Below, piece after piece: positions 1 through 36,893 of a stretch of DNA of 36,893 nucleotides (positions within the stretch are counted from its first letter, which is position 1; every line of letters begins with the position of its first letter). The position numbers and the translations under genes were made by a program. The notes beneath the pieces are model-generated. The model was not told the origin of the DNA. It saw nothing but the letters and a program-made list of their open reading frames with translations, and ran no database searches. The DNA comes from Paracoccaceae bacterium (lineage in GTDB: Bacteria > Pseudomonadota > Alphaproteobacteria > Rhodobacterales > Rhodobacteraceae): positions 1 to 36,893 of the forward strand of contig JALQTR010000198.1 in the NCBI GenBank assembly GCA_023260835.1. The letters are read 5' to 3'.

Positions 1-648
1 GGTGGCGACCAGATAATCCACATCACCGTTTTGATACATCGCCACCTGCGCATTGCGCGTCCGCGGGCTGAGCGCCCCCATCACCACAGCCGCCCCGCCC
101 TTCAATCGGCGGATCAGTTCGGCCATGGCATAGACCCCATCCACCGAAAACCCCACAATGGCCGACCGCGGCTGCATCCGTGATAATTTGCGCGATCCTG
201 AATAAGACAGGTTCGACATCCGATCGCGGGTGACAAATTCCACCCCCGGCACCAGCGCAGCAATCGGCCCGCGCATGGTGCTGGCACCCATAAATAGCGT
301 CTCTTTCAGGCCGCGGGCGTGCAGCAAGCGATCGGTAAAGACATGGCCGCGTTCTGGATCGGCGCAAAGCTGGATTTCATCCACGGCCAGAAAATCGGCC
401 CCCATGCCTTCGGGCATCGCTTCAACTGTGCAGACCCAATATTTGGCCCGCGGCGGCATGATGCGTTCCTCGCCCGTGATCAGCGCCACAACCGATGGGC
501 CACGTGCCGCAACCAGTTTGTCATAAACCTCGCGCGCAAGCAGGCGCAGTGGCAGGCCGATAATGCCCGTGGGATAGCCCAGCATCCGCTCAAGCGCGTA
601 ATGGGTTTTGCCCGTGTTCGTCGGCCCAAGGATCGCCCTGATCGGCAT
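1..648 (-). CDS. SUV3-like ATP-dependent RNA helicase, N-terminal part (cut by window start)
   Basis: The visible 216 residues form the N-terminal ATPase half of a SUV3-type superfamily 2 helicase, a family shared by mitochondria and alphaproteobacteria and linked to RNA unwinding and decay. The protein begins at ATG (complement 646-648) with MPIRAILGPTNTGKTHYA, where GPTNTGKT at residues 8-15 is the Walker A loop. The DExH-box equivalent reads VDEIQ, followed by a GAST-like segment (MGAST) and the beginning of the second RecA domain (ALSPRTRNAQVAMYQNGDVDYLVAT). The reading frame runs off position 1, so the C-terminal half is missing from view. It is divergent from the SCP2 gene, with 168 bases between them. 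Family assignment is firm; the exact RNA substrate is unknown. Confidence 0.85.
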   Translation of the reverse strand, partial: MPIRAILGPTNTGKTHYALERMLGYPTGIIGLPLRLLAREVYDKLVAARGPSVVALITGEERIMPPRAKYWVCTVEAMPEGMGADFLAVDEIQLCADPERGHVFTDRLLHARGLKETLFMGASTMRGPIAALVPGVEFVTRDRMSNLSYSGSRKLSRMQPRSAIVGFSVDGVYAMAELIRRLKGGAAVVMGALSPRTRNAQVAMYQNGDVDYLVAT

Positions 649-816
649 TTGGAATATCCCTTTGATGCATCTTGATTTGTTACCTAGCCCCCCTTGCGCC
701 AAACGGCAATGCACGCGCGAAAACTTAACCTATGGGCAAGATCAAACGCGCCCCATTGAAACCACACCGACAAAAACGCATAGTACTTGGTGAAGGGTTT
801 TAATCATGAGGTCCCA

Positions 817-1107
817 ATGTCCAAAGTTCTAGAAACCGCCGCTGCCGCTTTGGGCGCGCGCACCGAAGGGGCCGATATCGATTTTTCAGCGAAATTCGAC
901 ATCGATGGCGAAGGCTGCCTGATGCTGGACGCCCAAGGCGTGCGCATCGCGGATGCAGATGCCGACGTCACCATAAGCGCCGACCGCGACACATTCGAGG
1001 CCCTGTTCAGCGGTGACTTAAACCCCACTTCGGCCTTTATGTCCGGCCGGTTAAAAATTGACGGGGCGCTGCCATTGGCGATGCGTCTTGGGACGGTTCT
1101 GTCATGA
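817..1107 (+). CDS. SCP2 sterol-binding domain protein
   Basis: A 96-residue protein consisting of one SCP2-type lipid-binding domain. The middle and end (DGEGCLMLDAQGVRIADADADV, then a segment ending in SGRLKIDGALPLAMRLGTVL) match the usual SCP2 pattern of an amphipathic beta sheet closing with an M-SGRLKI-GD-piece. I chose ATG 817 because AGGT sits just upstream; an earlier in-frame TTG at 787 has no ribosome-binding site. Its stop overlaps the ATG of the next gene (ATGA at 1104-1107), so the two are translationally coupled. Family members bind hydrophobic ligands; with a lysophospholipase-like partner downstream, a role in lipid handling is plausible but inferred. Confidence 0.8.
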   Translation: MSKVLETAAAALGARTEGADIDFSAKFDIDGEGCLMLDAQGVRIADADADVTISADRDTFEALFSGDLNPTSAFMSGRLKIDGALPLAMRLGTVLS

Positions 1108-2051
1108 AACATGATTGCACCGCGCCCGCGTTCAAAGACATTTTACCCATGGGTGCACAAAACGTGCAGGCCTGCTGGCATTACACCGATGATGGCGTGC
1201 AAATCCGCAGCCTGTTTTGGCCACGCCCCGGCGCACGCGGCGTTGTCTATATCCTGACGGGGCGCACCGAATATGCGGAAAAATACGGCGATGTGGCCGC
1301 CGCCTTGGTTGATGCGGGGCTGAATGTCGTGGCCATTGATTGGCGCGGTCAGGGTCTGTCGCAGCGCCTGCTGGATGATCCCAAAAAGGGCCATGTTGGG
1401 GATTTTTGGGATTATCAAAAAGATCTGACCACCGTTCGGGCCTTTTTCGATCAGCTGCTGAAGCCGCAGCCGGTGTTTATGCTGGCCCATTCCATGGGCG
1501 GGGCCATTGGCCTGCGGGCGCTGATGCAGGGGTTTGATGTGCAAGCCGCCTGTTTTTCGGCGCCCATGTGGGGGATTGAACTGGCGCCGCCGCTGACAAC
1601 CGTGGCCCAGGTTTTGGGCTGGGGATTGGGAATGGTTGGGGCGGATGATGCCTATGTGCCATCGGCCGGGCCAACCCCGTATTTGGAAAGCCAAGCGTTT
1701 GAGGGCAATACATTGACCGACCATGCCCCCACCTATGCGCGGCTGCAAGACCAGCTGCGCGCCCATCCTGAACTGGGACTGGGCGGGCCAACGGTGCGTT
1801 GGCTGAACCTAGCGCTGGATGAAACCGATGCGCTGGCCCAGATGCCCGCCCCCGCCGTCCCCTGCCTGACCTTAATGGGCGAGGATGAGGCGATTGTGCG
1901 CAAAGACCGCATCATCAGCCGGATGGAGCATTGGCCGCAGGGCCGCCTCCTGCGGCTGCCGGGCAAGCGGCACGAAATGCTGATGTCGGACCCGGCCACA
2001 CAATCGCGCTTGATCGGCGATATGTTGGACCTGTTCACCCCATCCGTTTGA
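1104..2051 (+). CDS. alpha/beta hydrolase, lysophospholipase-like
   Basis: A 315-residue serine hydrolase of the alpha/beta fold, resembling the PldB/monoacylglycerol-lipase group. The nucleophile elbow AHSMGGA places the catalytic serine at residue 130. The oxyanion region is RTEYAEKY around residue 54, the strand-turn IDWRGQGLS near residue 79 is typical, and the late motifs MGEDEAIV (acid) and GKRHEMLM (histidine) complete the triad. There is no signal peptide, so it should be cytoplasmic. The start codon overlaps the SCP2 gene stop by four bases, implying one transcript. The substrate cannot be read from sequence; lysophospholipid or monoacylglycerol hydrolysis is the family default. Confidence 0.85.
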   Translation: MKHDCTAPAFKDILPMGAQNVQACWHYTDDGVQIRSLFWPRPGARGVVYILTGRTEYAEKYGDVAAALVDAGLNVVAIDWRGQGLSQRLLDDPKKGHVGDFWDYQKDLTTVRAFFDQLLKPQPVFMLAHSMGGAIGLRALMQGFDVQAACFSAPMWGIELAPPLTTVAQVLGWGLGMVGADDAYVPSAGPTPYLESQAFEGNTLTDHAPTYARLQDQLRAHPELGLGGPTVRWLNLALDETDALAQMPAPAVPCLTLMGEDEAIVRKDRIISRMEHWPQGRLLRLPGKRHEMLMSDPATQSRLIGDMLDLFTPSV

Positions 2052-2149
2052 TCAGATCTGTTTGCCCTGCCATGGGTTGAAACTTTGGCGCAACCGCGCC
2101 ATGTGTTGGGACAGATGTCAAACCCGATTTCAAACCCAAGGACAGACCC

Positions 2150-3979
2150 ATGCACACCAGCCGCAGCAATACCCCCCGTGTTTTTGACGCCGCCCAAACC
2201 GGATCAGACGACAAAACCCTGGGCAATCTGCCACGGTGGGATTTAACCGATCTGTATGCTGGCGAGGATGACCCCAAAATCACGGCAGATGCCAATTGGC
2301 TGATGCAGGCCTGCGCCGATTTTGCCCAAACTTACGAGGGCAAACTGGGGGATCTGGATGCAACCGGTCTGCTGGCCGCGCTGCAGGCACAAGAAAAAAT
2401 CGAATCCATTGCTGGGCGGCTGATGTCCTTTGCCGGTCTGCGCTATTACCAGCTGACGGTGGATGGCACGCGGGCGAAATTCCTGTCGGATATTCAGGAT
2501 AAAATTACCACGGCGACCACCCCTCTGGTGTTCTTCACGCTAGAGCTGAACCGGCTGGATGACAGCCATCTGGATGCGCTGATGGCGCAAAATGCGGATC
2601 TGGCGCGCTATTCTTCGGTCTTTCGCCGTATCCGTGCGCGCAAGGCCTTTCAACTGTCGGATGAGCTGGAAAAATTCCTGCATGATCTGGGTGTTGTGGG
2701 CGACGCGTGGGAACGCCTGTTCGACGAAACAATCGCCGGCATGCGGTTTGATGTGGACGGTGAAACCCTGTCAATCGAGGCGGTTCTGAACCTGCTGAGC
2801 GATCAAAACCGCACCCGCCGCGAAACCGCCGCACGGGCCTTGGCCGCGGGTTTCGCCGAAAATATCAAGATCTTTGCCCGTGTTCACAACACCCAAGCCA
2901 AAGAAAAACAAATCATCGACCGGTGGCGCAATATGCCCAGCCCGCAGATGGGTCGCCATTTGTCCAATGATGTCGAACCCGAAGTGGTCGAGGCCCTGCG
3001 CAGCGCCGTCACCGCCGCCTACCCGCGGCTCAGCCACCGGTATTACGAATTGAAACGCAAATGGCTGGGGCTGGACCGGATGCAGGTGTGGGATCGCAAC
3101 GCCCCCCTGCCAATGGAGGACGACCGCATCATCCCATGGGATCAGGCCGAAACGCTGGTGCGCGCGGCCTACACAGAATTTGATCCACGCATGGATGATC
3201 TAACCGCACCCTTTTTCACCGATGGCTGGATCGACGCCCCCGCAGGCGGTGGCAAGGCCCCGGGCGCCTTTGCACATCCAACCGTCACGGATGCGCATCC
3301 TTATATCTTGCTCAATTATCTGGGCAAACCGCGCGATGTGATGACATTGGCGCATGAATTGGGCCACGGTGTGCATCAACGGTTGGCGGCGGCGCAGGGG
3401 GAAATGCTGGCATCAACCCCGCTGACATTGGCAGAAACCGCCAGTGTCTTTGGTGAAATGCTGACCTTCCGTAAAATGCTGGCCGGCGCGAAAACCCAGG
3501 CCGAACGCAAGGTCCTGTTGGCCGGCAAGGTCGAGGATATGATCAACACCGTCGTGCGCCAAATCGCCTTTTACGATTTCGAATGTAAATTGCACGCGGC
3601 CCGCGCCGAGGGCGAGCTGACCCCCGAAGATATCAACGCCCTGTGGATGAGCGTTCAGGCCGAAAGCCTGGGCCCAGCCTTTGATTTTATGGACGGTTAT
3701 GAAACCTTCTGGACCTATATCCCGCATTTTGTCCACAGCCCCTTCTATGTCTACGCATACGCCTTTGGCGATGGGTTGGTGAACGCGCTTTACGCCACCT
3801 ATGAGGCCAACCCCGATGGGTTTGCCGATAAATATTTTGCCCTTTTGAAAGCAGGCGGATCACAGCACCACAAGGACCTGCTGGCCCCCTTTGGCCTGGA
3901 TGCATCCGACCCAGCCTTTTGGGATAAGGGCCTGTCGATGATATCGGATATGATTGATGAGCTAGAGGCGATGGAATAA
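2150..3979 (+). CDS. pepF: M3 family oligoendopeptidase F (PepF-type)
   Basis: A 609-residue zinc metallopeptidase of family M3, a cytoplasmic enzyme that cuts short peptides. The zinc site HELGHGVHQ has its two histidines at residues 402 and 406 with the catalytic glutamate at 403; the third ligand is in the following ETASVFGEM segment. An N-terminal helical domain (to about residue 190) and the motif FDFMDGYETFWTYIPHF near the end also fit the PepF branch. Length matches the family. The ATG at 2150 follows AAGGA at a proper distance and lies 98 bases after the hydrolase. No regulatory element is evident upstream. Confidence 0.9.
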   Translation: MHTSRSNTPRVFDAAQTGSDDKTLGNLPRWDLTDLYAGEDDPKITADANWLMQACADFAQTYEGKLGDLDATGLLAALQAQEKIESIAGRLMSFAGLRYYQLTVDGTRAKFLSDIQDKITTATTPLVFFTLELNRLDDSHLDALMAQNADLARYSSVFRRIRARKAFQLSDELEKFLHDLGVVGDAWERLFDETIAGMRFDVDGETLSIEAVLNLLSDQNRTRRETAARALAAGFAENIKIFARVHNTQAKEKQIIDRWRNMPSPQMGRHLSNDVEPEVVEALRSAVTAAYPRLSHRYYELKRKWLGLDRMQVWDRNAPLPMEDDRIIPWDQAETLVRAAYTEFDPRMDDLTAPFFTDGWIDAPAGGGKAPGAFAHPTVTDAHPYILLNYLGKPRDVMTLAHELGHGVHQRLAAAQGEMLASTPLTLAETASVFGEMLTFRKMLAGAKTQAERKVLLAGKVEDMINTVVRQIAFYDFECKLHAARAEGELTPEDINALWMSVQAESLGPAFDFMDGYETFWTYIPHFVHSPFYVYAYAFGDGLVNALYATYEANPDGFADKYFALLKAGGSQHHKDLLAPFGLDASDPAFWDKGLSMISDMIDELEAME

Positions 3980-4059
3980 TCCACGCAACCGGTTCAAAAA
4001 ATACCAGCGCCCCCCTTTCCAAACGCGGATGGTGGGCTTATGTTTATCCTGTTCCTGCA

Positions 4060-4396
4060 AGGGATCTATGAACATAAACGCGCTCGTAATAAGCGGCTCG
4101 GACCCGGGGGCGGTACCCGGCGGCTCCACCAATACCCCCCGATCATTGGCGGGATATGGGGCCGAAATAGGATCGACGAACGTCTAAAGGGGTTAGCTTT
4201 GTTTCGGTGAGATACCACCGTTATCGGTTCGCTAAGTACAATTGCCAATGACAATCGTGCTCCAGTCGCAATGGCCGCGTAAGCAGCCGGAGAGACTGAA
4301 CTTTAAGTCCTTATGCCAAGCAGCGTAAGGCGGGGTCCGCAGGCACCTGGCAACAGAAGCCTGCACTTTCCTTTCCCATTATCCCATGGCATCCTG
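4060..4396 (+). ncRNA. ssrA: tmRNA (ssrA), circularly permuted two-piece form
   Basis: This RNA rescues stalled ribosomes by acting as alanyl-tRNA and as a short message. The acceptor piece comes first: T-stem strands CCGGG (4104-4108) and CCCGG (4116-4120), then CGGCTCC (4121-4127) and the ACCA end at 4131. After an intervening segment the coding piece starts at 4158 with GGGGCCG, which pairs with CGGCTCC and leaves a G.U at the third pair, the alanine identity signal. The tag ORF follows at 4244. A pseudoknot-like GCAGGC/GCCTGC pair lies further on. Such permutation is known in alphaproteobacteria. The 4131, 4158 and tag positions are certain; the outer ends (about 4060 and 4396) are estimates. 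Confidence 0.92.
4244..4282 (+). other. tmRNA proteolysis-tag reading frame
   Basis: The resume codon GCC at 4244 opens the tag ANDNRAPVAMAA, ending at TAA 4280-4282. The AND start and the hydrophobic AA end, read by ClpXP-type proteases, are standard for tmRNA tags, and the ANDNRAPVA form is the one expected in Rhodobacteraceae. Confidence 0.92.
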
Positions 4397-4412
4397 GCCC
4401 CAAAATGGGGGC
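4397..4412 (+). promoter_or_regulatory. hairpin covering the ribosome-binding site of the short-chain dehydrogenase
   Basis: GCCCC (4397-4401) pairs with GGGGC (4408-4412) across an AAAAT-G loop. The G-run is the only Shine-Dalgarno candidate for the ATG at 4418, so the stem would hide it. The same stem could instead mark the 3' end of the tmRNA primary transcript, although no T-run follows. Confidence 0.4.
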
Positions 4413-4417
4413 GCGAT

Positions 4418-5188
4418 ATGCAGCTACAGGATAAAATCATTGTCATTACAGGGGCCGCAAGCGGAATTGGCCGCGCCATGGCCTTGCGTTTTGCAGATGA
4501 AAATCCCCGCGCCATCATCTGTGCCGATATCGACTGTGATGGGGCAACGGCGACCGCATCAGAGATCAACGGGCACGCCCGCCGGGTCGATGTATCGTGT
4601 GAAGCAGATATGGCCGATTTGATCGCGTGGGTTGAAAATTCAATCGGTCCAATTGATTTGTTTTGTTCCAATGCTGGGATCCTGACGCCCGGCGGGGTGG
4701 ACACAGCAAATCAGGATTGGCAGCGGATTTGGGACATCAATGTCATGGCCCATGTTTGGGCCGCGCGGCATCTGATACCCCGCATGGCGTCCCGCGGGGG
4801 GGGATATTTGCTGAACACCGCATCGGCGGCCGGTTTGCTGAACCAGGTTGGGTCTGCCCCCTATGGCGTCACCAAACACGCAGCCGTGGGGCTGGCAGAA
4901 TGGCTGGCGATGACCCATGCGGATGACGGAATCAAACTGTCCGTCTTGTGCCCCCAAGCCGTCCACAGCGAAATGACCCGCGGTCATGAGGATGGTGTAG
5001 CATCTATTGACGGGATCATAGACGCCGCTGAAGTGGCGAATGCCTGCGTTCAGGCCATTCATTCAGAAACCTTTTTAATCCTGCCCCACCCGCAGGTAGC
5101 TGATTACCTGCGCGGGAAGGCCGAAAATTACGAAAAATGGATTGGCGGTATGACCAAATTGAACCGCAAATATGAAGGAAAGTTCTAG
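4418..5188 (+). CDS. SDR family NAD(P)-dependent oxidoreductase
   Basis: A 256-residue classical short-chain dehydrogenase. The cofactor loop TGAASGIG is at residues 11-18, the NAG motif appears as SNAGIL, the active-site serine lies in LNTASAAG, and the catalytic pair is Y149 and K153 in YGVTK. Cofactor choice is not decisive: CADID after the second strand suggests NAD(H). The ATG at 4418 is preferred because the longer in-frame extension upstream (to 4313) would lie inside the tmRNA. It probably depends on the tmRNA promoter or a promoter within that RNA gene. The substrate is unknown. A run of eight G at about 4796-4803 lies inside the gene. Confidence 0.85.
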   Translation: MQLQDKIIVITGAASGIGRAMALRFADENPRAIICADIDCDGATATASEINGHARRVDVSCEADMADLIAWVENSIGPIDLFCSNAGILTPGGVDTANQDWQRIWDINVMAHVWAARHLIPRMASRGGGYLLNTASAAGLLNQVGSAPYGVTKHAAVGLAEWLAMTHADDGIKLSVLCPQAVHSEMTRGHEDGVASIDGIIDAAEVANACVQAIHSETFLILPHPQVADYLRGKAENYEKWIGGMTKLNRKYEGKF

Positions 5189-5202
5189 GCTGAGGTCATA
5201 TC

Positions 5203-5236
5203 AGCGGGTTTGTTTTTAGTCGTGAATCCCGCTTTT
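5203..5236 (+). terminator. possible intrinsic terminator after the dehydrogenase gene
   Basis: AGCGGG (5203-5208) pairs with CCCGCT (5228-5233), followed directly by TTT. The stem is short and the loop is 19 bases, so this is a weak candidate, placed correctly 15 bases after the stop codon. Confidence 0.35.
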
Positions 5237-5275
5237 GGCTGCGTCCTTCATGAACAAAACCTTAACTGGCAGATC

Positions 5276-5318
5276 ATCCCGATTAAAATGCAACTCAACA
5301 AAACGTGATAATCGGGAT
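5276..5318. repeat. inverted repeat ATCCCGATTA-N23-TAATCGGGAT upstream of the RTX gene
   Basis: Two perfect 10-base arms at 5276-5285 and 5309-5318 are separated by 23 bases. The repeat sits about 135 bases upstream of the RTX start in an A+T-rich intergenic region (5189-5452) that otherwise holds no gene. It could be a regulator site or a transcript hairpin; no T-run follows the right arm. Confidence 0.5.
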
Positions 5319-5452
5319 TGTGATATATATAATCAATGACTTAACCCATAAAGAATAATCAGGTGGCAATATTGATTAAAATACCAAATTAAGATCGCTT
5401 CTTTAAAAACGCCACATGACCTACTTTCGTATGTAAGCGATAGGAGGCTCGG

Positions 5453-7924
5453 ATGACGACATTTATTAATTTTGACCCGAATTTTTTCGAACCGAAGGAT
5501 CCCTTTCCATTTGGATGGCGTTCGACCGCGCTGAATTGGTATATCACCTGGAAAGAAGAAGACGGGAAGCTGATTCAAACTGGGTATGATTTTACAAAAA
5601 CAAACTCCTTTGCAGATGCAACGTTACTGACAGATTATGGCAATCTGGAAAAGGTTGCTGTGAACTGGGACCAGCGCACAGTCAGCCTGTATTACAGCAA
5701 TAGAACGTCACCGCTCGTTGCAAACCTCCCACAACAAGACGCGACCTATGGCACCTATGAAATCAAAGCCAATGCCAGTGAATTCACCCTGACGGATGGC
5801 GATGATACGTTTATCGCAACGGAAGAGACAGAGGTCGATTTTAAAATTGATGCCGGCGGCGGGGATGATCGGGTTGACGTGGGTGCCGGCGATGACACCG
5901 TTGATGGCGGCGCCGGAGACGACCAGATCAACGGTGGCCAGGGCGATGACGACCTGTCTGGTGGCGATGGCAAGGATACCCAGATCGGCAGTGATGGCGA
6001 TGATCTGTTGTTCACTGGTCATGGGATTTATCTGGATGGTGAATTCGAAATTGCGTCGGGCGGCGCGGGGAATGACACGATTTATGGCGGCAACGGCAAG
6101 GATTCTGTCGACGGCGGGGATGGCGATGACCTTATAAATGGGGGCGGGGAAAGCTACACATCTGATTCAGACATCCTGCTTGGGGGCGCGGGCAATGACA
6201 CAATCATTTCAGGGTTTGACCGCACCGATTATTATGAAAGCAAGGGCGACCATCTGGATGGCGGCACTGGGGATGATGTCTTAATTGGTGGCCTAACCGC
6301 AGACACAATTATTGGCGGCGAAGGCGATGATTATGTCGAAACGAATGGCGGCGGATATGCCGATGGACACTTTGATGTAGTGATTGGCGGAACGGGTCTT
6401 GATACCCTGTTGGGTGGCAACGGGCAGGATTATATCGACGGCGGCTTGGACAATGATATCATCAATGGCGGCGGCGAATATGTGACATCCGATTCAGACA
6501 CATTAATTGGGGGCGCGGGCGATGATCACATCACATCTGGCTTCCAAGAAATTAATTATCTTGGCCGCGTTGGTGATTATCTGTACGGTGGCGACGGGTT
6601 TGATACCCTGATCGGGGGGCTAGCCCAAGACTTCATCTTTGGGGGCGACGATGATGATTACATCGAAAGCCAAGGTGGCAGCTTCCTTGATGGATTTGCA
6701 GATAACATAGACGCAGGGGACGGTAATGATACTGCCCTTGGTGGAAACGGGTTGGACATTATCAAAGGCGGCGCGGGTGATGATTACATCAACGGCGGGG
6801 ATGAGGGGCGAACACCTGATTATGACGAACTTTATGGGGATGAAGGAAACGATTTAATTGAGTCAGGTTTCACCCACGCATGGGGCGTTGAGCACAAAGG
6901 TGACTACCTCGACGGTGGTGCAGGAGATGACACGCTAAACGGTGGGACCGCTCAGGACACATTGCACGGTGGGGATGGCAACGATGTGTTGAATGGCGGC
7001 ACCGGAAATGACGTGTTATCCAGCGGCGCTGGTGAAGACGAAGTCTACGGGGGCCATGGTGATGACACCATTTCGGTCGAAGGCGGCAAAAATACTGTCG
7101 ATGGCGAGGCCGGAAATGACAAGATCGAGCTGTCAAACATCACCCTAAACAATACAATACATGCAAGTGACGGCGATGATACAATCATCATCAACAAAAA
7201 TGCAGAAGGTCAGTCCTATAATAACTATATTTATGGGGATGATGGTAATGACAAGATCACCCTGAATGCCGGCGCAACGCGTTTCACGGTTTACGGCGGC
7301 AATGACAATGACACGGTCAAGCTGAACAATACAGAACGCAACTATATCCACACAGGCTCTGGGAATGACAAAGTTGTTTCTCAGGGGGCCAGTCATCTGA
7401 ATGATTTTATAACAGCGGATGGGGACGATGACATTTTCGTTGAAGGCGCATCAAGTAGTAGGGTTTATGCCGGCACTGGGAATGATGTCGTCTATGTCAA
7501 AGGCTCTGGCAGTTCAGACAACACCGTACAGGGTGAGGCTGGTGACGACAGTATTACAATCACCGGCGGTGAAAATACCGTTTCCGGTGGCGACGGCAGC
7601 GATAGGATCAAAATAACCACAACAGACTTCAACACAATTTGGGGTGGTTCCAGCAATGGCGCCAAAGGGTCTGGATCGGATACATTTGTGTTTAGCTACC
7701 TGGTCAATGTTGAGATTAAAGATTTTAACGTCGAAACGGATATCATTGATCTAAGCGAAGCCTATGTTTACAGCTTTGAGGAACTGAAAGATAAGCTGAG
7801 AACCACAGATGATGGTGTCACCCTCTATAACCGTTTTGGCGCTGAAATTTTATTGGCCGGTGTCACCGAAGATGATCTGATCATAGATAATTTCGTCTTT
7901 GATTCAGTGCTCGTTGCGATTTAA
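5453..7924 (+). CDS. RTX (calcium-binding repeat) protein, predicted type I secreted
   Basis: An 823-residue acidic protein dominated by hemolysin-type GGxGxDxxx nonapeptides from about residue 130 to 750. Such repeats fold into calcium-bound beta rolls outside the cell. There is no Sec signal peptide; the C-terminus contains TFVFSYLVNVEIKDFNVETD and a tail ending in hydrophobic residues (DSVLVAI), as in type I secreted RTX proteins. The first ~110 residues (FDPNFFEP..., ALNWYITWKEEDG) match no enzyme domain I know. Residues 185-511 are three 109-residue super-repeats. TAGGAGG precedes ATG 5453 at ideal spacing. No ABC transporter, membrane-fusion or outer-membrane secretion gene is nearby, so export must rely on a system elsewhere. 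Base composition is more A+T-rich than its neighbours. Function unknown; surface layer, adhesin or biofilm roles are guesses. Confidence 0.88.
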   Translation: MTTFINFDPNFFEPKDPFPFGWRSTALNWYITWKEEDGKLIQTGYDFTKTNSFADATLLTDYGNLEKVAVNWDQRTVSLYYSNRTSPLVANLPQQDATYGTYEIKANASEFTLTDGDDTFIATEETEVDFKIDAGGGDDRVDVGAGDDTVDGGAGDDQINGGQGDDDLSGGDGKDTQIGSDGDDLLFTGHGIYLDGEFEIASGGAGNDTIYGGNGKDSVDGGDGDDLINGGGESYTSDSDILLGGAGNDTIISGFDRTDYYESKGDHLDGGTGDDVLIGGLTADTIIGGEGDDYVETNGGGYADGHFDVVIGGTGLDTLLGGNGQDYIDGGLDNDIINGGGEYVTSDSDTLIGGAGDDHITSGFQEINYLGRVGDYLYGGDGFDTLIGGLAQDFIFGGDDDDYIESQGGSFLDGFADNIDAGDGNDTALGGNGLDIIKGGAGDDYINGGDEGRTPDYDELYGDEGNDLIESGFTHAWGVEHKGDYLDGGAGDDTLNGGTAQDTLHGGDGNDVLNGGTGNDVLSSGAGEDEVYGGHGDDTISVEGGKNTVDGEAGNDKIELSNITLNNTIHASDGDDTIIINKNAEGQSYNNYIYGDDGNDKITLNAGATRFTVYGGNDNDTVKLNNTERNYIHTGSGNDKVVSQGASHLNDFITADGDDDIFVEGASSSRVYAGTGNDVVYVKGSGSSDNTVQGEAGDDSITITGGENTVSGGDGSDRIKITTTDFNTIWGGSSNGAKGSGSDTFVFSYLVNVEIKDFNVETDIIDLSEAYVYSFEELKDKLRTTDDGVTLYNRFGAEILLAGVTEDDLIIDNFVFDSVLVAI
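6005..6985 (+). repeat. three tandem 327-base (109-residue) super-repeats in the RTX gene
   Basis: Units at 6005-6331, 6332-6658 and 6659-6985 align without gaps over 109 residues each. Shared marks at the same offset are GGNG.D (offset 28), NGG[GD]E with a following D[SY]D (45-56), SGF (69-71), the GD.L.GG block (81-87) and the GG.[TA][AQ]D block (95-100). DNA identity is clearly lower than protein similarity, so the duplication is old. Confidence 0.85.
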
Positions 7925-7931
7925 CCTGGTT

Positions 7932-7956
7932 TGGGCGGCGCTAAGGTTGCCGCCCA
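7932..7956 (+). terminator. hairpin just downstream of the RTX gene, probable terminator
   Basis: TGGGCGGC (7932-7939) pairs with GCCGCCCA (7949-7956), an 8-base G+C-rich stem starting 8 bases after the stop. What follows is TATGCACATAAT rather than a clean T-run, so termination may be inefficient or factor dependent. The remainder of 7957-8141 shows no gene. Confidence 0.5.
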
Positions 7957-8141
7957 TATGCACATAATCCTATGATTAAAATCACCACAGAACGACATAC
8001 CGACGGGCCATGTGGAAAAAGGACCGCGTAAATTGAATGTGCATTGGTTATGAATTGAATAGCTTTGGGATCACTTAACCAAACCGCAAGAATAAACATA
8101 CAGCTGGGTCTGTATAACCCCTATTCAACTGGCTTATGAAG

Positions 8142-8172
8142 ATCCCAACACCTGCCGAACAGGTGTTGGGAT
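8142..8172. terminator. 13-bp hairpin between convergent RTX and coxM genes
   Basis: ATCCCAACACCTG (8142-8154) and CAGGTGTTGGGAT (8160-8172) pair perfectly around a CCGAA loop. Six bases separate it from the coxM stop at 8179. On the plus strand the stem leads into a T-rich segment (TTTATCTT); on the minus strand the tail is less T-rich. It probably serves as a shared terminator for the convergent transcripts. Confidence 0.75.
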
Positions 8173-8178
8173 TTTATC

Positions 8179-8970
8179 TTAGGCGCAGGCTTTGACAGCG
8201 CGGGCGGTCAGCACTTTGCACAGATGCGCGCGATAATCGCCGGTGCCGTGCAGATCGCTGATCATCCCATCGCCGCCCAAGGACAGGCCTGCAATCGCGT
8301 CTGGGCTGAAATTGGCCGACAGGGCTGCCTCGGCCTCGGCCCAGCGGAATACCCCCTCTTCCGACGCGCCGGTGATAGCGACGCGCACACCATCGGCATA
8401 TTTGGCAACGAACACGCCGCACAGGGCAAAGCGTGATGCGGGCTGTTCAAATTTCTGATAATTTGCCGCCTGCGGGACGGGGAAGCGAACCTCGGTGATC
8501 ACCTCGCCCTCATCCAGCGCGGTGGTGAACATCCCCTGGAAATACTCATCCGCGGCGATTTCACGGGTGTTTGTGACAATTGTGGCCCCCGACCCAAGCG
8601 CCGCCGCCGGATAGCAGGCCGCCGGATCGTTATTGGCCAAAGACCCGCCTATGGTGCCGCGATTGCGCACTGCCGGATCCCCAATGCCACCCGCCAAGGC
8701 CGACAGTGCCGGATAGCTGGCGGCGGTTTCCCGTGTAACCGTGGCGTGGGTGGTGGCCCCGCCGATGGCGATCGCCCCATCATCACGGGTGCAGACGCCC
8801 TGCAATTCGGCAATCCCCGTCAGGCTGACCAGAACCGATGGGCTGGCCAGACGTTGCTTTAGGGTTGGGATCAGGGTTTGCCCGCCGCCCAGGGGCTGTG
8901 CCTCATCCGTTTGCAGTGCTGCAACGGCATCAGCCAAGGTGCTGGGGCGTTGAAAATCAAATTCATACAT
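8179..8970 (-). CDS. FAD-binding (medium, CoxM-like) subunit of a xanthine dehydrogenase/CODH family enzyme
   Basis: A 263-residue FAD subunit of a molybdenum hydroxylase, passing electrons from the iron-sulfur subunit to the acceptor. The FAD motifs are PLGGGQTLIPTLKQRL near residue 27 (family pattern AGG.S..P) and RNRGTIGGSLANNDPA near residue 105 (family pattern TIGG). I start at ATG complement 8970 (MYEFDFQRPSTL), behind GGAGAACAACAC; an extension to 9081 would overlap the preceding gene. It is the last gene of the S-L-M operon, 89 bases after coxL, and is followed by the 8142-8172 hairpin. Which substrate the complex oxidises is not determined. Confidence 0.88.
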   Translation of the reverse strand: MYEFDFQRPSTLADAVAALQTDEAQPLGGGQTLIPTLKQRLASPSVLVSLTGIAELQGVCTRDDGAIAIGGATTHATVTRETAASYPALSALAGGIGDPAVRNRGTIGGSLANNDPAACYPAAALGSGATIVTNTREIAADEYFQGMFTTALDEGEVITEVRFPVPQAANYQKFEQPASRFALCGVFVAKYADGVRVAITGASEEGVFRWAEAEAALSANFSPDAIAGLSLGGDGMISDLHGTGDYRAHLCKVLTARAVKACA

Positions 8971-9059
8971 GTGTTGTTCTCCATCAGGGTGGGGCTTGGC
9001 CCCGTATCTTTGGATCAGTTCAGTTTGGCCCGGGCGATGGTTCACCCGGGCCTTGTAAA

Positions 9060-11423
9060 TCAGTCTTGCATAGCGGCCCAAACGCGCGCGGGCGACAGCG
9101 GCATATCGATATGGGCCACTTTTTTGCCGGCCGAATGCATCGCATCGATCACCGCGTTCACAACTGCCGGGGGCGATCCGATGGCGCCCGCTTCGCCGCA
9201 GCCCTTTACCCCCAAGGGGTTATGGGTGCAGGGCGTTTGCGAGGAATGATCGACCTGAAAAAACGGCACATCCGATGCGCGCGGCATCGCATAATCCATA
9301 TAGGATCCGGTCAGCAGCTGGCCGTTTTCATCATAGGCACAGCCTTCCAGCAGGGCCTGACCGATGCCTTGCGCAATCCCGCCATGCACCTGCCCTGTGA
9401 CAACCATCGGGTTGATCACATTGCCAAAATCATCCGCAGCGGCAAAGCGTTCAATGGTCACACGGCCCGTGTCTGGATCCAATTCCACCTCGCAGGCATA
9501 GGCGCCGGCGGGATAGGTGAAGTTAGACGGGTCATAAAATGCCGTCTCTTCAAGCCCCGGCTCGATATCTTCCAGCGGGTAGTTATGCGGCACATAGGCA
9601 GCCAATGTGACATCCCCCCAGGCTACCGATTTATCGGTACCAGCCACGGAAAACTGTCCATCTTTCAATTCGATATCCGCCTCAGACGCCTCTAGCAGGT
9701 GGGCGGCGATTTTCTTTGCCTTACTGATGATCTTTTCGGTCGCCCGTACCATGGCCGATCCGCAAACCGCCAAACTGCGCGACCCATAGGTGCCCATCCC
9801 AAACGGGATTTTCGAGCTGTCCCCATGCACAATATCAATCATGCCTTCATCAATGCCCAGCATATCGGCGACAACCTGCGGGAAGGTGGTTTCATGGCCC
9901 TGCCCGTGGCTGTGCGCGCCCACCATCACCGAAATGGTGCCCGTGGCGTTCACCCGAACCGTGGCCGCATCATACAGCCCAGCACGAGCGCCCAGCTGCC
10001 CAACCAGATTGGATGGGGCAATCCCGCAGGCCTCGATATAGCAATTCACGCCCAGTCCCCGCAGCTTGCCGCGTTTTTCGGATTCGGCACGGCGGGCGGC
10101 AAAGCCGCTCAGATCCGCGATTTTCTCCAGCACATCCATGGTGCCATTATAATCGCCCGTGTCATATTCCACCGCCACAGGTGTGGCATAGGGGAACTGG
10201 GTCACGAAATTTTGACGGCGCAAGGCAATGGGGTCCACACCCAATTCACGCGCGGCTTTGTCAATCACGCGTTCCAGCTGGAATGTGGCCTCGGGCCGGC
10301 CCGCGCCGCGATAGGCATCCACCGGAACAGTGTTGGTAAAGACGGCCTTTACATTCACATAAATCAGCGGCGTTTTATAATTCCCCGCCATCAATGTGCC
10401 ATGCAACCATGTTGGAACCGATGGCGCAAAGGTGGACAGATAAGCCCCCATATTCGCATAGGTTTCTGTGCGCAGCGCTGTGAAATTATGATCCGCATCC
10501 AGCGCCAATTCAATCTTGGTCACATGGTCGCGGCCATGGGCGTCAGACATAAATGCCTCGGACCGGCTGGCAGTCCATTTAACCGGCCGGTTGATGGCGC
10601 GCGCGGCGAAGGTGCAGAAGGCCTCTTCCGCGTAATGGAAGATTTTGGTGCCAAAGCCGCCACCCACATCGGGGGCCACAACGCGCAGTTTATGTTCCGG
10701 AATGCCCAGAACAAACGCACCCATCAGCAAACGGATCACATGGGGGTTTTGCGATGTGGTGTACAGCGTGCTTTCATCGTTCGACCGATTATAATCGCCG
10801 ATGGCAACGCGGGGTTCCATCGGGTTGGCAATCAGGCGGTTATTGACCAATTCCAACGTGGTGACATGGGCGGCGGATTTGATCGCCTCGTCCACGGCGG
10901 CCTTGTTATCCTCGACAAACCCCCAGTCATAGCACAGGTTGGATGACAGATCGTCATGCACTTTGGGTGCGCCGTCCTGCACCGCGGCCTTCATGTCGAT
11001 CACGGCGGGCAATTCGTCGATATCCACCATGATTGCCTCGGCCGCATCGCGGGCTTCGGCCAGGCTGTCGGCGACAACCGCGGCGATGGGATCGCCCACA
11101 TGGCGCACTTTGCCAATCGCCAGAACCGGGTGCGCAGGTTCTTGCATTGGCTGACCATGGCGGTCAGTGACCTGCCAGCCGCAGGGCAGACCGCCGATGC
11201 CTTCGAAATCTTTGCCGGTGAAAATCCGTTCCACCCCTGGCATGGCCTCGGCCGCGCTGGTGTCGATGGATTTGATCACCCCATGCGCCACGTCCGAGCG
11301 CAGGAAATACACGTAGGCCTGACCATGAATGTTAATGTCATCGGTGTATTGGCCGTTTCCGGTCAAAAACCGAACGTCTTCGCGCCGCTTGCTGCTGGCG
11401 CCGATTCCGCTGTCCTTTGGCAT
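9060..11423 (-). CDS. molybdopterin-binding large subunit, form II CODH-like (xanthine dehydrogenase family)
   Basis: A 787-residue catalytic subunit that would carry the molybdenum-cytosine dinucleotide cofactor. The cofactor-binding segments include APDVGGGFGTK (about residues 255-265), and the active-site loop reads AYRGAGR near residue 369, the form II signature; true form I CO dehydrogenase has AYxCSFR. The C-terminal GVKGCGEAGAIG near residue 740 supplies the conserved catalytic glutamate. It starts at ATG 11423 behind GGAGGG, 21 bases after coxS. Form II enzymes include weak CO oxidisers and hydroxylases of aldehydes or heterocycles, so calling this a CO dehydrogenase would go beyond the evidence. 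Confidence 0.9.
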   Translation of the reverse strand: MPKDSGIGASSKRREDVRFLTGNGQYTDDINIHGQAYVYFLRSDVAHGVIKSIDTSAAEAMPGVERIFTGKDFEGIGGLPCGWQVTDRHGQPMQEPAHPVLAIGKVRHVGDPIAAVVADSLAEARDAAEAIMVDIDELPAVIDMKAAVQDGAPKVHDDLSSNLCYDWGFVEDNKAAVDEAIKSAAHVTTLELVNNRLIANPMEPRVAIGDYNRSNDESTLYTTSQNPHVIRLLMGAFVLGIPEHKLRVVAPDVGGGFGTKIFHYAEEAFCTFAARAINRPVKWTASRSEAFMSDAHGRDHVTKIELALDADHNFTALRTETYANMGAYLSTFAPSVPTWLHGTLMAGNYKTPLIYVNVKAVFTNTVPVDAYRGAGRPEATFQLERVIDKAARELGVDPIALRRQNFVTQFPYATPVAVEYDTGDYNGTMDVLEKIADLSGFAARRAESEKRGKLRGLGVNCYIEACGIAPSNLVGQLGARAGLYDAATVRVNATGTISVMVGAHSHGQGHETTFPQVVADMLGIDEGMIDIVHGDSSKIPFGMGTYGSRSLAVCGSAMVRATEKIISKAKKIAAHLLEASEADIELKDGQFSVAGTDKSVAWGDVTLAAYVPHNYPLEDIEPGLEETAFYDPSNFTYPAGAYACEVELDPDTGRVTIERFAAADDFGNVINPMVVTGQVHGGIAQGIGQALLEGCAYDENGQLLTGSYMDYAMPRASDVPFFQVDHSSQTPCTHNPLGVKGCGEAGAIGSPPAVVNAVIDAMHSAGKKVAHIDMPLSPARVWAAMQD

Positions 11424-11444
11424 GTTATCCCTCCCGTTTATATC

Positions 11445-11930
11445 TTATTCTGCGGCGATGTTGGACACATCCTGCCCGGATGCGGCCATGATCGCCTTGA
11501 TAATATTGTGATAACCGGTGCAGCGGCAGATATTGCCTTCCAGATGGTGGCGCACTTCGGCTTCGGTCGGTTTGGGGTTTTCTTTCAGCAGCGCAGCCGC
11601 GGCCATCACCATGCCAGGGGTGCAGAACCCGCATTGCAGGCCGTGATGGTCCTGAAATGCCTGCTGAATGGCATTCAACGTGCCGTCAGGCGCGGCCTGA
11701 CCTTCGATAGTGTCAATCACGGCACCATCGGCTTCCATCGCCAGCATGGTGCAGGATTTCACCGCCGCACCGTTTACATGAACAGTGCAGGCGCCACATT
11801 GTGACGTGTCGCAGCCAATATGCGTGCCTGTCAGGTTCAGCCCCTCGCGCAGGGCTTCGGACAGCAGCGTTCGCCCTTCGACGTTCACACTGCGGCTTTT
11901 GCCATTGATGGTCATCGTGATTTTAGCCAT
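11445..11930 (-). CDS. 2Fe-2S small subunit (CoxS-like) of the molybdenum hydroxylase
   Basis: A 161-residue electron-transfer subunit with two [2Fe-2S] clusters. Plant-type cluster cysteines are C40, C45, C48 and C60 (CDTSQCGAC...C); the second, helical cluster uses C100, C103, C135 and C137 (CGFC...CRC). All eight ligands are present. ATG 11930 is preceded by GGAGGG. It is the first gene of the three-gene operon, so the order is S, L, M as in form II clusters. 83 bases separate it from the upstream amidotransferase-like gene on the same strand; that gap shows no clear promoter. Confidence 0.92.
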
Positions 11931-12013
11931 GCATCCCTCCCATGATGTCTTTGCGTCAAGTTAAGCACGCAAAGCGACATCTGAGAAGGGGGAAAATGGC
12001 ATTAGCTGCGCAG

Positions 12014-12772
12014 TTATTTTCCCCGCGTCGCCGCAAAATCCCGCACCGCCTGCCCAAAGGCCGTAAACAAAGGACGTGATGTTGGGTCTTCGGCGGCTTT
12101 ATATTCGGGGTGCCATTGCACCGACAGGGTAAATCCCGGGGCATCTTTGACATAGAGCGCCTCGGGCGTGCCATCAGGGGCCAGCCCGTCGATCACAATA
12201 TCACGCCCAGCCACCTTGATCCCCTGCCCGTGCAGCGTGTTGGTCATGACCTCGGTCGCACCCAGAAGCTGATGAAATGGCCCGCCTTCATTGAAGGTCA
12301 CCATATGGCGAAGGGCGAATTTTTCTTCGATCGTGCCATCGGGGGGCATGCGGTGATTCATGCGCCCCGGCAGATCGCGAATTTCAGGGTATAAAGACCC
12401 GCCCATGGCCACATTCACCTCTTGAAAGCCGCGACAGACGCCGAAAAACGGCTGGCCGCGTTCGACGCAGGCACGGATCAGCGGCAAAGTGATCGCATCG
12501 CGCGCCCGATCAAAGGCGCCATGCGCCTCGGTCGGGGATTCGCCATATTCTTCGGGATGCACATTGGGGCGCCCCCCTGTCAGCAAAAACCCATCATAAA
12601 CCTGAAGCAGCTCTGCCACGCTGACAAATTTTGGATCGGCGGGGATCAGGCAAGGAATGCAATCGGCAACACAGGCCACCGCTTCGGAATTCATCGCGCC
12701 GCCGGCGTGCACCTGATAGCTGCCGTCGATCAGGTGATGATTGCCGATAATGCCGACCAAAGGACGGGTCAT
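12014..12772 (-). CDS. class I glutamine amidotransferase-like gamma-glutamyl hydrolase (peptidase C26, PuuD-like)
   Basis: A 252-residue cytoplasmic hydrolase. The nucleophile elbow FGVCRGFQE gives catalytic C113, and QWHPEYK gives H221 and E223, completing the triad. The overall pattern (NVHPEEYGE..., RGFQEVNVAMGGSLYPEI, HPEY) is that of PuuD, which cleaves gamma-glutamyl-GABA in putrescine catabolism; related enzymes act on other gamma-glutamyl amides. No other putrescine-pathway gene is beside it, so the physiological substrate remains open. ATG 12772 follows AGGAGG. It lies between tgt and the molybdenum hydroxylase operon, all on the minus strand. Confidence 0.85.
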   Translation of the reverse strand: MTRPLVGIIGNHHLIDGSYQVHAGGAMNSEAVACVADCIPCLIPADPKFVSVAELLQVYDGFLLTGGRPNVHPEEYGESPTEAHGAFDRARDAITLPLIRACVERGQPFFGVCRGFQEVNVAMGGSLYPEIRDLPGRMNHRMPPDGTIEEKFALRHMVTFNEGGPFHQLLGATEVMTNTLHGQGIKVAGRDIVIDGLAPDGTPEALYVKDAPGFTLSVQWHPEYKAAEDPTSRPLFTAFGQAVRDFAATRGK

Positions 12773-12856
12773 GCGGGGCCTCCTGCCAATAAAGGTTCAA
12801 ACCCGAATATGCCAGCGGCGCGCGCCAAGTGCAATCGGGTCTGGCGCAAATCCCCC

Positions 12857-14008
12857 CTAAAGCGGATCAATATCCCCTTGCGCGCGATTGGCGTGGAAAT
12901 CCGCCTCGAACGCAGCAAAGGCATCCACCTCGATCGCGGCACGCATATCGGCCATTAAATCCTGAAAATATTGCAGATTGTGCCATGTCAGCAGCATACC
13001 GGAAATCATTTCCCCCGCACGAAACACATGCGACAGGTAGGCCCGCGAATAATTGCGGCACGCGGGGCAGCTGCACTGTTCATCCAAGGGGCGCGGATCA
13101 TCAATATGCCGCGCGTTTTTAATGTTCACCACGCCGTGGCGGGTAAAGGCCTGCCCCGTCCGGCCCGACCGCGATGGCAGCACGCAATCCATCATATCCA
13201 CACCGCGTTTCACCGCGCCGACAATATCATCGGGTTTACCCACCCCCATTAAATAGCGCGGTTTATCCGTGGGCAACATATCTGGCGCATAATCCAGCAC
13301 GCTGAACATGGTGTCCTGCCCCTCGCCCACAGCCAAACCGCCGATGGCATAGCCCTCAAACCCAATCTCTTGTAGGGCTTTGGCGCTTTGCTCACGCTGA
13401 TCGGGGAACACACTGCCCTGCTGAATACCAAACAGGGCATAACCGGGGCGGTCCCCAAAAGCATCGCGCGACCGCCGCGCCCACCGCATTGACAGCTGCA
13501 TGGATTGAAGCGCCTGTTTTTCAGCGGCCGGAAAGGGCGTGCATTCATCAAAGGCCATCACGATATCCGACCCCAGCAGGCGTTGAATTTCCATGCTGCG
13601 TTCGGGTGTTAACATATGGCGCGCCCCGTCGATGTGGGATTTGAAACGCACCCCCTCTTCGGTCATTTTTCGCAGGCCGGCCAGGCTCATGACCTGAAAC
13701 CCGCCCGAATCGGTCAGGATCGGCTTTGACCAGTTCATGAACTTATGCAGCCCGCCCAAACGGTCGATCCGTTCGGCGGTGGGGCGCAGCATCAAATGAT
13801 AGGTGTTGCCCAGCAAAATATCCGCCCCGGTCAACGCCACCGATTCTGGCATCATCGCCTTGACTGTGGCGGCAGTTCCCACCGGCATAAAGGCCGGTGT
13901 GCGAATATCCCCCTTTGGGGTGGAAATCGTGCCGCGGCGCGCCTTGCCGCTGGTGCTGTGCAATGTGAAGCTGAATTTCTGCGTCATGGGGCTGTCCAAT
14001 CCTGTCAT
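12857..14008 (-). CDS. tgt: queuine tRNA-ribosyltransferase
   Basis: A 383-residue tRNA-guanine transglycosylase, which exchanges G34 of GUN-anticodon tRNAs for the preQ1 base during queuosine synthesis. Diagnostic stretches are [28 protein letters not shown] (active-site aspartate), [20 protein letters not shown] (the nucleophilic aspartate) and the zinc site CSCPAC with a later histidine. I start at ATG 14008 because AGAGGGG precedes it; an internal ATG at 13987 has a weaker site, and a longer frame reaching 14404 would overlap the divergent SufT-like gene. The 120-base gap to that gene must hold both promoters. Confidence 0.93.
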
Positions 14009-14128
14009 CCGACCCCTCTTGCCGCAAATCAGTGCAAATGCCAAGCACAGCCTTTGTCGCGCGGGGGGCTGGACCTGTGCGCGGCTTATCCCTATATATT
14101 TTGTCAGGAAATAACCAAAGGGACAGAC

Positions 14129-14491
14129 ATGACCCAAGCCAGTGACCAAATGGAAGGCATTCCGCTGATTCCGCCATCCAGCACCGACCATCCGCTTTAT
14201 GATGATATTGTCGAGGCTTGTCGCACCGTTTACGACCCTGAAATCCCGGTCAATATCTTTGATCTGGGGCTGATCTACACGATCTTCATATCCGATGAAG
14301 GCAAGGTCACCATCACCATGAGCCTGACCGCCCCCGGATGCCCCGTCGCGGGTGAAATGCCCGGCTGGGTGGCCCAAGCGGTCGAGCCCATTCCCGGGGT
14401 CCAAGAAGTGGATGTGCAGCTGACATGGGATCCCCCCTGGGGCATGGAAATGATGAGCGACGAAGCCCGGTTAGAGCTGGGATTTATGTAA
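14129..14491 (+). CDS. sufT: SufT-like MIP18/DUF59 iron-sulfur assembly protein
   Basis: A 120-residue protein of the MIP18 (DUF59) family, implicated in Fe-S cluster maturation. The domain core [17 protein letters not shown] (from about residue 34) and [16 protein letters not shown], with its conserved cysteine, are typical; the C-terminal [20 protein letters not shown] is the SufT/PaaD ending. AAAGGGA precedes ATG 14129. An A-type carrier gene follows 9 bases later, supporting a joint role in cluster delivery. The rest of the suf operon is not in the window. Confidence 0.85.
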
Positions 14492-14500
14492 GAGGGTGCC

Positions 14501-14884
14501 ATGGCACAAAAACAAGCCGTCACAATCACCGATAAAGCCGCCGCGCATATCCGCAAACTGATGGCCAATGGCGGGCATATGGGCCTGCGCATTGGCATCA
14601 AAAAGGGTGGCTGCGCGGGAATGGAATATACCATGGAAACGGTGGATGTCGCCGATCCAATGGATGAACGCGTCGATCAGGATGGGGCCTGCGTATTGAT
14701 CGCCCCCATGGCACAGATGTTTTTATTCGGCACCGAGATTGATTATGAAACATCCCTGTTGGAAAGCGGGTTTAAGTTCCGCAATCCCAATGTGACCGAC
14801 GCCTGCGGCTGTGGCGAGTCGATCAAATTTAAAGACATCGAAACGCTGAAGGCTGAACGCGAGGGCGCCGAAGGCTTGCAATAA
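14501..14884 (+). CDS. sufA: HesB/IscA-family A-type iron-sulfur carrier
   Basis: A 127-residue A-type carrier that receives an Fe-S cluster from a scaffold and passes it to apoproteins. The three cluster cysteines are all present: C38 in GGCAGMEY and C102, C104 in ACGCGES. The length exceeds E. coli IscA by about 20 residues because of a charged tail (KFKDIETLKAEREGAEGLQ). GAGGG precedes ATG 14501. The 9-base spacing after the SufT-like gene indicates one operon. The symbol sufA is given by context; iscA or erpA cannot be excluded. Confidence 0.82.
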   Translation: MAQKQAVTITDKAAAHIRKLMANGGHMGLRIGIKKGGCAGMEYTMETVDVADPMDERVDQDGACVLIAPMAQMFLFGTEIDYETSLLESGFKFRNPNVTDACGCGESIKFKDIETLKAEREGAEGLQ

Positions 14885-14935
14885 AGCCGCATTTGCGGCA
14901 TCCCCGCTGAAATGATGTAAACATAGGGGGCAGCC

Positions 14936-15679
14936 ATGGCCAAAAAGATCGCCGCAGGCAATTGGAAAATGAACGGTCTGATGGGCGATTTGCCCCAGAT
15001 TGACGCCATTGCCGCCGCTGTTCCCACGGGCATTACCGCCCTGATCTGCCCCCCTGCCCTGCTGGTTGCCCCCGCGGCGGCCCGCACAGCAGGCACAGCG
15101 CTGCGCATTGGCGGGCAAACCTGCCACAGCGCGGCCAAAGGCGCGCATACGGGCGAGATCAGCGCAAATATGCTGCGCGATGCCGGCGCAGATGCGGTGA
15201 TCCTGGGCCATTCGGAACGCCGTCAGGACCAAGGCGAGACAGATGCGGATATAGCCGCGAAAATATCTGCGGCACAATCCGCAGGATTACAGGCGATTTT
15301 CTGTGTGGGCGAAAGCGAAGCCACACGCGATGCCGGACACGCATTGGCCCATGTCGCAGATCAAATCACCGCAGCCCTGAACGCAAATTGCGATGCGCAG
15401 CAGCTGATGGTTGCCTATGAACCCATCTGGGCGATCGGCACCGGAAAAACCGCCACACCCGTCCAGATCAGCGAAATGCATGCCCATATCCGCGCCACGC
15501 TAGCGGGTATTTTTGGCGATACGGCGCAGGATATCCCGCTGTTGTACGGTGGGTCCGTGAATGCCACCAACGCGGCAGAGATTTTCGCCTGCCCCAATGT
15601 TGATGGCGCATTGGTCGGTGGGGCCAGCCTGACAGCAGACAATTTTATCCCAATCATGCAGGCGCTTGCCGCTGCCTGA
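14936..15679 (+). CDS. tpiA: triose-phosphate isomerase
   Basis: A 247-residue glycolytic/gluconeogenic isomerase interconverting dihydroxyacetone phosphate and glyceraldehyde 3-phosphate. Catalytic residues are K11 (GNWKMN), H92 (GHSERR) and E162 (YEPIWAIGTG), with the flexible loop GTGKTATP and phosphate-binding YGGSVN near the end. Full length for the family. The gene lies 51 bases downstream of the Fe-S carrier and may be cotranscribed. It converges with phaP across the terminator at 15681-15712. Confidence 0.95.
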   Translation: MAKKIAAGNWKMNGLMGDLPQIDAIAAAVPTGITALICPPALLVAPAAARTAGTALRIGGQTCHSAAKGAHTGEISANMLRDAGADAVILGHSERRQDQGETDADIAAKISAAQSAGLQAIFCVGESEATRDAGHALAHVADQITAALNANCDAQQLMVAYEPIWAIGTGKTATPVQISEMHAHIRATLAGIFGDTAQDIPLLYGGSVNATNAAEIFACPNVDGALVGGASLTADNFIPIMQALAAA

Positions 15680-15680
15680 A

Positions 15681-15712
15681 AATAAAAAAGGGCCGGCCCG
15701 AAGGCCAGCCCC
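15681..15712 (-). terminator. intrinsic terminator of phaP
   Basis: Read on the minus strand: GGGCTGGCC, loop TTCG, GGCCGGCCC, then TTTTTTATTTT. The fifth pair is a G.U wobble in minus-strand RNA but an A/C mismatch on the plus strand, so the minus direction is the functional one. The loop is the stable UUCG tetraloop. It starts 2 bases after the tpiA stop. Confidence 0.9.
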
Positions 15713-15760
15713 AAATAACACCACAAAATTGGGAGGAGAGGTGGTGTATGTCTGCGCCGA

Positions 15761-16210
15761 TTACTTTGCAGTTGCGGCTTTTTTCGCAGCAGCAGTCATA
15801 TCGGTGGTGGCTTTTTTCACCGCAGCGCTTGCTTCTTCGGTCATGGATTTGCCGGCCGACATCATCAGCTCAACAGTGTCCATCTGGGCTTTTTTCACGA
15901 TTTCAGCGAAAACAGACAGGTTTTCTGCGGTCACTTCGGCTTGGGCCGATGCGAAATCGGTGACGGCCTTGGCGTAATCGGCAGGCTCGGCTTTGGCTTT
16001 GCTCATTTCCGCCAGTTTGGTCAGAGTGTCTTTGGTCCACTTGCTGGAAACTTCGGCAGATTTTTCAGCCGCGTTCAGGGCAACTGCGGTCAGTTTTTCA
16101 TTCAGATTTGTGGTGCTTGCATAAGCATCTTCAAACGCTTTGGTGTCGATTGGGAATGCACCCATCATGTCTTTCATCAGGGCGGTCATATCTTGTGCTT
16201 GCTTGGCCAT
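15761..16210 (-). CDS. phaP: phasin, PHA granule surface protein
   Basis: A 149-residue alanine- and lysine-rich helical protein of the phasin family, which coats polyhydroxyalkanoate granules. The opening MAKQAQDMTALMKDMMGAFPID, the central helices (NAAEKSAEVSSKWTKDTLTKLAEM) and the ending in AAVKKATTDMTAAAKKAATAK are typical of Rhodobacteraceae phasins. I chose ATG 16210 with AAAGGA eight bases upstream; ATG 16219 is a possible alternative. It is transcribed from its own promoter in the 110-base gap behind phaC, with two PhaR-type palindromes. phaR, commonly the next gene in related genomes, is absent here. Confidence 0.88.
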   Translation of the reverse strand: MAKQAQDMTALMKDMMGAFPIDTKAFEDAYASTTNLNEKLTAVALNAAEKSAEVSSKWTKDTLTKLAEMSKAKAEPADYAKAVTDFASAQAEVTAENLSVFAEIVKKAQMDTVELMMSAGKSMTEEASAAVKKATTDMTAAAKKAATAK

Positions 16211-16237
16211 GGTGTTCATCCTTTGCCTTCGCCTATG

Positions 16238-16256
16238 CGCCAAGACCTCCTTGGCG
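16238..16256 (-). promoter_or_regulatory. 5' UTR stem-loop of phaP presenting an AGGAGGT sequence
   Basis: On the minus strand CGCCAAG, GAGGT, CTTGGCG forms a 7-base stem with a 5-base loop. It displays a consensus anti-16S AGGAGGT about 30 bases before the start codon, too far to be the direct initiation site. A standby ribosome site or RNA-level control is possible. Confidence 0.45.
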
Positions 16257-16274
16257 ATTTCTGCGTCTGCAAAG

Positions 16275-16303
16275 AATATGCACGCTGCGATGCAGCATTT
16301 CAA
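16275..16303 (-). promoter_or_regulatory. phaP promoter (-35/-10)
   Basis: TTGAAA (16298-16303) and CATATT (16275-16280) on the minus strand are separated by exactly 17 bases. The palindrome CTGC-N3-GCAG lies within the spacer, which would let a bound repressor exclude RNA polymerase. Confidence 0.6.
16285..16295. promoter_or_regulatory. PhaR-type operator A upstream of phaP
   Basis: CTGCGATGCAG, extended to GCTGC-N3-GCAGC. CTGC-N3-GCAG is the known recognition pattern of PhaR in Rhodobacter and Paracoccus relatives. It lies 75 bases upstream of the phaP start. Confidence 0.7.
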
Positions 16304-16312
16304 GTCTTTTTT

Positions 16313-16323
16313 CTGCACTGCAG
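16313..16323. promoter_or_regulatory. PhaR-type operator B upstream of phaP
   Basis: CTGCACTGCAG, the second CTGC-N3-GCAG site; its centre is 28 bases from that of operator A, and it is just upstream of the -35 element. The duplicated arrangement matches the two-site phaP control regions described in related bacteria. Confidence 0.7.
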
Positions 16324-16330
16324 CAAAAAA

Positions 16331-18178
16331 TTATTTTTCGTCGCTTTTCCAGTGGTTTGCTTTGATCAAAACATAGCTACCGGGGGCGTCGCCCAGATTT
16401 TCGCCCCCCGAATCACCCGGTAAGCGTGCATTCACCAGGCGCCCTGACCGCTTTGATAGCCAGTCATTCCACATCGGCCACCACGATCCTTGCTGCGGCG
16501 CAGCATTTTCGCGCCATGTTGCACTATCCGATGTGACATCCTCATTGGTGTAATGGCCATATTTACCTTTGCTGGGGGGATTCACGATCCCGGCAATATG
16601 GCCCGATTGCGCCAAAATAAAGGTTTTATCCTTTGCCCCCATTTGTGTAAATCCGCGATAACAATCCTTCCACGCGGCAATATGGTCGGTTTCACACGCC
16701 ACCGAACACAGCGGCACATCCACATCCGATAAATGCAGAACCTCGCCCAAAATTTTAAACCCACCTTGGGCAAATTCATTGTCTTGGCACAATTTCCGCA
16801 AATAGGTCACCGCCATCCGCGCCGGCAGGTTGGCGCCATCGCCGTTCCAGAACAGCAGATCAAAGGCCGGGGGCGCCTCGCCCAGCATATAGCTTTTGAT
16901 CGCCGGCTGATACACCAGATCATTCGAGCGCAGGAATGAGAACGTTCGCGCCATGATCTTGCTTTCCAAAATACCGGTTTTGCCGACCTCTTCCTCGATC
17001 GCGTCGATAAAATCATTTTGCAAAAACGGCACAAATTCCCCCTGATCGGAAAAATCTGTCAGCGCGGTGAAAAAGGTGGCGGATTTAACAGAGGTGTCTT
17101 TGCGTTTTTTCAGCAAAGCAAGCGTCAGGGCCAAAGTGGTGCCGGCGATGCAATAGCCCACCAGATTAACCTGCTTTTGACCCGTAATTGCCTTGGCCTG
17201 TTCAATCGCGGCCAGATACCCCTCTTCAATGTAATCTTCCAGCCCGACATCGGCATAGGATGGATCGGGGTTGATCCAGGACACGATAAACAGGGTATAC
17301 CCCTGATCCACCAGCCATTTGATCATGCTGTTTTGCTGTTTCAGGTCTAGGATATAAAATTTATTGATCCACGGCGGGAAGATAATCAGCGGGGTGGCAT
17401 GCACTTTTTCCGTGGTCGGGCTGTATTGCAGCAATTCGAACATCCGATTGCGAAACACCACCTTGCCCGGGGTCACGGCAATGTTGCGCCCAACCTCGAA
17501 CGCGGTTTCATCCACCAATCGCACTGCTAATTCGCCATTATTGGCCTCCAGATCCGCGACCAGATTTTCCAACCCATCCACCAAAGATTGCCCTTCGGTT
17601 TCCAACGCTTTTTCCAGCGCATCTGGGTTGGTGCCCAGAAAATTTGTCGGGGCCATCATTTCAACAATCTGTTTGCCGAAATAGCTCATGCGCCGTTTTT
17701 CCGTGGCATCCAAATCCTCGATCTGGTCAATCGCCTCCATCATGGCGGCGGCGTTTGTCAGGTATTGGTTTTTGATGTAATGGAAATAGGGGTGATTGTT
17801 CCAAAACGGATGGCTGAAGCGGCGATCCTTGGTGGCGGCAGGGTCGGGCTGCTCGCCCGTCAAAGATTGGGCCATAATCTGCTGCGCCTCGACAAAATGG
17901 CGCACAGACTCTCCCCAAAACTCGACCTGCGCCTCGATCACTTTGGCGGGGTTGTGCACCCATTCTTGCCAATAGGCAGCGCCGGCTTTGGCAAATAAAT
18001 CAGCCCCCGGGCCAGACAGCCCAGGATTGGGCGGGGCGCTGCGGGTCAGCGCGGCAATCAGACGGCCTGACAGCTCCTCGACCCGCGCCAAATTTTCATT
18101 CAACTTATCTGGCAAGGCGGCCAAGAGATGCTCTTGCGGTGTGGCACCAAGGGCCGCCTTATCATCAGTAGTTGCCAT
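16331..18178 (-). CDS. phaC: class I poly(3-hydroxyalkanoate) synthase
   Basis: A 615-residue class I PHA synthase polymerising short-chain 3-hydroxyacyl-CoA on granules. The lipase-like box GYCIAG gives the nucleophilic C343; D498 (CETDHIAAW) and H527 (SGHIAG) complete the triad. The N-terminal PhaC domain (TGEQPDPAATKDRRFSHPFW) and PPWINKFYILDL are also present. GGGGGGA precedes ATG 18178. It diverges from phaZ across a 204-base region carrying a PhaR-like palindrome 25 bases from its start codon, and is followed by phaP on the same strand. Confidence 0.95.
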   Translation of the reverse strand: MATTDDKAALGATPQEHLLAALPDKLNENLARVEELSGRLIAALTRSAPPNPGLSGPGADLFAKAGAAYWQEWVHNPAKVIEAQVEFWGESVRHFVEAQQIMAQSLTGEQPDPAATKDRRFSHPFWNNHPYFHYIKNQYLTNAAAMMEAIDQIEDLDATEKRRMSYFGKQIVEMMAPTNFLGTNPDALEKALETEGQSLVDGLENLVADLEANNGELAVRLVDETAFEVGRNIAVTPGKVVFRNRMFELLQYSPTTEKVHATPLIIFPPWINKFYILDLKQQNSMIKWLVDQGYTLFIVSWINPDPSYADVGLEDYIEEGYLAAIEQAKAITGQKQVNLVGYCIAGTTLALTLALLKKRKDTSVKSATFFTALTDFSDQGEFVPFLQNDFIDAIEEEVGKTGILESKIMARTFSFLRSNDLVYQPAIKSYMLGEAPPAFDLLFWNGDGANLPARMAVTYLRKLCQDNEFAQGGFKILGEVLHLSDVDVPLCSVACETDHIAAWKDCYRGFTQMGAKDKTFILAQSGHIAGIVNPPSKGKYGHYTNEDVTSDSATWRENAAPQQGSWWPMWNDWLSKRSGRLVNARLPGDSGGENLGDAPGSYVLIKANHWKSDEK

Positions 18179-18202
18179 ATTAACAAATCCCCCCTATTGT
18201 TG

Positions 18203-18213
18203 CTGCTGTGCAG
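18203..18213. promoter_or_regulatory. PhaR-type operator between phaC and phaZ
   Basis: CTGCTGTGCAG, extended to TGCTGC-N3-GCAGCA (18201-18215). It has the same CTGC-N3-GCAG pattern as both phaP operators and sits 25 bases upstream of the phaC start in the divergent region, where it could affect phaC and perhaps phaZ. Confidence 0.55.
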
Positions 18214-18382
18214 CATGGACCTTTTGCCAGCGACACAAATGAACAATCCGGTGCTGTGGCCCTTTGGAATCAATAGGAACACGCGCAGGCCGATACGGCA
18301 AGTGTTTTGTGAAAAATCCACGAATCGCCCGCCATAAAGCGCCAATGCGCAGTTGCAGCCGATAAATAAAGGAGCGGTTATT

Positions 18383-19657
18383 ATGCGGTTTATGGCAGCT
18401 TATGACATGATGGAAACCATGCGAAACACCAACCAATGGCTGGGTGCGACCGCAAAGGCCATGGCCAGCTATCCAGCTTTTGCTGCAACTGCGAACCCGA
18501 TGGTGCCATTGATGCAAGCCTGGGGCGAAATAACCGAACGCAGCTTTGCCCGCATGGTTGCCAAACCCGATTGGGGCATCCGCACCTTCACCTGCGAAGA
18601 CGGACAGGACCATTTGGTATCGATCGACACGGTTGTGTCCCGCCCCTTTGGGGATCTGATCCATTTCAATGTGCAAGGCCGCCCCGAACAGCCGCGCAAA
18701 ATTCTGTTGGTGGCCCCCATGTCGGGTCATTACGCAACGCTGCTGCGGTCAACCGTGAAATCGTTGATCGTGAATTGCGAGGTGTATATCACCGATTGGC
18801 ACAATGCCCGCGATATCCCCGTCAGCGAAGGCAAGTTCGATATCGAAGATTACACCCTGTATCTGGTGGATTTCATGCGCCATCTGGGACCGGACACACA
18901 TGTCATTGCCGTCTGCCAACCCGCGCCGCTGACACTGGCTGCCACAGCCTATCTGGCGGATGAGGATCCAGACGCCCAACCCCGCAGCCTGACCCTGATT
19001 GGCGGCCCAATCGACCCTAATGCGGCCGCGACCGATGTGACGGATTTTGGCCGCCGCGTCACCATGGGAATGCTAGAGGAATCGATGATCCAGCGCGTTG
19101 GGTATAAATATGCCGGCGTTGGGCGCAAAGTGTATCCGGGACTGTTGCAGCTGACATCCTTTATGTCGATGAACGCGGATCGTCATGGCAAGGCGTTTAT
19201 GGATCAAATCCAGCGCGCCGCCAAAGGCGAGGCCAGCGATTTCGACGCCCATAACCGCTTCTATGATGAATATCTGGCGGTAATGGATATGCCGGCGGAA
19301 TTTTATTTGTCGACCGTCCACCGGATTTTCAAGAATACGGAAATCGCCAAAAACGAATTCACCGTGAAGGGCCGCAAAGTGGATATCGGCAAAATCACCT
19401 CTGTGGCGGTCAAAACGGTTGAAGGGGCAAAGGATGACATCACCGCCCCCGGCCAATGTATCGCCGCGCTGGATCTATGCACCGGATTGGACGCCAACAA
19501 AAAAGCCAGCCATGTGGAACCAGATGCAGGCCATTATGGGATTTTCGCGGGCAAAAGCTGGCGCAACAATATCCGCCCATTGGTTTTGGATTTCATCGAT
19601 GCCAATTCGGGGCCGCGCCCCACAGCCAAGGCAAAGGCAAAACTGAAAGCCGTTTAA
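18383..19657 (+). CDS. phaZ: intracellular polyhydroxyalkanoate depolymerase
   Basis: A 424-residue intracellular depolymerase that mobilises stored PHA. It has no signal peptide. The nucleophile region VCQPAPLTLAA has cysteine (C178) in place of serine, as in the PhaZ1-type intracellular family; an aspartate near KDDITAPGQC and a histidine near PDAGHYGIFAG fit the remaining triad. AAAGGAG precedes ATG 18383; an upstream in-frame start at 18353 lacks such a site. It is divergent from phaC, and its stop codon overlaps the stop of the convergent methyltransferase gene by 4 bases. Confidence 0.9.
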   Translation: MRFMAAYDMMETMRNTNQWLGATAKAMASYPAFAATANPMVPLMQAWGEITERSFARMVAKPDWGIRTFTCEDGQDHLVSIDTVVSRPFGDLIHFNVQGRPEQPRKILLVAPMSGHYATLLRSTVKSLIVNCEVYITDWHNARDIPVSEGKFDIEDYTLYLVDFMRHLGPDTHVIAVCQPAPLTLAATAYLADEDPDAQPRSLTLIGGPIDPNAAATDVTDFGRRVTMGMLEESMIQRVGYKYAGVGRKVYPGLLQLTSFMSMNADRHGKAFMDQIQRAAKGEASDFDAHNRFYDEYLAVMDMPAEFYLSTVHRIFKNTEIAKNEFTVKGRKVDIGKITSVAVKTVEGAKDDITAPGQCIAALDLCTGLDANKKASHVEPDAGHYGIFAGKSWRNNIRPLVLDFIDANSGPRPTAKAKAKLKAV

Positions 19658-21219
19658 ATCACGCTGACTTTGCCGGGGCGATTGTTTTCCGCAACGATGA
19701 AATCGGTCCCGGCGGTTACAATCTGATTGATCTCGGCGCGGGCCTCGGCGGATAAAACACCCTCTTCGGGCGCGGCGCTGATCAGGGCCAATGCGTGATC
19801 GCGCGCCGCCTCAAACGCGCCATGCCTGTTTGATTTTTCATAATCATCGCGGCCCTGCCGCTGGAAGACCTGAGGCTGAAATTGGCTGCGGCAGTCGCGA
19901 ATGGTTTCAGGCCGATCCAGAAAATGCCCACCCGCAGGGGTTTTCGTGATTTCGCTCAGGTCCAGCGCAGCATCGTCCAAGACAGGCGCCGCTGTGTAAT
20001 GACGCAGGATCTGGCCCATTTCATTATCCAATACGGCCTGAACTGGGCTGAACACTGTGGCCGTTTCCAGCTGCCCCACCCCGCCCAGAATATCTGCACC
20101 AGCCAGCGCCACGGATTGCCCCAGCATCATCCGTTCCGCCATGGATTGATGGTCGACATCCGGCGTGTCTGATCCCATGCCATAGCTGTGCGTGGGCAGA
20201 CCAAACCCCTGTTTCATCAATTGCACCGCCATTGATGCCGCCTGCACCGATTGCGGGGCGCTGGCCATGGCGCTGCCGGTGCGCATATCCAGCGCGAACA
20301 TCAATGGTGTTGCAATCACCGGCGTTCCAGGCGCCAAGACATGCGCCACACACAGCATCGACAGGATTTCAGCCGCAGCCACGATCACCGATCCGGCAAC
20401 CCCCAATGGACCGGACCCACCCGCAGTGGGCAAGGCACAGGCATGCAGGGGGATCTGATATTTGGCCGCCTGCAGGATGACCTCGGTATCCATATACTTG
20501 AATTCCAGCGGGGTGAATGAACAGGTGATCAGGCTGGCGATGGGCCGTTCGCGCAGTGCCCCTTCACCACCCGCAGCAACCGCCGCGATTTTCAGCAGAT
20601 ATTCAATATTGTCTTTGCCATAGGGCTGAATCCAACAGTGTTTATCCGTGTGCTGCACCATGGTTGCAAAGCTGTGCAAATCCGCGGCGACCTCTGGGAC
20701 GCCATGCACAAAGGGATGGGCAATAAACCCCACCTGATCCAGATGGGATGCCACCGCCGCAATATCCCGTACGGCGCGCAAATCTGTGTTTCGATAATTG
20801 CCCGTGGCCGTATCGACAAACCCATGCGCCCCGGTGCCGGTGCGCATGATAAACGCCCCATCTTTGCGCGGGATATGTACATCAAGATTTTTATTTTTAC
20901 CAAACAATGTAAGCGATTTAGGTGTCGAACTTAATGCCCTTTTAACAAGGTGTTTGGGCAGGCGCAGACGGTTCGCTTCGGCACCCTCGACAGCCCCAGC
21001 CGCCAAAAGCGCGGCTCGCGCTTTGGGGTGGATAATCACCACACCGTAATCTGACAGCAGCGCGTAAACCTGTGTCATCAGACGGTCCAGATCGTCCTGC
21101 CCCAAAAATCCCGCCCGAGCTGCCACACCCGCACCAATCGGATCGGACGAAAACGCCGACACAACCGGCGCTGCAGCAGCAGCCGGCGCAGAGCGGCGAG
21201 AAGAACGACGAGCGGCCAT
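19654..21219 (-). CDS. trimethylamine methyltransferase (MttB) family protein, pyrrolysine-free
   Basis: A 521-residue protein of the MttB superfamily: the C-terminal two thirds contain the family stretches AAGGEGALRERPIASL, HACALPTAGGSGPLG, and GMGSDTPDVDHQSMAERM. True trimethylamine methyltransferases read through an in-frame UAG as pyrrolysine; here the frame is uninterrupted, so it belongs to the non-pyrrolysine branch, some members of which demethylate glycine betaine or other quaternary amines via a corrinoid protein. No corrinoid protein or reactivase gene is adjacent. The N-terminus is low-complexity (AARRSSRRSAPAAAAAP). AAAGGA precedes ATG 21219. The substrate is unknown. Confidence 0.85.
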   Translation of the reverse strand: MAARRSSRRSAPAAAAAPVVSAFSSDPIGAGVAARAGFLGQDDLDRLMTQVYALLSDYGVVIIHPKARAALLAAGAVEGAEANRLRLPKHLVKRALSSTPKSLTLFGKNKNLDVHIPRKDGAFIMRTGTGAHGFVDTATGNYRNTDLRAVRDIAAVASHLDQVGFIAHPFVHGVPEVAADLHSFATMVQHTDKHCWIQPYGKDNIEYLLKIAAVAAGGEGALRERPIASLITCSFTPLEFKYMDTEVILQAAKYQIPLHACALPTAGGSGPLGVAGSVIVAAAEILSMLCVAHVLAPGTPVIATPLMFALDMRTGSAMASAPQSVQAASMAVQLMKQGFGLPTHSYGMGSDTPDVDHQSMAERMMLGQSVALAGADILGGVGQLETATVFSPVQAVLDNEMGQILRHYTAAPVLDDAALDLSEITKTPAGGHFLDRPETIRDCRSQFQPQVFQRQGRDDYEKSNRHGAFEAARDHALALISAAPEEGVLSAEARAEINQIVTAGTDFIVAENNRPGKVSVI

Positions 21220-21309
21220 GGACCATCCTTTGTAACAAAACAGGCTATTTTCCCGTCATGTAATATGAACAGTCCCAAACGAAAAGGCCAAAGCAGATAA
21301 AGTTTATCC

Positions 21310-21714
21310 CTAGATCAGGGGAATAGCCCAGGACATATCATCAACATCGATATCCATCGGTTGATCCACGCGCAAATCACCGTGGCTGCTGATGGCCAGT
21401 GGGGTCGTCAGTTGCAAAACCAGAGCAATTGGGCGGGGATGTGAAAAGCGGCACAAATCCACCAATTGGGTAAATCGATTATTCGCCAAGGTCACTTGCG
21501 CCCGCATCAAAGGGCGGTCAATTGGAATATGCAGCTGGCCAATGCTGGACGTGCCAATCACCGCCCCGCTGCGCAGGCTGATGACGCAAGAGCCACGCGC
21601 AATATTGCTCAGGTCGCAATGCAATTCCAGCTGGGGATCATCGGAAACCGACAGCAACCGCAATTCGGCAGATTGCACAAACATTTGCACGTGATGGCTG
21701 CGATCCCACTGCAT
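21310..21714 (-). CDS. hypothetical protein in the flagellar operon
   Basis: A 134-residue protein that I do not recognise. It begins 3 bases after the fliA stop and ends the minus-strand flagellar operon, so cotranslation with fliA is likely. Composition suggests a beta-rich soluble fold (LRLLSVSDDPQLELHCDL, GAVIGTSSIGQLHIP, PIALVLQLTTPLAI) without signal peptide or membrane segment. It ends in the acidic stretch DIDVDDMSWAIPLI. The reading frame has normal codon use for the region and is probably genuine. Possible roles include a flagellar regulator or accessory factor; nothing in the sequence decides. Confidence 0.65.
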   Translation of the reverse strand: MQWDRSHHVQMFVQSAELRLLSVSDDPQLELHCDLSNIARGSCVISLRSGAVIGTSSIGQLHIPIDRPLMRAQVTLANNRFTQLVDLCRFSHPRPIALVLQLTTPLAISSHGDLRVDQPMDIDVDDMSWAIPLI

Positions 21715-21717
21715 AGG

Positions 21718-22461
21718 TCATTCAAATTCTGCGATGACATCACCATCATCGCCGGTGCGCCGCGCCAACCCACTGCGCAGGTTTAATAAAGCGGCTTTTT
21801 TGATCTGCGATACGCGCCCCGTCGTGACATCCAAAATTTCGGCGATTTCATAAACATTCAGCTCTTCGACGAAGTAAAGCTGCACAACCAAGGCCTCACG
21901 TTCGGACAAATCTTCAAGCGAGGAGCGCAGGGCTGCGCGCAGCTCAACCTTGTTCATTTCTTCCTCGGGCGTGGCGGTCTTGCTGACGAACAAATGCCCG
22001 TAATCATCGTGCACTTCGTCCAAGGATTGATGGCGGTTGGCCTGAAATGCATGCTGCCAGCGATCATATTCTGCGATGCTCAACCCCAATTCTTTCGCAA
22101 CCTCGGCATCTTCAGGCAGACGGTGCAGACGTTTTTGCAACAGCGACGTGGCTTGTTTGACCTTTTGCTGCATTGAAATCGTTGTGCGGCACAGGTTCGA
22201 TGACCGCCGCAGATGATCCACAATGGCCCCGCGTATCCGGATCGATGCATAGTTTGTGAAACTCACCCCGTCCTTTTTCACATAGCGCTGCGCCGCATCC
22301 ACCAAGCCCACGCAGCCGATTTGGATCAGATCCTCGACCTCGACCACGCCGCGCACGCGCGAATGAAAATAATGCGCCAAACGCCGCACCAACCCGATGT
22401 GGGTTTCAACCAGATCCTGTGGATTGGGGCTTTGTTCTGGGTATTTGCCGCTCATCATCAT
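21718..22461 (-). CDS. fliA: flagellar sigma factor FliA (sigma-28)
   Basis: A 247-residue sigma-70 family factor for late flagellar genes. Region 2 is visible in LVRRLAHYFHSRVRGVVEVEDLIQIG, GLVDAAQRYVKKDGVSF and TNYASIRIRGAIVDHLRRS; region 3 follows (LPEDAEVAKELGLSIAEYDRW); region 4 carries LSEREALVVQLYFVEELNVYEIA and the helix-turn-helix DVTTGRVSQIKKAAL. A GGGGGATAACCC leader precedes ATG 22461 and overlaps the flhG end; 3 bases separate the genes. The anti-sigma factor FlgM is encoded in the opposite arm at 29358. Confidence 0.92.
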   Translation of the reverse strand: MMMSGKYPEQSPNPQDLVETHIGLVRRLAHYFHSRVRGVVEVEDLIQIGCVGLVDAAQRYVKKDGVSFTNYASIRIRGAIVDHLRRSSNLCRTTISMQQKVKQATSLLQKRLHRLPEDAEVAKELGLSIAEYDRWQHAFQANRHQSLDEVHDDYGHLFVSKTATPEEEMNKVELRAALRSSLEDLSEREALVVQLYFVEELNVYEIAEILDVTTGRVSQIKKAALLNLRSGLARRTGDDGDVIAEFE

Positions 22462-22464
22462 GGG

Positions 22465-23280
22465 TTATCCCCCTTTGACTTCGGATTGTGGATCGGTTTG
22501 ATCCTGGAAAAAGCGAATACCGTGGTACATATTGCGCGGGGCCTTCATCATCGTGCCCGCGATATTTTGAATGGCCAGTGCTTCGGGCGTGTCCATTCCA
22601 CTGCGCCCCGACAACAGTGGACGGCGCGCCACAACCGATCGGCGCAGCGCGGCTGAAAACGGGATATGCCCCGCGAACGTCAGCTCGACGGGCAGAAATT
22701 TCATCACAATGCCCTGAAATTTGCGGAACTGTTCGCGCGCCTCGGCCGCGTTGCGGGCCATGTTCACCACAATGGCAAACCGCGTCAGGCCGTATTCAAC
22801 ATGCGCGGCTTTGATCATGGAATAGGCATCCATAAAGCTGGTGGGCTCGCCCACGATGGTCACAATCACCTGATCCGCTGCGGCAACAAAATTCAGCGCG
22901 CTATGCGATGCCCCAGCCGGCGCATCGATCAGCAAAATATCCGTATCATCCGCAAGCGCATCCATCGACCGGATCAGCGAAAACCGCGCCCGATCATCCA
23001 GATCCAGCAGATCCACCGTTCCAGACCCGCCAGCAATCAGCTTCACGCCATCAGGGGTCACATCAATCACATCGGCAAGGGCCTTATCCCCATCAAGCAC
23101 ATCGCGCACGGTGTGGCGGGCGTTACAGCCCATCAGAATATGCGCATTGGCCAAGCCAAAATCCGTATCCAGCAGCGCAACGCGCTGCCCCAACTTGCGA
23201 TAGGCCAGCGCCAAATTCACCGCCAGACAGCTTTTGCCAACGCCGCCTTTCCCGCTTGCGATTGTAATTGTTTTTGTCAT
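22465..23280 (-). CDS. flhG: flagellar number regulator FlhG (MinD-like ATPase)
   Basis: A 271-residue ParA/MinD-family ATPase. The deviant Walker A motif GKGGVGKS is at residues 10-17, the DTDFGLANAHILMG stretch follows near residue 38, and the Walker B-like LLIDAPAG lies near residue 115. FlhG limits the number of polar flagella and antagonises FlhF. The start overlaps the flhF stop by 4 bases (ATGA), so the two are translationally coupled. The C-terminus (SAALRRSVVARRPLLSGR) resembles the FlhG ending; an amphipathic membrane-targeting helix is not obvious. Confidence 0.88.
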   Translation of the reverse strand: MTKTITIASGKGGVGKSCLAVNLALAYRKLGQRVALLDTDFGLANAHILMGCNARHTVRDVLDGDKALADVIDVTPDGVKLIAGGSGTVDLLDLDDRARFSLIRSMDALADDTDILLIDAPAGASHSALNFVAAADQVIVTIVGEPTSFMDAYSMIKAAHVEYGLTRFAIVVNMARNAAEAREQFRKFQGIVMKFLPVELTFAGHIPFSAALRRSVVARRPLLSGRSGMDTPEALAIQNIAGTMMKAPRNMYHGIRFFQDQTDPQSEVKGG

Positions 23281-24518
23281 TGCGCGGCCTGCCCTGTGGA
23301 TTGATCCAAAAATTCTGCAATTATGTCATGCTGTGCAGGGCTGATCGTGCCCTTCAGCATATCCGTCCCAGACAGCCAGCCAATGCGCAAACCTGCTTCG
23401 AAAATCCACGCGATTTCTTCGGCGCTGCTTTCGGATTCGTCCAGTTTTACCAAGGCCACTTGGGGCGCCAAATCAGCATAGTCCGCCGCGATGGCCCGAA
23501 TACGGGATTTCGACAGCCCAGCTGGCAGGGCCAAAATAACCGTGATCTGATCGCCATAGAACCGCTCAAGCAGCGCGTCATAGGCATCATGCGCCCCTTT
23601 TGAATTGGCTGGGGCTTCGAAAATAAAACGCTCTGTTTCAATTGGAATGAATTGTGGGTTCAGCGCATTTATTGGGCTATGCATGGCCTGCGCCCCAACG
23701 ATGCGGGACAAATGCCGCATTGGGTTGGCAATGGCTGGGGCCTCTTCGGTCAGCTCGACCATGGTCAGTGCGCTGATGTCACGCATATCTTTAATCAAGC
23801 CTGCCATTTTGGCCGCTAATGTGGTTTTCCCTGCCCCACTTGGCCCGACGATCAGCACCGCAGGAGTGTCCATGGCGCGTTCTGGCTGCGGGGTCAGGAC
23901 CTTACGCGGCAAATCATGTGGAATAGCGGTCGCTGCGGTGGTCGCGGGCGCAGCGGGATCACGCAGCTGTTTAACCAATTCACCGACAATCCCATCCAAA
24001 CGCTCAATGGCCTGAAACACATCGCTGTGCAGGGCTGGTGCATCCGCAATGGCGGGTTTTGCCGGTGCAGACTGCGATGGCACCTGTGGATGGGGCGTTT
24101 GCGCCTGTTCAGAACTGCGCGCCTGGGGTCGGCTGCGCGTTGGGGTTTGCAACTGAACGACATTCTGTGCGCCATGCAGGGCTGATTGCCCCACGGCCGC
24201 AGACATCACGGGCTGTGCGTCTGATTGAATTTCAGCATGGGGATGCACCTGTGCCTGCTGCGCTGCGCGGGCCAGCGGTTCGCGGGGACGGTTCAAAACG
24301 CGTGTATCGGCAATCCCAGTTTTCGCGGCCAACAAATCGTCAAATTTCACCCGATTGGCCCCTTTATCCGCCATGGGCAGATGATCATTTGTGGCCCGAA
24401 TTTCCACCTGACCGTTCTTTTGCTGCGTGGACAAAATAAACGCATCGGCACCCAATTGGCGCATGACCTCATCCATGGCAAGGGCGCTGTCGGGGGCAAG
24501 GACGGTGATTGTGGGCAT
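23277..24518 (-). CDS. flhF: FlhF-like SRP-family GTPase with degenerate G motifs
   Basis: A 413-residue FlhF-like protein, a relative of SRP54 that sets the site of polar flagellum assembly. The N-terminus (TITVLAPDSALAMDEVMRQLGADAFILSTQQKNG is split by low similarity after about residue 35) and the P-loop GPSGAGKTTLAAK near residue 222 fit FlhF. However the usual DTYR (G2) is replaced by ELTEEAP near residue 253, the DTAGR (G3) by FEAPANS near residue 300, while KLDES near residue 358 keeps only part of TKLDE. The Q/P-rich linker (about 80-165) is long. AAAGGAG precedes ATG 24518, 12 bases after flhA. Likely a divergent FlhF; whether it hydrolyses GTP is doubtful. Confidence 0.82.
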   Translation of the reverse strand: MPTITVLAPDSALAMDEVMRQLGADAFILSTQQKNGQVEIRATNDHLPMADKGANRVKFDDLLAAKTGIADTRVLNRPREPLARAAQQAQVHPHAEIQSDAQPVMSAAVGQSALHGAQNVVQLQTPTRSRPQARSSEQAQTPHPQVPSQSAPAKPAIADAPALHSDVFQAIERLDGIVGELVKQLRDPAAPATTAATAIPHDLPRKVLTPQPERAMDTPAVLIVGPSGAGKTTLAAKMAGLIKDMRDISALTMVELTEEAPAIANPMRHLSRIVGAQAMHSPINALNPQFIPIETERFIFEAPANSKGAHDAYDALLERFYGDQITVILALPAGLSKSRIRAIAADYADLAPQVALVKLDESESSAEEIAWIFEAGLRIGWLSGTDMLKGTISPAQHDIIAEFLDQSTGQAAQ

Positions 24519-24530
24519 GGGTCTGCTCCT

Positions 24531-26660
24531 TTACACAAGATCGGGGGTGGGCGCGATGGCAGTGCCATCTTGGCCCGATATGCTGGCAACCACTTCAACG
24601 CGGCGGTTTTCAGGCAATTCGGTGAAGGCCAGAACGATAACCTCTGGCAGATGCGCCCGCACGAAATCGGCAAAGGCGCGGCGAATTTGTGGGGCAACAA
24701 CGATCAAAGCGGCGCGTCCAGATGCCGCCATCTTTTCGCTGGCCTCATTTACAGATCGGATAATTTTTTCGGCCAGTCCGGCATCCAGCACCAATGTTTC
24801 GTCACCATTTTGACGCAAGGTGCGCAGGATCAGCTGTTCCAATTCGGGGCTGAGCGTAATCAGCGGCATGGGTTGACCCAATGGGCTGACCTGCTGAATC
24901 AGCAGCGGTGCAAGCGCAGGGCGCAGGTTTTCAGCCATTTCAACCGCCGTCAGGTTGCGCGGCGCAAGGGTGGACAGCCCCTCGAGTATGCGGCGCAAAT
25001 CCGACACGGGGATACGTTCAGCAAGCAGCGTGCGCATCACAGCGGTCAAAATATGCAGTGGGACCAGCTTTGGCACCGTCGATTGCACCAAATTCGGGCT
25101 TGTTTCGGCCAGCTTATCCAGCAGGGCCTGAACATCATCTTGACCGATAAGCTCTGCCGCGTGTTTTTGCAGCAGCTGGTTCAAATGGGTTGCAATGACG
25201 GAATCAGGTTCGATGATCACGTAATCATTTGCCTCGGCCTCGGCTTCTTGATTGGGGCGAATCCAGGTGGCATCAATGCCAAATGACGGGTCTTTGACAT
25301 CAATCCCTTCCAGATGAACCGCAGACCCACTGCCGGGGATGGCCAGTTTGCGATCTGGATAGACCATATCTTCGCCAACAATCGTTTGACCCACGCGAAT
25401 ACGATATTGGTTTGGCCCCAATGCCAGATCATCGCGAATGCGAACACCCGGCACCACAAAGCCAAGCCCGCGGGATACGTCTTTGCGAATACCTGTGATG
25501 CGGTTCACCAGCGGGCCGCCCTTTGCCTCGTCAACCAAACTGATCAGCCCATACCCGATTTGCAGCGACACGGCGGCATTATCTGTGACGTCATCCAAGG
25601 TCAGGATTTCAGACCCACCTGCCTCTTCTTCGGTTTCGGTATCTTCATCTTCGTCCGGTGCAGCAGCGGCCTGTAATTCGGCCTTGCGCGAGAAATACGC
25701 GGCCGCGCCAGCGATCAGGGCAAAGACGATGAACAGCTCATTCGGCATTCCTGGAACAAGGCCCAAGATCATAATAACAGCCGCCGTTGGGATCCATGCG
25801 CGCGACAGGTTCACCTGACGGCCAATATGTTCGGCCATGTCATGCGTGCTGGACACACGGGTGACGATGATCGCGGTTGCGATGGACAACAGCAGCGATG
25901 GAATTTGCGCAACCAAACCATCACCGATCGACAGCATCACATAGGCCTGCGCCGCAGCGCCCACCGGCATATCATGCTGAGCGATCCCGATGACCAACCC
26001 GCCAATGATGTTGATGGCCAAGATTAACAGGCCAGCCACGGCATCGCCTTTGACGAATTTGGACGCACCGTCCATGGACCCATAGAAATCTGCCTCGGTG
26101 GCGATTTCTTGACGGCGCAAGGTTGCCTCTTCTGGGGTCAAAATGCCCGCGTTCAAATCCGCATCAATCGCCATTTGCTTGCCCGGCATCGCATCAAGCG
26201 TGAAACGCGCCGAGACTTCGGACACGCGGCCCGCGCCTTTGGTAATCACGACCAGATTGATGATGACCAAGATGATAAAGACGAAAATACCAACCGCGTA
26301 ATTCCCCGCCACCACAAAGGCCCCAAAAGCCTGAATAACCTGACCAGCCGCATCCGCGCCCGTATGCCCTTCAGACAAAACAATCCGCGTGGATGCAACG
26401 TTCAGCGCCAGACGCAAAACTGTGGCAAGAAGCAACAGGTTGGGGAAGGATGAAAAGTCGAGCGGACGGTGCGTATGCATCGCCACCATTAGGATCAGCA
26501 GTGACAGTAGGATATTTAGGATAAAAAAGCTGTCCAGCAGCAAGGTCGGCAATGGCAAGACCATCATCGCAACCAGAACCAAAATGCCCAAAGGCATAAC
26601 CGCCCCGCCCAAAGCCGCGCGCACAGGTTCCGGAATCATACGGCCAAGCGTCATTTCCAT
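24531..26660 (-). CDS. flhA: flagellar export apparatus protein FlhA
   Basis: A 709-residue inner-membrane component of the flagellar type III export gate. Eight or so membrane segments occupy roughly residues 20-330 (VLVAMMVLPLPTLLLDSF, ILLSLLILMVAM), with the FHIPEP-family cytoplasmic loop RVSEVSARFTLDAMPGKQMAID near residue 145. An acidic linker (EDEDTETEEEAGG) leads to the C-terminal domain that docks export chaperones (NQYRIRVGQTIVGEDMVYP). GGAGGGG precedes ATG 26660. It is the first gene of the minus-strand arm, behind a perfect sigma-54 promoter at 26805-26819. Confidence 0.95.
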   Translation of the reverse strand: MEMTLGRMIPEPVRAALGGAVMPLGILVLVAMMVLPLPTLLLDSFFILNILLSLLILMVAMHTHRPLDFSSFPNLLLLATVLRLALNVASTRIVLSEGHTGADAAGQVIQAFGAFVVAGNYAVGIFVFIILVIINLVVITKGAGRVSEVSARFTLDAMPGKQMAIDADLNAGILTPEEATLRRQEIATEADFYGSMDGASKFVKGDAVAGLLILAINIIGGLVIGIAQHDMPVGAAAQAYVMLSIGDGLVAQIPSLLLSIATAIIVTRVSSTHDMAEHIGRQVNLSRAWIPTAAVIMILGLVPGMPNELFIVFALIAGAAAYFSRKAELQAAAAPDEDEDTETEEEAGGSEILTLDDVTDNAAVSLQIGYGLISLVDEAKGGPLVNRITGIRKDVSRGLGFVVPGVRIRDDLALGPNQYRIRVGQTIVGEDMVYPDRKLAIPGSGSAVHLEGIDVKDPSFGIDATWIRPNQEAEAEANDYVIIEPDSVIATHLNQLLQKHAAELIGQDDVQALLDKLAETSPNLVQSTVPKLVPLHILTAVMRTLLAERIPVSDLRRILEGLSTLAPRNLTAVEMAENLRPALAPLLIQQVSPLGQPMPLITLSPELEQLILRTLRQNGDETLVLDAGLAEKIIRSVNEASEKMAASGRAALIVVAPQIRRAFADFVRAHLPEVIVLAFTELPENRRVEVVASISGQDGTAIAPTPDLV

Positions 26661-26804
26661 GACAGCCCCTCCGCGTCAAAACACCGACAGACGGGCTGAC
26701 CCGCTGCCATGTATTTGGTGTTTATATCCTTGGCCTGTTGCATTCTTTGCCTTCGGTGGTTGGTGCAGCCGATTTGACCGCAAATTTATATCAGGAATAC
26801 AAAA

Positions 26805-26819
26805 GCAATTCGCGTGCCA
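26805..26819 (-). promoter_or_regulatory. sigma-54 promoter for the flhA operon
   Basis: The minus strand reads TGGCACGCGAATTGC, a complete match to the sigma-54 consensus TGGCAC-N5-TTGC with GG and GC separated by ten bases, followed by TTTT. Transcription would start near 26794 and give a leader of about 130 bases before flhA. Confidence 0.8.
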
Positions 26820-26824
26820 AGTTT

Positions 26825-26865
26825 TGAATAAATATTACAAGTATCTGCTTTATATAAATTATTCA
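26825..26865. repeat. inverted repeat between the two sigma-54 promoters
   Basis: TGAATAA (26825-26831) and TTATTCA (26859-26865) are perfect arms around a very A+T-rich 27-base core. The position between divergent sigma-54 sites would suit an enhancer-binding protein or a DNA-bending protein, but the arms are short. Confidence 0.3.
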
Positions 26866-26901
26866 TCAGATCAGGTGACCCAGCACCATTCACAGAAAAA
26901 C

Positions 26902-26916
26902 TGGCATAGATCCTGC
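26902..26916 (+). promoter_or_regulatory. candidate sigma-54 promoter for the flgP-flgT-flgA-flgM arm
   Basis: TGGCAT-AGATC-CTGC keeps GG and GC ten bases apart and differs from TGGCAC-N5-TTGC at two positions. It lies 43 bases before the lipoprotein start. My recollection is that flagellar sigma-54 promoters in R. sphaeroides favour CTGC at -12; I could not verify this. Confidence 0.55.
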
Positions 26917-26959
26917 AAGACCCGGGCCAAGAACGCACCCCTGTTAGGAGACTGCACCA

Positions 26960-27469
26960 ATGATACAAACCCGAATTATTGCTCTGATCGCAGGGCTTGG
27001 ACTGACGGCTGGCTGTATGTACATGCCCATGACAACCACCGCCAGCATGGCCAGCAACAGCCCAGAAGCCACAGAACTGCAACGCACAGCAAGTGCCATG
27101 CCTGCCCCACCCGCAGTGCAATCGGTGAAACGCACTGTCCCGACAATTAACGGGGTGGGCTATGCGATTGTGTCGGTCCAGCCGGGCAAAAACCTGAACC
27201 AACGCCGCCTGTTGGCCATACAGGTGGCCCGCGCCGAAGCCATGCGCAATCTGGCGGAACAAATCCATGGATTGAATGTCGATGGCAAAACATCGATTGC
27301 CGAGGCCGTTTTGCAAAGCGATACATTGCGCACCGCCGTATCCGGCACCATCCGCGGCGCACGCACCGTAAAAATCGCCCCCAAAGGCAGTGATACCTAT
27401 GAAGTGCGACTGGAAGTTGACCGTGCCATGATTGATCAAATCCTGCGCATGGCGCGCCGGATCGGATAA
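26960..27469 (+). CDS. LPP20-family flagellar lipoprotein, FlgP-like
   Basis: A 169-residue predicted outer-membrane lipoprotein. A short signal peptide ends in the lipobox LTAGC, placing the lipidated cysteine at residue 19. The domain that follows (GVGYAIVSVQPGKNLNQRRLLAIQVARAEA is the start, then MRNLAEQIHGLNVDG) has the LPP20 pattern also found in FlgP, which forms the basal-disk or H/T-ring-associated structure around polar flagella. TTAGGAG precedes ATG 26960. It opens the plus-strand flagellar arm and is followed 7 bases later by a FlgT-like gene, the same partnership as in vibrios. Confidence 0.75.
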   Translation: MIQTRIIALIAGLGLTAGCMYMPMTTTASMASNSPEATELQRTASAMPAPPAVQSVKRTVPTINGVGYAIVSVQPGKNLNQRRLLAIQVARAEAMRNLAEQIHGLNVDGKTSIAEAVLQSDTLRTAVSGTIRGARTVKIAPKGSDTYEVRLEVDRAMIDQILRMARRIG

Positions 27470-27476
27470 GTCGAAT

Positions 27477-28616
27477 ATGCGGTTGTTCTGGACCATATGC
27501 GCCTGCGCCCTGCTGATCATGCCTTTGGCAGATCGCGCAGCTGCGGCCGTGGTGGTGACGGTCACGGGGCAAGCCGTTGACACGGGCGTTGGCGGAAAAG
27601 ATCAAACCCGGCGCCGGGCCTTGGAGGATGCGCTCTATCAGGCGGCACTGATGGGCGGGGCATCTGTTGATGGGATCACTGTGGTTGATAATGCCGTGCT
27701 CAGCGTCAATCAAACCCGCATTATGCCCAAAGCGCAGGTTCTGGATTATGCCGTTGTGCAAGAAACGCGCGAGGATGGGTTTTTCCGGCTAACAATCAAA
27801 GCGGTGGTTGGCGATGCCCCAAAGCCCGCCATCTGCGAAAGACGCAGCCAATTGCACGTTGTGCAATATGCGCCACAATTACAGCTGGACCCTCGTCTGC
27901 CGGCAAAACTGGGCGCGACATTGGATGCGCTGCAAGCGGCGTATTATGATGGGATGAGCGCCTTATCCTATGTTCAAACAACCCAAATGCAGAAAGCCCA
28001 GCGCCCAGCGCAGTACAAGCCACGTATCCAGGCCGCTTTTGATTACACCAGTCTGACCCGCGGCACGCCACAGCAAATCTCGCCAGATACAGATGAAGAA
28101 TTCACCATCACAGCCGCCATTGCCCTGCGCCAAGGGCCCCGGCCAAATGCGATCAAACCGATGCGGCAGCTGACTTTGGATTTCACTGCCTTTATCGCGT
28201 CGCCGCAAAAATATGGCCAACCCCAGCGGGTACATCTGTCCAAAAACTTCAAATATGCGTTTGTAACGGGCAGCAATACACTGGACACATTGGCAAAGCC
28301 AGATTGGCAAAAGCTGACGCGGGTTCTGCAAGCGGAAATCATGTCAGCCATGGCAGACCGGTTCGACGCCATCAGTTGCGCCCCATTAAAGGTCAAATTG
28401 ACATTGCAAGATGGCGCATTGCAAATCCCCTTTGGTGCCGAAAATGGTATACAGGCCGGCTGGCTGGCCTATGTTCAGGCCCCAAACGGGCGATACACTG
28501 TTTTAGAGCTGACCAAACTGGCCCAAAATACCGCCCAGTTGCGCCCATTAAATCCCCAATCTGGCCTGTCAGAATTGGACGGAAAGCACATCACCTTTAT
28601 GGAATTGGATGGGTGA
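27477..28616 (+). CDS. flgT: FlgT-like flagellar assembly protein
   Basis: A 379-residue exported protein. A Sec signal peptide covers about residues 1-23 (LFWTICACALLIMPLADRAAAA). The N-terminal domain (VVTVTGQAV, then QTRRRALEDALYQAALMGGASV) matches the FlgT N-terminal fold that contacts the H ring in Vibrio; a distant FlgT needed for rotation is known in Rhodobacter sphaeroides. The middle and end (SYVQTTQMQKAQ, AENGIQAGWLAYVQAPNGRYTVLEL) are less conserved, with an SH3-like C-terminus plausible. I chose ATG 27477, seven bases after the preceding stop, since the longer frame lacks a signal peptide at its N-terminus. Confidence 0.7.
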   Translation: MRLFWTICACALLIMPLADRAAAAVVVTVTGQAVDTGVGGKDQTRRRALEDALYQAALMGGASVDGITVVDNAVLSVNQTRIMPKAQVLDYAVVQETREDGFFRLTIKAVVGDAPKPAICERRSQLHVVQYAPQLQLDPRLPAKLGATLDALQAAYYDGMSALSYVQTTQMQKAQRPAQYKPRIQAAFDYTSLTRGTPQQISPDTDEEFTITAAIALRQGPRPNAIKPMRQLTLDFTAFIASPQKYGQPQRVHLSKNFKYAFVTGSNTLDTLAKPDWQKLTRVLQAEIMSAMADRFDAISCAPLKVKLTLQDGALQIPFGAENGIQAGWLAYVQAPNGRYTVLELTKLAQNTAQLRPLNPQSGLSELDGKHITFMELDG

Positions 28617-28617
28617 T

Positions 28618-29322
28618 ATGCTTCTGCGCTGGCTTTTATTTATAATCCTATTGATGGGATCAGCAGCCCGGGCGTCAGATCCCGTGACGGGTGCAGATAT
28701 CCAAACCGCGATTGCAGCCGCGCTGAAGCATCAGGGGTTAACAGGGCAGGCCATGATCCACCCAGCGCGCCATTATTACCCCTGTGACCATGATTTAATT
28801 GTCCTGCCCCGATTTGAAGACAAATGGGGCCTGCTGCGTGTGACCTGCCCCGATGATCCCGCATGGGACATCACAGTCCGCGTCAAAACCCGCAAAGCAG
28901 ACCAAGAAGACCAACAAACCACCCCAGATGCCCCGCAGATGGTGCTGGCCCTGCGCACAGCGCTGGCTCGCGGGGATGTGATTACGGCAGATATGTTGGC
29001 GTTCACCCCAACGGGGCAGGATATTGCCTTGGGGTATTTCACCAACCCCGATGATGTGATTGGCCGGCGCATGGCAAAACCGCTGGGTATTGGCCGCCCG
29101 CTGCAACGGCGGCATTTGGAAACCGATTGGATGATCCATGAGGACAGCCCATTGATCATTGCCTCGATCATTGGGGCAATTGAAATAACGGCCAATGGCC
29201 GCGCGCTTGAAAACGGCCAATTTGGTGATATAATAGAGGTTATGAACCTTACTTCTGGCAAGAAAATCAAGGCCATAGTAAAAAGTTCAAAAAAAGTTGC
29301 AACTGTGGCTAACATGAACTGA
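28618..29322 (+). CDS. flgA: flagellar P-ring assembly chaperone FlgA
   Basis: A 234-residue periplasmic chaperone for the flagellar P ring. A signal peptide (LLRWLLFIILLMGSAARA) is followed by an N-terminal region with two cysteines (YYPCDHD, RVTCPDD), then the SAF domain: ALARGDVITADML, DVIGRRMAKPLGIGRPLQ, and a final segment with NGQFGDIIEVMNLTSGKKIKA. Full length for FlgA. Start ATG 28618 is one base past the flgT stop; an overlapping ATG at 28609 is an alternative. Confidence 0.9.
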   Translation: MLLRWLLFIILLMGSAARASDPVTGADIQTAIAAALKHQGLTGQAMIHPARHYYPCDHDLIVLPRFEDKWGLLRVTCPDDPAWDITVRVKTRKADQEDQQTTPDAPQMVLALRTALARGDVITADMLAFTPTGQDIALGYFTNPDDVIGRRMAKPLGIGRPLQRRHLETDWMIHEDSPLIIASIIGAIEITANGRALENGQFGDIIEVMNLTSGKKIKAIVKSSKKVATVANMN

Positions 29323-29357
29323 CATACTGTCGTTTAGCCCTGTATCAGGAGGGTGTC

Positions 29358-29651
29358 ATGGTAGATGCAATTAAACATACGGCACAACAGCTAAGCGCAG
29401 GAAGCTTGCCCGGCGGCAAGGCCCCACGTGCGTCTCGACCAGCAATGGCCGAGCACACCAGCCCCGCACCACAAGTTGACAGCAGCCAGCTGGGTTCGAA
29501 AGCCGCAATTTCGAACATGGCAAAGACGCCGCCCATCGACCTAGAGGCCGTTGGACGGATCAAAGAGGCGATCGCACAGGGCAAATACCCTGTGAACCTT
29601 GATCGCGTCACGGATAAGCTGATGGAATCTTTCGCGGAGCTGAGCGGGTGA
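29358..29651 (+). CDS. flgM: anti-sigma-28 factor FlgM
   Basis: A 97-residue protein whose N-terminal half is low-complexity and probably disordered, and whose C-terminal half (IDLEAVGRIKEAIAQGKYPV, then NLDRVTDKLMESFAEL) carries the FlgM helices that hold FliA inactive until the hook is complete. GGAGGG precedes ATG 29358. The stop overlaps the GTG start of the next gene. Its target FliA is at the end of the opposite arm. Confidence 0.88.
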   Translation: MVDAIKHTAQQLSAGSLPGGKAPRASRPAMAEHTSPAPQVDSSQLGSKAAISNMAKTPPIDLEAVGRIKEAIAQGKYPVNLDRVTDKLMESFAELSG

Positions 29652-29977
29652 GCGAAGCAACGAATGCAGAGGACCAAACCACGTCCCCTGCGTTGAAAGA
29701 TAAACTTCGCCACCTGTCCAAGCTGCTTGGGCAGGTTCAATCCCTTTTGGACGACGCCGAAGCGCGTGATACGTTCTTACAAGGCATAACAGCGTTGGAT
29801 TTGCCCGCGCTGCTGGCGGCTTTGCGCGACGATGGCATACCCGAACTGGATGATGACATGCGCGCAGAAATTCCACAAATCTACGCGGCCCTCACTCAGG
29901 TCTTAATGCAGGCCGAAGCGCGCGGTGCGCTGCTGACTGATTTCACCACCCATTTACACAAGGCCATGACCCGCTAG
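29648..29977 (+). CDS. FlgN-like protein (possible hook-filament junction chaperone)
   Basis: A 109-residue, mostly helical acidic protein starting at GTG, four bases inside the flgM end. Helices such as ALKDKLRHLSKLLGQVQSLL and IPQIYAALTQVLMQAEARGALL fit an export chaperone. FlgN follows flgM in many flagellar operons, and this placement is the main reason for the call; sequence similarity alone is not convincing. Alternative: an unrelated small flagellar protein. Confidence 0.5.
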   Translation: MSEATNAEDQTTSPALKDKLRHLSKLLGQVQSLLDDAEARDTFLQGITALDLPALLAALRDDGIPELDDDMRAEIPQIYAALTQVLMQAEARGALLTDFTTHLHKAMTR

Positions 29978-29982
29978 TGCGC

Positions 29983-30011
29983 TTGACTCTGCCCTGTCAT
30001 CACAGTCTATA
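29983..30011 (+). promoter_or_regulatory. possible sigma-70-type promoter for the acyl-CoA synthetase gene
   Basis: TTGACT (29983-29988) and TCTATA (30006-30011) are separated by 17 bases and lie 46 bases before the start codon at 30057. The -10 match is imperfect. Confidence 0.35.
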
Positions 30012-30056
30012 GACCCCCATTAACGCATGGTACAAACCAAAGGGGGATTAACGCAA

Positions 30057-31694
30057 ATGGGTTGGTTAAGCGATGAAACTGGGCTGGAAAAATGTGCTGC
30101 GAATTTCACGGCCCTGACCCCATTATCCTTTTTGGAACGTGCAAATGCGGTGTTTGCGCATCGAGAGGCCGTTGTTTATGGCACATTTCGCAAAACCTAT
30201 GCCGAATATACCGCGCGGGTGACACAGCTGGCATCGGCTTTGGCGCAGGCAGGGGTGGCCCCGGGGGATGTGGTCGCCACGATCTTGCCCAATATTCCAG
30301 CCCATGCCGAAGCCCATTTTGGCGTTCCCGCCTGTGGCGCCATTCTGAACGCCATCAACACGCGATTGGATGTCAGCACAGTGCAGTATATCCTGGGCCA
30401 TGCCGAAGCAAAACTGGCACTGGTCGACAGCCAATTCATTCCTTTGGTTGAACAGGCCATTAAGGGGATGGACACCCCTACCCCGCAAATCATCGAAGTC
30501 GCCGATCCGCAGGCTGGGTTTGCTGCGTCTGGCAAATACACCGAATATGAAACCTTCATCGCCGGCGGTGACGCCGCATTTGATTGGATCAAACCACAGG
30601 ATGAATGGGAAAGCATCGCGCTGAATTACACATCCGGCACCACTGGCCGCCCCAAGGGCGTGGTTTATCATCACCGTGGTGCCTATTTGAACGCCATGGC
30701 GCAGACCGTCAGCTGGCGGATGCAGCTTTATCCGCGGTATTTGACCATCGTGCCGCTGTTTCACTGCAATGGCTGGTGCCACACATGGATGATGCCCGTT
30801 GTGGGCGGCACTGTTGTGTGCTGCCGCGACATCACCGCCAAAGCGCTGTTTGATGCCTTTGCCGATGAAAAGGTTACGCATTTTGGCGGGGCTCCGATTG
30901 TTCTGAACATGCTGGTGAATGCCGATCCCGCCGATAAGCGGGACTTTGATCACATTGTCGAGGTCTTTACCGCCGGCGCCCCACCCGCCCCCGCAACGCT
31001 GGCGCGAATTGAACCCATGGGCTTTAACGTGACCCAAGTTTACGGGCTGACCGAAACCTATGGCCCTGCCACCGAATGCATCTGGAAAGATGGCGAATGG
31101 GACGATCTGCAGGGCGCAGACCGCGCCGCGCATAAAGCGCGCCAAGGCGTGGCCATGCCGATGATCGATCATGTGACGGTGATGGACGCAGACAGCATGA
31201 CGCAAATCCCAATGGATCGCACCACCCAAGGCGAGATTATGTTCCGCGGCAATGGTGTGATGAAGGGCTATTACAAAAACCCCGAAGCCACGGCCGAGGC
31301 TTTCGCCGGCGGTTATTTCCATTCGGGCGATATCGCCGTGCAGCACCCCGATACCTATTTGCAAATTGCTGACCGCGCCAAAGACATCATCATTTCAGGG
31401 GGTGAGAATATCTCATCCGTCGAGGTCGAGGGCGTATTGATGGCCCACCCCGCCGTGTCGCTTTGTGCGGTTGTGGCCAAGCCGGATGAAAAATGGGGCG
31501 AGGTGCCATGCGCATTTGTCGAACTTCTGCCCGGTAAAACCGCCACGGCAGAAGAGCTGATCAGCTTTGCCCGCAGCCAATTGGCCGGTTTCAAAACCCC
31601 AAAATTGGTCGTCTTCCAAGAGTTGCCAAAAACATCAACTGGCAAGATACAGAAATTTGAACTGCGCGCTGCAGCAAAGGCAATGGGCGCATAA
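30057..31694 (+). CDS. acyl-CoA synthetase (AMP-forming ligase)
   Basis: A 545-residue member of the ANL superfamily that activates a carboxylic acid with ATP and CoA. The P-loop YTSGTTGRPKGV lies near residue 193, the A5-type motif YGLTETYGP near residue 328, the hinge region HSGDIA and DRAKDIIISGGENIS near residue 440, and the catalytic lysine in PKTSTGKIQKFELR near the C-terminus. The sequence style resembles medium/short-chain ligases, including DmdB-type methylmercaptopropionate-CoA ligases of roseobacters, but the substrate cannot be decided. AGGGGG precedes ATG 30057; the longer upstream frame is not needed. A membrane-protein gene follows 22 bases later. Confidence 0.85.
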   Translation: MGWLSDETGLEKCAANFTALTPLSFLERANAVFAHREAVVYGTFRKTYAEYTARVTQLASALAQAGVAPGDVVATILPNIPAHAEAHFGVPACGAILNAINTRLDVSTVQYILGHAEAKLALVDSQFIPLVEQAIKGMDTPTPQIIEVADPQAGFAASGKYTEYETFIAGGDAAFDWIKPQDEWESIALNYTSGTTGRPKGVVYHHRGAYLNAMAQTVSWRMQLYPRYLTIVPLFHCNGWCHTWMMPVVGGTVVCCRDITAKALFDAFADEKVTHFGGAPIVLNMLVNADPADKRDFDHIVEVFTAGAPPAPATLARIEPMGFNVTQVYGLTETYGPATECIWKDGEWDDLQGADRAAHKARQGVAMPMIDHVTVMDADSMTQIPMDRTTQGEIMFRGNGVMKGYYKNPEATAEAFAGGYFHSGDIAVQHPDTYLQIADRAKDIIISGGENISSVEVEGVLMAHPAVSLCAVVAKPDEKWGEVPCAFVELLPGKTATAEELISFARSQLAGFKTPKLVVFQELPKTSTGKIQKFELRAAAKAMGA

Positions 31695-31716
31695 AGCCGC
31701 AAGGATCATCCTGCCA

Positions 31717-32721
31717 ATGACGGCCCTGACACGATATCAACGGATCGAGGCCTCGGCGCTGTGGCGCGCCGGGGCGGATACGCAACGGCGTGATGTGATC
31801 CTGTCATTGGGCAAAACCAGCTTGATCATCAGCGACAAACAAGAGCGGCCCTTGGCGCATTGGTCGCTGGCTGCGGTTGAACGCAGCAACCCAGGGGCCT
31901 TCCCCGCCATTTATCACCCCGCGGGGGATCCGGCCGAAACAATCGAATTGGCCGAAGATGAACGCGCCATGCTGGAGGCATTGGAAACCCTGCGAAAGGT
32001 GGTGGCCGCTCGCCGCCCCCGCCCCGGGCGATTGCGTTTGGGGGTTTTGGCCAGCAGCATGGCCTTGATCATGGCCGTTGGCGCATTGTGGATGCCAATG
32101 GCGTTGCGCAATCATGTGGCCAATCTGACCCCCGCTGTGAAACGCGCTGAAATTGGGCAGGCCATTTTGGACCAGATGGCGCCGATGACAGGGGCGCCAT
32201 GCGCAAACCCCGTCGCCTTTGGCGCATTGTTTAACATGGTACAGCGCCTGCAAACGCCTGACAGCAATGGCGCATGGCGGGTCACAATCCTGCGCGCAGC
32301 ATCGCTGCGCACCGCGCATTTGCCGGGGCGGATTTTGCTGCTGGGGCAAGAAACGCTGGAATTGGCCGATGAGCCAAACTTGATTGCGGGGCATTTACTG
32401 GCTGAATCGGCCCGGCTGGACCAAACAGATCCGTTGATTGACTATCTCAAGGGGGCAGGATTCATGGAAACCCTGCGGCTTTTGACAACTGGGCAAGCCA
32501 GTGCAGGGGCGTTGCGGGTTTATGCGCGTGATCTGCTGTCAAAATCACCGCCGGCCATGGATCAGGCCGCACTGCATTCGCGATTTACCGCGGCAGGTTT
32601 GCCGATTGGCCCCTATATCGCATCCCTGCGCGGCGACACCACTGGTTCCGACACGAATAACAGCAACCCAATACTGGACGATTCAGATTGGTTGCGGCTG
32701 CAGAACATCTGCACCAAGTAA
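31717..32721 (+). CDS. membrane protein resembling an M48 peptidase without its zinc motif
   Basis: A 334-residue protein with one clear transmembrane segment near residues 107-129 (LGVLASSMALIMAVGALWM). The part beyond it has the layout of an M48 peptidase: a beta-hairpin (VTILRAASLRTAHLPGRILL, LGQETLELADEPN) followed by LIAGHLLAESARLD where an active enzyme has LAHELAH. Residues 229-233 read AESAR instead of HExxH, so zinc binding is not expected. The N-terminal 100 residues are soluble and unrecognised. AAGGA precedes ATG 31717. It probably shares a transcript with the acyl-CoA synthetase and converges with the SPOR gene. Function unknown. Confidence 0.65.
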   Translation: MTALTRYQRIEASALWRAGADTQRRDVILSLGKTSLIISDKQERPLAHWSLAAVERSNPGAFPAIYHPAGDPAETIELAEDERAMLEALETLRKVVAARRPRPGRLRLGVLASSMALIMAVGALWMPMALRNHVANLTPAVKRAEIGQAILDQMAPMTGAPCANPVAFGALFNMVQRLQTPDSNGAWRVTILRAASLRTAHLPGRILLLGQETLELADEPNLIAGHLLAESARLDQTDPLIDYLKGAGFMETLRLLTTGQASAGALRVYARDLLSKSPPAMDQAALHSRFTAAGLPIGPYIASLRGDTTGSDTNNSNPILDDSDWLRLQNICTK

Positions 32722-32727
32722 GCGTTC

Positions 32728-33372
32728 TTATTTGCCGATTATATAGGCGTCTGGAAACCCATTTTCACGCAATACCACCAGCGCCTTTTGTGCGGCGGCC
32801 TTATCCGCAAAAGGACCGGCGCGCAGTAAATCGAGCTGACGCCCCGCCCGCGTGATCTTTCGCAAATCCGCAGGCAGTTTTTTATCACCCAGCATGGCCA
32901 AAGCCCGCTTTGTATTTTCAGGGTTGCCAAAAAGTGCCATTTGAATGCGTGGGCCTGCTGCAGCCGCAGGCGGTTCGGGTTGAACGGCTGGGGTCGCAGG
33001 TTCAGGGGCGGGCTGCACCTCGGGCTTCGGCTCTGGTTCTGTTGCTGGTTGCTGCACGGCAACAGGGGCTGTGGCCTCTGCCTCTTTGGGGGCTGGCGCA
33101 TCAGCTGGGACCGGGTTTTCGTCCACAACAGATGCCGCATCGGTTAGCGCAGACGCTTGTTGCGTTTGCATACCGGGCGCAGGACAGGGTGATCCCTCGC
33201 TCAGATCATAAACCGGCGCCCACCCCATTGTCCCATCAATTGTTATACGCACAAATGCACAGCCGTCTTTATTTGTGTAAAATCCATCTGCCGCATGAAC
33301 CGAACCGGACATAACGCCGAATGCGCAGATCGCACCCAAAAGGGGATATTTCAGTGCCTGAAAATGTGTCAT
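32728..33372 (-). CDS. exported SPOR-domain protein
   Basis: A 214-residue protein with a signal peptide (ALKYPLLGAICAFGVMSGSVHA), a short N-terminal globular part with two cysteines (KDGCAFVRI, GSPCPAPG), a proline/alanine/glutamate-rich linker (about 85-140), and a C-terminal SPOR-type domain (ITRAGRQLDLLRAGPFADKAAAQKAL). SPOR domains bind denuded septal peptidoglycan, so the protein may act at the division site. I chose ATG 33372 because AAAGGA lies six bases upstream; 33375 and 33390 are alternatives. Convergent with the M48-like gene, 6 bases apart. Confidence 0.78.
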   Translation of the reverse strand: MTHFQALKYPLLGAICAFGVMSGSVHAADGFYTNKDGCAFVRITIDGTMGWAPVYDLSEGSPCPAPGMQTQQASALTDAASVVDENPVPADAPAPKEAEATAPVAVQQPATEPEPKPEVQPAPEPATPAVQPEPPAAAAGPRIQMALFGNPENTKRALAMLGDKKLPADLRKITRAGRQLDLLRAGPFADKAAAQKALVVLRENGFPDAYIIGK

Positions 33373-33497
33373 CATTCGTCCTTTGCCCATTGGTCAGTGG
33401 CATGCCGTGTCTCACATTAAATCGCAGCGCATAAAATTGCCAGTGCTGGCTGATCAGCAATGCAAAAGAATTCCCTCTTACATTGGCGCACACATTA

Positions 33498-33511
33498 GTT
33501 TAACATTAAAC
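33498..33511. promoter_or_regulatory. palindrome GTTTAA-CA-TTAAAC upstream of maeB
   Basis: A perfect palindrome with two central bases, 22 bases before the maeB start codon, in an A+T-rich leader. It could be an operator, but A+T-rich palindromes arise easily by chance. Confidence 0.3.
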
Positions 33512-33533
33512 AAGTTTTAAATCGGAGCTCGAA

Positions 33534-35843
33534 ATGTCCCGCAAATCCAATGATGGCACCCCCAATCACGACACCAGCGCAGAAATGCTGCGCCGCGCAG
33601 CGCTGGATTATCATGCGCACCCAAAGCCGGGTAAATTGGAAATTCGCGCGACCAAACCCATGGCAAATGGCCGTGATTTGGCCCGCGCCTACAGTCCCGG
33701 GGTTGCCGAGGCCTGTTTGGAAATCAAATCAGACCCAACCACGGCCAACACCTACACGGCAAAGGGAAATCTGGTTGCCGTGATCAGCAACGGATCCGCC
33801 GTTTTGGGGCTGGGTAATATTGGCGCATTGGCGTCCAAACCCGTGATGGAGGGCAAGGCCGTCCTGTTTAAAAAATTCGCGGGCATTGATTGTTTTGATA
33901 TCGAGGTTAACGAAACAGAACCAGAAAAGCTGGCCGATATTGTCTGTGCGCTGGAACCCACATTTGGCGCGGTCAATCTGGAAGACATCAAAGCCCCCGA
34001 TTGTTTCATTGTTGAAAAACTGTGCCGGGAACGGATGAATATCCCTGTGTTCCACGACGACCAACACGGAACCGCCATCGTGGTGGGCGCGGCCATGCAA
34101 AACGCGCTGCATGTGGCGGGCAAAGCGATCGAGGATGTCAAAATCGTCTCAACCGGCGGCGGGGCCGCGGGGATTGCCTGCCTGAATATGTTGATAAAAC
34201 TGGGGGCAAAACGCGAAAACATTTACCTGTGTGATATCGAAGGGTTGGTCTATCAGGGCCGCGAAAAGGATATGACCGCGCAAAAGGCGGCTTTTGCACA
34301 GGGGGATCAGGCCGCGGGTTTGGCGGATGTGATTGCTGGCGCGGATGTATTTTTGGGCCTGTCTGGCCCCAATGTGTTAACCCCTGACATGGTGAAAACC
34401 ATGACGGCAAAGCCTGTGATCTTTGCACTGGCCAACCCAACGCCCGAAATCATGCCTGATTTGGCGCGCGAGGCGGCCCCCGATGCCATCATCGCCACAG
34501 GGCGCAGCGATTTCCCCAATCAGGTGAATAATGTTCTGTGCTTCCCATTCATCTTTCGCGGCGCATTGGATGTTGGTGCAACCGAAATCAATGACGCGAT
34601 GCAAATCGCCTGCGTCGAAGGCATTGCCGCGCTGGCCCGCGCAACCACCAGCGCCGAAGCCGCCGCCGCCTATCAGGGCGAACAGATGCAATTTGGGCCC
34701 GATTATCTGATCCCCAAACCGTTTGACCCACGGCTGTCCGCCGTTGTGTCATCCGCCGTGGCGCAGGCCGCGATGGACAGCGGCGTGGCCCGCCGCCCGA
34801 TTGCGGATATGGATGCCTATCGCGAAAGCCTGAACCATGCTGTGTTCAAATCTGCCCTGTTGATGCGGCCCGTTTTCGACGCCGCGCGCAAGGCCGCGCG
34901 CCGCATCGTCTTTGCCGAGGGCGAGGATGAGCGCGTGTTGCGCGCCGCCCAAGCCATCTTAGAAGAAACCACCGAACAGCCCATTCTGATCGGTCGCCCC
35001 GATGTAATTGATGCCCGCTGTGCGCGGCTGGGGTTATCGATCCGACCGGGCCAGGATTTCAACATTGTGAACCCGGAAAATGATCCGCGGTACCGCGATT
35101 ATTGGGAAAGCTATCACCAGATTATGGCCCGCCGCGGCGTCACCCCAGATTTGGCGCGCGCCATCATGCGCACCAATACAACTGCCATTGGGGCCGTTAT
35201 GGTGCATCGCGGCGAAGCCGACAGCCTGATCTGCGGCACTTTTGGGGAATACCGCTGGCATTTGAACTATGTCTCGCAGGTTTTGGGCAATGATGACTTG
35301 CAGCCCCATGGGGCGCTTTCGATGATGATTTTGGAAGATGGGCCTTTGTTCATTGCCGACACCCATGTGCGCGCCCTGCCCGCCCCGCATGAATTGGCCC
35401 GAACCGCCATTGGCGCGGCACGGCATGTGCGCCGGTTTGGGATTACCCCAAAGGTCGCCCTGTGTTCGCAAAGCCAGTTTGGCAATCAAGGCGAAGGCGG
35501 CGGCAAACGATTGCGCGACGCCATCGCCATCTTGGACAGCGAGGCGCGCGATTTCACCTATGAGGGCGAGATGAACGTGGATGCCGCGCTGGACCCAGAG
35601 CTGCGCGCCCGGCTGTTGCCCAACAACCGCTTGGATGGATCGGCGAATGTTCTGATCTTTGCCCATGCCGATGCCGCATCTGGCGTGCGCAACATCCTGA
35701 AGATGAAGGCCGGTGGGTTAGAGGTTGGCCCAATCTTGATGGGCATGGGCAACCGCGCGCATATTGTCACCCCATCCATCACCGCGCGGGGGCTGCTGAA
35801 TATGGCCGCCATTGCTGGCACCCCTGTCGCGCATTACGGCTGA
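33534..35843 (+). CDS. maeB: NADP-dependent malic enzyme with C-terminal phosphotransacetylase domain
   Basis: A 769-residue hybrid malic enzyme decarboxylating malate to pyruvate with NADP. The N-terminal malic domain shows ARAYSPGVAEACLEI and FHDDQHGTAIVVGAA (metal and malate site), the NAD(P)-fold shows STGGGAAGIACLNML, and ANPTPEIMPDLA follows. From about residue 445 a phosphate acetyltransferase-like domain follows (RRIVFAEGEDERVLRAAQ, then FLPN-like NRLDGSANVLIFAHADAASG). In MaeB enzymes this domain is regulatory, responding to acetyl-CoA, and usually lacks transferase activity. GGAG precedes ATG 33534. Proximity to prpE and PHA genes suits carbon-storage and acyl-CoA metabolism. Confidence 0.93.
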   Translation: MSRKSNDGTPNHDTSAEMLRRAALDYHAHPKPGKLEIRATKPMANGRDLARAYSPGVAEACLEIKSDPTTANTYTAKGNLVAVISNGSAVLGLGNIGALASKPVMEGKAVLFKKFAGIDCFDIEVNETEPEKLADIVCALEPTFGAVNLEDIKAPDCFIVEKLCRERMNIPVFHDDQHGTAIVVGAAMQNALHVAGKAIEDVKIVSTGGGAAGIACLNMLIKLGAKRENIYLCDIEGLVYQGREKDMTAQKAAFAQGDQAAGLADVIAGADVFLGLSGPNVLTPDMVKTMTAKPVIFALANPTPEIMPDLAREAAPDAIIATGRSDFPNQVNNVLCFPFIFRGALDVGATEINDAMQIACVEGIAALARATTSAEAAAAYQGEQMQFGPDYLIPKPFDPRLSAVVSSAVAQAAMDSGVARRPIADMDAYRESLNHAVFKSALLMRPVFDAARKAARRIVFAEGEDERVLRAAQAILEETTEQPILIGRPDVIDARCARLGLSIRPGQDFNIVNPENDPRYRDYWESYHQIMARRGVTPDLARAIMRTNTTAIGAVMVHRGEADSLICGTFGEYRWHLNYVSQVLGNDDLQPHGALSMMILEDGPLFIADTHVRALPAPHELARTAIGAARHVRRFGITPKVALCSQSQFGNQGEGGGKRLRDAIAILDSEARDFTYEGEMNVDAALDPELRARLLPNNRLDGSANVLIFAHADAASGVRNILKMKAGGLEVGPILMGMGNRAHIVTPSITARGLLNMAAIAGTPVAHYG

Positions 35844-35855
35844 TGCGATCACGAT

Positions 35856-35888
35856 ATTGCCGCAATTCGCCATCGAATTTGCGGCAAT
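35856..35888 (+). terminator. hairpin downstream of maeB, possible terminator
   Basis: ATTGCCGCAA and TTGCGGCAAT form a 10-base stem, extended by TTCG/CGAA after a one-base bulge, starting 12 bases after the maeB stop. No T-run follows, so it may be factor-dependent or a leader structure for prpE instead. Confidence 0.4.
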
Positions 35889-35975
35889 TCGTCCACGATA
35901 ACGCTATCAGTCTTGTGAAAAATCCCATTTGCGGCCATTGAAGGGGGAATTTCGACAAGTAAAAGGAATGCCCCC

Positions 35976-36893
35976 ATGGCCTACAGCGACATCTATAACC
36001 AGTGGAAAGCCGATCCAGAAGCGTTTTGGATGCAGCAGGCCGAAGCGATCACTTGGGATCAAAAGCCAAGCCATGCTTTGGACAGCAAGGGTAATAACCT
36101 GTATGACTGGTTTGCGGATGGGATGGTCAACACCTGTTATAATGCGGTGGATCGTCATGTCGAAAATGGCCGCGCCGATCAGACCGCGATCATTTACGAC
36201 AGCCCGATCACAGGGCGCAAAGACAGCATCACCTTTGCCCAGCTAAAGGATAAAACCGCGGCCTTGGCTGGCGCGCTGCGCGATAAGGGCGTGGTAAAGG
36301 GCGACCGCGTGATCATTTATATGCCCATGGTGCCAGAGGCATTGGTTGCCATGCTGGCCTGCGCCCGCATCGGCGCCATCCATTCAGTTGTGTTTGGGGG
36401 CTTTGCCGCGAATGAACTGGCCGTACGCATTGACGACGCACAGCCCAAGGCGATTTTGGCTGCCTCGTGCGGGTTAGAGCCAAACCGTGTGGTTGCTTAT
36501 ATGCCGCTGATTGAAGGCGCGATTGAACTGGCCACGCATAAGCCCGATTTCACCGTGATTTTACAGCGCGAAGAATGCATCGCCCCGCTGCGCGAAGGCC
36601 GCGATTTTGACTGGCATGATGTGCAATCTGGCACAACACCCGCCGATTGCGTTGCGGTCGAGGGGAACCATCCTGCCTATATCCTTTATACATCCGGCAC
36701 CACGGGCCAGCCAAAGGGCGTTGTGCGCCCCACGGGTGGGCATCTGGTCGCGCTGAATTGGTCGATGAAGAACCTGTATAATGTCGATCCCGGCGATGTG
36801 TTTTGGGCCGCATCCGATGTGGGCTGGGTCGTGGGCCCTAGCTATATCTGTTATGGGCCGCTGATCCACGGAAACACCACCATCGTGTTCGAG
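35976..36893 (+). CDS. prpE: propionyl-CoA synthetase, N-terminal part (cut by window end)
   Basis: The first 306 residues of an AMP-forming acyl-CoA ligase. The opening (DIYNQWKADPEAFW, LYDWFADGMVNTCYNAVDRHV) and VVRPTGGHLVALNWSMKNLY favour propionyl-CoA synthetase over acetyl-CoA synthetase, which has a longer N-terminus and different wording here. The ATP-binding loop YTSGTTGQPKGVV is near residue 233. The C-terminal domain with the acyl-adenylate lysine is outside the window. AAAAGGA precedes ATG 35976. It activates propionate for entry to methylmalonyl-CoA or methylcitrate routes. Confidence 0.9.
   Translation, partial: MAYSDIYNQWKADPEAFWMQQAEAITWDQKPSHALDSKGNNLYDWFADGMVNTCYNAVDRHVENGRADQTAIIYDSPITGRKDSITFAQLKDKTAALAGALRDKGVVKGDRVIIYMPMVPEALVAMLACARIGAIHSVVFGGFAANELAVRIDDAQPKAILAASCGLEPNRVVAYMPLIEGAIELATHKPDFTVILQREECIAPLREGRDFDWHDVQSGTTPADCVAVEGNHPAYILYTSGTTGQPKGVVRPTGGHLVALNWSMKNLYNVDPGDVFWAASDVGWVVGPSYICYGPLIHGNTTIVFE

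Follow-up and report, generated by a model that had tools for sequence, protein, structure and literature searches.

The window, i.e. the whole 36,893-nucleotide stretch of DNA analysed here, is contig C108 of a 2.1-Mb assembly in 233 contigs that is 85% complete. Two sets of flagellar genes diverge from a 299-bp intergenic region within it. On the minus strand lie flhA, which encodes the flagellar export gate (24531-26660; TIGR01398, 807.8 bits with a cut-off of 772.1), an flhF-like gene (23277-24518; TIGR03499 at E=8.8e-14, below the cut-off), a gene for an FlhG/FleN-like MinD-family ATPase (22465-23280), fliA for sigma-28 (21718-22461; TIGR02479 over the cut-off) and a gene for a 134-aa protein of unknown function (21310-21714) that adjoins fliA also in the related loci L042, L044, L167 and L168. 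FlhF has kept its N-terminal part but has diverged strongly in the GTPase part; for the loci of the sister group L169-L174 the FlhF match is limited to the first ~45 residues at most, and the interval from flhA to fliA yielded no FlhG.

The plus-strand arm starts with the gene that the preliminary description had called FlgP-like. This assignment is supported by an LPP20 domain and by a match to the solved FlgP chain 8z5n (E=5.5e-13), and we name the gene flgP (26960-27469, outer-membrane ring lipoprotein). It is followed by flgT for the H-ring protein (27432-28616; FlgT_N, E=7.4e-13), whose start codon is uncertain and whose frame overlaps flgP, and by flgA for the P-ring chaperone (28609-29322; ChapFlgA, TIGR03170 over the cut-off). 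Elsewhere in the window a permuted tmRNA gene with the tag peptide ANDNRAPVAMAA is predicted at 4039-4373, and 5453-7924 encodes an 823-aa protein with many RTX calcium-binding repeats.

Back-to-back sigma-54 sites between flhA and flgP

The preliminary description had reported TGGCAC-N5-TTGC on the minus strand ahead of flhA and TGGCAT-N5-CTGC on the plus strand ahead of flgP, and both elements are present. The predicted flhA promoter TGGCACGCGAATTGCT (26804-26819, minus strand) matches TGGCACG-N4-TTGCW at 12/12 positions, is the only such match in the window and lies 144 nt upstream of the flhA ATG at 26660. From the usual 12-base distance the flhA transcript would start at ~26793 and carry a 133-nt leader. 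The predicted flgP promoter TGGCATAGATCCTGCA (26902-26917, plus strand) consists of the 15-base site TGGCATAGATCCTGC plus an A. This site is separated from the flgP ATG at 26960 by 43 nt, and transcription is predicted to start at ~26928. It is less canonical (TGGCAT, CTGC) and reaches a score of 19.7 with a PWM trained on relatives only. The -24 GG and -12 GC elements that define a sigma-54 promoter are in place, with the spacing of TGGCAC-N5-TTGC. No sigma-70-like promoter was found in 26600-27000. A one-mismatch sigma-54-like sequence, TGGCCCGGGTCTTGCA (26914-26929, minus strand), shares positions with the flgP promoter of the other strand, and similar overlaps exist in L169 and L173; conserved letters around the flgP start could have produced it by chance.

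The number of sites in the window is not above chance and was rejected as evidence: TGGCAY-N5-YTGC matches twice in 36.9 kb, with a mean of 1.25 in shuffles and at least two matches in 32 of 100. The back-to-back arrangement, by comparison, appeared in none of 2000 dinucleotide shuffles of the 299-bp region. In each of 13 related loci 0 to 1 of 2000 shuffles contained the pair, while the real sequence contained it in all 13, four of which fit only when the pattern is relaxed slightly, the base before TGC being other than C or T. Genome-wide, the loose pattern occurs 41 times, mostly within genes, and the strict TGGCACG-N4-TTGC has only three occurrences in 2.1 Mb, all of them ahead of flagellar genes (flhA, flgG and fliO).

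The promoter pair is common to one clade

The 13 further loci were collected by an FlhA search of the genome contigs and 150 genomes of the same family, with a gamma-like FlhA as the criterion. Together with the window this gives 14 alphaproteobacterial loci, which cover nine further genera of the family, two named Rhodobacteraceae/Paracoccaceae MAGs, SAR116 and one more alphaproteobacterium. In all 13 related loci flhA is divergent from flgP and, wherever the contig reaches, also from flgT and flgA (the L170 contig ends after flgP). A sigma-54 site faces each of flhA and flgP in 14/14 loci, compared with about none in shuffles, in good agreement with the earlier proposal that divergent sigma-54 promoters control both flagellar arms, a proposal with a stronger basis than was claimed for it.

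In a maximum-likelihood tree of FlhA, in which the Cereibacter sphaeroides sequence is not present under its own name, the 14 loci group together (support 100/100). The group belongs to the gamma/beta side and is separate from the FlhA that alphaproteobacteria inherited vertically. As one clade shares both the flagellum and the promoter pair, it appears that the promoters have remained linked to the genes.

Several individual loci deserve mention. L044 (SAR116) and L045 (the other alphaproteobacterium) have the same flagellar arrangement and the same promoter pair. The Porticoccaceae MAG locus L098 contributes the nearest gamma FlhA in the tree sample, sister to the alphaproteobacterial clade; its flhA and flgP are divergent, and of the two only flhA is faced by a sigma-54 site. 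L098 is possibly a donor-side relative or a mis-binned contig. Genome G077 (L170) carries a perfect divergent pair on a contig that ends just after flgP; neither rpoN nor FleQ was found in this genome, which is rated 100% complete, and an assembly gap is possible.

Sigma factor, activators and further sites

The preliminary description had proposed a search for rpoN and had implied a FleQ-like activator. The genome encodes a single intact rpoN (C32:8592-10055) with the activator-interacting (AID), core-binding (CBD) and DNA-binding (DBD) domains all present. It shares 47-49% identity with the copies inside the flagellar clusters of G045, G039, G098 and G105, compared with 36-43% for most copies elsewhere. 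A FleQ-like activator (C228:7503-8645) combines Sigma54_activat (AAA+) and HTH_8 domains without a receiver domain and is 49-61% identical to EBPs within the clusters of relatives, its best relatives being in the flagellar clusters of G045, G105, G051, G039 and G098. In addition, a FleT-like activator (C191:8750-9970), an AAA+ protein without HTH, directly precedes fliE-fliF-fliG-fliH-fliI. One FlhA and one FliG were found, and no second flagellar set was seen, in this 85%-complete assembly.

Scanning the other flagellar operons, as had also been suggested, revealed further sigma-54 sites before flgG and the next two genes (C78:639), fliO-fliP (C199:1114), fliK (C191:2800), a hook/rod gene (C163:1728) and two transcription units near fliS (C191:11787 and 13113). 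The whole genome was scanned by pattern. The PWM trained on relatives only was applied to ~250 kb of chosen contigs, where it gave 15 sites of at least 15 bits compared with none in the reversed control, densities that are biased upward as the contigs were partly site-bearing. In the related genome G045, flgP, flhA, flgB, flgG, a hook/rod gene and fliK are each preceded by such a site, and an additional one precedes fliP. The genome studied here showed no sigma-54 site ahead of its own fleT. The strong site at C191:13113-13127 (minus strand, G000, locus L122) precedes an ORF of ~56 codons near fliS, and in G045 a site at C1:834783 (plus strand) is followed by a similar small ORF at the corresponding place, also close to fliS; the ORF possibly encodes a small flagellar protein of unknown function.

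A FleQ-box-like palindrome in the flhA leader

De novo motif search in 41 flagellar sigma-54 regions with the sites masked yielded the palindrome YGTCAaaatttTGACR with a log-likelihood of 77.7, compared with a maximum of 46.0 in 16 shuffled sets, although such shuffles overstate the significance for the alphaproteobacterial set because the regions are homologous. A palindromic model of width 20 returned the same core, while width 12 and non-palindromic models gave weaker or related motifs. The palindrome matches the FleQ consensus sequences GTCaNTAAAtTGAC and GTCAaAAAAtTGAC published for Pseudomonas, where the motif alone is a poor predictor of binding (PMC6120874).

Two copies are found at the 5' end of flhA. 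The first, CGTCAAAACACCGACA (26674-26689), is placed within the flhA leader, on the downstream side of the promoter, with its centre at ~+111 from the predicted flhA start and at -246 from that of flgP. The second, CGTCATTTCCATGACA (26649-26664), is located 25 bp from the first, over the flhA ATG (+136 and -271, respectively); it overlaps codons, so that its conservation may be partly coding. L166 (+112/+137) and L167 (+118/+143) have the same 25-bp tandem, and the flhA leaders of L042, L044, L045, L168 and L172 contain boxes singly or in pairs. In the leaders of L169, L170, L171, L173, L174 and L043 the box is missing or weak.

Better evidence for the motif than the shuffles comes from boxes outside the training set and from gammaproteobacterial leaders. 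Out-of-sample boxes lie before fleQ (C228:8692), rpoN (C32:10127) and fleT (C191:10065), and in four relatives boxes are found 128-161 bp upstream of the predicted fleT starts. The motif is present in 10 of 75 gamma/beta flhA leaders compared with 19 of 1411 background windows (~10x), in several cases at +22 to +24. The palindrome also precedes flgG and fliO. The boxes before fleQ and rpoN suggest that these two genes may themselves be FleQ targets. Over the whole genome the bare pattern YGTCR-N6-YGACR shows no enrichment (26 places compared with 50 for the reversed control), and thus only placement and the weighted motif count as evidence. Another FleQ-box-like sequence, CGTCACCATTTTGACG (24800-24815), lies within flhA ~282 bases before flhF, with no good sigma-54 site seen beside it; in P. 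putida a FleQ-dependent flhF promoter is found at a like place (PMC6424431).

Discussion

What the DNA shows directly is the two sites with their conservation, the regulator genes and the motif; control of both arms by sigma-54 and FleQ is well supported at this level. Very probably, the pair drives flhA-flhF-flhG-fliA and flgP-flgT-flgA under a FleQ-type activator, which probably has a FleT-type partner. The single RpoN would direct RNA polymerase to both back-to-back sites, the minus site starting the flhA-flhF-flhG-fliA operon and the plus site the flgP-flgT-flgA operon. A FleQ-type AAA+ activator would then open both promoters, probably joined by the FleT-type partner lacking a DNA-binding domain, as in C. 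sphaeroides Fla1. We infer promoter activity, binding of FleQ, a FleQ/FleT complex and sharing of the enhancer from these features.

FleQ would most likely bind the palindromic boxes in the flhA leader. Relative to the flhA promoter the boxes are on the downstream side, an arrangement that flhA leaders of gammaproteobacteria show as well, and relative to the flgP promoter they are 200-270 bp upstream, which could allow both arms to share one enhancer. We tentatively propose that the tandem site might be this single enhancer, acting from downstream on flhA (+111/+136) and from far upstream on flgP (-246/-271), with FleQ also controlling fleQ and rpoN; we regard this as possible rather than probable. 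It is likewise possible, if somewhat doubtful, that each promoter has its own activator site, the leader box serving flhA only and flgP being activated from a different, undetected FleQ/FleT site. This variant is compatible with the sigma-54/FleQ core of the mechanism. It would fit C. sphaeroides, where one promoter class (class II) is activated by FleQ alone and another (class III) by FleQ/FleT, FleQ activating the operon of fleT and fliEFGHIJ and FleQ/FleT the later genes (PMC7277832, PMC11999139), and also the loci L169-L174, where the flhA-leader box is mostly missing though the promoter pair remains. However, our motif search detected no second conserved motif near flgP.

The preliminary description had considered another element suited to an enhancer or bending protein, the 7-base A+T-rich inverted repeat TGAATAA/TTATTCA between the promoters (26825-26831/26859-26865). 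The repeat exists, and in the window the DNA between the sites is A+T-rich, so that real sigma-54 promoters could be combined with FleQ or an IHF-like bending protein bound at this position. However, the repeat belongs to one of 19 inverted repeats (6 bases or longer) present in the 299 bp, it is not conserved, and the related loci have no conserved element between the two sites. The inter-site stretch is G+C-rich in other loci and spans only 35-42 bases in L042, L045, L166, L167 and L173, which would leave little room for an activator between two holoenzymes, and a better motif, the FleQ-box-like palindrome, is located elsewhere. We therefore consider an enhancer between the promoters very unlikely and reject the repeat in this role; the enhancer is probably the FleQ box inside the flhA leader.

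That CtrA with a vegetative or sigma-28 promoter runs the genes and the sigma-54-like sites are relics would follow the rule for vertically inherited fla1-type flagella (PMC12363192), but is hardly credible and was rejected given that the sites are kept in 14/14 diverged loci, that rpoN, FleQ and FleT are all present, that no CtrA-like box (TTAA-N7-TTAA with at most one mismatch) occurs in the intergenic region 26660-26960, and that FlhA falls on the gamma-type side of the tree, outside the vertical alphaproteobacterial clade.

The sigma-54/FleQ system described here is related to Fla1 of Cereibacter (Rhodobacter) sphaeroides, for which the present name is fla3-type, and is a member of the known sigma-54/FleQ/FleT kind, in line with the resemblance to Fla1 pointed out earlier. 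The fla3-type accounts for 8% of the Rhodobacterales flagellar sets counted, while the common fla1-type is CtrA-controlled (PMC12363192, Tomasch et al. 2025). Both systems have a gamma-like flagellar set with FlgP and FlgT, RpoN, a FleQ with AAA+ and HTH domains, an HTH-less FleT heading fliEFGHI and sigma-54 sites before operons. The same divergent pair is present in G051, which like C. sphaeroides has four rpoN copies. In contrast to Fla1, one rpoN is seen here instead of four, rpoN and fleQ lie on contigs showing no flagellar neighbours, FlhG is kept, and no second flagellar set is seen in the 85%-complete genome; the flhA leader carries FleQ boxes, whereas the G051-type group is mostly without them.

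The Pseudomonas flhA-flhF-fleN-fliA operon, controlled by FleQ and sigma-54 (PMC6424431), shares the gene order, the sigma-54 promoter before flhA and a FleQ-box-like palindrome downstream of this promoter. Unlike in Pseudomonas, flgP-flgT-flgA is divergent from flhA, FleQ is without the N-terminal receiver-like domain and the box is further downstream (+111/+136 compared with ~+22 to +24 in several gamma loci). The archetypal CtrA-controlled fla1-type of Rhodobacterales such as Phaeobacter inhibens is found in related hosts but has FlhA of another clade and relies on another sigma factor and another activator. Flagellar promoters are arranged divergently elsewhere too, for example in C. sphaeroides Fla2 (PMC6180460).

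The new content is modest and consists of the deep conservation of the divergent pair together with a predicted FleQ box and its targets. A gamma-like sigma-54/FleQ flagellum with a fixed divergent flhA/flgP pair is common to one clade that extends from Rhodobacteraceae to SAR116-type bacteria, and a testable FleQ box, on the downstream side of the flhA promoter, is predicted for these bacteria. If the shared enhancer is true, the export gate and the outer rings would be on one switch in a horizontally acquired alphaproteobacterial flagellum.
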